The notes below the pieces were generated by a model. That model saw only the letters and a list, made by a program, of their open reading frames with translations. It was not told where the DNA came from and did no database searches. 64,000 nt of DNA from Ignavibacteria bacterium (lineage in GTDB: Bacteria; Bacteroidota; Ignavibacteria; Kapaibacteriales; UBA961): contig CANLII010000002.1 of assembly GCA_947491315.1 (NCBI GenBank), positions 124,001 to 188,000 on the forward strand, read 5' to 3'. Below, piece by piece: positions 1 to 64,000 of the stretch. The position numbers and the translations under genes are program-made. Positions within the stretch are counted from its first letter, which is position 1. Each line of letters begins with the position of its first letter.

Positions 1-659
1 TCAAGCGTGATGAAAGTGGCAAATTGCTCGAGCCGATTGAACATGTGATAGTAGATGTACCCGATACACATGTTGGAACAGTAATCGAAATTCTTGGAAG
101 AAGAAGAGGCGAAATGGTCAATATGATGCCAACTGCCGATGTCATTCGCGCGGAGTTCTATGTACCAGCCCGCGGTCTTATCGGATTTAGAACTGAATTT
201 CTTACATCAACAAGAGGCGCAGGTATCATTCACCATACATTCTATAATTATCAACCACATAAAGGTCAACTCGCAGGAAGAGTGAAAGGTGCTTTGGTAT
301 CTATGGAACCCGGTGTTTCTACTGCATATGCTCTTGAAATGGTTCAGGAAAGAGGCACTTTATTTGTAGCACCTGGCGTTGAAATTTACGAAGGAATGGT
401 AGTTGGTGAAAACTCAAGAGAAGATGATCTTAGCATCAATCCATGTCGCGCCAAGCATTTGACGAATATGCGCGCAAGTGGTTCCGATGGAATCGTTAGA
501 TTGGATACCCCACGAGACATGAGTCTTGAACAATTTATCGAATTCATAGAAGATGATGAATTGCTTGAAGTTACTCCAGTGAGTTTGCGTATCAGAAAGA
601 AGATTTTGGATTCCACAGCTCGTCAAAGAGCTGCGAAGCGTTCAAAGCAACAAGTCTGA
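1..659 (+). CDS. typA: Translational GTPase TypA/BipA, C-terminal part (cut by left edge)
   Basis: The frame is already open at the left edge; the first full codon is at base 3, so this is the end of a longer gene and the TTG at 24 is not a start. The visible ~219 residues hold the last EF-G-like domain and the TypA-specific C-terminal domain: GRRRGEMVNM, then PARGLIGFRTEFLT, and near the end SLRIRKK. All are typical of TypA, a ribosome-associated GTPase linked to ribosome assembly and stress growth. The GTPase domain lies outside the window. The stop is TGA at 657-659, with about 180 bases before recA. Confidence 0.95.
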   Translation, partial: KRDESGKLLEPIEHVIVDVPDTHVGTVIEILGRRRGEMVNMMPTADVIRAEFYVPARGLIGFRTEFLTSTRGAGIIHHTFYNYQPHKGQLAGRVKGALVSMEPGVSTAYALEMVQERGTLFVAPGVEIYEGMVVGENSREDDLSINPCRAKHLTNMRASGSDGIVRLDTPRDMSLEQFIEFIEDDELLEVTPVSLRIRKKILDSTARQRAAKRSKQQV

Positions 660-719
660 TTTACAACAATTTTTCCACAATTGCCCTGAAATATCCCTGA
701 AGCAAACCCAAGCATATTG

Positions 720-747
720 TTGATGCTTGATTATTGTGCTAATTTGC
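720..747 (+). promoter_or_regulatory. Possible recA promoter (TTG / TAATTTG)
   Basis: A TTG at 720-722 lies 17 bases before TAATTTGC (740-747). This resembles the Bacteroidota -33 TTG and -7 TAnnTTTG elements, but the -7 box is one base short of a match and the spacing is shorter than at the clear promoters in this window. It would leave a leader of roughly 85 bases before recA. I see no recognisable LexA-type operator. Confidence 0.25.
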
Positions 748-838
748 ACATATGGGAGTTGGGGTACATGATAATTTCCCAGCCGGGCTCAAACAAACTC
801 CCAATGAGCCGGGCATATTACTCTGAAGGATGCAATTC

Positions 839-1873
839 ATGGCAGAATCCAAAGCTGATAAAGTAGCTGACAAACAGCCAACTTCAAAGATTGATGCATC
901 GAAGCTGAAATTAGCTGAAAATGCGATCGAACAAATCGAAAAACAATTTGGGAAAGGATCTATTATGCGTTTGGCTGATGCACAGCCGATTGCAATTGAT
1001 GCGATTTCCACAGGATCTATTTCCTTTGATGCATGCCTTGGAATTGGCGGTGTACCGAAAGGGCGTATCGTGGAGATTTATGGACCCGAATCATCCGGTA
1101 AAACAACCGTTTGTTTGCATATCATTGCCAATGCACAAAAGAGTGGTGGAATTGCCGCTTTTGTGGATGCCGAACATGCACTTGATACGAAATATGCCAA
1201 GAAATTGGGTGTAGATCTGGGTAATCTTCTCATTTCCCAACCCGAGTTTGGTGAACAAGCACTTGAAATTGTTGAGACACTTGTGCGTAGTAATGCGATT
1301 GATGTGGTTGTTATAGACTCTGTTGCAGCATTAACACCTCGCGTTGAAATTGAAGGTGATATGGGAGAAGCTCAAATGGGTTCTCAAGCTCGTTTGATGT
1401 CACAAGCCATGCGAAAACTCAATGCAGCGATTGGTCGTTCAAGTACCTGCGTTATCTTCACCAATCAATTGCGTAGTAAAATCGGAGTGATTTATGGTAA
1501 TCCTGAAGTCACAACCGGTGGTAATGCATTAAAATATTATGCATCTGTCCGCATTGATATCAGACGCAAGGATGTGATTAAGGATGGACAGGAAATCATT
1601 GGTAATCGCGTGCGAGCAAAAATCGTGAAGAACAAAGTTGCTGCACCGTTCCGTGAAACTGAATTTGACATCCTTTATAATGAAGGAATCTCAAGGATTG
1701 GTGATCTGCTTGATGTTGCCATTGAACATGGTATAGTTGCAAAAAGCGGTTCATGGCTCACATATAAAGAAGAACGCGTGCAAGGTAGGGACAGCTTCAG
1801 AAAACTCTTGGAAGGTAATGAACCACTTCTTACCGAGATTGAATCCGAAGTAAAGAAAGCGCTGAAAATCTGA
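839..1873 (+). CDS. recA: Recombinase RecA
   Basis: RecA forms filaments on single-stranded DNA, catalyses strand exchange in recombinational repair and is the SOS co-protease. The Walker A motif GPESSGKT is at residues 82-89 of the 344-residue product, close to the usual family length. The L1/L2 loop region ([21 protein letters not shown], then NQLRSKIGV) is intact. An in-frame ATG exists at 830, but the AAGGA at 826-830 overlaps it and sits about 8 bases before the ATG at 839, so 839 is preferred. A strong terminator follows, so recA is probably transcribed alone. Confidence 0.97.
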
Positions 1874-1890
1874 TAGAACAGATATGTATT

Positions 1891-1930
1891 GAGCGGGACA
1901 TTCTAATGAATGCTCCCGCTTTTTTATTTT
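1891..1930 (+). terminator. Rho-independent terminator after recA
   Basis: A hairpin with arms AGCGGGACATTC and GAATGCTCCCGCT (one bulged base) around a TAAT loop is followed at once by TTTTTTATTTT. It lies 18 bases after the recA stop and overlaps the last codons of the convergent mtgA. On the minus strand the hairpin is not followed by a T run, so it should act mainly on recA. Confidence 0.9.
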
Positions 1931-2625
1931 GGAATCGCGACGCCCATTCTACCTTGAATCGAACGCGCTCTTTTCTTGATATAGGGAGTTGATTTTGCAG
2001 GCGACCACTTTCTCGGATTTGGCAATACAGCCGCGAGCAAAGCCGCTTCACTTTTTGTCAATTCCAAAGCCGACTTCTTGAAATATTCCTGTGATGCCGC
2101 TTCAACTCCATAGATACCATTCCCCCATTCTATGGAATTGACATAGACTTCCAATATTCTTCGCTTCCCCCAAATTGCTTCAATCAATACCGTAAAATAT
2201 GCTTCCAGTGCCTTGCGCACATAATTTCTTCCAGGCCACAAAAACACATTCTTCGAAGTTTGCATGGAAATCGTGCTTGCGCCGATCAAGCGTTTTCCTT
2301 TTCTCATCGCATTTACTCTTCTAGCTCTTTTGATTGCTTTCCAATCGAATCCATCATGTTTCATGAACTTCCCATCTTCGGCACCAATGACGGCACGAAA
2401 CACAAAAGGTGATATCTCATCATAACTTTTCCAATCTCGATGTATTCCCACAAATTTTCCAGAAAATATTCCCTCAATTGGACGAATCAACATCAATGGA
2501 GTGATCGGAGGATGAATCACTGTATAAATGGCAACCAGCAAAACGGAAAAAATAACTGAAGAAATCAGGATTTTTCCAATAAGAAGAAGGAATCTACCAA
2601 ATGAAAACTTTTTAGTTTTTTGCAT
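1924..2625 (-). CDS. mtgA: Monofunctional peptidoglycan glycosyltransferase MtgA
   Basis: This GT51 enzyme polymerises lipid II into glycan strands in the periplasm and has no transpeptidase domain. Residues ~10-35 form one N-terminal membrane anchor. The GT51 signatures follow: GAEDGKFMKHDGFDW (catalytic Glu in the EDGKF-type motif) and GASTISMQTSKNVFLWPGR, then EVYVNSIEWGNGIYGVEAAS. At 233 residues the length is normal for MtgA. The gene is convergent with recA and divergent from the Lrp-type regulator at 2681. It belongs with the other peptidoglycan genes in this window (asd, alr, murI, dacB). Confidence 0.93.
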   Translation of the reverse strand: MQKTKKFSFGRFLLLIGKILISSVIFSVLLVAIYTVIHPPITPLMLIRPIEGIFSGKFVGIHRDWKSYDEISPFVFRAVIGAEDGKFMKHDGFDWKAIKRARRVNAMRKGKRLIGASTISMQTSKNVFLWPGRNYVRKALEAYFTVLIEAIWGKRRILEVYVNSIEWGNGIYGVEAASQEYFKKSALELTKSEAALLAAVLPNPRKWSPAKSTPYIKKRARSIQGRMGVAIPK

Positions 2626-2680
2626 AATTTTCGAAAAGTTTTTAGTTTTAAGGGCGTTTTATCACCATTAATCTTATAAA

Positions 2681-3145
2681 ATGTCTGAAATTAAAGAAAT
2701 CGACCGTAAAATATGTGCACTTCTTCAATCTTCAGCACGCATCCAACTCAGTCAGATAGCCGAACAAGTTGGATTATCGGTTGCGTCTGTCAGTGAACAT
2801 GTCAGGAAATTGGAAGAACAAGGCATCATTAAAGGTTATCATGCACAATTGAAAGCCGATGATTTTGGTTTTGATTTGACTGCCTATGTTTTTGTAGATG
2901 TTGAATCGAGCGTGTATTATGAACAATTCATTTCTGCTTGCAGAACGATGCCTGAATTACTAGAATGTCATGCAATCACCGGGAATGCTTCTCATCTATT
3001 AAAAATCAGAACAAAGAACACTGCATCACTTGAGCGTCTGTTATCTGGATTGCAACAAATACCGGGCGTAAAAAAAACTATCACAAACTTAGTCCTTTCC
3101 ACGCATATCGAGTCACTCACACTTCCATTGACCACTCATTCATGA
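2681..3145 (+). CDS. Lrp/AsnC family transcriptional regulator
   Basis: The 154-residue protein has an N-terminal winged helix-turn-helix ([20 protein letters not shown], residues ~21-40) and a C-terminal RAM/AsnC ligand-binding domain (from ~residue 65). Proteins of this family sense amino acids and control their metabolism as octamers. It lies 31 bases before the glutamine synthetase III gene on the same strand, so a nitrogen-related role or direct control of that gene is a reasonable inference. The true ligand cannot be read from the sequence. Confidence 0.88.
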
Positions 3146-3176
3146 GTTATTTTTCAATTCTAATCGGTACATTTCA

Positions 3177-5354
3177 ATGCAACTCTCAGCTAATTACGAT
3201 GTTCTTGCCGCTGTAAATAATTGGAAATTACATGGTTCTCCGGAATCCATTCCTACGGATATCACGCGAATCTTTGCAGAAGATGTTCTCACTATGGATG
3301 TCTTTCGCAATAAACTCTCCAAGCCGGTTTTTAAGTCTCTTCTTTCCACCGTGGAACAGGCCGTTCCACTCGATAGATCAATCGCTGATATTGTTGCACT
3401 TGCTATGAAAGAATGGGCTTTAGAAAAAGGAGCCACACATTATACTCATTGGTTTCAACCACTTACCGGTAGTACGGCAGAAAAACATGAGAGTTTTGTT
3501 TCGCCAGATTCATCAGGTGGAGCAATCACAGAATTTTCTGGTAAAGAATTGATTCAAGGCGAGCCAGATGCATCCTCATTTCCGAGTGGTGGATTGCGAG
3601 CAACATTCGAAGCTCGTGGTTATACCGCATGGGATCCGACATCGCCTGCATTCATCATGCGACACTCAAATGGTGCTACACTGTGCATTCCAACAGCATT
3701 TGCTTCATGGACAGGAGATGCACTCGATGAAAAAACGCCATTGCTTCGCTCAATTGAAGCACTCAATAGGGCTACATTACAGGCACTTCCGCTCTTTGGC
3801 ATTCAGGCAAAGAAGGTCCATTCTAGCGTTGGACTTGAACAAGAATATTTTCTCATTGATGAAGAATTCTTCTATCGCAGACCAGATCTCATGCTCTGTG
3901 GAAGAACATTGTTCGGAGCAAAACCACCTCGTGGTCAAGAACTAGAAGATCATTATTTCGGGTCTATTCCTGAGCGTGTATTAAGCTTTATGGCCGATGC
4001 GGAATATCAATTGTACAGACTCGGCGTGCCGGTTAAAACAAGACATAATGAAGTGGCACCCGGACAATATGAAATCGCTCCGCTGTATGAACATTCGAAT
4101 ATTGCGGCTGATCATCAGCAATTGCTCATGCAAATATTGAAAAACACCGCGCGCAGGTATGGTCTTGTCTGCATCATGCATGAAAAACCATTTGCAGGTG
4201 TGAATGGTAGCGGAAAACATACAAATTGGTCTCTAAGCACCGATACCGGCATGAATTTGCTTGATCCCGGCGATACGCCACAAGAAAATATGATTTTCCT
4301 CTTTTTCTGTTCAGCAGTTTTAAAAGCTGTTGATCAATATCAGGCGCTGCTCAGAATATGCGTATCATCTGCAGCCAATGATCATCGTTTGGGAGCAAAT
4401 GAGGCACCACCTGCGATCATATCCATCTTTCTGGGTGATCAACTGAGTTCCATTTTGGAACAAATTGAAACAGGCATCGCAAATACAACTCCAGAAGCGG
4501 GTCTTTTGGGATTAGGTTCACCGGTGCTACCTCATTTGGCAAGACATGCTGGAGATCGTAATCGCACATCACCTTTTGCATTCACAGGAAATAAATTCGA
4601 ATTCCGTGCCGTTGGATCTTCACAGTCATCATCCTTCCCCATCACGGTTCTAAACACGATCATTGCAGATGCAATCATGGAATTAACAGCTGAATTAGAT
4701 GGCAAGATTGAGCAAGGAAAAGACTTCTCATCAGCTTTGCTAGAATTGCTTTCCGATATCATAGCCAAGCATAAGAGAATTGTATTCAATGGTGACGGAT
4801 ATTCTGATGAATGGAAAGAAGAAGCAGAAAGAAGAGGTTTGCTGAATCTTCCCGATACCATGAATGCCATACCGCTTTTGGATTCTGCATATCATATCGC
4901 ATTGTTTGAAAAACACCATGTGCTATCCAAAAGAGAATTAGATGCTCGAGCTGAGGTGATGTTTGATCATTATTTCAAAACAATCAATATCGAAGGCGAA
5001 ACAACAGAATGGATTGCTTCCACCATGATATTACCCGGGGCGATGTCCGTACTCAAGGAACAATCTGCTCTTGCAATTTCATTGAAAGAACTGTCTATTC
5101 ACAGTAATGCAGTATTGACCGGCATCAAAGATCTAACAGCACTTTGTGATGAATTGCATGATGCGCTCACTGTCCTTCATACGGCAAATGCGGAACTCGG
5201 CGGTGAGTCTATTCATGAGAAAGCCCATCATGTACACAGACATGTCATTCCCGCAATGAATACAGTGCGCACATGTTCAGATAAAATAGAGCGACTTTTA
5301 CCCGACGCTTTACGAGTGATGCCGAATTATCGAGAGATGCTTTTTGTAAAATAA
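3177..5354 (+). CDS. glnN: Glutamine synthetase type III (GSIII)
   Basis: It makes glutamine from glutamate, ammonia and ATP. The 725-residue length and motifs are those of the GSIII (GlnN) class common in Bacteroidota, not the ~470-residue GSI class. Markers are [20 protein letters not shown], the [10 protein letters not shown] glutamate/metal site, [13 protein letters not shown], and [18 protein letters not shown] in the ATP/glutamate region. The C-terminal ~130 residues are helical, as is usual for GSIII. No adenylylation-type tail is seen. It follows the Lrp-type regulator, with which it may be co-transcribed, and ends at a clear terminator. Confidence 0.95.
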
Positions 5355-5356
5355 TT

Positions 5357-5386
5357 GAGGCCCCTTTTTGGGGCTTCTTTGTTTTC
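5357..5386 (+). terminator. Rho-independent terminator after glnN
   Basis: The sequence GAGGCCCC-TTTTT-GGGGCTTC forms a compact GC-rich hairpin followed by TTTGTTTTC, only a few bases after the glnN stop codon. Confidence 0.85.
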
Positions 5387-5440
5387 TGTGATATTCCGTA
5401 AATTGACGAGACTTTTTTTTGAACAAATTCGAATCAAATC

Positions 5441-6670
5441 ATGAATGTTCCTCTGCTCGATCTCAAACTTCAATATGCCACGCTTCGCAGTGAAATCGAA
5501 CCCAAGATTCTTTCACTCATGGAATCACAATCACTCATTCTCGGAAAAGAAGTTGAGCAATTGGAGCAGATTTCGGCTGAGTATTGCAAAACCAAATATG
5601 CACTTGGAGTTTCTAGCGGCACGGATGCATTGCTGATGGCGCTCATGGCATTGAATATCGGTCCGGGAGATCAGGTCATTCTACCCACATATTCATTTTT
5701 TGCCACTGCCGGCGTGGTCTCGCGATTGCATGCAGAACCAGTTTTTGTGGATATAGATCCTGTGACATTCATGATTGAACCCGCTCTCATTGAACTGGCA
5801 ATCACAGAAAAGACAAAAGCCATCATTCCTGTTCATTTATATGGTCAAGCAGCTGATATGGATGCAATCATGAAGATTGCAAATGCTCACAATATTCCGG
5901 TGATTGAAGATTGCGCGCAAGCAATCGGCACACAGATGGCTGATGGTCGACGGGTTGGTTCAATAGGACTCATGGGATGTTTTTCCTTTTATCCCACAAA
6001 AAACCTTGGTGCATTTGGTGATGCAGGACTCATCACCACGAATGATGATGCCTTATTCGTGCATTTGCAACAAATGCGAAATCATGGTCAGATAGAGCGC
6101 TATAAACATGGCTTTGTTGGTGGTAATTTTCGCATCGATGCACTTCAGGCGGCAGTTTTGAATATAAAATTTCCACATTTGGAATCTTGGCATCAGTCAA
6201 GAAGATCGAATGCAGCATTATATGTTAGTTTATTCCAAGAATTAGGTTTATCGCAAGAACCCGGGAATACCGAATTCAATGATGCAAATCGCATATTGCT
6301 TCCCGGTATGCCCAATACTACAGAGCTTGCGCCCAATCATCATATTTTCAATCAATTTGTGATTCGAGTTCAATATCGTAATGCTTTGCGTGCTTTTTTG
6401 GCCGGGCATGGCATTGGTACGGAAGTGTATTATCCTATTCCATTTCACGAACAGCCATGTTTTCAAGAATTACCTTCCTCCGGACAGCATTTTCCTGTCT
6501 CAGATTGTGCCGCCAATGATGTATTGGCATTGCCTATATTCCCGGAATTGACCCATGATCAAATACAATATGTGGCAAAAACAATCGCAGATTTCTATGC
6601 AGACCCCTCCAATACCATGAATAAGGAGTGTCTTGATTGCAATTGTGGAAAAACGGCAAAAAGATTGTAA
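5441..6670 (+). CDS. DegT/DnrJ/EryC1/StrS family sugar aminotransferase
   Basis: A PLP-dependent transaminase that typically converts a nucleotide keto-sugar to an amino sugar for LPS, capsule or glycan synthesis. The PLP lysine is K187 in FYPTKNLGAFGDAG; upstream are SGTDALLMAL (phosphate-binding region) and EDCAQAIGT (Asp that contacts the pyridine nitrogen). The family core ends near residue 388. A tail of about 20 residues follows with the cysteine cluster CLDCNC. The substrate is not predictable. The next gene, a GH2-like membrane protein, starts about 45 bases on and may be in the same transcript. Confidence 0.9.
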   Translation: MNVPLLDLKLQYATLRSEIEPKILSLMESQSLILGKEVEQLEQISAEYCKTKYALGVSSGTDALLMALMALNIGPGDQVILPTYSFFATAGVVSRLHAEPVFVDIDPVTFMIEPALIELAITEKTKAIIPVHLYGQAADMDAIMKIANAHNIPVIEDCAQAIGTQMADGRRVGSIGLMGCFSFYPTKNLGAFGDAGLITTNDDALFVHLQQMRNHGQIERYKHGFVGGNFRIDALQAAVLNIKFPHLESWHQSRRSNAALYVSLFQELGLSQEPGNTEFNDANRILLPGMPNTTELAPNHHIFNQFVIRVQYRNALRAFLAGHGIGTEVYYPIPFHEQPCFQELPSSGQHFPVSDCAANDVLALPIFPELTHDQIQYVAKTIADFYADPSNTMNKECLDCNCGKTAKRL

Positions 6671-6716
6671 GTTTGCCACTCTCATATATTGAAATTGCAA
6701 TTATTTACGACAAGTG

Positions 6717-9317
6717 ATGACTGTTTCTTTTCAAAGACTTATACACTTTTGTACGCTTCCATTCTTGTTATTGGTTTTCACTGTTTCTGAGTGCGAAGCT
6801 CAGCAAACATATTCCCGATTCACAAATGAGCAGTTACGAATTTTCATGCCTTCACAAACTAGAATTGTGAGAAGTCTGGCAGGTATTTGGGAAAAAAGCG
6901 AGAATGATGGTTCATCATGGGAACAAGTTACACTTCCGATGTCGGAAACAAAAGCTGGAAAAGTACGGTTCAGAAGATCTATAAAATTCGATAAGAAGCA
7001 GTTATATATGTATAATTGGTCTCTTCATTCTTTAGGGACAAATGAAGACATCGAGTTATATCTGAATGGAAAATATGTAGGTAGATATTTTGCCGGCATG
7101 GCTCCATTTTCAATACGCTTACCTGAGTCCAAATTATTGGCCGGATTGAATCTGCTTGAAATGCAAATCACTCCTCCACCTGCCCATGCTTCCAGACATA
7201 TTTTTGCTCAGAGATCCTATTCCGGAATCATTCGTGAAATGCTGTTGATTGGCAGTCAGCATGTTGCCGTTGAAGATATACAACAAAAGACATTCTTCAA
7301 TGACAATCTCACTGCATGTCAATTATCAACGCAGTTGTCCATCAGATCTGGTGCAATCGAACGATTGGGCGGAGAGGACATGTATGGGGCGATATCTCTC
7401 AAGAAAATTTCATTTACCGTAAATGCCGTACTTCGTCGTTATGGAACCGATGAAGTGATTGCATCAAGTCCTGAAAAAACGATCATCATTGAGCGAGATC
7501 GAACCATCAATACAGCCTTGGATATTCGCATTAGCAATCCAGGTTTATGGTCTCCTGCAGCTCCCAATCTCTATGAGATGTCCATCCGAATTACACATAA
7601 TGGTTCTGTGATTGATGATTATACAGTACCTGTTGGACTATACAAGACCAAGACAGCCAATGTGAATGGCACGCCTTCTATTCTTCTGAATAATGAGCCA
7701 TTTATTCTGAAAGCAGTGGATTATTATGAGCATGTGTCGGGTCTCGGTCAAACAATGACTGCTCAGCAAATACAGAGAGACATACTTTCTCTCAAAACTT
7801 TGGGTGTGAATGCGATTCGAATCAAGTCAGGCAATCCTCACCCTTATTTTGTTCATCAATGCAATGTGAATGGTATGTTCATTTTGTCCGACCTTCCCGT
7901 ATATGATTATCCATCGGGTCTGTTGGAAGATGAAGACTTTCTTGTTCGCATCACGAATATTGCTAGTCGAATGGCAATTGCTTATGACAGAAATCCTTCA
8001 TTTTTTGGATATGGACTTTCTGATGGACTACAAGAAAGTTCGAAGCTAAGCAAAGCATTCACAAAAAAAATTGGTTCTCTGTTCAGATCCGTAAGTTCAA
8101 AGATTCTCTATAAATCCATTCGATTTGGAACAAAAACGATTGATGAACACTATACAGACTTATTGATAGCCCGTTCATCCACTAGATGGGAGCCCGGTGA
8201 AAGTCAATTGAAAGAAATTCTACGGTTGAAAGCATTAGCCAAAAATCAACCCTTGATCGTGCATTTAGGCAAACCTGTGCAGCCCCAAAATCTCAATGGC
8301 TTTTCTGATCCTCTCTCGGTTGAATCTCAAGCACAATATATTCGTGATGGATATCGCACAGTTCAACAAGCTTCCGTTGCAGGCATCATCATTTGGAGCT
8401 TCAATGATTTTATCACTGCCAGAGCGATCACGATTACAGATCCAGAAGATCAGAATATAAGCACAAGCGGTTTGACAGATCTCAATAGACAACCCAGATT
8501 GTCTTATGTAATGTTCAAAGCATTGTTAAATGATGAGAAAGAGCCACTATTGCGATCAGGCACCACAAATAGTGATACACCGCTCATTTTCATCTTACTC
8601 AGCTTCAGTTTAGGAATAGCATTTTTTATACTCATCAGTAAATTTCGAAGATTGAGAGAATATATGCTTCGAGCCTTGATCAGGCCGTATAATTTCTACT
8701 CAGATATCAGAGATCAAAGATTGCTATCATTGGGTCAGACATTGTCCGTAGGACTTCTTTCTTCGGCGACATTAGCAATTGTTCTTTCCACCATGCTATT
8801 TGTGTTCAGAAGTTCCTTCGGCACCGAATACTTGTATATGATTCTACTCCCAACAGGATTTTTCAGAACATTATTGAATGAGATAACATGGACTCCTGAA
8901 CTTGGATTCTTCTTTTTTACATTGATTGGTATCGCCGCTCATGCAGGAGTTGCAGGAATCATTTTGTTTTCAGCTTTTATCTCTCGAACAAGATTACTCT
9001 TCATTGATGCATTTACCATTTCCGTGTGGTCTGCTCTTCCCTTCCTCCTTCTTCTACCAATTGCACTTGCTCTCTTTAAAGTATTGTCAGCAACTGGATC
9101 AGCCATGTGGCTCATGATTCTCATACTTGCTTTATTTGTGTGGTACTTTGCAAGAATGCTCAAATCAACTGCAGTTGTATTTGATATTCGCTCCCTCTAT
9201 GTATATGCCGGTGGATCCGGATTATTGACTCTATTCATCGGGATCATTCTCACCTATTATTCAAGCAAAGTGAGCATATTCAATTATCTCTATTATTATT
9301 TCAGCACATTCTCATAA
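6717..9317 (+). CDS. GH2-like protein with lost catalytic residues, fused to a multi-pass membrane domain
   Basis: ATG at 6717 is chosen; a GTG lies directly upstream at 6714. A signal peptide (residues ~1-29) is followed by a jelly-roll sugar-binding-like domain (~45-195), an Ig-like domain (~200-310) and a GH2 TIM-barrel-like region (~320-600). The last ~250 residues hold about six hydrophobic helices, with RPYNFYSDIRDQ before them, a layout like Yip1 domains. In active GH2 enzymes the acid/base follows HPS...LGNE; here the same place reads NPSFFGYGLSDG, so Glu is replaced by Gly437. The nucleophile Glu seems replaced near His516 (LIVHLG). I infer a non-catalytic, perhaps sugar-sensing or scaffold, membrane protein. 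Function unknown. Confidence 0.75.
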   Translation: MTVSFQRLIHFCTLPFLLLVFTVSECEAQQTYSRFTNEQLRIFMPSQTRIVRSLAGIWEKSENDGSSWEQVTLPMSETKAGKVRFRRSIKFDKKQLYMYNWSLHSLGTNEDIELYLNGKYVGRYFAGMAPFSIRLPESKLLAGLNLLEMQITPPPAHASRHIFAQRSYSGIIREMLLIGSQHVAVEDIQQKTFFNDNLTACQLSTQLSIRSGAIERLGGEDMYGAISLKKISFTVNAVLRRYGTDEVIASSPEKTIIIERDRTINTALDIRISNPGLWSPAAPNLYEMSIRITHNGSVIDDYTVPVGLYKTKTANVNGTPSILLNNEPFILKAVDYYEHVSGLGQTMTAQQIQRDILSLKTLGVNAIRIKSGNPHPYFVHQCNVNGMFILSDLPVYDYPSGLLEDEDFLVRITNIASRMAIAYDRNPSFFGYGLSDGLQESSKLSKAFTKKIGSLFRSVSSKILYKSIRFGTKTIDEHYTDLLIARSSTRWEPGESQLKEILRLKALAKNQPLIVHLGKPVQPQNLNGFSDPLSVESQAQYIRDGYRTVQQASVAGIIIWSFNDFITARAITITDPEDQNISTSGLTDLNRQPRLSYVMFKALLNDEKEPLLRSGTTNSDTPLIFILLSFSLGIAFFILISKFRRLREYMLRALIRPYNFYSDIRDQRLLSLGQTLSVGLLSSATLAIVLSTMLFVFRSSFGTEYLYMILLPTGFFRTLLNEITWTPELGFFFFTLIGIAAHAGVAGIILFSAFISRTRLLFIDAFTISVWSALPFLLLLPIALALFKVLSATGSAMWLMILILALFVWYFARMLKSTAVVFDIRSLYVYAGGSGLLTLFIGIILTYYSSKVSIFNYLYYYFSTFS

Positions 9318-9352
9318 AAAAAAAGACCCGAAACAAGTTCGAGTCTTTGAAT
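9318..9352 (-). terminator. Terminator for the minus-strand T9SS cargo gene
   Basis: Read on the minus strand, AAAGACTCGAAC-TTG-TTTCGGGTCTTT forms a hairpin (one mismatch) followed by a run of nine T. It lies just after the stop of the gene at 9370-10089. The hairpin may also close the convergent GH2-like gene, but its plus-strand flank is not T-rich. Confidence 0.75.
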
Positions 9353-9369
9353 GAATTATTCTGATTTTC

Positions 9370-10089
9370 TTATTGAATGATGGTAGCTGAGTATTCTTTT
9401 CCATCTTTGGCTTTCATGCGAAGAAGATATAAACCACTTGTAAATTCACGCATCGAAATCACTGCAAGTTGCGCATCTCCACAATGATGAACCTCACGCA
9501 TTGTTCCAGTGATATCATATATTTTAATTTCAGAAATTCCAATGCTGTTTGATATTTGAACGGTTTCATTCGGCATTTGCACGATATTTATTCCGCTTTG
9601 TTCATTTGATTCTTTGATGCCTGTTGCTGGATTATTGACCAAGAATCTGAGGGTATCTTGTTTTGTTTCCCCTTTTCTGTTGAAAGCAAGAGCAATTTCA
9701 GCAGAGCCTGGTTGAATCGTCACAACTGTGTCCATTGGTAAAAGAAAATCTACTTTCAAGACTCCATTCTTTTGATTGGCAAACAGTTTCATTCCTTTTT
9801 TGTCGCCCAGTTTAAACCAACGAAAATCATAGCATGATTGAACATCACAAAATTGCGTAGTGATGAGATCTTGCCATTGTTGCGGAATATCAAGAGCTGT
9901 AACTGTATATTCAATGTCTTGATTCAACATGGAAGTAGATGATATATACGCTGACATGTTCAAGTCTTCGGTATAGTCCCAAGACATGTCAACTGTACCA
10001 GGAAAAATAGAATAATAACCTTCCTGAGCTTTGATGAGTTGTGTTGAAGCGAAAAGCCCGAGCGACAATAGGAAAATATATACTTTCAT
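9370..10089 (-). CDS. Secreted protein with T9SS C-terminal sorting domain
   Basis: A 239-residue protein with a signal peptide (residues ~1-21, ending at KAQ). The middle holds an Ig/fibronectin-like beta-rich region with two cysteines (FCDVQSCYD). The last ~75 residues resemble a type A T9SS sorting domain: EIKIYDITGTM, then TSGLYLLRMKAKDGKEYSATIIQ. Such domains direct export through the SprA/Sov translocon, and sprA is in this window. The mature part matches no family I recognise. A -7-like TAGTTTTG (minus strand, 10121-10128) lies 32 bases before the start, without a matching TTG at the usual distance. Confidence 0.75.
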   Translation of the reverse strand: MKVYIFLLSLGLFASTQLIKAQEGYYSIFPGTVDMSWDYTEDLNMSAYISSTSMLNQDIEYTVTALDIPQQWQDLITTQFCDVQSCYDFRWFKLGDKKGMKLFANQKNGVLKVDFLLPMDTVVTIQPGSAEIALAFNRKGETKQDTLRFLVNNPATGIKESNEQSGINIVQMPNETVQISNSIGISEIKIYDITGTMREVHHCGDAQLAVISMREFTSGLYLLRMKAKDGKEYSATIIQ

Positions 10090-10194
10090 GATTTTGTTCG
10101 ATAAGTAAATAAGAATTGGACAAAACTATGATTTTTCATTGATATACATTGATAACAAATGCAGAGATTTGTTAAAAAGAATTGTGGACTTTCT

Positions 10195-11076
10195 ATGAAA
10201 ATCAGCGGTTGTACATTTGTCAGAAATGGCTTTTTACTCGGTTATCCCGTCAAAGAATCGCTTCAGTCCTTGCTTTCAATATGCGATGAAGTGGTGATTG
10301 CAGTCGGTAATTCTGAAGATGACACCCTGAAATATGTGCAATCATTGGATAATCCAAAAATTACAATCATAGAAACAAAATGGGATGATTCAATGCGAGA
10401 AGGTGGAAGAATCCTCGCGCAACAGACAAATATCGCACTCGAACAGTGCTCGGGAGATTGGATCATATATCTGCAAGCCGATGAGGTTTTGGATGAAAAG
10501 GAAATCGAATTGCTCAAAACTTCGATAGTACAGGCAGAGAAAAGACCCGAAATTGAAGGACTACTTTTCAAGTATCTTCATTTTTTTGGTGATTATGCGC
10601 ATATCGGCATGGGCAGACAATGGTATCGAAAGGAGATTCGAGCATTTAAGAATACAGGTTCAATCACCTCTTGGAAAGATGCACAAGGGTTCAGGGTCCG
10701 GGAGTCTGCATCTGTGTTTAGAAAATTACGGGTATTGGACATTCCTGTTCATGTCTATCATTATGGTTGGGTACGAAATCCTTCGGCTTTTCTCCGAAAG
10801 CAAGCGGCTTTTGGAAGATTATATCATGATGATGCATGGCTGGAAGAACATCTTCCAATATCAGAAGAATTTCCAACATGTTATGAACTTGGAGATTTTA
10901 CCGGTACTCACCCCGAAATCATGCGGGAAAGAATCAAAGAAGATGGATTATGGACCAAACATTTTGATCCCAAAAGAAGTTTGCCCAGACCTTTTGCAGT
11001 GGCTGTATGCGATGCATTCGAGCGACTAACAGGCAAGAGAGTATTTGAATATCGGAATTATGAGTTATTGCGATGA
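10195..11076 (+). CDS. Family 2 glycosyltransferase
   Basis: A GT-A fold transferase without membrane segments, likely acting at the cytoplasmic face on an envelope glycan. It begins MKISGCTFVRNG, the usual start of this GT2 subgroup, so ATG 10195 is preferred over the in-frame ATG at 10159. The nucleotide-sugar site includes CDEVVIAVGNSEDDT and LQADEVLDEKE (a DxD-like DE motif). The C-terminal part (HVYHYGWVRNP...) is typical of the subgroup. Its stop overlaps the start of the following GT9 gene (ATGA), so the two are translationally coupled. Confidence 0.85.
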   Translation: MKISGCTFVRNGFLLGYPVKESLQSLLSICDEVVIAVGNSEDDTLKYVQSLDNPKITIIETKWDDSMREGGRILAQQTNIALEQCSGDWIIYLQADEVLDEKEIELLKTSIVQAEKRPEIEGLLFKYLHFFGDYAHIGMGRQWYRKEIRAFKNTGSITSWKDAQGFRVRESASVFRKLRVLDIPVHVYHYGWVRNPSAFLRKQAAFGRLYHDDAWLEEHLPISEEFPTCYELGDFTGTHPEIMRERIKEDGLWTKHFDPKRSLPRPFAVAVCDAFERLTGKRVFEYRNYELLR

Positions 11077-12206
11077 ATCAGCGAAGAGTCTCAAGAAAAG
11101 ACATCAAACATCTTCTCGAATCACCCTTCAGAAAGTTGGGTCATATACTTGCAAAAGTCGTTTTTTCACCAAAAAAGGCGATTTATCCTTTTCATGTTTC
11201 AAAGGGAACGAAGATTCTGTTTTTACGACATGATGGTTTGGGGGATATGATTTGTACTATACCAATGTTTCAAAAAATACAAGAACATTTTCCTTATGCA
11301 GAGATACATGTCATGTGTACCAATGCAAATGTATCTTTTATTGAGTGCTGTGATTTCATCGATAATGTACACATCGTTGATAAAAATATTCAAAATTCCC
11401 CTTTTTCATTCCTTGGAGTCATACGCAATATCCGTAAGAACAAGTACGATATAATTATTAATTGTTTGACATCGAAAGCATCAAAAAATGGCATACTTAC
11501 ATCTTTACTATCACATCCTATAACCCTTAGTAGTTCTGTCTATTTTGGCAATCAATATGAAGTATATTTTTCAGCTCAATCCAAAAAAGCTGCTTCTGAA
11601 GAATCTATGTGGGATAAAATGTTGATGCTTGCAAATGAGACCTTCGGTTTGGATATAGAAACAAGTACTGTAAATCCAATACTGCCTTCAATTCAACAAC
11701 AAGTTCAAGATGCAAAAAATACAATTATGGAATTAGGTCTATCTGAAAAACCATTTATTGCTTTAAATATTTCAGTCGGACAAGCACGCAATCAATGGAA
11801 TATTGAATCGTATGTTTCATTGATCAAATATATTATTCAAACAGGAAAAGAACCTTTACTCTTTGCAATACAAAAAGATTACTATCTCATTGATTTAATC
11901 CAACAACATATTCCAAGTATACAATATTATCCAATTGGTAGGCACATCTTAGAAGTTGGTGAAGCACTGACATATGCTGCTATAACTATTTCTCCAGACA
12001 CGGGATTTCTTCATTTAGCGAGCGTAGCCAATTGTCCAATCATTGGTTTGTATTGTGCCCTTTCGGAAGATGTTAAAAATGAATGGGCACCTTTCCGTGT
12101 TCAAAATATCCGAATATTTTCAGAAACAGACAAAGTAAGTGATATTTCAGAACAATCAGTAATTGATGCTTTTGTAAAACTCGATGATATGATTAATCAT
12201 TCATAA
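11073..12206 (+). CDS. Glycosyltransferase family 9 (heptosyltransferase-like)
   Basis: GT9 enzymes add heptose or related sugars to the LPS core. The N-terminal half has the diagnostic LFLRHDGLGDMICTIPMF motif (residues ~47-64) and the C-terminal half has ISPDTGFLHLASVANCPIIGLY, which includes the Asp of the donor site. Length (377 residues) is normal. ATGA overlap with the GT2 gene implies a two-gene glycan unit. The gene is visibly richer in A and T than its neighbours, a common feature of LPS/O-antigen genes that move horizontally. It ends convergently with the SDR gene, overlapping by six bases. Confidence 0.88.
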   Translation: MNQRRVSRKDIKHLLESPFRKLGHILAKVVFSPKKAIYPFHVSKGTKILFLRHDGLGDMICTIPMFQKIQEHFPYAEIHVMCTNANVSFIECCDFIDNVHIVDKNIQNSPFSFLGVIRNIRKNKYDIIINCLTSKASKNGILTSLLSHPITLSSSVYFGNQYEVYFSAQSKKAASEESMWDKMLMLANETFGLDIETSTVNPILPSIQQQVQDAKNTIMELGLSEKPFIALNISVGQARNQWNIESYVSLIKYIIQTGKEPLLFAIQKDYYLIDLIQQHIPSIQYYPIGRHILEVGEALTYAAITISPDTGFLHLASVANCPIIGLYCALSEDVKNEWAPFRVQNIRIFSETDKVSDISEQSVIDAFVKLDDMINHS

Positions 12207-12923
12207 GTTTCCGATCCAAGGCCTGATGACGATTTCATCAATATGCGTGATTGAATCTTCATCAGTTCTTCCCTGCTCCAATGCAGAAATGATGATCTTG
12301 GCAATGGTATCCGGATCCATCATGTCATTTCCTCTATCGTTCAACATGTCTTTCGACCAAATCGGTGTGCGTGTTGCACCCGGCAGAACATCAATCACGC
12401 TGATTCCATGAGATCGTGCTTCTTCCCTGAAAGAGCGCATCATGGCAAGCGTTCCTGCTTTTGTTGCTGAATACACAGAAGCTCCATTGAATACGGTTGT
12501 TGCGGCAATGGAATGTATGCCTACAATGGTTTTCGGTCCTGTAACATTCGATAATAACTGAAATGCATATTTAACGGTATAGAATACCCCAAGAAGATTG
12601 GTGGACACCATCTCTTCTGCAATTTCATCTTTCATTTCCGCAAGATTCTCAAAATGCGCCATGCCGGCATTTGCAATAACGATGCTCAGCGAACCGAATC
12701 TTTTGCCAATTGCATCCATGCAGGCTTTTACATCTTGTACCTTTCCAATATCACCTATATAATCCATGAGAGTATTCGGAAATTGATCTGTTACATCTTC
12801 AGGAACACCTCTTCGGGAAAAGGCACAGACAATAGCTCCCTTTTGAAGGAATTGTTTTGTCAAGGAAAGTCCAATTCCTGATGAAGCACCAGTGATGAGT
12901 ACTATAGAATGTTCGATTTGCAT
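12201..12923 (-). CDS. Short-chain dehydrogenase/reductase (SDR)
   Basis: A classical SDR of 240 residues. The N-terminus has the TGASSGIG dinucleotide-binding motif (residues ~10-17), followed by NAGMAH and the catalytic YSATKAG (Tyr/Lys). It should oxidise or reduce an alcohol/carbonyl with NAD(P)H; the substrate is not evident. It is divergent from the class V aminotransferase at 12989, with a 65-base gap between them. Confidence 0.88.
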   Translation of the reverse strand: MQIEHSIVLITGASSGIGLSLTKQFLQKGAIVCAFSRRGVPEDVTDQFPNTLMDYIGDIGKVQDVKACMDAIGKRFGSLSIVIANAGMAHFENLAEMKDEIAEEMVSTNLLGVFYTVKYAFQLLSNVTGPKTIVGIHSIAATTVFNGASVYSATKAGTLAMMRSFREEARSHGISVIDVLPGATRTPIWSKDMLNDRGNDMMDPDTIAKIIISALEQGRTDEDSITHIDEIVIRPWIGNL

Positions 12924-12955
12924 GGAGAAAAAGCGCTAAAATGAATTCAAAACAA

Positions 12956-12963
12956 TAACTTTG
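12956..12963 (+). promoter_or_regulatory. Likely -7 element for the 12989-18278 gene cluster
   Basis: TAACTTTG is a full match to the Bacteroidota -7 consensus TAnnTTTG, 25 bases before the ATG at 12989. I see no TTG about 20 bases upstream, so support is partial. Confidence 0.4.
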
Positions 12964-12988
12964 CAATATACTATTTTGATGAACTCTG

Positions 12989-14074
12989 ATGCCTGACTCC
13001 AATACATTGCATTTCACTCCCGGACCTGTTCCAATCTCTGATAGAACGGGTCAAGCGATGCATGCATTACTTTATCATAAATCTGAACAATTCACGGTTG
13101 TGCATGAAGAGTTGAAAGCATCATTACGGAAGATCATCAAGACCGATGACGATATTGTGATTGCTCCTGGCTCCGGAACAACTGGAGCTGAAATTATAAT
13201 GCGTGGTTTGGTACCAAATCAATCCAAAATTCTCATGCTTGTCAATGGTCGGTTCTCCACTCGATGGACCGAATTGGGTACTGTATTTGGACATGATATT
13301 CGAACAATTACAGTTGATTGGGGTGAATCTTTTTCCGAAGAAAAACTCGAGCAATTGCTTTCTACTGAATCCTTTCATTCTATATGGATTACACATACAG
13401 AGACATCTACCGGAATCACCATTCCTCTTGAGCGTTTCTGTTCTATTATCACAAAACAGTCACCCGAAACTTTCATCATTGTTGATGCCGTGAGTAGTTT
13501 ACTTCTCGAGAATATAAACATGCAGTCATTTGGCATTGATTGTCTATTCAGTGCATCTCAAAAAGCATTGGCATCACCTCCGGGGGCTTGCATCATTGCA
13601 TTCAGCAGAAGAGCTTCAGAACATATACAAGACAATATTGAGCAAAGCAGAGTACAAGGAAGCATGGTGCATAATCTTCATAGTTTGATTCATGCCTCGC
13701 GTAATAATACACCTGCATTCACGCCTCCTCTACCAATTCTTTCGGCGCTCCACTCTTCTTGTACTCAGATACTTCTTCATGAAAATTATCAAACCCTATT
13801 GATGCAACAAGCAGTGAATATTAGGAATATGATTTCTGAATGGAGAGATTGCACGATGAATCTTGCATTTCATTCCAATGGGGTAAGTATTGTGCATCAT
13901 AGAAAATCAGAGAAGATCATTGAATCATTGAAACAAAAAGGCATTATAGTGGCTGGTGGACAAGAACAATGGAAATCAAAAGTTGTTCGAATAGGACATA
14001 TGGTTCTTTATACTGATGCAGAATTGCAACGATTGAATCATGCAATGCATGAGATATTGGAATACATTTCATGA
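12989..14074 (+). CDS. PLP-dependent class V aminotransferase
   Basis: Related to serine-pyruvate/alanine-glyoxylate aminotransferases. Motifs are the N-terminal HFTPGPVPIS, APGSGTTGAE, the Asp region VDAVSSLL, and the PLP lysine in FSASQKALASPPG. The 361-residue length fits. Possible roles are glyoxylate or serine metabolism, but the exact substrate cannot be fixed. It is the first of five genes joined by overlapping stop/start codons, beginning with an ATGA junction to rdgB. Confidence 0.87.
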   Translation: MPDSNTLHFTPGPVPISDRTGQAMHALLYHKSEQFTVVHEELKASLRKIIKTDDDIVIAPGSGTTGAEIIMRGLVPNQSKILMLVNGRFSTRWTELGTVFGHDIRTITVDWGESFSEEKLEQLLSTESFHSIWITHTETSTGITIPLERFCSIITKQSPETFIIVDAVSSLLLENINMQSFGIDCLFSASQKALASPPGACIIAFSRRASEHIQDNIEQSRVQGSMVHNLHSLIHASRNNTPAFTPPLPILSALHSSCTQILLHENYQTLLMQQAVNIRNMISEWRDCTMNLAFHSNGVSIVHHRKSEKIIESLKQKGIIVAGGQEQWKSKVVRIGHMVLYTDAELQRLNHAMHEILEYIS

Positions 14075-14685
14075 AATTATTAATCGCCTCAAATAATACC
14101 CATAAAATCGAAGAATTAGCTGGTATTTTTGCAAGTTTTTCTTTGCCGATAGAACTCATTTCTCAGAGGTCATATTTCGGTGAAGATTCGCCTGATATAG
14201 ATGAGACAGGTGCAACATTGGAAGAAAATGCATTCATCAAGGCAAAAGCTCTTTTTGAAATGACTCAAATGCCCGTGATTTCTGATGATACTGGACTCGA
14301 AGTCTATTCTCTCAATATGTCACCCGGAGTAATGAGCGCAAGATATGCCGGTGAACATGGAAATGACAAAGCGAATAGAGAAAAACTCCTCCATGAATTA
14401 ACTATGCATGACAATCGCAAAGCTAGATTCCGCACTGTTCTCCATTTCATGTCGCATGATATATCTTTTTCATCTGAAGGAATTTGTGAAGGAGTTATTA
14501 CCAAAGAAGAAGCTGGAGACCAAGGATTTGGTTATGATTCCATTTTCATTCCTGATGGCGAAGAACAGACATTTGCACAAATGGATTCATCAAGGAAAAA
14601 TGCGATGAGTCATCGCGCAAAAGCAGGAATCCAATTAAGCACAGCATTATCAGCATTGTTATCCGGCCGACATCCACATGATTGA
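14071..14685 (+). CDS. rdgB: RdgB/HAM1 non-canonical purine NTP pyrophosphatase
   Basis: It hydrolyses dITP, ITP and XTP to monophosphates and keeps deaminated purines out of DNA and RNA. Typical signatures are MKLLIASNNTHKIEE at the start, SDDTGLEV (metal-binding Asp) and SPGVMSARYAGEHG, then GDQGFGYDSIFIP and MDSSRKNAMSHRAKA. Length of 204 residues is normal. ATGA overlap with the upstream aminotransferase gene and an eight-base overlap with the next gene indicate one transcript. Confidence 0.95.
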   Translation: MKLLIASNNTHKIEELAGIFASFSLPIELISQRSYFGEDSPDIDETGATLEENAFIKAKALFEMTQMPVISDDTGLEVYSLNMSPGVMSARYAGEHGNDKANREKLLHELTMHDNRKARFRTVLHFMSHDISFSSEGICEGVITKEEAGDQGFGYDSIFIPDGEEQTFAQMDSSRKNAMSHRAKAGIQLSTALSALLSGRHPHD

Positions 14686-15277
14686 ACAAAACAGAAATCT
14701 TCTCCTTCGTATTGTGATTGCTCTTGCTTCGAATAATATGGAGCGAGTCAATGTACATCTTCAAAAAGCGCATGAATGTACTATTCCTCATGAGGAAATT
14801 TATGAGGCTATACTACAGATTCATCTCTTTGCGGGGTATCCTGCTTCCATTGAAGGACTCAATGCTTTATATTCCATATATGGTCCGATTGATACATCAA
14901 ATGAAGAATGCAATCCTGAACTTTTTGAACAGAGAGGGACACAATTATGCAAAGAGATTTATACCTCTGTCTTTGATAAAATGATGTCTAAAATGACAAT
15001 CATATCACCCGATCTAGCCCGTTGGATGATACTTGACGGTTATGGTAAAACACTTTCCCGACCAAGTTTGGATATTAGATACAGAGAACTCATCAATCTT
15101 GTCATTCTTGCTTTAGGACAATGGAGACATCAATTCATATCGCATCTCAGAGGTTCATTGAATATTGGTATTTCAATGGAGGAGATTTTGGATTCCATGA
15201 ACATTCTGCGAGAAGAAGGCACACTGTCATCCTATGAATTTGCATGCAATGTGCTAGCGGAGTATAAGACATTATGA
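14678..15277 (+). CDS. Carboxymuconolactone decarboxylase (CMD)-family protein
   Basis: 199 residues with two all-helical CMD/AhpD-like units: an N-terminal one (HLQKAHECTIPHEEIYEAIL) and a C-terminal one (RYRELINLVILALGQWRHQF). The redox CxxC of AhpD is absent from the C-terminal unit, where the Cys position reads WRH, so an AhpD-type peroxidase role is unlikely. Function unknown. It overlaps rdgB by eight bases and dacB by four. Confidence 0.75.
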   Translation: MIEQNRNLLLRIVIALASNNMERVNVHLQKAHECTIPHEEIYEAILQIHLFAGYPASIEGLNALYSIYGPIDTSNEECNPELFEQRGTQLCKEIYTSVFDKMMSKMTIISPDLARWMILDGYGKTLSRPSLDIRYRELINLVILALGQWRHQFISHLRGSLNIGISMEEILDSMNILREEGTLSSYEFACNVLAEYKTL

Positions 15278-16830
15278 GAACTCTTTTTTATGCCATTTCG
15301 GCTTTGTTCATTGCATTTTCAAACATATTTGCTCAATCCAATAAGCAAAGTTCTGATTCCATCAAGATTGACAAAAAACAACAGAATGGACAATTCGCTA
15401 TTCGGCATCTACAAGAAGATGTAGAAGATATTCTGTCAGTATCTGAACTATCGAATGCATCGATTGGTATCTCTGTCATCAATCTTGAAACTGGCGAAAC
15501 CTTTTACAAGAAAAATCCCAATATCTTATTGATTCCGGCTTCAACATTGAAGCTTTTTACCACTGCAGCAGGATTGGAAGTATTGGGTGCGGACTTTCAT
15601 TATGCCACTCGTATATATATTGATGGTATAATCAAAGATTCTGGTGAATTGGATGGTGACATCATTATTCGCGCTTCCGGTGACCCAAGTATGAGTTTGA
15701 TGTATATGAAGGATCCAAGCGTAATTTTGGATAATATTGCTCTCATACTGGATTCATTACGCATTACATCCATCAAGGGAAACATCGTTCTGGATCATGG
15801 ATATTTTGACAATGAATCATTTGGTCCGGGCTGGGCAATAGATGATATACCCTATCCATATTCAGCGCCTATTTCTGCAATATCCTTTTATGACAATAAA
15901 GTTGAATTGTCATTCAAATCCGGAGTCAAAGCAGGAGATTATTCACGCCTGACAATCATTCCCGACAATTCATATCTAAGAATTGTGAATAATGTGATGA
16001 CAGTTCAATCGAATACGCCTACGCTTTTGGAAACTGACTCTGATCCACGCTCAGGTGTCATTGATATTCAGGGAGCGGTTGCACTTCCCGATCCAATATC
16101 ATCCACTAAAAAAACAAGTGCTGATCCTTCAACTTCTATCGGTCTCAGCATAGATGATCCCGTACAATACTTTTTACATGTGTTCAAGCAAAGACTTGAA
16201 AAAATGGGAATACGAATTCGTGGCTCACTTCTTCGAAATGAATTGATAGATGGACCAATCAATTATGTTGAGTTAAAGCAGATTTTCACTCATGTATCAC
16301 CACCGATTTCTTCCATCATCAATATCATCAATACATTCAGTCATAATCTTGGAGCCGATATGCTGTTCAAGACTATGGGTAAAGAACAATTCGGCGAAGG
16401 GTCTTTTTCAAAGGGATCCGAGAGTATCAAAAAATATCTTTCCACCATTGGAATCATGCCGGAGCAATGCTCGATCGTTGATGGCTCAGGATTATCCCGG
16501 TTGAATCTGCTCAGCGCGCAACAACAAACTACATTACTGTCGAAAGTACATAGATCTGTTTATAAAGAAGTCTTCAGAGCATCACTTGCCAAACCAGGCA
16601 TGCCGGGGACTTTACATAATCGCATGCTCAAATCACTTGCACAACAACAAGTAATCGCAAAAACTGGATCCATGAATAATGTATCATGTCTCTCCGGATA
16701 TGCAAAAACCCGAGATGGCGAAGACTTAGCATTCTCCATTATGATCAATGGATTTACCATACCTGACGGAATTATTCGGAATATTCAAGACATGATTTGC
16801 ATGCGCTTGGCAAGTTTCACTCGTAAATGA
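15274..16830 (+). CDS. dacB: D-alanyl-D-alanine carboxypeptidase/endopeptidase (PBP4 type)
   Basis: A peptidase S13 penicillin-binding protein that trims or cleaves peptidoglycan cross-links in the periplasm. A signal peptide ends near residue 21 (FAQ). The catalytic motifs are all present: S90-T-L-K93, S356-H-N358 and K463-T-G465, with the ~170-residue insert between the first two that marks the PBP4 class. Length of 518 residues is within the family range. ATGA overlaps connect it to the genes on both sides. Confidence 0.95.
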   Translation: MRTLFYAISALFIAFSNIFAQSNKQSSDSIKIDKKQQNGQFAIRHLQEDVEDILSVSELSNASIGISVINLETGETFYKKNPNILLIPASTLKLFTTAAGLEVLGADFHYATRIYIDGIIKDSGELDGDIIIRASGDPSMSLMYMKDPSVILDNIALILDSLRITSIKGNIVLDHGYFDNESFGPGWAIDDIPYPYSAPISAISFYDNKVELSFKSGVKAGDYSRLTIIPDNSYLRIVNNVMTVQSNTPTLLETDSDPRSGVIDIQGAVALPDPISSTKKTSADPSTSIGLSIDDPVQYFLHVFKQRLEKMGIRIRGSLLRNELIDGPINYVELKQIFTHVSPPISSIINIINTFSHNLGADMLFKTMGKEQFGEGSFSKGSESIKKYLSTIGIMPEQCSIVDGSGLSRLNLLSAQQQTTLLSKVHRSVYKEVFRASLAKPGMPGTLHNRMLKSLAQQQVIAKTGSMNNVSCLSGYAKTRDGEDLAFSIMINGFTIPDGIIRNIQDMICMRLASFTRK

Positions 16831-18278
16831 TTTCAATGCTCGACAAAATACCCTATACAGACACCTTTTTCAGTGAATTGAATCCACATGCCATTCGATG
16901 CACGGCTTTGATGCGCGGTTTTCAAGTGCCAGATGCACATGCATTCACTTATTGTGAACTTGGATGCGGAACAGGTCATTCATTACTCATTTTTGCCTCT
17001 GCCAATCCTGATGCACTGTTTACCGGTATTGATTTCAATGAAGAACATATTGCATTTGCAAAAGAGAGAGTAGAAAAACTTGGCATAAAGAACTGCGTGT
17101 TTCAATGTGCTGATATCACGACTGTCGCATCGCTACCAGCCTTTGATTATATCGTCATGCATGGATTATATACATGGGTGCATGAACCCGTGAGAGAGTC
17201 TATTCATCGTATCATTGAAGGATCTTTGACTCAAAATGGACTTGCCTTAGTGAGCTATAATGCCTATCCAGGATGGCATGTATTTGAGCCTCTGCGGATG
17301 ATGTTTAGGGAATATTCCTTACATCTTTCCGATAATCCCTTTTATAATGCGGAACAAGGAATAGGTTTTCTTCAATGGATGCACGAAAAGCAAAGTGAAT
17401 ACATGAAAGTTGTTCCATCGGCCGGACTATTCATCGAAGAATTATCCAAACATGACATGCGATATATCATTCATGAATATTATGCCGATCATTGGACACC
17501 TTTGTGGTTCAAAGAAATGAATGTAAAAATGAATGATTCAGGTTTGACATTTGCTGGACAATTGCCGTTTTTTCTGAATATCGGAGAGATCGCATTACCC
17601 GAAGGATTTGAAGAAATACTTGATATCGGTGAAGATCTCATTCAATTTGAGATGTATAAAGATCTTATACGAAATACCATGTTTCGTTGGGATATCTATG
17701 CCAAGGGTGTCAGAGATATCGAATCCCCATTTGACCATATGCATTTTGCCAGAGTGCTTTCCCAAGAGATTTCTTTGCATGACATTGCATTGCCTGGTTG
17801 CCGGGCAATAACATTGGATGATGATTCCCATCTTCGCATCATTGGTGAATTGGAATCAGGATATTCTACAGCAAGCATGATATCTTCTTCGCTCAACCTT
17901 GATCAATCAGAAGTTCAGGATGGATTGCTCAATCTCTTGATTGCTGAACAAATCAAACCCATAGCCTGCAATGCCGCATCAGATCGTGCTTTGAAAGAAT
18001 ATACATTGATTCTCATTGCATTCCTCGAAGAAGCTATTGGCCACGATGAACATGTGATTCCTTCTCTTCATTCAGGATCAGGAATCATCATAAACAAAGA
18101 TACAGCACTCTTTCTTTTGGCTACGATTAAACATGAAGAAGATGCGATTGACTGGATTGCCGAATGGATGGAATTTCACGGCTATGGTACATTCAATATT
18201 ACACGCATTCATGCAGAAGAATCATATTCAACATTCACGACAACAATTCCATTTTGGAAACGAATGCTCATCCTCTAA
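16827..18278 (+). CDS. SAM-dependent methyltransferase with regulatory domain
   Basis: Residues ~40-160 form a class I methyltransferase domain with motif I ELGCGTGHSLLIFA and the acidic GIDFNEEHI. From about residue 215 there is a region like the methyltransferase regulatory domain (PF10119 type), followed by a C-terminal helical segment. The acceptor is unknown. The upstream overlap (ATGA with dacB) suggests an envelope or metabolite substrate, but that is inference. An alternative ATG is at 16836. No terminator is visible before asd. Confidence 0.8.
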   Translation: MISMLDKIPYTDTFFSELNPHAIRCTALMRGFQVPDAHAFTYCELGCGTGHSLLIFASANPDALFTGIDFNEEHIAFAKERVEKLGIKNCVFQCADITTVASLPAFDYIVMHGLYTWVHEPVRESIHRIIEGSLTQNGLALVSYNAYPGWHVFEPLRMMFREYSLHLSDNPFYNAEQGIGFLQWMHEKQSEYMKVVPSAGLFIEELSKHDMRYIIHEYYADHWTPLWFKEMNVKMNDSGLTFAGQLPFFLNIGEIALPEGFEEILDIGEDLIQFEMYKDLIRNTMFRWDIYAKGVRDIESPFDHMHFARVLSQEISLHDIALPGCRAITLDDDSHLRIIGELESGYSTASMISSSLNLDQSEVQDGLLNLLIAEQIKPIACNAASDRALKEYTLILIAFLEEAIGHDEHVIPSLHSGSGIIINKDTALFLLATIKHEEDAIDWIAEWMEFHGYGTFNITRIHAEESYSTFTTTIPFWKRMLIL

Positions 18279-18328
18279 AAATCACGAGAATGTTTTTGTG
18301 TTAATGAATAGAACTCAAAGTAATTACA

Positions 18329-18336
18329 TATATTTG
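18329..18336 (+). promoter_or_regulatory. Likely -7 element before asd
   Basis: TATATTTG matches TAnnTTTG and lies 43 bases before the asd ATG. No TTG is found 19-21 bases upstream, so the call is tentative. Confidence 0.35.
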
Positions 18337-18379
18337 AAAGCATTTTAATTCCGTTAATTTACTGCAGCATAAAGATCAT

Positions 18380-19378
18380 ATGGGATTCAAGATGGCAATC
18401 GTTGGAGCAACCGGTTTGGTTGGAAGAACGATACTCAAAGTATTGGAAGAAAAAAACTTCCCCGTAGATTCACTCACATTGCTTGCCTCGGAAAAATCCG
18501 CAGGAACAACAATGGAATTTCGCGGTTCGTGGCTCACCGTTCAGCAATTGAATGAGCATTCTTTTGAGTCCATAGATATTGCGCTCTTTTCGGCAGGCGG
18601 AGTACTTAGTAGTGCTTATGCACCGATTGCGGTAAATGCGGGATGTACCGTGATTGATAATTCCTCCGCCTACCGAATGGAACCCGATATACCACTTGTG
18701 GTACCAGAAGTCAATCCAGATGATGCCATGCTCCATCATGGTATCATCGCCAATCCAAATTGCTCCACCATACAATTAGTCATTGCTCTTGAACCGATTC
18801 GAAAGAAATTCGGTTTGAAACGCATGATAGTATCCACCTATCAATCTGTTTCAGGTGCCGGGCAAAAAGGTATTGATCAATTACAAGATGAATTGCTGGG
18901 TCGCATTCCTAATAATCGAATCTCATCACATCAACTTGCATTCAATACAGTTTTTCATTCCAGACCAAATGACATTCGCGGAAGTGATACCGAAGAAGAA
19001 CTCAAAATGAAAAGAGAGATTCGTAGAATCTTCTCCATGCCTGAATTACCTATTGCAGTCACATGCATACGCATTCCATCAACCGGTGGACATGGCGAAT
19101 CTGTCTATGTGGAACTTGAGAAACCATGGACCATAGATGATATCCATGAATGTCTTTCAGGATTTCCGGGTTTGACCGTGATTGATGATGCTGTGGCAGA
19201 TGCTTTCCCAACTCCTGTCATGGCAAGCGGAAAAGACGATGTATTTGTTGGACGCATTAGAAAAGATGCAGACAATCCGGCGGGTTTACAATTATGGATT
19301 GTGGCAGACAATCTTCGAAAAGGCGCTGCCACAAATGCTGTTCAAATTGCAGAATTACTCATCAAGAAATCATCATGA
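18380..19378 (+). CDS. asd: Aspartate-semialdehyde dehydrogenase
   Basis: It reduces aspartyl phosphate to aspartate semialdehyde with NADPH, the branch to diaminopimelate/lysine, threonine and methionine. The N-terminal dinucleotide motif is VGATGLVGRTIL; the catalytic cysteine is C128 in NPNCSTIQL; the substrate-binding region CIRIPSTGGHGESVYVE is conserved. The 332-residue length is normal. It overlaps manC by ATGA, and alr follows, so this looks like a cell-wall precursor operon (asd-manC-alr). Confidence 0.96.
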   Translation: MGFKMAIVGATGLVGRTILKVLEEKNFPVDSLTLLASEKSAGTTMEFRGSWLTVQQLNEHSFESIDIALFSAGGVLSSAYAPIAVNAGCTVIDNSSAYRMEPDIPLVVPEVNPDDAMLHHGIIANPNCSTIQLVIALEPIRKKFGLKRMIVSTYQSVSGAGQKGIDQLQDELLGRIPNNRISSHQLAFNTVFHSRPNDIRGSDTEEELKMKREIRRIFSMPELPIAVTCIRIPSTGGHGESVYVELEKPWTIDDIHECLSGFPGLTVIDDAVADAFPTPVMASGKDDVFVGRIRKDADNPAGLQLWIVADNLRKGAATNAVQIAELLIKKSS

Positions 19379-20466
19379 AGCACATAGCACTCATTATGGC
19401 AGGCGGTTCGGGTGAACGCTTTTGGCCATTGAGCAGAAAACATCATCCCAAGCAATTGCTAACACTCTTCTCCAATCAAACTATGCTTGCCGAAGCAGTT
19501 GACAGAATTTCGCATGTCATTCCCAAAGAGCACATTTTCATCATCACCGGTGAGATTTTGAGGGATGCAATCATTCAAGCCTTGCCTAATATTCCACAAG
19601 AAAATATCATCGCCGAACCAGCTAAAAGGAATACAGCTCCATGTTTGGCACTTGGATATGCAATCATTCGCTCCAGATTTCAAGTACCTGCAAGTGAATT
19701 GACAATCGGAGTGTTTACCGCAGATCATTTCATCAGACCTGCAGAAGTATTTGCTGTAGATATACGCAAAGCTCTCAGTCATGCATCAGAACATAAAGAC
19801 ATTGTGACATTTGGAATACCACCATCCAGACCCGAAACGGGCTATGGGTATATTGAATCCGGTGAATCAATACATGATGGTGATTTGAAAGTTGTGCGAA
19901 GTTTCAGAGAAAAACCCAAAATGGAAGATGCCCTTGCCTATATTTCCAAAGGAGGTTTTTACTGGAATAGCGGGATGTTTTTTTACAGACTCGATACATT
20001 TGCCGAAGCCATGAATATTGCCATGCCTGATTCATTTACTGCAATGGAATCTCTCTATGATTGTTTTTTGAATGGATATCCACTTTCTTCAATGCAGATT
20101 ATAGATTCATTTGGTCAATTGGAAGCGACATCCATTGATTATGGTATCATGGAAAGAATCAATAATGTGGTGGTTCTTCCCGCTTCTTTCACATGGGATG
20201 ATGTAGGGTCTTGGGATGCTTTGTCCAGACTTGGAGATACAGATGCTTCAGGCAATATCATCTCCGGTAATTGTCTGGCAATCGATGTAAAAGACAGCAT
20301 AGTGTGGAATGCCAATTCCGAAGTGATGCTTACAACACATTCAGTCACTGGTATGACTATCATTTCCACTCCCGATGCAATCATGGTTTGTCCAACGGAT
20401 AAAGCACAAGATGTAAAATCCATAGTGACTGCATTGCGTAATCAACACAAAGAACAACTTCTCTGA
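19375..20466 (+). CDS. manC: Mannose-1-phosphate guanylyltransferase (short type)
   Basis: It makes GDP-mannose from GTP and mannose-1-phosphate. The start at 19375 overlaps the asd stop and gives MKHIALIMAGGSGERFWPLS, the family N-terminus; a longer frame from 19294 would run inside asd and is rejected. Other motifs are AEPAKRNTAPCLALGYA, FTADHFI, and FREKPKMEDALAYI with WNSGMF. At 363 residues it lacks the C-terminal phosphomannose isomerase domain of the bifunctional enzyme. A second GDP-mannose-type pyrophosphorylase is encoded at 53567. Confidence 0.94.
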   Translation: MKHIALIMAGGSGERFWPLSRKHHPKQLLTLFSNQTMLAEAVDRISHVIPKEHIFIITGEILRDAIIQALPNIPQENIIAEPAKRNTAPCLALGYAIIRSRFQVPASELTIGVFTADHFIRPAEVFAVDIRKALSHASEHKDIVTFGIPPSRPETGYGYIESGESIHDGDLKVVRSFREKPKMEDALAYISKGGFYWNSGMFFYRLDTFAEAMNIAMPDSFTAMESLYDCFLNGYPLSSMQIIDSFGQLEATSIDYGIMERINNVVVLPASFTWDDVGSWDALSRLGDTDASGNIISGNCLAIDVKDSIVWNANSEVMLTTHSVTGMTIISTPDAIMVCPTDKAQDVKSIVTALRNQHKEQLL

Positions 20467-20471
20467 TTGTT

Positions 20472-21578
20472 ATGTCAACACGCTCAACATATGTTCGCAT
20501 CAATTCAGATGCACTGCGATCGAATATTCGCATCATCAGAAATAGCCTTCCTCAAGGAACTGCAATCATGGCCATGGTCAAAGCTAATGCTTATGGACAT
20601 AGCATCATAGATTGTTCCAGAATTGCCCAAGAAGAAGGTATTGATTTTCTAGGAATTGCATTTGCATCCGAAGGAGTGATGATTCGTCAGGCAGGAATTA
20701 CAATGCCGATCATTCTCATGACTCCACCGGAACCTGAAGAATTGGATGCTTTGATCGAATATGGAATTGAGACAATCATCTGTTCTCGAGAAACAATTTC
20801 GACATTGAATGAAAAGGCATTATCGAGAAATACCAGAATTTCTGTGCATGTCTTTATTGATACAGGAATGCATCGTGATGGAATTATGCCTGAAGAAACA
20901 GTCACGATGGTACAAACAATCCTTCAAACTCCAGGTTTGCATTGGAAAGGTATTTGTACTCATTTTGCCACAGCAGATGCAGATGATATGTCATTCATGC
21001 TTAAGCAAAAAGATCTGTTTACAGCATGTTTGAAAGAATTGGAAGTATTGAATCTGAATCCTGAATTCATTCATATTGGTAATTCAGCTGCACTCATGCG
21101 CATGCCTGAGAGTATTGGAAATCTTGCAAGGCCTGGACTTTCCATCTATGGCTATTCCCCGATAAAAGGATTATTCCCCGGTTTACAACCCATACTTTCA
21201 TTGCATTCAACCGTGATGTCGATTCGCAAAGTAAAACAAGGTGAATATGTTTCTTATGGCAGATCATTCATTGCCGAAAAGGATACAATTATTGGTTCTA
21301 TACCTATTGGCTATGGTGATGGTTTGTTTCGTGGATTGACCGGCAAATTGCACTGCATCATACATGGAATGAAATTTCCAATCGTGGGAAATATCTGCAT
21401 GGATGAATGCATGGTTGATTTGGGTGATTCTAATATTCAGGTAGGATCATCTGTAACTTTCATCGGAAATGACAATGGTACCGAGCAAAGTGCCGAAGAT
21501 TTGGCTTCTCTGCTCAATACCATTCCCTATGAAATCACAACAGCAATTTCAGCAAGAGTGCCTCGCATCATTGCATGA
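20472..21578 (+). CDS. alr: Alanine racemase
   Basis: It supplies D-alanine for peptidoglycan. The PLP lysine lies in MAMVKANAYGHS (~residue 36) and the catalytic Tyr in VSYGRSF; GYGDGLFR and NICMDECMVDLG are also conserved. Length of 368 residues is normal for a stand-alone Alr without a fused MurF domain. It follows manC by five bases. It converges with, and overlaps by 11 bases, the symporter gene on the other strand. Confidence 0.96.
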   Translation: MSTRSTYVRINSDALRSNIRIIRNSLPQGTAIMAMVKANAYGHSIIDCSRIAQEEGIDFLGIAFASEGVMIRQAGITMPIILMTPPEPEELDALIEYGIETIICSRETISTLNEKALSRNTRISVHVFIDTGMHRDGIMPEETVTMVQTILQTPGLHWKGICTHFATADADDMSFMLKQKDLFTACLKELEVLNLNPEFIHIGNSAALMRMPESIGNLARPGLSIYGYSPIKGLFPGLQPILSLHSTVMSIRKVKQGEYVSYGRSFIAEKDTIIGSIPIGYGDGLFRGLTGKLHCIIHGMKFPIVGNICMDECMVDLGDSNIQVGSSVTFIGNDNGTEQSAEDLASLLNTIPYEITTAISARVPRIIA

Positions 21579-22875
21579 GCGCAGGATCCAATATCTCTTG
21601 ATCCGTTCCAAATACCTCTGCTTTCTCATCATTGAATTCACCTTCCCAGCGAGCAATTACTACTGTTGCCAGACAATTACCGAGTAGATTTACAGAAGTT
21701 CTGGCCATATCCATCAATTCATCAATCCCAAAAATCATTGCCACGCCCAATGCACCAATGCCGGGTGGCAAAAAAGAAGAAAGAGTAGCCAGCAAAATGA
21801 CAAGTGAAGCCCTTGGAACGGCTGCAACACCTTTCGATGTGATCATGAGTGATAACATCATCATGATTTGTTGTTCAAATGTGAAGGTGAATCCCGGAAT
21901 GGTGGTGGCGGCTGCCTGAGCAACAAATACCGAAGCCATAGCCAGATACAGTGTTGTTCCATCAAGATTAAAACTGTAGCCGGTTGGCATCACAAATCCA
22001 ACTATGCGCTTTGGAACACCGAGTCGCTCCATATTTTGCATTGCTTTGGGAAGAGCAGACTCACTGCTTGTGGTCACAAATGCTAGAATGAATGGTTCTC
22101 GTATCGCTTTGAGAAAAGGCTTGAGAGGTACGCGGAAAAGAAGAACCACTGCACCAAGAACGAACACTACAAAAAGGACGAGAGCTATATAGAGTGATAA
22201 TACCAACATTCCCAAATTTGCAAGAACGCCCAATCCTTGATGACTTATTGTGACAGCCATTGCAGCGCCAACTCCGAATGGGGCAAACATCATGATAAAT
22301 CCGGTGAACTTGAACATGATTTGCGCCAGTGAATCGCATATTGCCACTATCGGCTTTCCGCGATCTCCAATGGCAGTCAATGCCATCGCAAAGAGAATGG
22401 AAAATGCGACTATTTGCAGTACATCACCTTTGGCCATTGCATCGATGATGCTGGAAGGAAATATATGAACTATAGTTTCAATTAATGTTTTGGGATGATT
22501 TTGTGCGATGATTCCGAGTGAACCAGGATCTCCATTCAGCACTATTCCATGTCCGGGTTGTACAATATTGACCACAGCAAGTCCAAGAAATAAAGCAATC
22601 GTAGTCACAATCTCGAAATACAAAATCGACTTTGCTCCCATTCTTCCAACTTTTTTCAGGTCTCCACCACCGGCAATTCCAATAACGATTGTTGAAAAAA
22701 CCAATGGAGCAATAATGGACTTGATCAAATTGAGAAAGATATCTCTCATAAATGAAAGTGAAGATGAAAACTCGGGAGCGATCCAACCGAGAAAAACCCC
22801 GAAGACAAGTCCAAAGAGAATCTGCTTGGTCAGTGATATATGCCACCAAGGTTTATTGACATGTTGTGCATGCAT
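21568..22875 (-). CDS. Dicarboxylate/amino acid:cation symporter (DAACS family)
   Basis: An inner-membrane transporter of the GltP/DctA family that takes up glutamate, aspartate or C4-dicarboxylates with H+ or Na+. Eight hydrophobic helices and two hairpins are expected. The signature TTSSESALPKAMQNM (HP1 serine-rich motif) and PTGYSFNLDGTTLYLAMA (NMDGT-like motif) are clear. ATG 22875 is preferred over the TTG at 22890. The gene is 24 bases after the beta-propeller gene on the same strand and probably shares its promoter. Confidence 0.93.
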   Translation of the reverse strand: MHAQHVNKPWWHISLTKQILFGLVFGVFLGWIAPEFSSSLSFMRDIFLNLIKSIIAPLVFSTIVIGIAGGGDLKKVGRMGAKSILYFEIVTTIALFLGLAVVNIVQPGHGIVLNGDPGSLGIIAQNHPKTLIETIVHIFPSSIIDAMAKGDVLQIVAFSILFAMALTAIGDRGKPIVAICDSLAQIMFKFTGFIMMFAPFGVGAAMAVTISHQGLGVLANLGMLVLSLYIALVLFVVFVLGAVVLLFRVPLKPFLKAIREPFILAFVTTSSESALPKAMQNMERLGVPKRIVGFVMPTGYSFNLDGTTLYLAMASVFVAQAAATTIPGFTFTFEQQIMMMLSLMITSKGVAAVPRASLVILLATLSSFLPPGIGALGVAMIFGIDELMDMARTSVNLLGNCLATVVIARWEGEFNDEKAEVFGTDQEILDPALMQ

Positions 22876-22899
22876 AATTACAGCATCCAAAAGTGAGGA

Positions 22900-23940
22900 T
22901 TAATCATTCCAATCAGCAATGAAGACATTGGTATCGCCTGACTTTTTATTCAATCGATTTGAACAAAAGACCAGTTTTTTTCCATCGGATGTGAACATCG
23001 GGAAGCCATCAAATTCGCCGGAATAGGTGATGCGTTCCAGTCCTGTTCCATCACTATTGATCAGAAATAAATCAAAATTTCTGCCTTTTGCATCATCCAT
23101 GTTTGAGCAAAATATGATGCGTCTTCCATCAGGGTGCATGAAAGGAGCAAAATTCGCGGCTCCATTATTTGTGACCCGAATAATGTTGGAACCATCAATA
23201 TCCATGACATAGATATCAAGTTTTGAGGGTCGTACAAGATTTTCACGCACAAGTGCTGTATGTTTTTCAAGATCTTCTCCTATCGGCCTTGAAGCTCTGA
23301 ATACGATCTTCTTGCCATCCGGACTAAAGAAAGCACCGCCATCATAGCCGGGCGCATGGGTGATTCTTCGAATATTGGTTCCATCCACATTACAGGTAAA
23401 CAGTTCAATATCATCATCGATGATTGCAGTATAGACTATAGTCTTGCCATCAGGAGAAACAGTTGCCTCTGCATCATAATTATTTCCCTTAATGATTGTG
23501 GACAGAATCTTTCCTGTTGCAGTATCAGCTCTCACGATATCATATGTTGGATAGAGTGGCCACACATAACCTTTGGAAAAATCCGGAGGCGGAGGACAAA
23601 TTGGATCATTATATGCCGTTGTGGCATAAATGATTGAGCCATCAGGAAGGAAATATGAGCAAGTTGTTCTACCTTGACCATTGGAAACTCTTTTCATGTG
23701 ATTACCTGTAATATCCATTACATAGATTTGATCACATGATTCATCAGGGCCTCTTCTCTGAAAAACCAAAGAAGCATTATCATAGGAAAGATATGCCTCG
23801 GCATTCTCGCCTTCAAATGTGAGCATTCGAATATTCTTCAGGCGTTTTTCTTGTGGCAGATATTCATTCTCGCTGAGCGGTCTTCCTTGACCATTCAATT
23901 CGATTTGCATGAAGAGTGTTAGAACAAGTAACAATATCAT
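22900..23940 (-). CDS. Secreted TolB/PD40-type beta-propeller protein
   Basis: A 346-residue protein with a short signal peptide (ending near NGQ). It contains about six PD40/WD40-like blades built on repeats such as SPDGKTIVYTA, SPDGKKIVFRAS, HPDGRRIIFCSN and TSDGKKLVFCSN, each paired with a DGTNIRRIT-like strand. It resembles the C-terminal propeller of TolB but lacks the TolB N-terminal domain. Likely a periplasmic or surface binding protein; the partner is unknown. ATG 23940 is preferred to a TTG at 23946. A strong Bacteroidota-type promoter lies just upstream. Confidence 0.82.
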   Translation of the reverse strand: MILLLVLTLFMQIELNGQGRPLSENEYLPQEKRLKNIRMLTFEGENAEAYLSYDNASLVFQRRGPDESCDQIYVMDITGNHMKRVSNGQGRTTCSYFLPDGSIIYATTAYNDPICPPPPDFSKGYVWPLYPTYDIVRADTATGKILSTIIKGNNYDAEATVSPDGKTIVYTAIIDDDIELFTCNVDGTNIRRITHAPGYDGGAFFSPDGKKIVFRASRPIGEDLEKHTALVRENLVRPSKLDIYVMDIDGSNIIRVTNNGAANFAPFMHPDGRRIIFCSNMDDAKGRNFDLFLINSDGTGLERITYSGEFDGFPMFTSDGKKLVFCSNRLNKKSGDTNVFIADWND

Positions 23941-23971
23941 TTTCAACTAAAAAAATGTTGGAAAATCCGCA

Positions 23972-24002
23972 CAAAGATACACTTATCATAAGGAAACGAC
24001 AA
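23972..24002 (-). promoter_or_regulatory. Bacteroidota-type promoter (TTG-N20-TATCTTTG)
   Basis: On the minus strand a TTG (plus bases 24000-24002) is followed after exactly 20 bases by TATCTTTG (plus bases 23972-23979), a full match to TAnnTTTG. Transcription would start near 23965, about 25 bases before the propeller-protein ATG at 23940. Confidence 0.75.
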
Positions 24003-24047
24003 TCAGTATTCCCTTTCTCTGATGTCCTAAATTCTGTATTTTAAGCC

Positions 24048-24818
24048 ATGATTGATAGAATTCATCGATATTTCTTATATCTCACAATTGTGATTTCCAC
24101 TATTCTTTCCTGCATGGGATGCATGGACAGCAGAGTATTATCCTCGGATGAATTACCGGGAAGCCAATTAAGGGGATCAGTGCGACTTCTCTCAGAAGAC
24201 AACTCATTTGCCATAAACAAGAATTTGGTACTCGTCAAACTTGAAGGTACCGGATTTGAGACTTTAACCGATACAGCCGGTAGATGGACTTTGAATCTCA
24301 TACCCAAAGGTACTTATACCATATTGTATTCCAAGCCGGGATACTCAAATGTCAAACGGTTTTCAGTGCGCTCCGATGGAGCCATGCCGGTCATAGTCAA
24401 TCCAATCACCTTAGTGCAAACTCCACCATTTAGTGTTGATTCAATTTCACTTGAGATTGAAGGTGACAGCTTGGAAATACTCTGTAGAATCAATCAAATA
24501 TCAGATGTTCAGCGAAGGATTATCCTCTATATTGATTCCAATGTAATTGATCCCTTACAACGCAATCGCTATGTGTTCACGGATATTGGTCTAATCATTG
24601 ACCCCGGAAATTCAATCGGAAGCATTCGAATTTCATTATCACGCTTTTATGATTCAGGTTTTGTATCTGGTAAAATCATCCATTTCGCCGGCTTCTCAAT
24701 CTTGCGTTTTGAAGCCACAGCTGATGAATCGTTTTTCGCAATTGACCCAATTACCAAAAAAACAATTTTCTGGAATGTGAATACAAATGGGGCAAGTGCT
24801 CAATTTACATTACCATAG
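24048..24818 (+). CDS. Lipoprotein with carboxypeptidase-regulatory-like domain
   Basis: 256 residues. A hydrophobic N-terminus (YFLYLTIVISTILSC) ends in a lipobox-like region with two cysteines, SCMGC, so it is probably lipid-anchored. Residues ~42-125 resemble a carboxypeptidase-regulatory-like (transthyretin-like) domain: RGSVRLLS, then TDTAGRWTLNLIPKGTYTI. The remaining beta-rich part matches nothing I recognise. It is 36 bases before the S8 protease on the same strand and may be co-transcribed with the two large T9SS cargo genes that follow. Confidence 0.7.
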   Translation: MIDRIHRYFLYLTIVISTILSCMGCMDSRVLSSDELPGSQLRGSVRLLSEDNSFAINKNLVLVKLEGTGFETLTDTAGRWTLNLIPKGTYTILYSKPGYSNVKRFSVRSDGAMPVIVNPITLVQTPPFSVDSISLEIEGDSLEILCRINQISDVQRRIILYIDSNVIDPLQRNRYVFTDIGLIIDPGNSIGSIRISLSRFYDSGFVSGKIIHFAGFSILRFEATADESFFAIDPITKKTIFWNVNTNGASAQFTLP

Positions 24819-24854
24819 AAACAAAAGCTCAAAAGAGTTGTCTTTGCAAGTATC

Positions 24855-27680
24855 ATGAATAATCTTTCTCTACATATAGCAAGTACTACCTGGAAATTGA
24901 TTGCCGGCATAATCGGCATGCTCCTCAGTTTTCATTCTCATGCTCATGGCATACAATCGAATATCATGCAGACTCAATCCATGAATATTCGCCTGAAACC
25001 ATTCAAAACACTAGACGATCTACAGATACAACTTTCTCAATCAACCCTTCCCGTTTTGTCCGCATCCACATTCAATCATATACTTCCGCTGCCGCTTCGG
25101 ATTCCCTATACAAGTGACCAATCCACAAGATTGCACATAAAGCCTGCTCATGAGAGATTGTCTCGCACATATACCATGAGCATTCCTGATGGGATTTCAA
25201 TATCAGCAGTATTGAAAGTTCTCAAGAATGAGATTGATCTCATTGAAGTAGCAGAACCTCGATTTTCAGAACAGATATTATTCAGGCCTGATGATACATA
25301 TCTAGTTCAGCAAAATTTTCTGAGCACGATTAAAGCATTTGAAGGTTGGGATTTATATCAAGGAGACTCATCGATTGTCATAGGCATCATTGACAATGGT
25401 TTTCTACAAAATCACGAAGATTTGAAGGACAATATCTCAATCAATCGTTCAGAAATCGAGAATAATGGCATTGATGATGATCAAAATGGTTTCATGGATG
25501 ATTATCGAGGAGTCAATCTTGCATGGCCGAATGATGGTACACCTGCTGGTAGTACTTTTCTTGATTATGATGGACATGGAACAACTGTCGCAGGAGTGGC
25601 TTCGGCAACTTGGAACAATGCAAAAGGCATTGCAGGAGTAGGTGCCAAATGCAGATTTTTTCCAATCAAGGCCGGTAAAGAAGGTTCAGACAGAGTAGAA
25701 TATGGATATGAAGGAATTCTCTATGGAATCATGCGTGGCTTCCCTGTTTTGAATTGCAGTTGGGGCTCAGCCAATTCCTATTCGGAAATCAATCAAAGCA
25801 TCATTGATTTTGCAGTTGAAAGGAATGTCTTAATTGTTGCCGGATCAGGCAATGACAATAATCGCGCTCCTGTGTACCCCGCATCATATCGCGGAGTGAT
25901 GTCAGTGGGAGAAACCGATATCTCAGATGCAAAATCCATGGGCTCTTCATGGGGATGGTCTATGGACATCATGGCGCCTGGATACAATGTTCGTACAACA
26001 GACAATTTCGATTTCACCTATACTACGATGAATGGTACTTCATTTGCCGCCCCAATCATAGCAGGTTGTGTTGCATTGGTACATGGAAAATATCCATTGG
26101 CTTCCATGGAAGTAATTGAAGAGCATCTAAAGGCTACGGCAGATCCGATTGATTTGGCGAATACCTTTCTTACTGGATTCCTCCCCGGAAGAGTGAATAT
26201 ACAGCGTGCATTGCAGGAATCACCACTCGAAAGACCATATCTCAAAGTGGATTGGAGTTTGGATGATGTTCAAAGAAAAGCAGTTGGTGATACCATACTT
26301 TTAAAATTGTTCATTAAAAATATTAGCGACAGAGATGCCAAGATGATTGTCCTTCGCTTTTCAGCGTTGGAAACATTCTTCAGACCTTTCAAACTATTGG
26401 ACACCCTTAGATTTATTAATGGAATTGGAATTGGTACCACAGATTCAAGCATTGTGTTTCGAATGATCATCGAGGAAAAAAGTGATGCGGAATTCTATCA
26501 TTCGTTAAAAATATTTGAGGATAATGGTCCACTTCCAACAGTACTGATTCCCATACGCCCAATTCCGGTCATAACCGACTTTGAAAGTGATCATTTGGCA
26601 TTTTCAATCGGTGATTTTGGCTCATTGGGATATGTCAATGACAGAACCGTAGGTAGTGCAGGGAATGAACAATTCGATGGCTTGGGATTTATATTGAAAA
26701 ATCATGGATCTATGCTTTATGATGGTGGACTAGTGGCGGGATCTTCAGGTAATATCATAACAGGTTTTCCAAGTTCTTCAGGATTTGAGCCAAGAATTCG
26801 ATTTGCGCATTCCAAAGAAGGTGCATTCGCTATATTGACTGATAGTTTAAATCCAAGTGGCAATCGTATAGGTATTTCGATCAAACAAACCATTGAAAAG
26901 CTTGCTCCGAATAGTGTGACATTCAAGTTTACGCTGATAAACATGAACGATTCGCCAATATTCAATCCTGGATTTGGCATTTTTGGTGACTGGGATATTG
27001 GTAATTATGGAAGAGAAAATAGAGTTGAGCGTTTCGCAGAAGCAATTCCAAATCACATGTTGGGAAGAGCCGATGCTGAAATTTCTTGGAGAAATGGTCG
27101 TTTTGCAGGATTTCCTCATCCTTTTGTAGGGATTTTGTGTTTTGCTCCCGTGAAAGAAACTGCATTCAAGCCACAAGTTGCAGGCATGAATGCAACTGTT
27201 TTTTCGGGAACAGATCAAGAGTTCACAGCTCTCTTACAAGCAGGAAACAGTATACAGTATGGTGCAAGTGGCGATATATCAATGTTTTGCGGAGCAAAGT
27301 TCGAAAAAGCATTGCTTCCCGGCGATTCCGTGATTGCTTATATCGTCATTGGTTCAGATACTTCCCGAACTTTGCTGAAAGATCATTTGCAATCAGCAAT
27401 AGAAGAAATTGAAGGACCTGTTTCGATTGATGAGTTGTCAGAGGAGACGGGCATCCTAATGTCTGAAGATGAAAGTGCAATACACTTTGAAATTTGCGGA
27501 GAAAAATATCAAGCAATTCATACATTTTCTCTGCTTAACTTGCAAGGTCGGAATGTGTTTACTGGTCTTATAGGTGATAGCTTTATTCGTATAGAAAAAA
27601 GCTTGTTACCAAAAGGTGTTTATTTCCTCTGTCTAAATGGCGAAAATTCAAGTGTAACGCCATTTGTTTTACATCGTTAA
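24855..27680 (+). CDS. Subtilisin-like (S8) serine protease, T9SS-exported
   Basis: A 941-residue secreted protease. A signal region (~residues 1-32) and a propeptide lead to the S8 domain (~160-460) with the catalytic triad D180 (GIIDNGF), H241 (DGHGTTVAG) and S396 (NGTSFAAP). The Asp motif is DNG instead of the usual DTG/DSG, but the triad is complete. Downstream are beta-rich domains (~480-850) and a C-terminal T9SS-like sorting domain (TFSLLNLQGRNVFTGL, then LPKGVYFLCL). It probably degrades extracellular protein. The SBBP-repeat gene follows after 35 bases. Confidence 0.9.
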   Translation: MNNLSLHIASTTWKLIAGIIGMLLSFHSHAHGIQSNIMQTQSMNIRLKPFKTLDDLQIQLSQSTLPVLSASTFNHILPLPLRIPYTSDQSTRLHIKPAHERLSRTYTMSIPDGISISAVLKVLKNEIDLIEVAEPRFSEQILFRPDDTYLVQQNFLSTIKAFEGWDLYQGDSSIVIGIIDNGFLQNHEDLKDNISINRSEIENNGIDDDQNGFMDDYRGVNLAWPNDGTPAGSTFLDYDGHGTTVAGVASATWNNAKGIAGVGAKCRFFPIKAGKEGSDRVEYGYEGILYGIMRGFPVLNCSWGSANSYSEINQSIIDFAVERNVLIVAGSGNDNNRAPVYPASYRGVMSVGETDISDAKSMGSSWGWSMDIMAPGYNVRTTDNFDFTYTTMNGTSFAAPIIAGCVALVHGKYPLASMEVIEEHLKATADPIDLANTFLTGFLPGRVNIQRALQESPLERPYLKVDWSLDDVQRKAVGDTILLKLFIKNISDRDAKMIVLRFSALETFFRPFKLLDTLRFINGIGIGTTDSSIVFRMIIEEKSDAEFYHSLKIFEDNGPLPTVLIPIRPIPVITDFESDHLAFSIGDFGSLGYVNDRTVGSAGNEQFDGLGFILKNHGSMLYDGGLVAGSSGNIITGFPSSSGFEPRIRFAHSKEGAFAILTDSLNPSGNRIGISIKQTIEKLAPNSVTFKFTLINMNDSPIFNPGFGIFGDWDIGNYGRENRVERFAEAIPNHMLGRADAEISWRNGRFAGFPHPFVGILCFAPVKETAFKPQVAGMNATVFSGTDQEFTALLQAGNSIQYGASGDISMFCGAKFEKALLPGDSVIAYIVIGSDTSRTLLKDHLQSAIEEIEGPVSIDELSEETGILMSEDESAIHFEICGEKYQAIHTFSLLNLQGRNVFTGLIGDSFIRIEKSLLPKGVYFLCLNGENSSVTPFVLHR

Positions 27681-27715
27681 ATTTATAATTTTATAGTTAG
27701 TCGGAGTTGTAGCTT

Positions 27716-30700
27716 ATGTCATTAAGACAAACCCTTCGTTCTTTTTGCATTGTTCTCTTTCTTTTTTCAATGTCACATATGATGGCAAGCACAAATATTC
27801 CACAAAAAGGAATATTTATCCCCAATGTGGGACAGTGGCCTGCAACTGTTCATTATATGGCTAAAACACCATCCATGAATGTATGGATAACTGAAAAAGG
27901 AATTGTTCATGACTTATATACAGTTGACCGTAATCCTCATGGATTGAAAACCAAAAAGGGTCATGCCTTTGAGATGACAATGCCCGGCGCATTGATTCCG
28001 AAGGGATTTGGAGAAGTTCAAAGTCCGACAATCGTGAATTATTTCAGAGGGAAGCATTCAAATGAATGGAGACTCAATGTCCCTACATATTCAACCGTTC
28101 GCATACCACAGGTATATGATGGGATTGATATCGTGTATTCATTTGATGGAGCAAATCCTCGTTATGATTTCCATGTACAGCCAGGAATTGATCCAGGTAA
28201 AATTATTTTGAATTTCACAGGTGCTGAAGCATCAGCTGGAAAAGACGGCGCGCTATCAATTAAGACTCGATTCGGTAGCATTGAACATGGTAAAATTCAT
28301 GCATTTCAATATGATGCATCCGGTTCAAAAGTCACAGTTCCTTGTTCATTCATCAAGTCAGAAAGAGGTTTTGTTTTCTCTTTGGCATCCTATGACAAGA
28401 ACAAAACATTGATCATTGATCCTCTTGTGTATAGCACATATCTTGGTAATGCCGGCGCTGATGCGATCAATGGAGTGGTCCTTGACAATGCTGGTAATGT
28501 TGTGGCAGCAGGGTCAACAGAAACAGAAGATTTACCTGTGATTACAGGTTCCTATGACACTCAGTATAATGGCGGAATTGACGGTGTAGTCATTCGTTAT
28601 TCTCCACAACTTCAAAATGTTATCAGTTTGACTTATTTAGGCGGTGGTGGTGATGACATCATCAATGCTGTAGCTATTGACTTCAATGGCGGAATTTTTG
28701 TTGGTGGTGAAACCGGTTCAACTAATTTTCCATTGTCAACTTCTTGGAAAGATGCATTCAAAGCTGGAATCGACGGATTCGTAGCGAAGCTTTCTTCCAA
28801 TGGTTCACAATTGGTCTATTCCAGTTATATCCCTGGGTCTTTGGATGAAAGAGTTCTTGCAATTGCTGCCAGACCAACCGGTGAATTGCTCGTTGGTGGT
28901 GTCACAAATTCATCCGATTATCCCAGAGACAATGGTGCATATCAAAATTTGAAAAAGGCATTGACTGATGGCTTTATGATGGAGTTCAGACCTTCAGGAT
29001 CACTCATCAATTTTGCAAGTTTTATCGGCGGTGATGGCGATGACCGAGTAACAGGTGTTGGTTATGATCCAAGTTATAATGCAATATTCATTGCCGGTAC
29101 CACAGGACAAGGAATTGCAAACGGAGCATATCCAACTATTGGAACTTGGCCGAACATAGACAATTCAAGAAGACCATGGGATAATACATTCAATCAAAAA
29201 GACGATGGATTTGTTGCCAAGTTTGGCATTTCAGGTACTCACTCAAGCGCGAACACTCAGTTTCTTGGCTATCTTGGTGGCAATGGAAATGATCGTATCA
29301 CAGGACTCACGCCGCTCGATGACGGTACTGTAGTAGTATGTGGTGAAACTGATTTTGGAACCGGATTAACAACATCATTTCCAATTGTTGGTACAAACGC
29401 ATCCTCAAAAGGTGGATTGGACATATTTGTGTCAAGAATTTCATCCAATGGTCGTGTACTTGTAAATTCCGGCGTCTTTGGAACTGCAGGAACTGAATCC
29501 GCAACAGCAGTTGACTTTATTCCCGGTACATCACAAATACTGCTTTCTGGCTGGACAAGTTCAAAAGATTTTAGCAGTAATAATATTGGTTCTAAAAATC
29601 CTGATGGTGGATATGGCGGTGGACCGAAAGACGGTGTAGTCATGAAACTCACCAATGATTTGTCCGAAGTCATTTACTCTTCTTATTACGGTGGTACAGG
29701 TGAAGATATCGTAAAAGCAATTGTCGAGACATCAAGAGGTGACTTCTTCTTTGGTGGAGTGACTACTTCACCCGATTTGGCAATGTTTCAAGAATCAAAC
29801 AATTCTACTCCAGGCACAGGAACAAATGGGTTTCTATCTAAATATGCATTTGGCAATCTTTCGATGAGTTCACCAAGTGCTTTTACTACTGTTTGTCCCG
29901 GAAGCAATATGAATTTTGCTTGGACAAAAGAAGGTTTGATCGCTTCAGAACTGGTTTCCATTCAATTATCTTCTGATGGTGGCAATACTTGGAATACTGT
30001 TGCCAAAGATCTCACCGGTGGAAATTTTCCTTGGAAGATTCCAGATGATTATGTTGGTGGTACTGTGTACAGAGCAAGAGTTATCAATGTTGCATCAGGT
30101 CTTCGTGATATAAGTGATACAACATTCAAGATTGGTGAGCCGACTATCATCACAGAACAACCCATCGGCGATTCACTTTGCCCAGGTTCACAATTCAGGC
30201 TTGCCGTAAAAGGCAATGGCAAAGGAACATATGAATGGAGATTCAAGGGCAATATCATTCAAGGTGCTCGTGATTCCGTATTGACTATTCCTGCTGTTAA
30301 GCCGACCGATGCGGGTGATTATGTGGCCACTGTCAATACAGGTTGCAAGGCAACTCAATCACAACCGGCAAGACTCTTTGTGAAGCCCACAACAAGAGTT
30401 ACAAATGAACCTCAAGGCGTCTCAATCACTTCAGGTTCTCCTCTTGAATTGAAGGTAGTTGCAGACGGCACAAAGCTTGAATATCAGTGGTATGTTGATG
30501 GCGCAAAAATCAATAATGCAACCGACTCGATGTATAGACTTCCTTCTACAAACACAGGTAATTCCGGCGATTATTTTGTAATCATTACAGGCGAATGCGG
30601 CATTGATACAAGTGCAGTTGCAAAAGTTGTGGTTAGTCCTCCAAGTTCAGTATCCGAATCTGTGAAAGAACAATCAAATGACATTCAAATCAAAGTATTT

Positions 30701-30934
30701 GGTCAGGATGCCAATGACATGCATTTCACCGTGAATTCTCTCAAAGCAGGAATGGCGTCCATCTCATTGATGTCAGGAACAGGTGAACTCATTCAACATG
30801 TATTTGAAGGTATGATCAATGCATCCGAAGTACATGAATATCGTTTGCCTTCAAGTTTGGCAAGCGGTTCATATTGGATCAATGTGAAGATTGGTGGCAT
30901 GTCTAATTCCAAACAATGCATCATCAAACAATAA
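27716..30934 (+). CDS. SBBP-repeat surface protein with DUF7948 and Ig-like domains, T9SS-exported
   Basis: 1072 residues. A signal peptide (~1-25) is followed by a DUF7948-type N-terminal domain (~33-235; PNVGQWPATVHYM) and about six or seven SBBP beta-propeller-like repeats (~240-700). These carry recurring GGxGDDxxNAVA and DGFVAKLSSNGSQLVYSSY patterns. Two Ig-like domains (~780-960, with YEWRFKGN and YQWYVDGA) precede a C-terminal sorting domain ending CIIKQ. Likely a cell-surface or released binding/adhesion protein; ligand unknown. It closes a three-gene run with the lipoprotein and the S8 protease and ends at a terminator. Confidence 0.87.
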   Translation: MSLRQTLRSFCIVLFLFSMSHMMASTNIPQKGIFIPNVGQWPATVHYMAKTPSMNVWITEKGIVHDLYTVDRNPHGLKTKKGHAFEMTMPGALIPKGFGEVQSPTIVNYFRGKHSNEWRLNVPTYSTVRIPQVYDGIDIVYSFDGANPRYDFHVQPGIDPGKIILNFTGAEASAGKDGALSIKTRFGSIEHGKIHAFQYDASGSKVTVPCSFIKSERGFVFSLASYDKNKTLIIDPLVYSTYLGNAGADAINGVVLDNAGNVVAAGSTETEDLPVITGSYDTQYNGGIDGVVIRYSPQLQNVISLTYLGGGGDDIINAVAIDFNGGIFVGGETGSTNFPLSTSWKDAFKAGIDGFVAKLSSNGSQLVYSSYIPGSLDERVLAIAARPTGELLVGGVTNSSDYPRDNGAYQNLKKALTDGFMMEFRPSGSLINFASFIGGDGDDRVTGVGYDPSYNAIFIAGTTGQGIANGAYPTIGTWPNIDNSRRPWDNTFNQKDDGFVAKFGISGTHSSANTQFLGYLGGNGNDRITGLTPLDDGTVVVCGETDFGTGLTTSFPIVGTNASSKGGLDIFVSRISSNGRVLVNSGVFGTAGTESATAVDFIPGTSQILLSGWTSSKDFSSNNIGSKNPDGGYGGGPKDGVVMKLTNDLSEVIYSSYYGGTGEDIVKAIVETSRGDFFFGGVTTSPDLAMFQESNNSTPGTGTNGFLSKYAFGNLSMSSPSAFTTVCPGSNMNFAWTKEGLIASELVSIQLSSDGGNTWNTVAKDLTGGNFPWKIPDDYVGGTVYRARVINVASGLRDISDTTFKIGEPTIITEQPIGDSLCPGSQFRLAVKGNGKGTYEWRFKGNIIQGARDSVLTIPAVKPTDAGDYVATVNTGCKATQSQPARLFVKPTTRVTNEPQGVSITSGSPLELKVVADGTKLEYQWYVDGAKINNATDSMYRLPSTNTGNSGDYFVIITGECGIDTSAVAKVVVSPPSSVSESVKEQSNDIQIKVFGQDANDMHFTVNSLKAGMASISLMSGTGELIQHVFEGMINASEVHEYRLPSSLASGSYWINVKIGGMSNSKQCIIKQ

Positions 30935-30958
30935 TTCTTGCAATGACATTGTAAGCTC

Positions 30959-30991
30959 TAGCCCGTGAATAATTTTCACGGGCTTTTTTAT
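30959..30991 (+). terminator. Rho-independent terminator after the SBBP gene
   Basis: The arms AGCCCGTGAA and TTTCACGGGCT around TAAT form a stable hairpin followed by TTTTTTATTG. It overlaps the end of the convergent DUF2851 gene. On the minus strand no T run follows. Confidence 0.92.
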
Positions 30992-31959
30992 TGTACGCTG
31001 ACATAATAATGAAGATATGCCGGATTATATTCTCCACAAGAAATCCCACCTGAATATTCAGTCCTTTGATATTCTAGAATTCCCTGCTGTTGCCACATGT
31101 ATTGCTGAGGAATATCTGGAAATCTTCTTGTGAGTGAGCGATACTGTGTGACGCTTCTTTGCAGCCAATACCATTCGATAAATTGCGCTCTATTCTCACT
31201 TTGAAGATTGACTAAAAATGGGTAAAAAACATTGACAAATAGTTCTGAAAAAAGGTGAGTATATATACCATTTCTTGATTGAATACTCAGTATTGTGAAA
31301 TCCATTGGAATTTCTGCACCATTCATGATTGCATGAATGATTGGAGAATGGATGAACAACTGTATGATAGCGCCGAGATCTTCAGATTGCACAAAAATCC
31401 TTCTTCTTTGATTCATCCTCTTCTTCAAGAACATCATGCAATATGCAATCAATTGCTCTTTGGGATCTGATATAGAAAACTCCAGCACATGCACTTCATT
31501 ACATCGTCGCATCAATCGACGGAATGCATAATCTTGCAAATCATCCAAATTAGTAAGGGAAACATATGCGACTTTTGACTGTATGGCAGAGATTTCATCG
31601 TGAGGAATAATCAGGGTTTCTTTGGCGACATGAACATTGATGTCTTGCTTACAAACAATATGCAATAGGACATCCGCATATCTTGGATCCAAATGATGTT
31701 TATGTGAAAACCAATCAGACGCAATCTTATGGAATTCACCTTTGCCAATCATCAATTCCCCATTGATCAGCATAGCCATATCCAAGAAGTCCGGACCCGG
31801 ATAAGGATTTATTCGTCCCGGATTCAAGATGTGAATGGTTCTCCCTGAAACACCTTGCATCACCTGATTTGCACCAATCAACAATTCATGCAGTTTGATC
31901 TGCATTTGTCGTTCATGTAGTATATCCGATTCTTTCTTTATAGAATTTTGCCGCTTCAT
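30988..31959 (-). CDS. DUF2851 family protein
   Basis: A conserved FCB-group protein of unknown function. The family core is clear: NPGRINPYPGPDFLDMAMLINGELMIGKGEFH and then WFSHKHHLDPRYADVLLHIV. The start is uncertain because the frame runs far into pyrF. ATG 31959 keeps the N-terminal ESDILHERQ segment that aligns with family members and has GGGGAG about 7 bases upstream; it overlaps pyrF by 47 bases. The ATG at 31905 (MQIKLHELL) would avoid the overlap but trims the conserved start. It is last in a minus-strand run with the OmpA-like lipoprotein and pyrF. Confidence 0.8.
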   Translation of the reverse strand: MKRQNSIKKESDILHERQMQIKLHELLIGANQVMQGVSGRTIHILNPGRINPYPGPDFLDMAMLINGELMIGKGEFHKIASDWFSHKHHLDPRYADVLLHIVCKQDINVHVAKETLIIPHDEISAIQSKVAYVSLTNLDDLQDYAFRRLMRRCNEVHVLEFSISDPKEQLIAYCMMFLKKRMNQRRRIFVQSEDLGAIIQLFIHSPIIHAIMNGAEIPMDFTILSIQSRNGIYTHLFSELFVNVFYPFLVNLQSENRAQFIEWYWLQRSVTQYRSLTRRFPDIPQQYMWQQQGILEYQRTEYSGGISCGEYNPAYLHYYVSVQ

Positions 31960-32710
31960 GTGCTTTCTCCCCAAATTGTTCGCCTGCCCCGGCATACTGG
32001 ATTCCCCTTGAAACATTGATGAAGACCGGACCATTTCCATTGGCCTTCATTATTGCATCTATATCTCCACCTTGTGCTCCTATTCCAGGTATGAGCAATA
32101 CCGCATCGGATGCATATTGTCTAATCAATGCAAGTTCATCCGGATGCGTTGCTCCAATCACAAATCCAATGGATGCATTTGTTTTCCATGACAATACTGT
32201 CTCAATCACATGTTGATATATTGGTTTACCATCGGAAATCAATCGCTGAAAATCAGATGATCCCGGATTTGAAGTGAGAGCCAACACAATCACCATGCGG
32301 TCTTCCCTTTCAAGGAAAGGAGCCAAAGAATCATATCCCATATATGGATTCACGGTGATCGCATCGCAATTCAAATCATCGAAGACAGCTCGAGCATAAG
32401 CCGCTGAGGTATTTCCGATATCTGCTCTTTTTGCATCAGCAATGGTAAATATCTCATGTGGAATTGCCTCAATGGTTTGCTTGAGTGCTTCCCAACCGCT
32501 TATTCCATATTGCTCATAGAAAGCGGTATTGATTTTATATGCACTTGCAAATTCACTTGTGGCATCAATGATTTGCTTATTAAAAGAAAGAATTGGAGAT
32601 TCAAGTCCATGCAAATGATCGGGAATCTTTGACAATTCGGTATCCAGACCAATGCATAATCTTGAAGCAATTTCAGACTGTCTTGCGATCATTTTATCAA
32701 ATGCATTCAT
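31913..32710 (-). CDS. pyrF: Orotidine 5'-phosphate decarboxylase (type 2)
   Basis: It makes UMP, the last step of pyrimidine synthesis. The N-terminal RLCIGLDTELSKIPDHL and the catalytic DAKRADIGNTSAAYA (Lys/Asp network) identify the longer type 2 (PyrF2) form; 265 residues fits that class. Other marks are TVNPYMGYDSL, VIGATHPDEL and PGIGAQGGD. It lies four bases after the OmpA-like gene and overlaps the following DUF2851 gene. Confidence 0.95.
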   Translation of the reverse strand: MNAFDKMIARQSEIASRLCIGLDTELSKIPDHLHGLESPILSFNKQIIDATSEFASAYKINTAFYEQYGISGWEALKQTIEAIPHEIFTIADAKRADIGNTSAAYARAVFDDLNCDAITVNPYMGYDSLAPFLEREDRMVIVLALTSNPGSSDFQRLISDGKPIYQHVIETVLSWKTNASIGFVIGATHPDELALIRQYASDAVLLIPGIGAQGGDIDAIMKANGNGPVFINVSRGIQYAGAGEQFGEKAHEAAKFYKERIGYTT

Positions 32711-32714
32711 TGTT

Positions 32715-33590
32715 TTATTTCACCAAGTTGAATAAATCATCAAGTTTCGGACTCAGTATGATTTCGGTTCTTCTGTTCTTTGCTCGGGCCTCTTGAGTAT
32801 CAGCTTCATCAGTGGGCATAAATTCGCTTCTACCGGACGCAATGATTCGCTTGGGATCAATACCATTCTCAATGGTGAGAATCCTTGCAACTTCAGTGGA
32901 ACGCAATACACTCAAATCCCAATTGTCCGCAATGCGCGCATTATTGATTGGCTTATTATCCGTATGACCTTCAATCATGATGGAAATATCGGTTTGCTGA
33001 GAGAGAACCATGGCCAATTGTGATAATGCATCCCGTCCTCTTTGATCAATAACCGTTGAACCAGATTTGAATAATAGTTGATTGGACATTTTCACATACA
33101 CTTTTCCATTCTTGACTTCGATTTCAAGTCCACTGTCTTTAAAACCCAAAAGCGATTGCTCAACTCTCTCACGAAGTGCATTCATCGAAGAATCTCTTTG
33201 CTTGATAAGCGATTGCAATTCCCTGAGTTTTGATTCTCTTTCAAAGAGATCTTCTTCTGCTTTCTCCAATTGAGTCAAAAGACTCTTGATTTCTTCAGAA
33301 CTCGATTTTGTGGCTTGTTCAACTTGTTGTTCAAGAGAGCGTACTTTCTCTTTACATATCCGAATTTCTTCATTCACATCAGCAATAATTGCAAGATTTC
33401 CCGCATTGCTGGATGAAACTTGATTTTTCTCATTTATCACACCTTGAAGCACTTTCTGCAAAGAATCTGTTTTTTGCACCTGAGCATCATATGTTGAGGT
33501 AGAAACACAAGAAGATGAAGAAAGAATGAACAATAATCCAAAGAACATATGCACTGTATACAGTAAATGTTTGCCGCTTTGCTTTTTCAT
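32715..33590 (-). CDS. OmpA-family lipoprotein with coiled coil
   Basis: 291 residues. The N-terminal hydrophobic segment ends in a lipobox-like SSSSC (near residue 28). Residues ~35-150 are strongly charged and heptad-like, so probably a coiled coil. The C-terminal ~130 residues are an OmpA-like peptidoglycan-binding domain (FKSGSTVIDQRG, IEGHTDNKPI, WDLSVLRSTEVARIL, NRRTEI). It should tether the outer membrane to peptidoglycan. The layout lipobox, coiled coil, OmpA is like that of motility- or envelope-linked anchors in Bacteroidota; a specific partner is not evident. Confidence 0.9.
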   Translation of the reverse strand: MKKQSGKHLLYTVHMFFGLLFILSSSSCVSTSTYDAQVQKTDSLQKVLQGVINEKNQVSSSNAGNLAIIADVNEEIRICKEKVRSLEQQVEQATKSSSEEIKSLLTQLEKAEEDLFERESKLRELQSLIKQRDSSMNALRERVEQSLLGFKDSGLEIEVKNGKVYVKMSNQLLFKSGSTVIDQRGRDALSQLAMVLSQQTDISIMIEGHTDNKPINNARIADNWDLSVLRSTEVARILTIENGIDPKRIIASGRSEFMPTDEADTQEARAKNRRTEIILSPKLDDLFNLVK

Positions 33591-33709
33591 GATAATTCTA
33601 TCTAATGGATTGATTGTTGATTGTTGTAAATTTACGGATTATTCTATGAGCTTTCTAAGCAAGTATCATACTGAGTCACAGAAAAGACTCCCAATTCTTA
33701 CCGCAGAAC

Positions 33710-34723
33710 ATGAATATGTCACATTCAAGTCTGGAAAAAAATCAAGCATTACCTTCATTGATTTCAGATATTCAATCAGGTAATCGAAGAGCTTTGTCCA
33801 AAGCCATTTCACTCGCAGAGAGTTCTTTGGATGAAGATCGCATCCTGACTGAACAGTTATTACAATCGATTTTACCGGTCACAGGAAAGGCCAAAAGAAT
33901 CGGAATCACGGGAAGTCCGGGTGCTGGAAAATCCACATTTATTGAAACATTTGGTTTGGCATGCATCGAGAAAGGTGAGAAAGTAGCTGTATTGGCCATT
34001 GATCCGAGTAGTCAATCTCATGGCGGGAGCATTTTGGGTGACAAAGTACGGATGCCTGTATTGGCTAGATCCGAGCAAGCATATATTCGGCCTTCGCCTT
34101 CCCGATTGACATTGGGCGGAGTTTCTAATGCAACCCGTGAAGCACTTCTTTTATGCGAAGCGGCCGGATTCACTACTATTCTCATTGAAACGGTTGGTGT
34201 TGGACAATCCGAGGTTGAGGTGCGATCAATGACCGATCTTTTCTTGCTCCTAACAATGCCAATGGCTGGTGATGAAGTGCAAGGAATCAAAAGGGGAATC
34301 ATGGAATTGGCAGATATCATCTTCATCAACAAATCTGATGGTGATTTGGTGTCTTTTGCAGATTTGTCCAAATCCCAAATCCAAAGCGCTCTCACGCTCA
34401 TGCATTCCCCAACACAGGATTGGAATGTTCAAGCAATGACTGGATCGGGATTGCATGGCAATGGCATATCGGAATTATTGCAAAAATGTACTGATTTCTT
34501 TGAGATATCAGCCCCACATCATCATACAATAGCCGAGCGCAGAAATTTGCAGAATCAGGAATGGTTTGAGCTTGCATTTCACAGAGAACTGATACTGTGG
34601 GCAGATAAGCAAGAATCAATCAAAAAAGCCAAAATAGAGGCCATACAGCATATCACAAATGGCATAACTGTTCCAAGTATGACTGCAAGAGCAATAGTCA
34701 AGACACATCTGCATTCGGATTGA
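33710..34723 (+). CDS. meaB: MeaB/ArgK-type G3E GTPase
   Basis: A metallochaperone GTPase that protects and loads methylmalonyl-CoA mutase with adenosylcobalamin. The P-loop is GSPGAGKS (residues ~67-74); LAIDPSSQSHGGSILGDKVRM and ETVGVGQSEVEV are MeaB/ArgK signatures, and NKSDGD is the guanine-specificity motif. 337 residues is typical. No mutase gene is in the window, so its client is expected elsewhere. An inner ATG at 33716 is a possible alternative start. Confidence 0.92.
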   Translation: MNMSHSSLEKNQALPSLISDIQSGNRRALSKAISLAESSLDEDRILTEQLLQSILPVTGKAKRIGITGSPGAGKSTFIETFGLACIEKGEKVAVLAIDPSSQSHGGSILGDKVRMPVLARSEQAYIRPSPSRLTLGGVSNATREALLLCEAAGFTTILIETVGVGQSEVEVRSMTDLFLLLTMPMAGDEVQGIKRGIMELADIIFINKSDGDLVSFADLSKSQIQSALTLMHSPTQDWNVQAMTGSGLHGNGISELLQKCTDFFEISAPHHHTIAERRNLQNQEWFELAFHRELILWADKQESIKKAKIEAIQHITNGITVPSMTARAIVKTHLHSD

Positions 34724-34752
34724 GGACAGCATCCTATTTCAAGTCAAAACGG

Positions 34753-34760
34753 TATCTTTG
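34753..34760 (+). promoter_or_regulatory. Likely -7 element before thrS
   Basis: TATCTTTG matches TAnnTTTG and is 22 bases before the thrS ATG. No TTG is present at the usual upstream distance. Confidence 0.35.
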
Positions 34761-34781
34761 CAATCATTTTTACTCTAGATT

Positions 34782-36701
34782 ATGTCAATGAACATTACAT
34801 TTCCAGACGGAACAGTCAAGCAATTCTCCGAATATTCAACCGGTAAAGATATCGCAATGTCAATCTCAGAGGGTTTGGCAAGGAATGCACTCGGGATTTT
34901 TGTCAATGATATCCCCTATGATTTATCAAGACCAATTTCGCAAGATGCGACAATCCGGATTGTCACCTGGAATGATGATGAAGGAAAACAAATCTTCTGG
35001 CATTCCACGGCCCATCTCATGGCTGAAGCTCTTGAAGCATTATATCCCGGTGTAAAATTCGGTATTGGTCCTTCCATTGAAGCAGGTTTTTATTATGATA
35101 TAGACCTTCCCAATGGTATGAAAATATCCGTGGAAGATTTACCAAAAATCGAACAGAAAATGAAAGAATTGGTGAAAGCCGATTCTCCCTTTATCCGCAA
35201 AGAGATTTCATGGGAAGATGCAATGGCATATTTCACTGAAAAAGGTGATGAATATAAATTGGAATTGCTCGATGGACTGAAAGATTCTGAAATCACTTTC
35301 TATTCTCAGGGTGGATTCACGGATCTTTGTCGTGGAACACATGTGCCATCCACAGGAACTTTGAAATATCCAAAATTACTCTCTGTAGCTGGTGCATATT
35401 GGCGCGGAGATTCCTCACGAAATCAATTGACTCGCATTTATGGAATTGCATTTCCCAAGAAAGACCAATTGGAAGAATTCATCAAGATGCGTGAAGAAGC
35501 TGAGAAAAGAGATCATCGCAAAATTGGGAAAGAACTCGAATTATTCATGATTTCTCCGATGATTGGTGGCGGCCTTCCTATATGGCTTCCCAATGGAACG
35601 GTGATTCGCAGAACTCTCGAAGATTTTCTTCGTAAAGAGCAAGTCAAGAGGGGCTATCAAGAAGTAATCACTCCCCATATTGGTCGTTTGCAATTGTATA
35701 AAACCAGTGGACATTATCCCTATTATGCAGATTCACAATTCACACCGATAGCGGTTGATGATGAAGAATATTTGCTAAAACCGATGAACTGTCCACATCA
35801 TCATCAAATCTATGCTTCAAAACCACGCTCATATCGAGATCTTCCCGTTCGATTGTCTGAATTTGGAACCGTTTATCGTTATGAGCAATCAGGTGAATTG
35901 AATGGTCTGTCCAGAGTTCGTGGATTTACTCAGGATGATGCACATATTTATTGCACTGAAGATCAACTCAGACATGAAATCAAACAAGTGATAGAGATAA
36001 CGCAAAAGGTTTTCACAACCTTCGGCATGGATGTAAGTACGAGATTATCCTTCAGAGATGATAACCCAGATAAATACGGTGGAGAACTCGAACATTGGGA
36101 GAGAGCGCAAAAAGAGATTAAAGATGTTGCTGATGAAATGCAATTGGAATATTTTATTGGTCTTGGAGAAGCGGCTTTTTATGGTCCGAAGATAGATTTC
36201 ATCGTGCGTGATGCGATTGGAAGAAAATGGCAATTAGGCACGGTTCAAGTGGATTATGTCATGCCTGAGAGATTTCAATTGGAATATACCGGTGCGGATA
36301 ATTCAAAGCATCGTCCGGTGATTATTCATCGAGCGCCCTTTGGATCAATGGAAAGATTTTTGTCCATATTGATTGAACATTATGCTGGTAATTTCCCATT
36401 CTGGATTTCACCGATTCAAATTTCCATTCTTCCAATCAGTGATGAGCAGCATGGATATGCACAAGAATTAACCGCGCTTTTTGAATCCAAAGGTTATCGC
36501 GTAAAAACAGATCTCAGAAATGAGAAGATATCTCGGAAGGTTGCAGAGAGCGAACAGAAGAAAATTCCTTATGCACTTGTGCTTGGAAAGAGAGAACAGG
36601 AATTACGACAGGTTTCTGTTCGTGAACATGGAGTGGGTGATTTAGGCGCTAAATCTCTTGAGGAAATTGAAGCATTGTTTGCTTCACTCATGATTGATTA
36701 A
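34782..36701 (+). CDS. thrS: Threonyl-tRNA synthetase
   Basis: It charges tRNA-Thr. Domain order is normal: TGS (~1-62; ITFPDGTVKQF), editing domain with HSTAH and CRGTH, class II catalytic core (~270-535) with the zinc Cys in MNCPHHH, motif 2 RYEQSGELNGLSRVRGFTQD and motif 3 APFGSMERF, then the anticodon-binding domain. At 639 residues it is full length. It ends four bases inside the convergent prenyl synthase gene. Confidence 0.97.
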   Translation: MSMNITFPDGTVKQFSEYSTGKDIAMSISEGLARNALGIFVNDIPYDLSRPISQDATIRIVTWNDDEGKQIFWHSTAHLMAEALEALYPGVKFGIGPSIEAGFYYDIDLPNGMKISVEDLPKIEQKMKELVKADSPFIRKEISWEDAMAYFTEKGDEYKLELLDGLKDSEITFYSQGGFTDLCRGTHVPSTGTLKYPKLLSVAGAYWRGDSSRNQLTRIYGIAFPKKDQLEEFIKMREEAEKRDHRKIGKELELFMISPMIGGGLPIWLPNGTVIRRTLEDFLRKEQVKRGYQEVITPHIGRLQLYKTSGHYPYYADSQFTPIAVDDEEYLLKPMNCPHHHQIYASKPRSYRDLPVRLSEFGTVYRYEQSGELNGLSRVRGFTQDDAHIYCTEDQLRHEIKQVIEITQKVFTTFGMDVSTRLSFRDDNPDKYGGELEHWERAQKEIKDVADEMQLEYFIGLGEAAFYGPKIDFIVRDAIGRKWQLGTVQVDYVMPERFQLEYTGADNSKHRPVIIHRAPFGSMERFLSILIEHYAGNFPFWISPIQISILPISDEQHGYAQELTALFESKGYRVKTDLRNEKISRKVAESEQKKIPYALVLGKREQELRQVSVREHGVGDLGAKSLEEIEALFASLMID

Positions 36702-37723
36702 GTTGTTCTAACTGCCATTTTCTGCGCTATGACTTCTAGTCCACGCGTACCATCATTCTCCGGCAACATCGAAAGCACCGATTGAGCAGCGCCAATATGG
36801 GATTGAACTGCATGAATGGCATCTTCGATTATGCCATGTCTTTTAAATATGTCAATTGCCAAAGGTATCTCTTCTTTTGAGATGCCTTTGTTATTTATAT
36901 AGGTATTTATGAATTCAGCATCGGGTCCTTCTTTGATGACTTCATTTGCTCTCACGATGAAATAGCTTTTCTTCCCTTCAATCAAATCCTGACCCGTTAA
37001 TTTTCCGAATTCTTTGCTTTCCGACAATAAATCCAATACATCATCCTGCACTTGGAATGCAATTCCGAGATGATAGGAATATGTATTTAGCGCTGTCACT
37101 TGCAATTGAGTGGCATTGGCATAAAGTCCACCAATGACGGCAGAGAGTTCTATCAGTCTTGCAGTCTTCATTTCTATCATGGTTAAATACTCTTCCATGC
37201 TTACAATTGACTTTTGTTGAAATTCCAAGTCATGAGCTTGACCTTCGCAGACATCTATGAGACCTTGCGTAAATCTCGACATGATTTCCATGCCACGAGG
37301 TGAGTCTTTAATTTCATTGATGAGTAATCTATAGGCAATTCCCATCATGACATCGCCACTTAAAATAGCAGATGCTTCATCCCATTTCACATGTACTGTT
37401 TCTCTACCTCTTCTCAAAGGTGATCTATCCATGATATCATCATGAACCAATGTAAAATTATGGAGTATTTCCAGTGCGGCCCCGCAACCTGAGGCTTGCT
37501 CAGGATCACCACCGATGCTTTCACAAGCGAGCATGGTCAAAATTGGTCTTAGTCTTTTCCCACCGGCAGAAAATATGTATTCTATTGGATCATATAAGGT
37601 GGCAGGTCGAGCTCCACTGTATGAATCAGCAATATGTTCATCAATGAGCGCACGGAATGATGCAAGCTTATCATTAAACTGTTGGGTATGAATTGTATTT
37701 GATTCCATAGGATAGCTGTGCAT
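36698..37723 (-). CDS. Polyprenyl (geranylgeranyl/farnesyl) diphosphate synthase
   Basis: A trans-isoprenyl diphosphate synthase that condenses IPP with allylic diphosphates. The first Asp-rich motif is DDIMD followed by RRGRETVH; the second is QVQDDVLDL. The residues just before the first motif (LHNFTLVHDD) are small to medium-sized, which does not settle the chain length. GGKRLRP is near residue 55. 341 residues. Start at 37723 or 37708 (MESNTIH). It ends the minus-strand run that begins with the PFK homologue, 68 bases after the HAD gene. Confidence 0.9.
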   Translation of the reverse strand: MHSYPMESNTIHTQQFNDKLASFRALIDEHIADSYSGARPATLYDPIEYIFSAGGKRLRPILTMLACESIGGDPEQASGCGAALEILHNFTLVHDDIMDRSPLRRGRETVHVKWDEASAILSGDVMMGIAYRLLINEIKDSPRGMEIMSRFTQGLIDVCEGQAHDLEFQQKSIVSMEEYLTMIEMKTARLIELSAVIGGLYANATQLQVTALNTYSYHLGIAFQVQDDVLDLLSESKEFGKLTGQDLIEGKKSYFIVRANEVIKEGPDAEFINTYINNKGISKEEIPLAIDIFKRHGIIEDAIHAVQSHIGAAQSVLSMLPENDGTRGLEVIAQKMAVRTT

Positions 37724-37791
37724 GTGCTTGTTTCGGACAATTTAAATAATTTAATTTTGCAAACCCGAAAACAAATCAGCATGTTCCCACA

Positions 37792-38448
37792 TCAGTAAAA
37801 TTCAGGGGTTAATAGAAGTTCGTGCAATTCTTGAACACTTGCACATATATGTTTTGGACCAGCAGATTGTATCTCTTCTTCAGTACCATATCCATAAGCA
37901 CAAGCAATCGATTGCATGGAATGTGCATGCGCTCCCTTGATATCATGCTCCTTATCACCAATCATCCAAGATTCAAATGGATTAATGGTATGTTTTTCCA
38001 ATACATGACCAATAATGGAGGTTTTATCAGCTCTTGATGCATCTGCAGTAGCACCACAAATATCAATAAAATGATGATCAAGTTTCATGAATTGTAAAAT
38101 TTTCCCTGCATACAAATCAGGTTTGGCAGTAGCAACAAACAATCTTGCATTCATCTCGGCGAGTGTTTGAATCAATTCTGGTATGCCTTCATAGAGTTTT
38201 TGATCATAGATTCCATGAACAGAATAATACTCTCGATAGAGTCTGACTGCTTCTTTTGTGGTATCAGCATCAAAATGACAATATGCCGGAAATGACTCCC
38301 AAAGCGGTGGACCAAGAAATTTTCGCAGCGTTTCCATTGATAAGGGATCAGCACCTAATGCATCAAGTGCATAATTGACGGAATTGATAATCCCGGGAGC
38401 CGAATCGGACAATGTGCCGTCAAGATCAAAGAGAAGCGGTTTTTTCAA
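37792..38448 (-). CDS. HAD-family phosphatase (phosphoglycolate phosphatase-like)
   Basis: A 218-residue HAD subfamily IA hydrolase. The nucleophile motif FDLDGTLSDSA is at residues 7-17, motif II VATAKP near 105, and IGDKEHDI near 165 is the metal-binding motif IV. The substrate may be phosphoglycolate or a nucleotide. Translation seems to start at TTG 38448, as the catalytic motif is only eight codons in and no ATG lies close. That TTG overlaps the nadK stop as TTGA. Confidence 0.87.
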   Translation of the reverse strand: MKKPLLFDLDGTLSDSAPGIINSVNYALDALGADPLSMETLRKFLGPPLWESFPAYCHFDADTTKEAVRLYREYYSVHGIYDQKLYEGIPELIQTLAEMNARLFVATAKPDLYAGKILQFMKLDHHFIDICGATADASRADKTSIIGHVLEKHTINPFESWMIGDKEHDIKGAHAHSMQSIACAYGYGTEEEIQSAGPKHICASVQELHELLLTPEFY

Positions 38449-39335
38449 TTGTGAACTTCCGAAGATTGATCAAAGGCGGTAGGATCCACTGACCACAATA
38501 GTTTATTTCGGAGAAGATCAAAAAATGTACTTTCGGCATGCTTCACTATCTTCACTTGTGTAGCTGATCTTTTGATCAACACTTGATCATTCTTGCCAAT
38601 CGGTATTTCAATCTGACCATCAGCAACAAGACGCGCTTCTGATCCCGAGGAATCCACTTTCACGGTAAGCTCCAAAGTGTCCGGAATGATGAGAGGTCTC
38701 ATTGTGAGCGAATGCGGAGAAATCGGAGTGATGCATAATACAGAAGATGATGGTGTGATGAGGGGTCCGCCACATGACAATGAGTATGCCGTGGATCCGG
38801 TCGGCGTGGCAATGATCACTCCATCGGCACGGTAGGAAGCAATCAAATATTGCTGATGAGCAATATGCGTGGTTATGAGTCTGGATGAATCCCTTTTCTC
38901 AAATACAATTTCATTGAATGCATGAATGATTTTTCCATGCACATGTGCTTCGAGGAGTGTTCTATCCACAATGCGATAATTCCCTGATAGCACATCTTGC
39001 AATGCTCTGGGTAATTCATCCACATTGAACTCAGCCAAGAAGCCAAGTCTTCCAACATTCACACCCATGATTGGCAAATCTGAACCTGAAAACAAGCGTG
39101 CAGCAGTCAGCATCGTGCCATCACCACCGAATGCAATCACCAGATCTGCAAAGCGTTCAAAATCAATTGCTTGGAATTGCTGAACTAAGACCTGAAGATG
39201 AGCAGGAAATAGTGGAAAGATTGAGGGTTCCACACAGCATTCAGCACCTAAATCAATGAGAATCTCAGCGGCATTGATTGCTGATTGCACAGAGCCGGAT
39301 CGATCAGGATTGACATATAATCCAATGGATTTCAT
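38445..39335 (-). CDS. nadK: NAD kinase
   Basis: It makes NADP from NAD and ATP. The diagnostic GGDGTMLTAARLF is at residues ~70-82, with FNEIVFEK and DGVIIATPTGSTAYSLSCGGP later. 296 residues is normal. The gene overlaps its neighbours on both sides (ATGA with the DUF1844 gene, TTGA with the HAD gene), so it sits inside a tightly coupled operon. Confidence 0.95.
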   Translation of the reverse strand: MKSIGLYVNPDRSGSVQSAINAAEILIDLGAECCVEPSIFPLFPAHLQVLVQQFQAIDFERFADLVIAFGGDGTMLTAARLFSGSDLPIMGVNVGRLGFLAEFNVDELPRALQDVLSGNYRIVDRTLLEAHVHGKIIHAFNEIVFEKRDSSRLITTHIAHQQYLIASYRADGVIIATPTGSTAYSLSCGGPLITPSSSVLCITPISPHSLTMRPLIIPDTLELTVKVDSSGSEARLVADGQIEIPIGKNDQVLIKRSATQVKIVKHAESTFFDLLRNKLLWSVDPTAFDQSSEVHN

Positions 39336-39616
39336 GACAATGTGCCGGATGAATCCGGTGTTGAAGATGCCGGTGCGGAATTATCCGACACATAATTCAA
39401 ACGCAGATCTCGAAGCACATTGTCAAGCAATCGAGCTTCGGTATCTGTCACATTCCCTTTTGTCTTTTCTTGTAAAACTGCCAGTAGATCGATAACGAAT
39501 GATGCTTGTTCGAGATTCTTCTCGGTTTTACCAGTCATTGGATGAGCAATTTTACCTAGCGCGGTAAAACCCTCCATTTGGAACATTTGTATAATTCCAG
39601 AGAAATCTATAGTCAT
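39332..39616 (-). CDS. DUF1844 family protein
   Basis: A 94-residue cytoplasmic protein. The core FQMEGFTALGKIAHPMTGKTEKNLEQASFVIDLL...KTKGNVTDTEARLL matches the DUF1844 family, whose function is unknown. ATG 39616 is preferred because GGAG lies seven bases upstream; the longer frame would begin at a TTG at 39628. The C-terminal 20 residues are Ser/Pro-rich and probably disordered. It is 12 bases after the PFK homologue and overlaps nadK by four bases. Confidence 0.85.
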   Translation of the reverse strand: MTIDFSGIIQMFQMEGFTALGKIAHPMTGKTEKNLEQASFVIDLLAVLQEKTKGNVTDTEARLLDNVLRDLRLNYVSDNSAPASSTPDSSGTLS

Positions 39617-39628
39617 TTCAAACTCCAA

Positions 39629-40588
39629 TCAAGCAAGAATATCAGATAAGGAAACCAAATAATCCGGGAGAATTTTCTTTCGTTCAAATGTCATCGGAAG
39701 CGGTGTATGATGTATCGCTCCATTGACAATACCAACCATCGAATTAGTATTACCATCTTTCATGGCTTCGACTGCGGCTTGTCCCAAACGACTTGCAAGG
39801 ATGCGATCTGCAACGGATGGCTTCCCGCCTTTTTGCATCGGACCAAGTACCGACACAATGCTGTCGATATTATAGGAATCTTTCAAAATTTTCGCGAGAT
39901 CGAATCCACCACCAACTTCATCACCCTCACCAATCACAATGATATAGCGCTTATTGTCATTTCTCGTGGAAATTCTTCTATACAAATCAGGGATATTGGT
40001 AATTGTTTCGGGTATGGCAATATATTCAGCACCACAACCGATACCTACATTAATAGCAATATATCCTGCCTGACTTCCCATCACTTCGATGATGAAGACA
40101 TTTCCCATGGAATCCGCAGTATCACGAATTTTATCAATTGCATCAGCGGCCGTGTTTAATGCTGAATCATAACCGATGGTAGTATCGGTGCCATATACAT
40201 CATTATCGATAATAGCACCAACGCCGACAACCGGAAAGTTATGTTCTTTATTCATCAAATGAAGGTATTTCAATGACCAAGGACCACCCGAGGCTATCAA
40301 TCCTTCAATCCCGGCTTTTCTCATATTTTCAACGGCTTGCTTGCGAACATGTTCTTCTTCTATGGGAAGATACTTGCTTGTTTTGAGTATTGTTCCACCC
40401 GTACCAACGATATTGGCGGTATCCGCCCGGCCGAGAGTGCGAAATTGTTCTTCAATGATTCCTTTATAACCATATGAAATACCAATGACTTCAATTTTCT
40501 TGGTTTCTGCTGTTCTTATGACAGATCTGATAAGTGCATTCATGCCCGGTGCATCTGTGCCACTTGTGAGGAGTCCGATTCTTTTCAT
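39629..40588 (-). CDS. Phosphofructokinase-like protein with altered active site
   Basis: 319 residues with the PfkA fold: MKRIGLLTSGTDAPGMN at the start, IIDNDVYGTDTTIGYDSALNT, IEVMGSQAGYIA, and VADRILASRLG. Compared from memory with E. coli PfkA, many substrate contacts differ: G11 to Thr11, R72 to Lys72, GGDGS (101-105) to GGPWS, R162 to Asn163, R171 to Ser172, R243 to Ile244, H249 to Pro250 and R252 to Lys253. The catalytic IDND pair is kept. Normal fructose-6-phosphate kinase activity is therefore doubtful; a regulatory or different-substrate role is likelier. It is first in the operon with DUF1844, nadK, a HAD phosphatase and a prenyl synthase. Confidence 0.85.
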   Translation of the reverse strand: MKRIGLLTSGTDAPGMNALIRSVIRTAETKKIEVIGISYGYKGIIEEQFRTLGRADTANIVGTGGTILKTSKYLPIEEEHVRKQAVENMRKAGIEGLIASGGPWSLKYLHLMNKEHNFPVVGVGAIIDNDVYGTDTTIGYDSALNTAADAIDKIRDTADSMGNVFIIEVMGSQAGYIAINVGIGCGAEYIAIPETITNIPDLYRRISTRNDNKRYIIVIGEGDEVGGGFDLAKILKDSYNIDSIVSVLGPMQKGGKPSVADRILASRLGQAAVEAMKDGNTNSMVGIVNGAIHHTPLPMTFERKKILPDYLVSLSDILA

Positions 40589-40737
40589 TAGCGAAAGCTC
40601 CGAAATGTGAAATGAGATTACGAGAGATCTCTAACTAGATATGCTTAATAACTTAAAATTCGTAATTTGAAGCGAACAAATCAAGGCAAAGTTCTCCTCA
40701 AGATAACTTGTCAATGTGTCATCGGAATATCATATTC

Positions 40738-41184
40738 ATGGAATCCAAAATAAATATCATCATCAATTCCGAAAGAGCTCCCGAACCGGTCGGAGCTTAT
40801 CCACATGCCAGACGAATTGGCGATATGTTGTATATTTCTGGAGTTGGTCCAAGAGAGCGTGGAAGTAAATCAATTCCTGGTGTGGAATTGGATGAACATG
40901 GCACTATTATTTCCTATGATATTACCGAGCAAACATTATCGGTTTTCAGAAATATTCGCTATGTACTTGAAGATGCAGGATCTTGCTGGGAAGATATTGT
41001 TGATGTCACGGTATTTTTGACCAATATGAAGAAAGATTTTCCGACATTCAATGCGCTCTATAAAGAGCATTTTACGCATGTACAGGCATGCAGAACGACA
41101 ATCGAAATCAATGCGCTTCCCACTCCGATAGCAGTGGAATTGAAAGTATTTGCAATAGTGGGAAGTTCACAAAACAAAAAGTAA
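40738..41184 (+). CDS. RidA-family deaminase, similar to 2-aminomuconate deaminase
   Basis: A YjgF/YER057c/UK114 protein of 148 residues from ATG 40738; an upstream in-frame ATG at 40708 gives an unusual extension. The segments GPRERGSKSIPGVELDEHG, SVFRNIRYVLEDAGSCWEDIVDVTVFLTNMKKDF and TTIEINALPTPIAVELK resemble the 2-aminomuconate deaminase subgroup more than generic RidA. That enzyme acts in tryptophan/kynurenine breakdown, but no other such gene is here, so general imine/enamine deamination is also possible. It is followed after 10 bases by a T9SS cargo gene. Confidence 0.82.
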   Translation: MESKINIIINSERAPEPVGAYPHARRIGDMLYISGVGPRERGSKSIPGVELDEHGTIISYDITEQTLSVFRNIRYVLEDAGSCWEDIVDVTVFLTNMKKDFPTFNALYKEHFTHVQACRTTIEINALPTPIAVELKVFAIVGSSQNKK

Positions 41185-41194
41185 AGGGTTCACC

Positions 41195-43567
41195 ATGAGA
41201 AAACTCATGACATTTTTTCTCGCCATGATATGTATTTCAGTGGGATTTTCCGTAGAAAACATGGCACAATCCATCATCATATCAAAAGATGGAATCAATC
41301 AAGAAGCCGATACGCTCAATTTTGGTGCAAGAACAGAGAATAATCCAAAAGTGGATTCTTTTCTTGTTGTCAATAATACGAAAGACACACTCTATATACC
41401 CTATGATCCTCTCTATTTAAACCGTGTCAATGCAATTCCTTTTGATAATTCTTTTGCAGAATTTGAACTTGACACGAATCAACAAAGGACTCGCCCATTC
41501 ATAATACTACCTCAAAGCATATTTGCCATCAAAGTCAATTTCAAAGTAGATACTGCCGATAAAGGAACAGGATTCGAAGCAGATCAATCTGTGAAAAAAG
41601 GTAGAATATTCATTAATCTTTGCAAGATTCAGGATACCTCGACTATTGTTGCTTCCGACACTATCCATCTTTTTGGTGATCGCACAACCAGATTCATGAA
41701 ACCGAGTAATTCGGTCATTGTATTTGATACCATGTATATCGGTGCCACAAAAAAGGGTACTCTTACTGTCTATAATGGAACAGATTCAAAAGAATTGAAA
41801 CTTGATATAAAACAAAATAATATGAGCAATGTGAATATCCGTCCTTCAGATATTGGTTCATTTACATTGGCACCTAATGATAAACGAGAAATTCCAATAG
41901 AATATACTGCTAGAACTCTTGCAGATTCGCTTGTGAAGAATGCATTGACCATCACTTCAACTCCCGGTTCAAAATCTCAAAGCGAGGTATCGAATATCGA
42001 CCTACAAACATTTGTGGCATTTCAGAAGTTTGAGATAGATTCCTCAGTAACTTTAAATGTTAATCTCAGTAAAAAATTAATAATACCGAATCGTAATAGT
42101 GTCTTCTTATTAGATACAGTAGCAACAGGTAGTTTTTCAAATAACTATGAAATTGCATTGAGAAATAATGGTAATATTCAATTGAATATAGATAGTGTCA
42201 TTGTTTCAGGGGATACCAATGGATTCTTGTTTGATTACTCAACATTCAGAAAAGATCTTTCTCCTGATAGGCCAACCTCATTTTTCGTAATATTTAATCC
42301 TAAAAAACAACCAGGAAATTGGAGTGCAACGCTTTCATTCTATACCGATTTACGAAGAAGATTCCAGAATCAACAATTAGATTCATCACTTGAAATCATA
42401 CAAGTGACAATTAATGGTATTGCAAAAGCGGCAAGGCCAGAACTAACATCGTTACCTGATACTTGTTCAATAATTTATGTCTCTCAAAAAGCTTCTGTTG
42501 AATGTAATCCCGGATGTAACAGAACCTTCATCATGAAAAATAATGGTGATGCAGAGTTAAAAATTGATTCGGTTGTGTTTGCAAATAATTCTGTTGAGTT
42601 TATTGCTGACAATCGAAAGACAACAATTAAACCTGGCGAAACTGATACCATCAAAGTATTGCTGAAACCAGGAAGTCAAGTCGGCAGTTTTACAAACACA
42701 TTGATGGTGTACACCAATGCCGGAAATTTCACAAATGACATTTCTTTCACTTCTGTTTCAACATCCGCAATCATCACGATTGATACCATCGAAGCATCTC
42801 CCGGCGAAGTGATCTCGATACCAATAAAAGTGCAATCCGATCAATTGATCAGAGCCCAGTATTTTTTGGCAGATTTAGTAATTCCATATGAATCAAGAAA
42901 GGCAGTTCGTTATGAAGGATTGGACTTAAATTCATCAGCAGCCGAAAAAGCAGATCCTAAAATATTAGATACCTTGATTAAGACAAATGATACAAACAAG
43001 AGTGAGCAGTTGATTTCATTTGGATCAAAAGATGTTGAATTATATAACTTCAATTCAAGTCTCAAGACCCTCGGGACATTAAAGTTCACCTATTTTTTAA
43101 ATGAATCTACCGTCACTGAAATAATCATTAATAACTATAAATTAGGTGCTGTATTTGCGTCAACAAATACACCTAAAACAAAGGTTTTGTGTGATGAATT
43201 CTTTGATGTTACATATCCTTCCAAAATCATCATCAAAGCAAAAGACAATTCATTTTGTGCGGATCAAGAGACATTGGAATCATTTTTTGCCGATATACGC
43301 AGTAAAAAAATCTCTTTTACGGCTATGATGCCGATGTCAGGAGAGAGTGTGGTGGAAATTCAACACTTCATTCCTGAATCATTGCATGCTGACATTTCAT
43401 TATATGCAGTTACCGGTGAAAAGGTTGAAACCATATTCTCAGGCATTGCACCCACTGAATTAACCAAAAGACGGCATCCACTCACAAATCTACCTAGGGG
43501 TGTGTACTATTGTGAATTGAGCGCCGGGGCATTTCGCAAGACAATTCCCATTGTCATAACGCAATGA
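41195..43567 (+). CDS. Large T9SS-exported beta-domain (choice-of-anchor-like) protein
   Basis: 790 residues. A signal peptide ends near AQS (~residue 26). The body contains repeated Ig-like beta domains of the choice-of-anchor/ASPM-SPD2-Hydin type: DTLNFGARTENNPKVDSF, TMYIGATKKGTLTVYN, then NNGDAELKIDSVVF. Residues ~535-670 resemble a cohesin-like module (GEVISIPIKVQS). The C-terminus is a T9SS-like sorting domain (ISLYAVTGEKVETIF, LPRGVYYCELSAG). Function unknown, probably surface-attached. AAAGGG lies 7 bases before the ATG. It may be co-transcribed with the RidA gene. Confidence 0.8.
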   Translation: MRKLMTFFLAMICISVGFSVENMAQSIIISKDGINQEADTLNFGARTENNPKVDSFLVVNNTKDTLYIPYDPLYLNRVNAIPFDNSFAEFELDTNQQRTRPFIILPQSIFAIKVNFKVDTADKGTGFEADQSVKKGRIFINLCKIQDTSTIVASDTIHLFGDRTTRFMKPSNSVIVFDTMYIGATKKGTLTVYNGTDSKELKLDIKQNNMSNVNIRPSDIGSFTLAPNDKREIPIEYTARTLADSLVKNALTITSTPGSKSQSEVSNIDLQTFVAFQKFEIDSSVTLNVNLSKKLIIPNRNSVFLLDTVATGSFSNNYEIALRNNGNIQLNIDSVIVSGDTNGFLFDYSTFRKDLSPDRPTSFFVIFNPKKQPGNWSATLSFYTDLRRRFQNQQLDSSLEIIQVTINGIAKAARPELTSLPDTCSIIYVSQKASVECNPGCNRTFIMKNNGDAELKIDSVVFANNSVEFIADNRKTTIKPGETDTIKVLLKPGSQVGSFTNTLMVYTNAGNFTNDISFTSVSTSAIITIDTIEASPGEVISIPIKVQSDQLIRAQYFLADLVIPYESRKAVRYEGLDLNSSAAEKADPKILDTLIKTNDTNKSEQLISFGSKDVELYNFNSSLKTLGTLKFTYFLNESTVTEIIINNYKLGAVFASTNTPKTKVLCDEFFDVTYPSKIIIKAKDNSFCADQETLESFFADIRSKKISFTAMMPMSGESVVEIQHFIPESLHADISLYAVTGEKVETIFSGIAPTELTKRRHPLTNLPRGVYYCELSAGAFRKTIPIVITQ

Positions 43568-43631
43568 TTTTTGATTATATCCATTTTTTGGCAAGGTAAT
43601 TGAAATAGTGATATAATAGTGGCTTGAATTG

Positions 43632-43662
43632 TTGCCTAAGTGCATGTAAAACAGTAAATTTG
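43632..43662 (+). promoter_or_regulatory. Bacteroidota-type promoter for sprA (TTG-N20-TAAATTTG)
   Basis: TTG at 43632-43634 is followed after exactly 20 bases by TAAATTTG at 43655-43662, a full match to TAnnTTTG. The start of transcription would fall near 43669, which leaves a leader of about 140 bases before the sprA ATG. Confidence 0.75.
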
Positions 43663-43668
43663 CGCCAT

Positions 43669-43809
43669 AATTGACCGTTGTTTCACCGAATGAGCACGCT
43701 TCTGATTCATTTGTACTGATTTTTTACGAACGGATTCTCCGGCTGTCTGCAGCATAGATCCAGAAATTCTTTCGATATGTACTGATGTTGCGTTCTTGTT
43801 TGAGTTAAC
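43669..43809 (+). promoter_or_regulatory. Long 5' leader of sprA
   Basis: About 140 bases without a convincing reading frame. It contains a nine-base direct repeat TGTACTGAT at 43712-43720 and 43778-43786, and short self-complementary stretches such as AATGA/TCATT (around 43690-43711). No known riboswitch is recognised and there is no clear ribosome-binding site before the ATG. Confidence 0.35.
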
Positions 43810-46800
43810 ATGCAATTCCAAATCTTTTCATTTCGCTTCTTCCCTATGGCTTTATGTCTGCTCATTGCAGGCATAGAAGTAGAGGCATATGCAATTAGAT
43901 TTGAGCATAGTGATCTTCTACTCGCCTATGTTCGTGCTTCGATGATGATGGGTCAGCCCATTGCAGATGAACAAGATGAACTCATTTCACAAGACTCCAC
44001 TTCCACTTCCCCATTGCCACTTTCTGGGATTTTTTCTCCCAAAAGACAATATCGCGGAGAATATGGGAAGGATCAATATCGCAAGGATCCACTTCCTCCC
44101 GGATATTCCATTGCATTGCAATTTGATTCAACACTTTCTGAAGTACGAAAAACTGAAAGTTTCAATGATATACCCACCACGAGTGGAAATATCATATCAA
44201 TGGATGATTATCTCGCATTGAGAAGAGAGAAAGAACGGGGTCGTTTATGGGATTCTCTCGTCAGACAATATGATCTCAAAAAAGCAATGTCATCATCTGA
44301 TATTGCAAGTGTGCTCAGTCAAGCAACCGGAATATCAATACCTATACCGCCAAATCCGCTTCTCAGTATTTTTGGTAAACCAGAAATCAGCATCAATGTA
44401 GCAGGTGATGTCAATGTCCGCGCAGGCTGGCAATGGGATTCACAAAAGATGGGTACAGCTTCGCCATTTGGTCAAACGCAATCAGGACCATTCTTCACGC
44501 AGGATATCAATCTGAATGTAACAGGTAGAATTGGTGACAAATTACGCCTCGGCGTGGATTGGAATACCCGTCAGCAATTTGATTTGAACAATCGTTTCAA
44601 TATTGGTTTTTCTGGTAATGAAGATGATATATTCAAAAGAGTAGAATTGGGTAATGTGCAATTCCCTATTCCTTCTACACTTATTGGTGGAAGTCAGGCA
44701 TTATTCGGTATTCGTACGGATTTTCAATTCGGTCCGCTGTACTTAAAGACAATTGCTTCTCAAAGAAGAGGTGAATCACGCAGGGTGAATGTATCAGGCG
44801 GTGGAACAATGCGCCAACCATTCCGCATGAATGCCTATGATTATGACAAAAAGAATTTCTTTTTGGATACTGCCTATTTTGGGATTTGGGACAATTACTA
44901 TAAAGCACAGATTCCCCTTTTGCAGAATACGCCTGAATCCAGAAAAAATCGCGTGAAATTGTTAGAGGTTTATGAATCAACTGTTGATGTGCAATTGGCC
45001 GCGCAAGCAGCTGAGGGTATTGCAATCGACACGCTCTCTCCAATCAACCGAGTAGGGGCATTGGCGCAATTCTATCCCAAATCCTATGTATCTATTCCTC
45101 CCGTTGCAGGCTTCACAGAAAGAGGAAAATTTCTTAAGCTCGATCAAAGAGCATATCAATTAGATGAGAATCTTGGTCGCCTGACTATCACATCACTCAA
45201 ATCGGATCGCTCCTATGCCGTGGCATATCGCATTGAGGGTGAAACAAGTGAACCCGGCGATGATTTGGACTATGGGACAATTTCCAATACCGTACAACCA
45301 ACTGATACATTGATTCTAAAGCTTGTTTATCGACCCAATATGCAACCGGGATTTCCGGTGATATGGAAGAGACAGATGCGAAATATTTTCAATATCGGAC
45401 AAAGTAATGTCAGTCTTGCCGATTTGAAACTCAATGTGTGGTATCTCCGAGCCAATAATGACTCTTCCGATGTACTTGAAGGTTCGAGCGATAAAGTGGT
45501 CACCATTTTGGGTGTTGACCGCGTGAATAATTCCGATGGTACTGCAAGACCCGATGGTTTATTCGATCTTGGAAGTCCTCAACAGCAGAATCAACAAAAT
45601 CAAATGCAACAAACCGGTAATACGGGCATGGGTGGTACAACAACTCCCCCTTCGCAATTACCCGCGCAATATCAACAGCAAGGTTCACCATTTTTCAATC
45701 CCATTCGTGGTGAAATCATTTTCCCCGAACGCGAGCCATTCGATTCTGGTCTCGTGAAATATTTTGCAAAAGTTGGTTCCCCTCAAGCGGCCAATCGTTT
45801 TCGTTATACGCAGGTATATAAAGAAATCGTTGAGATTGCCAAGCGCGCGACCGATCGCGATCGGTTTATCATTACCGGCGAAGCAACGGGTATGATGAAT
45901 ACAGGTGGAGGTAAGATTTCACTCGGTGCATTCAATCTTGCACCTGGAAGCGTTCGCGTAAATCTTGATGGCGCGCCACTTAAAGAAAATGTGGACTATT
46001 ATGTTGAATATTTCACAGGACAAGTGACGCTTACAAATCCACGAGCATCACTTCCCAATGCAAATCTCAGCATCGAATATGAACAGAATGATCTATTTAA
46101 TCTTGCAACAAGAACTCTCGTAGGTTTGCGTGCCGACATGCAAGCATTCAAAAGAAGAAATGGTTCGGCGAATGTTGGTATGACATTCATGATGTTCGAT
46201 CAGGCGATGCTGTTTGATCGCGTGCGAGTCAATGAAGAACCCGTATCAAATACCATGATTGGTTTTGACGGAAACATGAATCTCAATTTGGATTTTCTTA
46301 CCAAAGCACTTGATGCGATGCCCTTTTATGATACAAAGGCACCATCATCACTCACGCTTCGTGGGGAAATTGCGGCGATGCTTCCTACGCCGAATAAACG
46401 AACATCCGATATCCCATCCGACAATGGAGCTGCGGTTGCCTATGTGGATGATTTTGAAGGTGCTCAGCGTAGTATTTCACTTGGTCTCACTCCGCAACAA
46501 TGGTCGCATTGCGCAGTTCCTGATGACCCTACACTTTGGGATGATCCACTTTCAAAAACGGGTAATTTTTATAGAGCAAAGACTTTTTGGTATCAAAACT
46601 TCATTGGTGCAACTCCGCTATTGGAAGTATATCCCAATCGTGATACGAGAGGGCGTCTCACCACCATCAATGATCTCAAGATTCGATTCGAAGGAAAGGA
46701 ACGCGGGATTTACAATCGCAATCCACAATTCATCGACAAATTGAACCCAACCTATGATTCACTGTTTCATGATCAATATCTTGCGAATATTCAGCCAAGA

Positions 46801-49800
46801 GTTTGGGGTGGAATTCAGAGATTATTTTCAACCTTCAATACAAACTTTGACACCGAGAATATAGATTTCTTAGAGATGGTTGTTCAATTTGGTCCTGACA
46901 TCAAAGAGACCGAAACTGAGATGTGGGTAGACATTGGACAAATCAGTGAAGACATCATTCCAAACAATACATTGAATACCGAGGACGGCATCACACAGGC
47001 CAGTCCGATTCCGAATAATATCATTGATATTGGAGAAGATGTTGGTATTGATGGTTTGAGTGATGAACAAGAAAAAAGTTCTGCAAATACGAATGAATCA
47101 TATCCATTTCCATTGAATCAAGAAGCAGACCCGGCTCGTGACAACTATTTCTTTGATTTTGCAGCAAGCAGAGATCGTCAAGGACCGGAGCAATTCAAGT
47201 TTTATAATAATTTTGAGAATAATGCTCAGTTATCTGAATCGGGTCAATTCCCCGATCGCGAAATTCTGAACAATAATAATGGCCAGACAATCATGCTGGA
47301 CAATAGTTATTACAGTTATAAAATCAATTTGGACCGCGACCCCAGAAGAAATCCGCAGATCATTGGTACTGGAAATGCGAATAATCCCACTGAAAAGCAA
47401 TGGTTTTTTTATCGTATTCCACTGCGTAGACCAACGCGAGTGGTAGGAAATCCAACATTTGCAAATCTTCAGTATATCCGTATTTGGTTTAAAGGTCAAC
47501 CCATCACCGTGAATATTGCCGAATGGAAATTTACCGGTGGACAATGGATTCGCAATAGTGGATTACAACCGAATGTCACACCCGAAGACAGCATCTTGAG
47601 CGTACAATTCGTGAATGTGGAAGAGAATAGTCGCCTTCCTGATTTGTACACTTTGCCACCGGGCGTTCAAAGACCAAGACAAATCAATAATCCAGATCCT
47701 CTGCAGGATGTTCGTTTGAATGAGCAATCGCTTTCAATAAGTGTGAAAAATCTGCCATCGGGTCAAGATCGCATGGCTGTTCGACTTATGCGAAATCTGG
47801 ATGTGTTTTATTATAAGAAAATGAAATTCTTCCTACATGGCGATGGTTCTATGCCGGCACTCATTCCTTTTGGTGCGGCATCAAAAGGGCAAGCATTTAT
47901 TCGATTCGGAATAGATTCGGCAAATTACTATGAAGTGCGTCGACCTATCATTCAAGGTTGGAGAGACATTGAAGTCGAAGTTGCCAAATTAACAGCACTC
48001 AAAGAAAAGCGCTCTCAGCAAGCCGCAACTTTGCAAATACAGGAAGATATCACGACTCGTTTCATTGATTCTTCCACACAATTCGATCCCGGATTTTCCA
48101 TTCCGATTGAAACACAATATGTGATTAAGGGGAATCCAATTCTCACGCGTATTCAATTCATAGGATTCGGGATTGCCAATCCGACTTCAGGTTCATTCCC
48201 TGAAGATCTATCAACAACCATGTGGGTGAATGAACTTCGACTCATCGACCCGGAAAGTTCCGTTGACTGGGCCGGGATCGGTTCCGCAGAACTCAAATTG
48301 GCGGATTTGGGTACTATCAATGCCACATATAATCAAACAAATCCGAATTTTCACAGACTCGAAGAACGATTCGGGAATCGTAATCAAACCCTGAACTGGA
48401 ATGTGCAGATGCAAGGTACGCTCGAAAAGCTCTTGCCAAAAGAACTCAAGGAAATGCGTATTCCGATTTCCTATTCACATGGTGAAGTTGTAGAGACACC
48501 AATCTTTGCCGCACAAAATGATGTGGGAATAGAGCAGGCGGCACAAGCGGCTTATAATGCCGAATTAACAAGAACAAAAGGTAATATCAGCGAGGCTAAT
48601 CGCGTGAGTGATTCAGTGCGTCGTCGCTCTCAAACCATACGCGTGCAAGATGCATGGGCAATCACAGGATTCAGATTCGGCATACCGATCGATCATTGGC
48701 TCATCAAAGAAACCATCAATAAAATCAATATCAGTTATGATTATTCACAGACCTTCGAGCGCTCCCCCGTTGCGGAAGAACGCTTCAGATGGAATTGGAG
48801 AATGAAAGCTGATTATAATGTGCAATTCCCTTCTTCAATATCTGCAAAACCAATTTCTTGGATCGGAGACATTCCAATTCTTGGGGCATATAAAGATTGG
48901 AAAATCTTCTTCCTGCCTTCAAGTTTTTCGACTTCCGTGCAATTTCAGAGATCAAGAGCAACGGAAAAGTCTCGTTTTTTGACATTTCCAAGTCCAGTCA
49001 TCAGAGATTTTGCCGCCACAAGACAAGCTCAATTCTCATGGAGATTTTCCGAAAATGGCTTGCTGAGTCCGATTCTAGACTATTCATTCACGACAGGTGC
49101 AACGCTTGTTCCGCTTGAACTTGATGAAAATGGTCTTCAAAGAGAAGGCAGCGACTTATTTCGAAGGGTCATTGGCCAAGGAAATGGACTACTCAATTTC
49201 GGCACGAATACGAATCATAATCAAGTTGTCACAATAAATTTCAAACCTCGTTTTCCGGACATTGGAGGTTTGCATAATTTCTTTGACAATACGGGTTCAT
49301 TCTCAACAACCTATACATGGCGCAATCCACTTCAACAGGATACGACTGTTCGAGATGCTGTGAAGCAGGCATCATTCCAGAATACGATTCGCCTCACTTC
49401 AAATCTTAGATTGAAGAGTATGACCGATAAATGGTGGGGTATATCCGCGCAGAAAGGTTCTGACTCCACAAGTGGATTTTTGGGGACGGTCGGAAGAATT
49501 TTTAAAACGATATTCTTTGATTATGAAACGCTCACATTGAATTTCAGACAAGAGAATTCAGCAATCAATCAAGGTGTCCTGGGCGAAACGGGTATGTCGA
49601 ATTTCTGGCGTAGTGCCGTTGGACTCGATGAAACACAGGATTTTGGTCCAAGCACCGCTTATCAGCTTGGTTTGGTGCCTCAACCACATGGAGGATTTCG
49701 ATTGATTCCATCAGGCTCATTTCCATTTTTCAAAGTAGAAACCTTTGATGGAAAAAGGCCGAAGAATTCAATTTTGCCTGATAATTTCTTTCAAAAATCA

Positions 49801-50835
49801 GAATTAGAATTCCGTACGAATCGTCCTCTTTGGACTGGTGCTACGCTTGACATTAATTGGAAATCAGGTTTTGGATTTAACAAAAATCAATTAGATTCAA
49901 CCGACATTGAGGGTAATTCAAGATTCACGAATATCGTGGTGACCTCGAATTTCAATCGCACATATCTTTCATTGCCAAAATTCTTGATGTTTGCTCCTTT
50001 GAATAATTCTATTGAGCGAGTCATTGACTTATACAATGAGCGCAAACCCGGAATCATAGCTCAGTTCCCCACTGATACTTTACGACAAAATCAAGCATTA
50101 CGCGATGCAGTATCTGAATCATTCGAAAAAGGACTCGAAACTCGCATCTTCGCTTTCCTTCCTGATGCATTACAAAAGATTTTACCTGCAATGAATTGGA
50201 CATTGCGTTGGGATGGAGTTGAAAAACTTCCAATCTTTGCCGGTCTTGCAAAACGCGTGACACTTGAGCATGCATATAAATCCACCTATCAAGAAAGTAC
50301 GACGAATACTGATAATGGCATCATTCCGGGATCACAACAGATTCAATCCGGATTCGAACCTTTGATCGGCATGCAATTGACATTCGATGAATCCAAATTG
50401 AAAGGATTACTGACAGGATCTTTACGATTCACCACAAAATCGAATTATTCTTTGCAACCCACATCATCCATTATACAAGGTGAATCCATCACGGATTTAA
50501 CCATGCAAGCAAATTATAATCGTAGAGGATTCAAGACTTCATTCTTTGGTTTGACATTCGACAATGAACTTGAATTTGCATTTCTGGCTACATTCAAGAG
50601 ATCTCTCAGAAGCACATACAATCTATTACAATTGTCAGATCAGGAAGGTCAACGATTGGATGGAAATACGCAGATCATTCTTGAACCATCTGCGAGATAC
50701 GGCATTTCACAAAGAGTGACCGCAAGACTGTTCATGCGCTATGAAACCACGATCAATGAAGGTGCTGCAGCACCAGGTTTCAGTCGATATCAATTCGGTT
50801 TGGATATCCGCATTTCGGTTTCGGGAGGACGATAA
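43810..50835 (+). CDS. sprA: T9SS outer-membrane translocon SprA/Sov
   Basis: A 2341-residue giant that forms the outer-membrane channel of the type IX secretion system, through which folded cargo with C-terminal sorting domains leaves the cell. A signal peptide (~1-26) is followed by the SprA N-terminal region: ISINVAGDVNVRAGWQWDSQ, then LNVTGRIGDKLRLGVDWNTRQQFDLNNRFNIGFSGNEDDIFKRVELGNV. Paired beta-strand repeats continue to the end, and the protein closes with an amphipathic strand (YQFGLDIRISVSGG). A Gln/Asn-rich linker lies near residues 590-615. Five likely cargo genes are in the window. The gene has its own promoter and a GT9 gene starts five bases after its stop. Confidence 0.95.
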   Translation: MQFQIFSFRFFPMALCLLIAGIEVEAYAIRFEHSDLLLAYVRASMMMGQPIADEQDELISQDSTSTSPLPLSGIFSPKRQYRGEYGKDQYRKDPLPPGYSIALQFDSTLSEVRKTESFNDIPTTSGNIISMDDYLALRREKERGRLWDSLVRQYDLKKAMSSSDIASVLSQATGISIPIPPNPLLSIFGKPEISINVAGDVNVRAGWQWDSQKMGTASPFGQTQSGPFFTQDINLNVTGRIGDKLRLGVDWNTRQQFDLNNRFNIGFSGNEDDIFKRVELGNVQFPIPSTLIGGSQALFGIRTDFQFGPLYLKTIASQRRGESRRVNVSGGGTMRQPFRMNAYDYDKKNFFLDTAYFGIWDNYYKAQIPLLQNTPESRKNRVKLLEVYESTVDVQLAAQAAEGIAIDTLSPINRVGALAQFYPKSYVSIPPVAGFTERGKFLKLDQRAYQLDENLGRLTITSLKSDRSYAVAYRIEGETSEPGDDLDYGTISNTVQPTDTLILKLVYRPNMQPGFPVIWKRQMRNIFNIGQSNVSLADLKLNVWYLRANNDSSDVLEGSSDKVVTILGVDRVNNSDGTARPDGLFDLGSPQQQNQQNQMQQTGNTGMGGTTTPPSQLPAQYQQQGSPFFNPIRGEIIFPEREPFDSGLVKYFAKVGSPQAANRFRYTQVYKEIVEIAKRATDRDRFIITGEATGMMNTGGGKISLGAFNLAPGSVRVNLDGAPLKENVDYYVEYFTGQVTLTNPRASLPNANLSIEYEQNDLFNLATRTLVGLRADMQAFKRRNGSANVGMTFMMFDQAMLFDRVRVNEEPVSNTMIGFDGNMNLNLDFLTKALDAMPFYDTKAPSSLTLRGEIAAMLPTPNKRTSDIPSDNGAAVAYVDDFEGAQRSISLGLTPQQWSHCAVPDDPTLWDDPLSKTGNFYRAKTFWYQNFIGATPLLEVYPNRDTRGRLTTINDLKIRFEGKERGIYNRNPQFIDKLNPTYDSLFHDQYLANIQPRVWGGIQRLFSTFNTNFDTENIDFLEMVVQFGPDIKETETEMWVDIGQISEDIIPNNTLNTEDGITQASPIPNNIIDIGEDVGIDGLSDEQEKSSANTNESYPFPLNQEADPARDNYFFDFAASRDRQGPEQFKFYNNFENNAQLSESGQFPDREILNNNNGQTIMLDNSYYSYKINLDRDPRRNPQIIGTGNANNPTEKQWFFYRIPLRRPTRVVGNPTFANLQYIRIWFKGQPITVNIAEWKFTGGQWIRNSGLQPNVTPEDSILSVQFVNVEENSRLPDLYTLPPGVQRPRQINNPDPLQDVRLNEQSLSISVKNLPSGQDRMAVRLMRNLDVFYYKKMKFFLHGDGSMPALIPFGAASKGQAFIRFGIDSANYYEVRRPIIQGWRDIEVEVAKLTALKEKRSQQAATLQIQEDITTRFIDSSTQFDPGFSIPIETQYVIKGNPILTRIQFIGFGIANPTSGSFPEDLSTTMWVNELRLIDPESSVDWAGIGSAELKLADLGTINATYNQTNPNFHRLEERFGNRNQTLNWNVQMQGTLEKLLPKELKEMRIPISYSHGEVVETPIFAAQNDVGIEQAAQAAYNAELTRTKGNISEANRVSDSVRRRSQTIRVQDAWAITGFRFGIPIDHWLIKETINKINISYDYSQTFERSPVAEERFRWNWRMKADYNVQFPSSISAKPISWIGDIPILGAYKDWKIFFLPSSFSTSVQFQRSRATEKSRFLTFPSPVIRDFAATRQAQFSWRFSENGLLSPILDYSFTTGATLVPLELDENGLQREGSDLFRRVIGQGNGLLNFGTNTNHNQVVTINFKPRFPDIGGLHNFFDNTGSFSTTYTWRNPLQQDTTVRDAVKQASFQNTIRLTSNLRLKSMTDKWWGISAQKGSDSTSGFLGTVGRIFKTIFFDYETLTLNFRQENSAINQGVLGETGMSNFWRSAVGLDETQDFGPSTAYQLGLVPQPHGGFRLIPSGSFPFFKVETFDGKRPKNSILPDNFFQKSELEFRTNRPLWTGATLDINWKSGFGFNKNQLDSTDIEGNSRFTNIVVTSNFNRTYLSLPKFLMFAPLNNSIERVIDLYNERKPGIIAQFPTDTLRQNQALRDAVSESFEKGLETRIFAFLPDALQKILPAMNWTLRWDGVEKLPIFAGLAKRVTLEHAYKSTYQESTTNTDNGIIPGSQQIQSGFEPLIGMQLTFDESKLKGLLTGSLRFTTKSNYSLQPTSSIIQGESITDLTMQANYNRRGFKTSFFGLTFDNELEFAFLATFKRSLRSTYNLLQLSDQEGQRLDGNTQIILEPSARYGISQRVTARLFMRYETTINEGAAAPGFSRYQFGLDIRISVSGGR

Positions 50836-50839
50836 AGGG

Positions 50840-51967
50840 ATGATGAGATTCTTAAAAATAGTAGAACATTTCATCAGAAGAAAAATAAACAATTCAGATA
50901 AAGTATTCCATGGACATTTAATTCAAAATATCAATGATGCTATACCTTTAGCTCCTGATTGTAAAATTGCCATACTGAGAATAGATAAGTTTGGTGATAT
51001 GATTGTCACTCTTCCAATCATAAGAGAAATTCGAAAAAATTTTCCTAATGCCACTATAGATATTATACTTGGAAAATCAAATAAGAATTTGACTTCAAAT
51101 GCTTTGATGTATGCCAACTCAGTTCTGTATTATGATAAAACGTTGTTTGGTTTGATAAAACTTCTCCATCGTATACGAAAATCAAAGTATGACATCTGCA
51201 TAGATCCCCTAGATAATCCAAGTATTACATCCGGAAATATCTGCTACTTTTCCAATGCAAGGGCTAAGGTTGGTTTATATAAAAGCAATGCAAGGAAGTA
51301 TACTCACTGCATAATTCCAAAAGATAGAATGCAAGTACATATCGTTGAAAGAACAGCGCAAGTACTATTGGCTTTTGGCATTGACCCTGAAGTTACTACT
51401 TTGGATTGTGAATTCCCTTTGGAAGCCTCAATCAAAGAACAGACTATCAACATATTGAGGGATACTATTGATCTTCATACACCTGTGATTGCGGTTAATA
51501 CCACAGGAAGTGTTTCAAGCAGAACGATGAGCGAACATTTTGCATTAAGACTGTATGAAGAACTGATTGTGAAAGCACAAATGCTAAATGCACAAGTACT
51601 TTTTTTTGGCCCTGAATCAGAAAAAGAAAAACTGCAATCGCTTCAAAAAAGTACAGGATGTCTCATTGCCCCCTTTTCTCATTCATTCAATGAATATGCT
51701 GCGATGTTGAAATGTGCTTCATTAATAATCTCCCCTGATACTTCTGCAGTTCATCTGGCTGCTTCATGGAAAAGGCCTATAATTTGCTTGTTCTGTAAAG
51801 ATAATACAGGAACAGCCTTGTGGACACCTTACAAAACGCTTCATGAAACAGTTGTTTCATCTACATATTCAATCAATGATATTGAGATTTCCATCATTAT
51901 TGATAGTGTCAATAACATATGTACTTCAACTCCGCTACTTTCCGCAGAAGAAGCACTACATTCTTGA
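50840..51967 (+). CDS. Glycosyltransferase family 9 (heptosyltransferase-like), second copy
   Basis: The ATG at 50840 follows AAAGGG and is five bases after the sprA stop; a longer frame would run inside sprA. The 375-residue product has the GT9 marks IAILRIDKFGDMIVTLPIIREI (residues ~38-59) and ISPDTSAVHLAASWKRPIICLF near the C-terminus. Overall layout is like the GT9 at 11073, and the gene is similarly rich in A and T. It probably adds a sugar to LPS. Coupling to sprA may link the translocon to the surface LPS to which many T9SS cargos are attached; that link is inference. Confidence 0.87.
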   Translation: MMRFLKIVEHFIRRKINNSDKVFHGHLIQNINDAIPLAPDCKIAILRIDKFGDMIVTLPIIREIRKNFPNATIDIILGKSNKNLTSNALMYANSVLYYDKTLFGLIKLLHRIRKSKYDICIDPLDNPSITSGNICYFSNARAKVGLYKSNARKYTHCIIPKDRMQVHIVERTAQVLLAFGIDPEVTTLDCEFPLEASIKEQTINILRDTIDLHTPVIAVNTTGSVSSRTMSEHFALRLYEELIVKAQMLNAQVLFFGPESEKEKLQSLQKSTGCLIAPFSHSFNEYAAMLKCASLIISPDTSAVHLAASWKRPIICLFCKDNTGTALWTPYKTLHETVVSSTYSINDIEISIIIDSVNNICTSTPLLSAEEALHS

Positions 51968-51972
51968 GTGTT

Positions 51973-53403
51973 TCAATACATCGGTATTCTTCTTTCTTCA
52001 TACTCATGATGAGCATAAACAGCGGCGCCAAGAATCATTGAATGGATTTCTTTAGGGATTTCACCGGACCAATATTTTGACACAAATGCAGTTGAATACT
52101 CGCCTGTTCTGAATGGCTCGGAATGTAATGTGAATTGGCAGAATGGTATTGTTGTGCGGAGTCCTGCCAAATGATATGATTTCAAAGCATCTAGTGTTTT
52201 TTCGATTGCTTCTTGTCTATCCTTTCCATGACAAATCAATTTCGCAACCATTGAATCATAATTCACAGATACCTCAAATCCGGCAAATAAAGCGGTATCA
52301 TTCCGAATTCCCTCGCCTTCGGGTAACTCAACATAATGTGCGATGCCGGTTTCAGGCAAGAAATCATTATAGACATCTTCGGCACAAATGCGACATTCAA
52401 TGGCATGTCCTTTCGGCTCGAGATCTTGTTGATAGATTGCAAGTTTTTCACCGAATGCAATGCGTAATTGTTGCTCAACCAAATCTATGCCTGTCACCAT
52501 TTCCGTAATGGGATGCTCAACCTGCAAACGCGTATTTACTTCCATGAAGTAGAAATTTCCAAATGCATCAAGCAAGAATTCCAATGTTCCAGCATTGGTA
52601 TATCCTGATGTTGCAACAAGTCTTGCCGCGGCTTCACCCATTTTTGCTCTGATTTCAGGAGTTACCGCAGTTGACGGTGATTCTTCCACCACTTTCTGAT
52701 GTCTTCTTTGCACAGAACATTCTCTTTCCGGGAAATAGAGTATTGTTCCATATTGATCTGCCAAGATTTGAATTTCAATATGTCTTGGAGATACGATGAA
52801 TTTCTCGATGAACACTCTATCATCACCGAATGATGCCAGTGCCTCACCTTGTGCTGCTTGCAATCCGGCCAAAAGTCCACTTGGTTCTTCAATTAGTCTC
52901 ATTCCTTTACCACCACCACCTGCAGCAGCTTTCAATAGAACCGGATATCCAATGTTTTCTGCGATGATTGCAATCTTTTCAGGATCAGAAATTGCCCCAT
53001 CCGAACCTGGTGAAATAGGAACTTGTGCTTTGATAGCCAATGCTCTTGCTTCTGTCTTGTCTCCAAGTGCATGAATCGCTTCAGGAGAAGGACCGATGAA
53101 AATCAAACCAGCATCTGTAACAGCTTTTGCGAATTGTGCATTTTCGGATAAGAATCCATATCCTGGATGTATTGCCTGAGCACCTGTTTTCAAAGCAGCA
53201 TCAATGATTTTATCAATCACCAGATAGCTTTCTCGCGGCGTTGCTCCGCCAATATTAACAGCTTCATCTGCCATTTGCACATGCATTGCATTGGCATCCG
53301 GAAGAGAATACACTGCAACTGTGGCAATATTCATTCTTTTGCAAGTATCTATGATGCGAAGAGCAATCTCACCGCGATTGGCTATCAAAATTTTGGAAAA
53401 CAT
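51973..53403 (-). CDS. accC: Biotin carboxylase subunit (acetyl/propionyl-CoA carboxylase)
   Basis: It carboxylates biotin with ATP and bicarbonate. The N-terminal FSKILIANRGEIALRII, the ATP-grasp motif KAAAGGGGKGMRLI (residues ~157-170), ERECSVQRRHQKVVEESPS, and EVNTRLQVEHPITEMVTGIDLV are all intact. At 476 residues it is a stand-alone biotin carboxylase without a BCCP domain, a little longer than typical AccC. No accB or carboxyltransferase is adjacent, so it could serve acetyl-CoA, propionyl-CoA or pyruvate carboxylase. It converges with the GT9 gene. Confidence 0.92.
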   Translation of the reverse strand: MFSKILIANRGEIALRIIDTCKRMNIATVAVYSLPDANAMHVQMADEAVNIGGATPRESYLVIDKIIDAALKTGAQAIHPGYGFLSENAQFAKAVTDAGLIFIGPSPEAIHALGDKTEARALAIKAQVPISPGSDGAISDPEKIAIIAENIGYPVLLKAAAGGGGKGMRLIEEPSGLLAGLQAAQGEALASFGDDRVFIEKFIVSPRHIEIQILADQYGTILYFPERECSVQRRHQKVVEESPSTAVTPEIRAKMGEAAARLVATSGYTNAGTLEFLLDAFGNFYFMEVNTRLQVEHPITEMVTGIDLVEQQLRIAFGEKLAIYQQDLEPKGHAIECRICAEDVYNDFLPETGIAHYVELPEGEGIRNDTALFAGFEVSVNYDSMVAKLICHGKDRQEAIEKTLDALKSYHLAGLRTTIPFCQFTLHSEPFRTGEYSTAFVSKYWSGEIPKEIHSMILGAAVYAHHEYEERRIPMY

Positions 53404-53495
53404 GGCAAATCAGAATAAAAGTGAATGATTGAAGTATCAAGCATTGCAAATTACGAAAGTCAAGCTTGAAACTTGTCTTTACAGTACCGAAATGA

Positions 53496-53526
53496 TTGTC
53501 AACACGAGAAATAATCTCTAATTTGT
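53496..53526 (+). promoter_or_regulatory. Possible promoter of the 53567 gene cluster
   Basis: TTG (53496-53498) is followed after 20 bases by TAATTTGT (53519-53526), a near match to TAnnTTTG shifted by one base. It lies 40 bases before the ATG of the fusion gene. Confidence 0.4.
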
Positions 53527-53566
53527 CCACTCTATCTGAATCGCATATCACAATCACTACAATACA

Positions 53567-56071
53567 ATGAATAAAGCCGTCATAATGGCCGGTGGTTTCG
53601 GCACAAGATTAAGACCACTCACCATGAGCATACCTAAGCCGATGGTACCTCTTGCCAATATTCCCATGATGGAACATATTGTGAATCTCTTGAAAAAACA
53701 CGGGATTACAGACATCACGGCCTTATTGTATTATCAACCCGAATCAATAAAGGAGTATTTTGGGGATGGTTCCGCTTTTGGTATCACAATGAACTATGTG
53801 CAAGCAGATGCTGATTATGGAACCGCAGGAAGCGTTCGTAATGCCGCAAAGGATTTCAATGAACCCATTTTGGTGATGAGTGGTGATGTATTAACCGATA
53901 TTGATATTTCATCCGCAATTGCATTTCATAAAGAACAACAATCTCAGGCGACGATATTATTGACAAGAGTCAATGACCCTTTGCATTATGGCATCGTGAT
54001 GACAGACATGCACGGAAGAATCACACGCTTTTTGGAGAAACCTTCTTGGGGCGAAGTATTTACCGATACCATCAACTCCGGCATGTATATATTGGAACCT
54101 GAAATCTTTGGACTCATTCCACCCGATAGAGAATATGATTTCGGTAAAGATTTATTTCCCCATTTACTCAGATCAGACATGAATCTCTTTGGGTATATCA
54201 CGACGGGATATTGGAAAGATATCGGTAATCTGCATGAATATCAGAGTGCTTGTCAGGATATCTTGGAATACAATGTTGCGATTGACTTCAAAGGAAGCAC
54301 ATCAGAACATGGACTCATTGGAGAACACTGCAATATTTCTGAGTCAGTGCAGTGGAGCGGAAGATCAATCATTGGGGATGGAGTCAGCATTGGACCCAAT
54401 TCCTCCATTCATCAGTGCATCATTGGCAATGATGTCAATATAGGTGCCGGAACACAGTTAAGCAATTGCATCATTTGGAATAATGTTCAACTTGGTGATC
54501 GCATCATGGCAAGTTATGATGTGATTTGCAATAACACTTCCATCGGCAATGGCGTAACGATCAATGAACAGGTCTTTATCGCAGAACATTGTCATATAGG
54601 CAATGGATCACATCTGTCTTCCAATATCAAATTATGGCCAAAAAAGCATATTGAAGAAGGTGCTATTGTCAATCGCTCCCTCGTGCAAGAAGAGCGTTGG
54701 CTGAGAGAACTCATCACTGATTCACGCATTTCGGGTCTTGCGAATATCGACATCAATCCAGAATTCTCTGCAAAGCTCGGAACCTCCATCGGGAATGCAC
54801 TTGGCATGCATGCAACAGTCGTTGCAAGTCGCGATGCTGATGCCGCATCACGAATGATACATCGATCTTTGATTTCAGGACTTATGAGTGCAGGAATCAC
54901 CGTTCGTGATTTGCAAGTGACACCAATTCCTCAAGCCAGACAAGATCTGAAAGCAGGAACTGCAAATGCTGGGTTTCATGTGAGAAGGTCGATTCGGAAA
55001 CCCAATACGATTGATATCATTTTATTCAATGATGATGGTCGAGATATTCCTCATTCGACATCCAAAACAATTGAACGATTTTTCTTTGGAGAGGATATCA
55101 AGAGGGTACCCTATAATGAAGTTGGCAGTATCATCTTTCCTGAAAGAAGCAATGAAACATATGCCATGAGATTTATCGGTGCGCTTGATGTACAGAATAT
55201 CAAAAAACATGCGCATCGAGTATTGATTGATTATTCCAATGGATTGGCATCCACAACATTTCCGGTTCTCCTTGGATCACTTGGAGTACATGTGGTTGCA
55301 GTGAATAGTTATGTTGATACTGCCGAAGGTTTTTCAGATGACAGAACAGATGCAGAAGCCGCGGAGACCAGTGATATCATTCGATCACTCGGCTATGAAT
55401 TTGGTTTTAAAATCGATGCCTCTGCTGAGAAGATTGCAGTGGTTGATGCTGATGGACAATGGTTTCAACCGAATAGATTATTGACAATACTCACGAAATT
55501 ATTCATGGAAGCTCATCGTGACAGAGAGCCATATGCAATAGCAGTACCAATGCTAGCCAGTACGGATATTGAGCTGATAGCAAAAGATCATGATATTGAA
55601 GTGATTCGAATCAAGAATAGTCATTCAGCGATGATGGAATCCACAAAAAATCGCAATGTTTTGTTCTCGGGTGATACAAGAGGAAGATTCATATTTACGG
55701 ATTATTTATTTGCTTCCGATGGAATGTTCTCTCTGGCAAAATGTCTGGATATGCTCGCAAAAACGGGATTGACATTCTCTGGTCTACATCAGCAATTACC
55801 CTATCGCTCACGCATGCATCATACGATACCATGTCCTTGGGAGAAGAAAGGAATTGTCATGAGAAAAGCCATGGAATGTACTGAGAAGATGGATAGAACA
55901 TTGATTGATGGCATCACGGTACACAATACGGATTCCACTATTGTATTGTTTCCCGACAAAGAAAGACCCGCCTTCATCGTAGCGGTGGAAGCATCTTCCG
56001 ATACATCGGCAATGCACATCGCCGAAGAGTATAAGCAATTGATCACAAATTGGGCTGAAACTCAATCATGA
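53567..56071 (+). CDS. Mannose-1-phosphate guanylyltransferase / phosphomannomutase-like fusion
   Basis: 834 residues in three parts. First is a nucleotidyltransferase domain (~1-230; MAGGFGTRLRPLT). Next is a left-handed beta-helix of hexapeptide repeats (~250-365; IGDGVSIGPNSSI). Last is a phosphohexomutase-like region (~385-834; KLGTSIGNALG, GRFIFTDYLFASDG). The mutase active loop TASHNP with its phospho-Ser is replaced near residue 469 by GFHVRRS, so that domain should not work as a normal mutase. The same state is known in other fused bacterial GDP-mannose pyrophosphorylases. It is a second GDP-mannose-type enzyme besides manC. The ATGA overlap with the GH27 gene indicates coupling. Confidence 0.87.
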   Translation: MNKAVIMAGGFGTRLRPLTMSIPKPMVPLANIPMMEHIVNLLKKHGITDITALLYYQPESIKEYFGDGSAFGITMNYVQADADYGTAGSVRNAAKDFNEPILVMSGDVLTDIDISSAIAFHKEQQSQATILLTRVNDPLHYGIVMTDMHGRITRFLEKPSWGEVFTDTINSGMYILEPEIFGLIPPDREYDFGKDLFPHLLRSDMNLFGYITTGYWKDIGNLHEYQSACQDILEYNVAIDFKGSTSEHGLIGEHCNISESVQWSGRSIIGDGVSIGPNSSIHQCIIGNDVNIGAGTQLSNCIIWNNVQLGDRIMASYDVICNNTSIGNGVTINEQVFIAEHCHIGNGSHLSSNIKLWPKKHIEEGAIVNRSLVQEERWLRELITDSRISGLANIDINPEFSAKLGTSIGNALGMHATVVASRDADAASRMIHRSLISGLMSAGITVRDLQVTPIPQARQDLKAGTANAGFHVRRSIRKPNTIDIILFNDDGRDIPHSTSKTIERFFFGEDIKRVPYNEVGSIIFPERSNETYAMRFIGALDVQNIKKHAHRVLIDYSNGLASTTFPVLLGSLGVHVVAVNSYVDTAEGFSDDRTDAEAAETSDIIRSLGYEFGFKIDASAEKIAVVDADGQWFQPNRLLTILTKLFMEAHRDREPYAIAVPMLASTDIELIAKDHDIEVIRIKNSHSAMMESTKNRNVLFSGDTRGRFIFTDYLFASDGMFSLAKCLDMLAKTGLTFSGLHQQLPYRSRMHHTIPCPWEKKGIVMRKAMECTEKMDRTLIDGITVHNTDSTIVLFPDKERPAFIVAVEASSDTSAMHIAEEYKQLITNWAETQS

Positions 56072-58314
56072 ATATCTTTAGATGCTTAGTATTATTGCTA
56101 ATTCATGTTCAGGTATTTGCTCAAACTGACACCGTTGAACTCTCTTCACTAGATCTTAGTGCAATCAAACAGGATTTTGGAAGACCACAAATCAATCTAT
56201 CAGTGATGGGCAAACCATTACGAATTGCCGGAAAGGTATATGATCGCGGAGTTGGAACGCATGCAGGAAGCAAATTCACGCTTGCCCTCGATGGCAAGGC
56301 ATTTGCAATTGAAGGTCTCGCAGGAATTGATGAGGGTATTTTTCCTGAAAGAGGGTCAGCTGAATTTTTGATCATTGCCGATGGCGAAATTCTTTGGCGA
56401 TCATATATCATGGATCGAACAGTAAACGCCAAAGCATTTTCATTGGATCTCACCGGCAAACAAAATTGTGAATTATTGGTATTTGATGGGAATGACAATA
56501 TTTTCTCAGATCATGCAAATTGGGTGGAAACAAGAATCATTGTAAAAAAAGGATTTATTCCCAAGCCATTCATCAGACCAATCGAACAGGAGTTTATACT
56601 CACACCTGATGAATCCCTGCTTCCAAGGATTCATGGAAAAAGTGTATATGGCGCAAGACCAGGAAGTGAAATCAGACATTATATACCAATCTCAGGAATT
56701 GAACCCATCAATGTGACTATGTCTGAGCTTCCACCAGGACTCTATTTCGATTCCACTCATAGAGTGATTCGTGGTAGTATCGCAAAGCCCGGTTCATATT
56801 CACTTACGATGATTGCGGAAAACCCTCTTGGCAAAACTGAATATGCATTCTCATTCCGCATTGGTGATACAATTTCATATTCTGCACCCATTGGATGGTC
56901 ATCATGGTATGCACATTGGGAATATGTTACAGAACAAGATATCTATAAAGCAGCTCATGCATTGCGCTCGAGTGGACTCCAAAATTATGGTTTTGAATAT
57001 GTCTTAATTGATGATGGCTGGCAGGACGCAAGTCATTCAGCTTCAATGAATGGTTTACAACCCGCGAAAAAATTTCCAAATCTTCCCACATTGATAGATT
57101 CATTGCATACACTAGGTTTTAAGGTTGGCATATATTCTTCTCCCGGATCCAATACTTGCGTGCTATTACCGGGTTCACTTGGTCATGAAGCTCAGGATGC
57201 AGAGTATTTCTGCTCATTAAAAGCCGATCTTGTCAAATATGATTGGTGTGGTTATCAAACAGTCTATGACTCGCTTCTGAAAACCAATCAATTCAGTCCG
57301 GAAGAATTAGCCAAAGCACCGTATGCAAAACTTGGAACATTATTGTCAGCATGCAATCAAGACATCTTTTACATGCTTTGTCAATATGGCAATAATGATG
57401 TGTGGAAATGGGGCAGATCAGTCGGGGGTCATGCCTGGAGAACAACCACTGATATTCAAGACAATTGGTGGAGCATGTCCAATATTGTTGGATTCCGTCA
57501 GGCAGGTTTGGAATCATATGCAGGACACAATGGCTGGAATGATATGGATCATCTTCGCATGGGGTATTCGCAACCATTTCCATTCACAAAGAAATCAGAA
57601 CTCACGGCTCATGAGCAATACACACAGGTTTCACTCTGGGCTTTGCTCAATTCTCCATTGATTATAAGCATGCACATGGATTCAATTGATGCTTTCACAC
57701 TTCAATTGCTCAAAAATCATGAAGTACTTTCCATGCATCAAGATCCACTTGGTATTCAAGGAACAAGAGTCTATAAAAATATATGGCAAGAGATTTGGAC
57801 AAAACCACTGTCGCATGGTGGAATTGCCATCGGTTTTTTCAATCGAGATGATGTCGGTGAGCAAATGATGTCTATAACAAGAGAGTCATTGGGCTTATCC
57901 AAAGACATACAATATATGATCAAGGATATATGGTCTCATCAAGAATTGGGGTTACTTGGTGAAGAATTGCAATTCAGCATTCCTTCACATGGAGTGAAAT
58001 TACTATCACTGATACCAAAGAATCCCATCAGCAATATTGGAGATGACCAGCAGATAAAGCAATTCAAAGTGGTACCTCAACCTGCAAAAGATCTTGTGTA
58101 CTGTTCATTTTATTCCCCCTTTCAAGGAATCGCAATGCTCGAATTCATCAGTTTGGATGGCAGAAAGATAGGCAGTACAATGCAATTGGAAATAAAGCAA
58201 GGGATGCAAGCATTTTCCATTGCATTGCCTGATGGTTTATCGTCAGGACTTCATGGCATAAAACTTAGCACACCTTTTTCTACAATCTTGCATCCCATTC
58301 ATATCGTTCATTGA
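56068..58314 (+). CDS. Secreted GH27 alpha-galactosidase-like enzyme with NPCBM domain, T9SS-exported
   Basis: 748 residues. A signal peptide (~1-18) is followed by an NPCBM carbohydrate-binding module (~23-170; GVGTHAGSKFTLALDG), an Ig-like Putative-Ig linker (~190-270) and a GH27 catalytic barrel (~275-560). The nucleophile is D392 in VKYDWCGY, and the WNDMD motif (residues 490-494) carries the acid/base. QDPLGIQGTRVY is also typical. A beta domain follows, then a T9SS-like sorting domain (~670-748). It should release alpha-galactosyl (or related) residues outside the cell. Confidence 0.88.
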   Translation: MNIFRCLVLLLIHVQVFAQTDTVELSSLDLSAIKQDFGRPQINLSVMGKPLRIAGKVYDRGVGTHAGSKFTLALDGKAFAIEGLAGIDEGIFPERGSAEFLIIADGEILWRSYIMDRTVNAKAFSLDLTGKQNCELLVFDGNDNIFSDHANWVETRIIVKKGFIPKPFIRPIEQEFILTPDESLLPRIHGKSVYGARPGSEIRHYIPISGIEPINVTMSELPPGLYFDSTHRVIRGSIAKPGSYSLTMIAENPLGKTEYAFSFRIGDTISYSAPIGWSSWYAHWEYVTEQDIYKAAHALRSSGLQNYGFEYVLIDDGWQDASHSASMNGLQPAKKFPNLPTLIDSLHTLGFKVGIYSSPGSNTCVLLPGSLGHEAQDAEYFCSLKADLVKYDWCGYQTVYDSLLKTNQFSPEELAKAPYAKLGTLLSACNQDIFYMLCQYGNNDVWKWGRSVGGHAWRTTTDIQDNWWSMSNIVGFRQAGLESYAGHNGWNDMDHLRMGYSQPFPFTKKSELTAHEQYTQVSLWALLNSPLIISMHMDSIDAFTLQLLKNHEVLSMHQDPLGIQGTRVYKNIWQEIWTKPLSHGGIAIGFFNRDDVGEQMMSITRESLGLSKDIQYMIKDIWSHQELGLLGEELQFSIPSHGVKLLSLIPKNPISNIGDDQQIKQFKVVPQPAKDLVYCSFYSPFQGIAMLEFISLDGRKIGSTMQLEIKQGMQAFSIALPDGLSSGLHGIKLSTPFSTILHPIHIVH

Positions 58315-58325
58315 TGCGAATTCCA

Positions 58326-58333
58326 TAGATTTG
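58326..58333 (+). promoter_or_regulatory. Possible -7 element before the PtsN-like gene
   Basis: TAGATTTG matches TAnnTTTG in the 89-base gap between the GH27 gene and the PtsN-like gene. No TTG is found at 19-21 bases upstream. Confidence 0.3.
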
Positions 58334-58403
58334 CAATTCAATTCCCAATACTTGCTCGAATCATCGGCAAACATTGCGTTATATCATTCTTTGGCGCTCC
58401 AGT

Positions 58404-58868
58404 ATGAAGATCACCGATATCCTTCAGCCCTCAGCTATATTGCTGAATACGACATTTGCTACAAAAGATGCTGCATTGGATGCAATGATTGACGCTTTGG
58501 CATCTGGTGGACATATCACAAAAGTAGAAGAAGCCCGAAAAGCAGTCTTTGATCGTGAGAAGATTATGTCAACAGGCATTGGCAAGGGGTTTGCACTCCC
58601 GCATGGCAAGACGAATCATATCACAGAGACAGTGGGTGCTTTCATGACATTGAAAGAACCTCTTGACTTCCAAGCATTGGATCAGCAACCCGTGACGATC
58701 ATCTTCATGCTGATTGGTAGAGAAAATACGGTTGGAACTCATCTAAGACTTCTCTCTCGCATTTCAAGACTGATGAACAAAGATAGTTTTCGTGCTAGCA
58801 TCACCGCTGCAGAAAAACCCGAACAAGTCATTTCACTCTTTACAACAGAAGAAGAGGAATTGGGATGA
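58404..58868 (+). CDS. PTS EIIA-type (PtsN-like) protein
   Basis: 155 residues from ATG 58404 (MKITDILQ, the usual start); a longer frame from 58374 adds an atypical leader. The phosphorylatable His is in GFALPHGKTNHI (PTS_EIIA type 2). The domain stands alone without EIIB/EIIC, as in nitrogen-PTS PtsN, which signals rather than transports. No HPr or EI gene is nearby. The stop overlaps the start of the coiled-coil gene (ATGA). Confidence 0.88.
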   Translation: MKITDILQPSAILLNTTFATKDAALDAMIDALASGGHITKVEEARKAVFDREKIMSTGIGKGFALPHGKTNHITETVGAFMTLKEPLDFQALDQQPVTIIFMLIGRENTVGTHLRLLSRISRLMNKDSFRASITAAEKPEQVISLFTTEEEELG

Positions 58869-59272
58869 AAACACTCTTGATTATTGCTCTGATGATGTTC
58901 ACCCTAACACTTCAGGCACAAGAAAAAAATGGCCAAAAAGATATACCTGCGGCCAAACAAGTCCTGAAAATTATGAATGAGCAGATTCTGCAATTAACAG
59001 ACAGATTCAAGAAAAATACGCTCGCATTCAAGGGACAATATGAGCAACAGACAAAACAAATTCTCACGGGATTCAAAAAAAGATTGCAAGTATTGAAGCA
59101 GGAAATATCATCCATTGATGAAAATTTGGAAGATTTGAATCTGCAACTTGAACAGCAATCCAAGGAAAACGACAAAGCTCTGCAGGATCAATTCAAGAAA
59201 TTGCAAAGTGATTTGGATGATTCCATGAAGCGATTTGAGAAAAAACTCGACTCCCTTTCTCAACAGTATTGA
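58865..59272 (+). CDS. Small secreted coiled-coil protein, function unknown
   Basis: 135 residues. A clean signal peptide (~1-19, ending LQAQ) is followed by about 110 residues of nearly continuous charged heptads (RLQVLKQEISSIDENLEDLNLQ and onward), so one long coiled coil. No cysteines and no family I recognise, though Skp/OmpH-like or tropomyosin-like periplasmic helices have a similar look. It is translationally coupled to the PtsN-like gene and followed ten bases later by murI. Confidence 0.7.
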   Translation: MKTLLIIALMMFTLTLQAQEKNGQKDIPAAKQVLKIMNEQILQLTDRFKKNTLAFKGQYEQQTKQILTGFKKRLQVLKQEISSIDENLEDLNLQLEQQSKENDKALQDQFKKLQSDLDDSMKRFEKKLDSLSQQY

Positions 59273-59281
59273 GTTTCTCCA

Positions 59282-60139
59282 ATGCCAGAATTTACTCAAC
59301 AGTCACAATCACAGCCAATCGGAGTATTTGATTCAGGGGTAGGTGGACTCACAGTTCTGAAACACCTCATTCATTCCATGCCCGGCGAAGAATTCGTGTA
59401 TTTGGGTGATACCGCTCGCGTTCCCTATGGAAATAAATCTCCTGAAACGATCAGACATTATACCCGCCAATGCGTGAATTTTCTCTTGAGTTTTGATGTA
59501 AAAGCAATTGTCATTGCTTGCAATACGGCATCTGCCTTGGCTTTGGATCTTGCCAGAGACATCAGTCCGGTTCCTGTAATCGGAATGATTCACCCTGCAG
59601 CAGTGTCAGCCATTGAACAAAGCATCACCAAGAAAATTGGCATTATAGGTACCAGAGCAACCATTGGTTCACTTGCTTATGAACATGAGATAAGAAATGC
59701 GGCTGAGAGCAAAGGATTGAACATTGAGGTATATGCCAAAGCATGTCCGCTTTTTGTTCCTCTTGCCGAAGAAGATTTTGGGCATCATCCTTCCGCCGCT
59801 ATGATAGCTCATGAGTATTTGCATGAATTTCTTGCATTGGGAATAGACATCCTTGTACTTGGTTGTACACACTATCCTTTATTGAAAGATCTTATTGGCA
59901 AGACATTACCGGATATATCATTGATAGATTGCGGAGAAACCGCCGCGAAGGAATTATGTAATGTATTACAGATTGAAGAGCAAACTCCAACAGGAGAACT
60001 CCCGATTGTTCGACTCTTCACCACTGATTCAGTACATGCATTTTCTTTCATTGCTAAGCGTTGCATAGGGTTTCCTCTGCCGGATCCAATTCGTATTTCC
60101 CTTGAAACTTTGGAAGAGCAGGGTTTATCAGGAATCTAA
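59282..60139 (+). CDS. murI: Glutamate racemase
   Basis: It makes D-glutamate for peptidoglycan. The N-terminal IGVFDSGVGGLTVLKHL and the two catalytic cysteines, in ACNTASA (~residue 80) and LGCTHYPLL (~residue 198), are present. YLGDTARVPYGNKS is also typical. 285 residues is within the family range. With asd and alr in the same window, it completes a set of cell-wall precursor genes. Confidence 0.96.
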   Translation: MPEFTQQSQSQPIGVFDSGVGGLTVLKHLIHSMPGEEFVYLGDTARVPYGNKSPETIRHYTRQCVNFLLSFDVKAIVIACNTASALALDLARDISPVPVIGMIHPAAVSAIEQSITKKIGIIGTRATIGSLAYEHEIRNAAESKGLNIEVYAKACPLFVPLAEEDFGHHPSAAMIAHEYLHEFLALGIDILVLGCTHYPLLKDLIGKTLPDISLIDCGETAAKELCNVLQIEEQTPTGELPIVRLFTTDSVHAFSFIAKRCIGFPLPDPIRISLETLEEQGLSGI

Positions 60140-60205
60140 TCTTTGTAAATTGCATCTTCTCAGTCTGAGACCATACTTCATTGCCCACAATGCATGGATT
60201 GCTCC

Positions 60206-61132
60206 ATGATCGGATATATCATACGAAAAGCCGTTTATGCGCTGGCAGTACTCTTCGGAGTGGTGACCACCGCATTTCTCATCAATTTTGTTTTACCCGG
60301 TGATCCTGCCCGATTGATGCTGGGCCAGAGAGCCGATGAGCAATCAATAAAGGCATTGAGAGTTCAACTTGGTCTTGACAAACCAATGTATGAGCAGTAC
60401 ACCAAGTATGTATTCAGACTTGTACAAGGTGATTTGGGAGTATCGTATTCAACAAATCGCGAAGTGCTTGATACGATTGTTGATAAATTTCCAGCTACCG
60501 CTTTGCTCGCTATAACTGCGATGTTCTTTTCAACATTGATCGGTATCGGCCTTGGCATCATTGCCGCCATTCGAGCAAATACCTGGGTTGATGCATCAAC
60601 GATGGGTTTTGCATTGCTAGGGATTTCCCTGCCGAGTTTCGTTTTTGGACTCCTTTTACTCCTGTTATTTGCTGAAATCTGGAAAATATTTCCGTCCTCG
60701 GGATATATCGACAAAGGAATCAGTCATCTCTTTCTGCCAATGCTCACTTTGGCATTTAGACCACTTTCCATCATTGCGAGAGTTACGCGCAGTTCTATGC
60801 TAGATGTACTCAATCAAGATTATGTGAGAACAGCCAGAGCAAAAGGACTTACGGAAAAAGCAGTGATTCTAAAACATGCTTTGAGAAATGCATTGAATCC
60901 CGTTGTTACAACGGTCAGCGCTTGGTTTTCAGGACTTCTAGCCGGAACATTTTTCGTGGAATATATTTTCAACTGGCCTGGTGTTGGAACGCTTGCCATC
61001 AGTGCTATTGAAAAATTGGATTATCCTATCATTCAAGGCACTGTCCTACTGACAGCCATCATTTTTGTAGTGGTAAATGCTGTAGTGGATATTTTCTATG
61101 TCTTTCTCGATCCAAAAGTAAAATTACATTGA
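60206..61132 (+). CDS. ABC transporter permease, DppB/OppB type
   Basis: An inner-membrane permease for peptides or similar solutes. From ATG 60206 (MIGYIIRKAVYALAVLFGV) the product has 308 residues; an ATG at 60194 adds four. Six transmembrane helices are evident. NFVLPGDPARLMLGQRA is the family N-terminal motif, and the EAA loop reads YVRTARAKGLTEKAVILKHALRNALNP. The DppC-type partner follows after three bases; no binding protein or ATPase gene is adjacent. Confidence 0.92.
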   Translation: MIGYIIRKAVYALAVLFGVVTTAFLINFVLPGDPARLMLGQRADEQSIKALRVQLGLDKPMYEQYTKYVFRLVQGDLGVSYSTNREVLDTIVDKFPATALLAITAMFFSTLIGIGLGIIAAIRANTWVDASTMGFALLGISLPSFVFGLLLLLLFAEIWKIFPSSGYIDKGISHLFLPMLTLAFRPLSIIARVTRSSMLDVLNQDYVRTARAKGLTEKAVILKHALRNALNPVVTTVSAWFSGLLAGTFFVEYIFNWPGVGTLAISAIEKLDYPIIQGTVLLTAIIFVVVNAVVDIFYVFLDPKVKLH

Positions 61133-61135
61133 TCA

Positions 61136-62239
61136 ATGAGTCATCCTATGTCAAAAGATATAAAACAGCAAAAGAGAGCAGAGAGCCTTGGAGCGCTTGC
61201 ATGGAAAAAACTCAAAAAACATCCTGCAGGTGTTACAGGAATGGTCATTATTGGTGTGCTTGTTCTCATTGCATCATTGGCGGATGTGATCAGTCCATTT
61301 TCACCTACTCTTGCTGTTTTAGAATATGCTGAAAAGCCATCGGGTTTTGTTGGGAATGTGCTGTATGTACAAAATCCAACGAATCAAGATGAACCCAATA
61401 TCATTCCTGTACTTTCATATAGAATCGTAAAAGATTCAGTAGTCTATCGTGATGATAGTGGTCAGGAAATGTCACTTGCACTTTTCACCATGGCAGGAAA
61501 TAACGAATCAGAGTGGCATGGTACTCCTACTTATTATCTGGGCACTGACAGACTTGGCAGAGATGTATTATCCCGTTTGGTCTATGGAGCTCGAATTTCC
61601 CTTTTGGTTGGCGTGGTTTCACAATTGATTGCGCTCATCATAGGTATTGTACTTGGAGCACTCGCCGGATATTTCCGTGGCTGGGTTGATAATGTGATTA
61701 TGTGGTTCACGAATGTTATTTGGTCTTATCCAACCATCCTACTTGCCATTTTGTTGAGTTCTCTCTTGAAATTCACGAATAATATCATGGGATTTACGCT
61801 GAATCCATTTTGGCAAACATTCATTGCAATCGGCATTTCAAGTTGGGTTGAGATTGCCCGTATTGTTCGAGGTCAATTCTTTTCACTTCGAGAAATGGAA
61901 TATGTGGAAGCCACTCGCGCACTTGGCTATGGCTCGATGCGAACTATTTTCAGACATATCCTGCCGAATGCGATTGGTCCCATCATTGTACTCTCAACTG
62001 CAGGCATTGCTTCATCGATCATAGCAGAAGCAGGACTCAGCTTTTTGGGTCTTGGCATACAAAGACCTGAGCCATCCTGGGGAATATTCATCTCCGACCA
62101 TTATGGATACATCTTTGCGGGTAAATACTGGGGTTTAACAGTATATCCGAGTATCGCAATTGCGGCTGCCGTCTATGGATTCAATCTTTTGGGTGATGGT
62201 CTGCGTGATGCATTCGATCCAAAGGCAATTCAACGTTGA
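61136..62239 (+). CDS. ABC transporter permease, DppC/OppC type, with extended periplasmic loop
   Basis: 367 residues, partner of the DppB-type permease. The N-terminal cytoplasmic ALAWKKLKKHPAGVTGM leads into helix 1. The core after YYLGTDRLGRDVLSRLVYGARISL is typical, with EAA motif EATRALGYGSMRTIFRHILPNAIGP. Between helix 1 and the LGTDRLGRD motif there is an insert of roughly 60 residues (~60-125) that is rich in beta-forming residues. This segment is short in most DppC proteins. No ATPases lie beside it. Confidence 0.9.
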   Translation: MSHPMSKDIKQQKRAESLGALAWKKLKKHPAGVTGMVIIGVLVLIASLADVISPFSPTLAVLEYAEKPSGFVGNVLYVQNPTNQDEPNIIPVLSYRIVKDSVVYRDDSGQEMSLALFTMAGNNESEWHGTPTYYLGTDRLGRDVLSRLVYGARISLLVGVVSQLIALIIGIVLGALAGYFRGWVDNVIMWFTNVIWSYPTILLAILLSSLLKFTNNIMGFTLNPFWQTFIAIGISSWVEIARIVRGQFFSLREMEYVEATRALGYGSMRTIFRHILPNAIGPIIVLSTAGIASSIIAEAGLSFLGLGIQRPEPSWGIFISDHYGYIFAGKYWGLTVYPSIAIAAAVYGFNLLGDGLRDAFDPKAIQR

Positions 62240-62240
62240 C

Positions 62241-63314
62241 ATGCTCATAGATACACTCACATTGATACTATCGGGGACAGAACCATTACCACCCGCACTT
62301 CTCATTTATGGAGAAGAAGAATTTTTGCGCGAGGAGGCATATCATGCAATCATGCATAAGATTCTTCCCGAAGGCATGCATCATGATATTGAAATCATCG
62401 ATGCAGAGAATTCGAGTGAATCACAGATAGTTGACATTGCCGATGCATATCCATTCATTTCAGAAAAAAAGATCATTATCATCAAGCAAGCCGATAAACT
62501 ATTTTCTGGAAGATCGAAGAAATCAACGGGTAAATCTGCACTGCTCAATTATTTAAAATCTCCTCAGCCTACATCATTTATCGTTTTTACTGGCATTTTT
62601 CCCTCACTCACAGGATTAAGAGCCGCAAGAAAAAGCCCCAAACAGTCTGAAAAAGCAAAAAAAACAACACTGGGATTAGCTTTCCCTCTCAATGAAATCA
62701 TTGAGTTGATACCATCATTCGAATGCCCCAAAGTCTCAGAACGAGAACTTTTGTTATGGACAAATAAACGATTTGCAACTTTTGGAAAAGGAATCACTCG
62801 CGAAGCTGGAGAGTATTTAATAGCCAATGCCGGGATTTCACTTCGCGACATAGCAAATGAACTTGAAAAATTGATGCTATTTGCACCAGAAAAAAAACAG
62901 TATACCGAAGAAGATGTATTAGGATTGGTAGGTTCATCAAGGGTATATAACATTTTTGAATTGCAAAAGGCATTCGGTGCGGGTGAAACAGCCAAATCGA
63001 TTGAAATTGTACATCACATGCTGAACAATAATGGAAATGCAATCATGATCATTTCTATGCTCTTACGATACTTTTCTGCTTTGTTCCGTTTACAAGATGC
63101 CCAAGGTCAAGGCGGAAATTCTTATGAAATAGCAAGAATCGTAGGAATTAACGCATATTTTCTACCGGAATATCAATCAGCGCTCAGGAATTATCCACCT
63201 ATGAAATTGGCAAGAGCATTTTATTTACTAAGAAATGCCGACTTAACCCTTAAGACAAGCTCGCAATCCCCAATAGTCATATTGCAAAAAGTCATAGTTG
63301 GACTTTCCGAATAA
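62241..63314 (+). CDS. holA: DNA polymerase III subunit delta
   Basis: The delta subunit opens the beta clamp in the clamp-loader complex. ATG 62241 starts one base after the dppC stop; a longer frame from 62160 would overlap dppC and is rejected. The 357-residue product has PPALLIYGEEEFLREEAYHAI at the start and the AAA-like core (EKKIIIIKQADKLF), then IANAGISLRDIANELEKLMLFA and SSRVYNIFELQKAFGAG. The C-terminal helical collar domain is present. Confidence 0.9.
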   Translation: MLIDTLTLILSGTEPLPPALLIYGEEEFLREEAYHAIMHKILPEGMHHDIEIIDAENSSESQIVDIADAYPFISEKKIIIIKQADKLFSGRSKKSTGKSALLNYLKSPQPTSFIVFTGIFPSLTGLRAARKSPKQSEKAKKTTLGLAFPLNEIIELIPSFECPKVSERELLLWTNKRFATFGKGITREAGEYLIANAGISLRDIANELEKLMLFAPEKKQYTEEDVLGLVGSSRVYNIFELQKAFGAGETAKSIEIVHHMLNNNGNAIMIISMLLRYFSALFRLQDAQGQGGNSYEIARIVGINAYFLPEYQSALRNYPPMKLARAFYLLRNADLTLKTSSQSPIVILQKVIVGLSE

Positions 63315-63341
63315 TTTCAACTCATCCTTTTTGTAAATTGT

Positions 63342-63372
63342 TTGGAATATTTCAAGAGTCTCAGTATATTTG
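63342..63372 (+). promoter_or_regulatory. Bacteroidota-type promoter for rpsT (TTG-N20-TATATTTG)
   Basis: TTG at 63342-63344 is followed after exactly 20 bases by TATATTTG at 63365-63372, a full match to TAnnTTTG. It lies 36 bases before the rpsT ATG and may drive rpsT, the tRNA and rpsO together. Confidence 0.75.
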
Positions 63373-63408
63373 TGTCTCTATTTCTATAAATGAATACAAT
63401 AATACCGT

Positions 63409-63675
63409 ATGGCACATCATCAGTCAGCGATCAAACGCGACCGTCAAAACAAGAAGCGCGCAATTTACAATAGAGCTAATCGTAAGGCATATCGCGAAGC
63501 GATTAAAGCTGTACGCTTGGCAAAAACCGTTCAAGAAGCTGAGGTGCTTTTCGTAAAAGCTACCAGTATTCTGGACAGAGTTGCATCACGCGGTGTATTG
63601 CACAAGAATAATGTTGCAAACAAGAAATCAAAACTTGCTCTGCATATCAACAAAATGAAAGCAGCCCAAGCCTGA
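63409..63675 (+). CDS. rpsT: 30S ribosomal protein S20
   Basis: 88 residues, basic and helical. MAHHQSAIKRDRQNKKRAIYN, then LDRVASRGVLHKNNVANKKSKLA, are the S20 signatures; the protein binds 16S rRNA early in 30S assembly. It starts at ATG 63409. A tRNA gene follows only six bases after the stop. Confidence 0.96.
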   Translation: MAHHQSAIKRDRQNKKRAIYNRANRKAYREAIKAVRLAKTVQEAEVLFVKATSILDRVASRGVLHKNNVANKKSKLALHINKMKAAQA

Positions 63676-63681
63676 TTTGTC

Positions 63682-63755
63682 GCACCCGTAGCTCAACTGG
63701 ATAGAGCATTTGACTACGGATCAAAAGGTTTGGGGTTCGAATCCCTACGGGTGCA
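63682..63755 (+). tRNA. tRNA-Arg (anticodon ACG)
   Basis: A 74-base cloverleaf. The acceptor arms GCACCCG (63682-63688) and CGGGTGC (63748-63754) pair fully and are followed by discriminator A. The D arm is GCTC...GAGC; the anticodon stem TTTGA/TCAAA encloses CTACGGA with anticodon ACG at 63716-63718; the T loop is TTCGAAT. The first A is expected to be deaminated to inosine to read CGU, CGC and CGA. CCA is not encoded. Confidence 0.97.
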
Positions 63756-63793
63756 CTTAACTGATTTACACATCATATCTCAATAGAATATTT

Positions 63794-64000
63794 ATGCTGA
63801 ATCAAGCAAAAAAAGCAGAAATCACAAAACAATATGGCGGAAATGAGTCCAATACAGGACTGACTGAAGTACAAATTGCTTTACTTACGGAAAATATATC
63901 CGTATTGGCCAAGCATCTTGAGCAGCACAAGAAGGATTTCCATAGCCGTCGCGGACTCATGCAAATGGTTAGTGATAGAAAGAAGTTACTCAACTATTTG
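63794..64000 (+). CDS. rpsO: 30S ribosomal protein S15, N-terminal part (cut by right edge)
   Basis: The first 69 residues from ATG 63794, open to the right edge. [51 protein letters not shown] is the conserved S15 core (shown in part), which binds the central domain of 16S rRNA. A full S15 has about 89 residues, so roughly 20 are missing. It follows the tRNA-Arg gene by 38 bases. Confidence 0.95.

Follow-up and report, generated by a model that had tools for sequence, protein, structure and literature searches.

The 319-aa product of a pfkA gene in the 64,000-nucleotide stretch of DNA analysed here (the window) has lost most of the residues that bind the two substrates of phosphofructokinase (PFK), and it almost certainly lacks PFK activity. 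With moderate confidence, we propose that this protein, hereafter pseudo-PfkA, is a pseudo-phosphofructokinase, retained after displacement of the enzyme as an effector-binding regulatory protein. Judged by its sequence it would qualify as a pseudoenzyme, since substrate residues present in its active-type orthologues are gone, the fold is kept and the gene is under purifying selection.

Substrate sites, effector site and fold

The open reading frame encodes a full-length member of PF00365 (E 1.3e-87) that aligns from end to end with the solved bacterial PFKs in the PDB alignment. An AlphaFold (AF2) model of pseudo-PfkA, with 30 orthologues as input, gave a mean pLDDT of 91.7 and matched Geobacillus PFK (4i36/6pfk) with a TM-score of 0.95 and an rmsd of about 1.6 Å. 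The original prediction, that the PfkA scaffold and the catalytic IDND were kept while the ATP and fructose-6-phosphate (F6P) sites were rewritten, was borne out by the alignment with Geobacillus and E. coli PfkA: every substitution it listed is confirmed, neither substrate site survives and the fold is intact. An offset register was rejected as the source of the differences; no offset was found near any altered site, and the solved PFKs and about 130 homologues align every site in register. The E. coli PfkA sequence and the Geobacillus reference from the PDB alignment yielded the same residue mapping. Identical site residues were found in separately assembled genomes of the genus, and the substitutions are therefore no sequencing artefact. 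The features are listed in the table below.

On the donor side, the substitutions (numbered as in E. coli/Geobacillus) are G11T, R72K, D103P, G104W, G108Y and T125I. The published donor motifs are GGDGSxxG for ATP, GGDGSxxI for ADP and GG(D/E)D(S/T) for PPi, and G104 and G108 form the adenine cleft (PMC11609450). The motif of pseudo-PfkA, GGPWSLKY, fits none of these signatures: together with T11 and K72 it departs from the ATP type (GGDGSxxG with G11 and R72), it lacks the ADP signature, which sits instead in the paralogue P0002 described below, and its GGPWS does not match the PPi pattern. PPi- or ADP-dependent PFK was accordingly ruled out by the donor motif. W104 and Y108 are predicted to place bulky aromatic side chains at both glycines of the adenine cleft. 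Pseudo-PfkA scored 313.4 bits against the NCBIfam equivalog model TIGR02482 (PFKA_ATP), below the cut-off of 371.35, which a canonical orthologue (L014) cleared with 374.6. The broader NCBI subfamily model PRK03202 was passed, so annotation pipelines would be expected to label the gene 6-phosphofructokinase, which it almost certainly is not.

The sugar side has the changes R162N, R171S, R243I, H249P and R252K. All four ligands of the F6P phosphate, R162, R243, H249 and R252, are replaced (by N, I, P and K, respectively). D127, N128, D129, M169, G170 and E222 are unchanged in pseudo-PfkA, and D127, D129, M169, G170 and E222 are invariant across the altered members described below.

The effector site tells a different story from the active site. 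In E. coli PFK, R21, R25, R154 and E187 make contact with ADP and PEP (PMC12889660). Pseudo-PfkA has all of the effector residues R21, R25, R54, N59, R154, G185 and E187, a point that was absent from the original prediction. For seven members of the pseudo-PfkA genus we scored the columns with 90% or higher conservation among 25 canonical orthologues, and found that 6 of 16 active-site columns, 7 of 7 effector columns and 87 of 111 other columns were kept (Fisher, p 0.0075 for active-site against effector columns and p 0.0014 for active-site against other columns). When a wider set of 96 homologues was used instead, the number of qualifying effector columns fell to four; all were kept, and the difference between active-site and effector columns was not significant (p 0.087). 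The retention of the effector site could partly reflect packing of the dimer interface rather than ligand binding.

Table. Position of pseudo-PfkA, its substrate-site and effector-site residues and the adjoining operon genes in the window
Feature	Coordinates	Strand	Remark
Pseudo-PfkA, 319 aa	39629..40588	minus	vertical orthologue of the order's ATP-type PfkA
T11 for invariant G11, donor site	40556..40558	minus	alignment
R21...R25, effector-site arginines retained	40514..40528	minus	role from PMC12889660
R54...N59, effector-site positions retained (family state)	40412..40429	minus	alignment
GGPWS, residues 101-105, for GGDGT/S	40274..40288	minus	Y108 also replaces G108
IDND, residues 127-130, retained	40199..40210	minus	D127/N128/D129 of E. 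coli; alignment
R155 (R154 position), effector phosphate ligand retained	40124..40126	minus	role from PMC12889660
N163 (R162 position), F6P phosphate ligand lost	40100..40102	minus	role from PMC12203962
S172 (R171 position)	40073..40075	minus	alignment
G186...E188 (G185...E187 positions), effector Mg/ligand contacts retained	40025..40033	minus	role from PMC12889660
I244 (R243 position)	39857..39859	minus	alignment
P250...K253 (H249...R252 positions), F6P phosphate ligands lost	39830..39841	minus	alignment
DUF1844 protein, next operon gene	39332..39628	minus	
NAD kinase, third gene of the ancestral operon	38445..39335	minus	
HAD-family hydrolase, downstream in members of the pseudo-PfkA genus	37792..38448	minus	

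Orthology, graded change and selection across the order

The gene order pfkA-DUF1844-nadK surrounds most canonical PfkAs in other families of the order, whose proteins are 48-54% identical to pseudo-PfkA. The shared operon identifies pseudo-PfkA as the vertically inherited pfkA, and a new paralogue arising by duplication was rejected by synteny and the tree. The suggestion that pseudo-PfkA might be a binding partner of the neighbouring NAD kinase (NADK) or DUF1844 protein found no support, as the operon is ancestral and common to canonical PfkAs, and the genes do not always travel together: G012 lacks DUF1844 yet keeps the pfkA orthologue, and G007 lacks both pfkA and DUF1844. At the G007 locus (L206 809-2352) a RidA-like gene and nadK are adjacent, with pfkA and DUF1844 both missing, and at the G012 locus (L203) DUF1844 alone is gone. 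Homology of the DUF1844 protein begins at about residue 5, and the ATG near 39616 may thus be its true start. Elsewhere in the window, by eye, a 2341-aa ORF (43810-50835) resembles the large SprA-kind type IX secretion proteins, and the 790-aa protein beside it (41195-43567) has a C-terminus like a sorting domain.

We searched 123 genomes of the order (Kapabacteria) and found the orthologue in 73, with a canonical site in 62 and an altered one in 11. The 62 canonical proteins hold G11, R72, G104, R162, H249 and R252, residues that also hardly vary among about 130 other homologues. The 11 altered orthologues form a single clade in the tree (support 98/94), and scatter was therefore rejected as an explanation for the graded loss. 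Mild changes (E103 and Q162) are found in G019, which belongs to another family. Genus g4 has T11, Q72 and S171 and keeps GGDGT and the F6P phosphate ligands, and G012 has A11, H72, GDATT and K162. Two members of the pseudo-PfkA genus have GGTGT or GGIGL together with N162, S171, A249 and K252, and GGPWS is found in five, which form the subclade (support 100/99) that a PFK tree had been proposed to reveal. Some 70 additional homologues, drawn from Bacteroidota and other groups, have a canonical site apart from scattered single changes; two from Bacteroidales (L089 and L090) have I or L in place of R162 in an otherwise canonical PfkA. The whole gene is lost in G007, G008 and G010, genomes from the family of pseudo-PfkA, which indicates that the role of pseudo-PfkA is not universal in the family.

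Within the genus, pseudo-PfkA evolved with dN/dS of 0.008-0.043. The individual pairs gave 0.043 for G000-G003 (dS 0.32), 0.026 for G000-G005 (dS 0.76), 0.008 for G002-G006 (dS 0.90, 99.4% identical) and 0.038 for G004-G001 (dS 0.43); saturated pairs, those with dS above 1, were left out as evidence. NADK gave 0.042-0.056 in comparable pairs with dS below 1, placing pseudo-PfkA at or below NADK. Identity to the G002 proteins was 92% for pseudo-PfkA, 90% for ThrRS, 90% for P0003, 82% for NADK and 82% for the ADP-type PFK. Pseudo-PfkA is thus under constraint as tight as that on a tRNA synthetase and changes more slowly than NADK or the ADP-type PFK. These results give strong backing to the original claim that the gene is conserved for a retained role other than that of a PFK.

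Other phosphofructokinases and the possible roles of pseudo-PfkA

The original prediction had proposed a look for a second, canonical pfkA in the same genome. Two further PFK paralogues (P0002 and P0003), which it did not mention, do exist beside pseudo-PfkA (DISPLACEMENT), one of the ADP type with GGDGSxxI and the other of a GGNGS type. P0002, a 370-aa protein on contig C4 (L001 1348-2460, G000), carries the ADP-dependent signature (GGDGSMEI and K124) and has none of the effector arginines R25, R54 and R154; GGDG(S/T)xxI was present in all ten ADP-type PFKs that we checked. An ADP-type PFK occurs in 28 of the 123 genomes of the order. This spread and the P0002 motif suggest that glycolysis may commonly be ADP-dependent in Kapabacteria. 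The ADP-type PFK was found in 9 of 11 genomes with an altered pfkA and in 1 of 62 with a canonical one (Fisher 5.5e-9, a value that depends on phylogeny, as the genomes are essentially one clade), and since they are not phylogenetically independent we treat the co-occurrence as one well-resolved case, not nine. The two altered genomes without it are fragmented drafts. Family f8 and the genomes G007, G008 and G010 carry the ADP-type PFK and have lost pfkA. In the draft genome G011 (G011:C292:4727-5625, L191) the ADP-type PFK lies in two overlapping open frames, a frameshift or an assembly error. P0003, on contig C19 (L003 1345-2352, G000), has GGNGSxxA, S125 and Y249. Its type occurs in 56 genomes of the order, is at least 60% conserved and is present in every genome of the pseudo-PfkA family; family f6 and genus g7 of f4 yielded this type alone of the three.

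We propose that the starting point was an old, vertically inherited ATP-type pfkA in family OPB56 (uncultured lake bacteria) of the Kapabacteria order. A second PFK of the ADP-dependent type (GGDGSxxI, K124) would have taken over the glycolytic job, after which the old PfkA may have lost its nucleotide site and F6P-phosphate site stepwise. Further decay would then have been halted, with strong purifying selection freezing the fold and the effector site. The resulting non-catalytic PfkA-fold protein may use the effector site in the dimer interface to bind ADP, PEP or a comparable phosphorylated metabolite, and may relay the signal to a partner, for which the cell's other PFKs would be the most natural candidates. 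Of the roles first suggested, a regulator is the one we favour because what survived is the ADP/PEP effector site. The sequence analysis identified no partner, and a direct complex with one of the other PFKs is doubtful. It is also conceivable, if improbable, that the stand-alone protein is an ADP/PEP sensor controlling the ADP-dependent PFK or the other paralogue in trans; the ADP-type replacement having no classical effector site, the old protein would have been kept solely for its allosteric site.

A related possibility is that pseudo-PfkA acts as a regulatory subunit, forming a hetero-oligomer with P0002 or P0003 and supplying the effector site in trans. The conserved oligomer scaffold of PfkA would allow this, R25, R54 and R154 of the effector site are missing from the ADP-type PFK, and there is precedent in eukaryotic PFKs, which are regulated via dead halves, and in yeast PFKs, which are hetero-oligomeric (PMC12203962). 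However, the paralogues are merely about 30-38% identical to pseudo-PfkA, either of them occurs in other genomes without it, and R162 and R243, which complete the active site of the neighbouring subunit, are lost, so that pseudo-PfkA would be unable to complement a catalytic interface; we consider such a subunit unlikely. Somewhat less likely again is a different phosphotransferase, in which IDND and E222 would act with another donor, or on another sugar phosphate or a non-phosphorylated sugar. The invariance of D127, D129, M169, G170 and E222 in the altered members and the strong selection speak for it. The retention of D127, D129 and E222 exceeds what a dead enzyme would strictly require; it is the main fact that our regulatory model leaves unexplained, and it keeps this alternative alive. 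The original suggestion of a different kinase is nevertheless weakened by the donor loop, which conforms to no known donor motif and is unfixed even within the genus (GGPWS, GGTGT, GGIGL), a variation that counts against a new fixed catalytic use of the loop; in addition, W104 and Y108 stand at the cleft glycines and the four F6P-phosphate ligands are changed.

That pseudo-PfkA is still an active PFK with unusual yet functional site residues would agree with its kept catalytic base, its high conservation and its old place in the operon, but the near-invariant G11, R72, G104, R162, H249 and R252 have all changed and the genome has a second, intact PFK, making this explanation very improbable. 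We give slightly less credence still to a functionless relic in decay. Loss of the gene in the sister genera (G007, G008, G010) and the more erratic site of G012 (GDATT) are what decay might produce; yet the low dN/dS, maintained despite synonymous divergence, and the lack of stop codons in all altered copies led us to reject a decaying relic for the genus.

Significance and relation to known systems

Phosphofructokinase is a textbook allosteric enzyme. One order appears to display, in extant genomes, the stages of an enzyme swap, from a canonical PfkA through mildly altered forms to a protein with neither substrate site that is nonetheless strongly selected and has an intact effector pocket. 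Should ADP or PEP still bind at the effector site, the allosteric sensing and the catalysis would have been split between proteins, and, if this is true, the graded series would permit testing how the two became separated. In the literature (open-licence papers) we found no stand-alone bacterial pseudo-PFK, nor an account of the protein under Kapabacteria/OPB56 PFK or DUF1844.

Pseudo-PfkA shares its length, fold, catalytic Asp and effector residues with the bacterial ATP-dependent PfkAs of E. coli, Geobacillus and Staphylococcus, but differs from them in having neither the nucleotide site nor the F6P-phosphate site and in falling below the PFKA_ATP equivalog cut-off. It occupies the same locus as the canonical pfkA genes of its order, whereas the 62 canonical proteins keep the key residues and nearly always occur without an ADP-type PFK. 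The ADP-dependent PFK-A of cyanobacteria and alphaproteobacteria has its counterpart in P0002, which carries GGDGSxxI (PMC11609450), and not in pseudo-PfkA. Regulatory dead PFK units are already known from eukaryotes, where they are fused to an active half. The C-terminal halves of eukaryotic PFK-1 are, like pseudo-PfkA, units of the PFK fold in which catalysis is lost, and they have a regulatory use (PMC12203962). In those halves, however, the old F6P pocket has become a sugar-binding effector site, while pseudo-PfkA is encoded by a stand-alone gene, has lost the F6P pocket and has kept the classical bacterial effector site.
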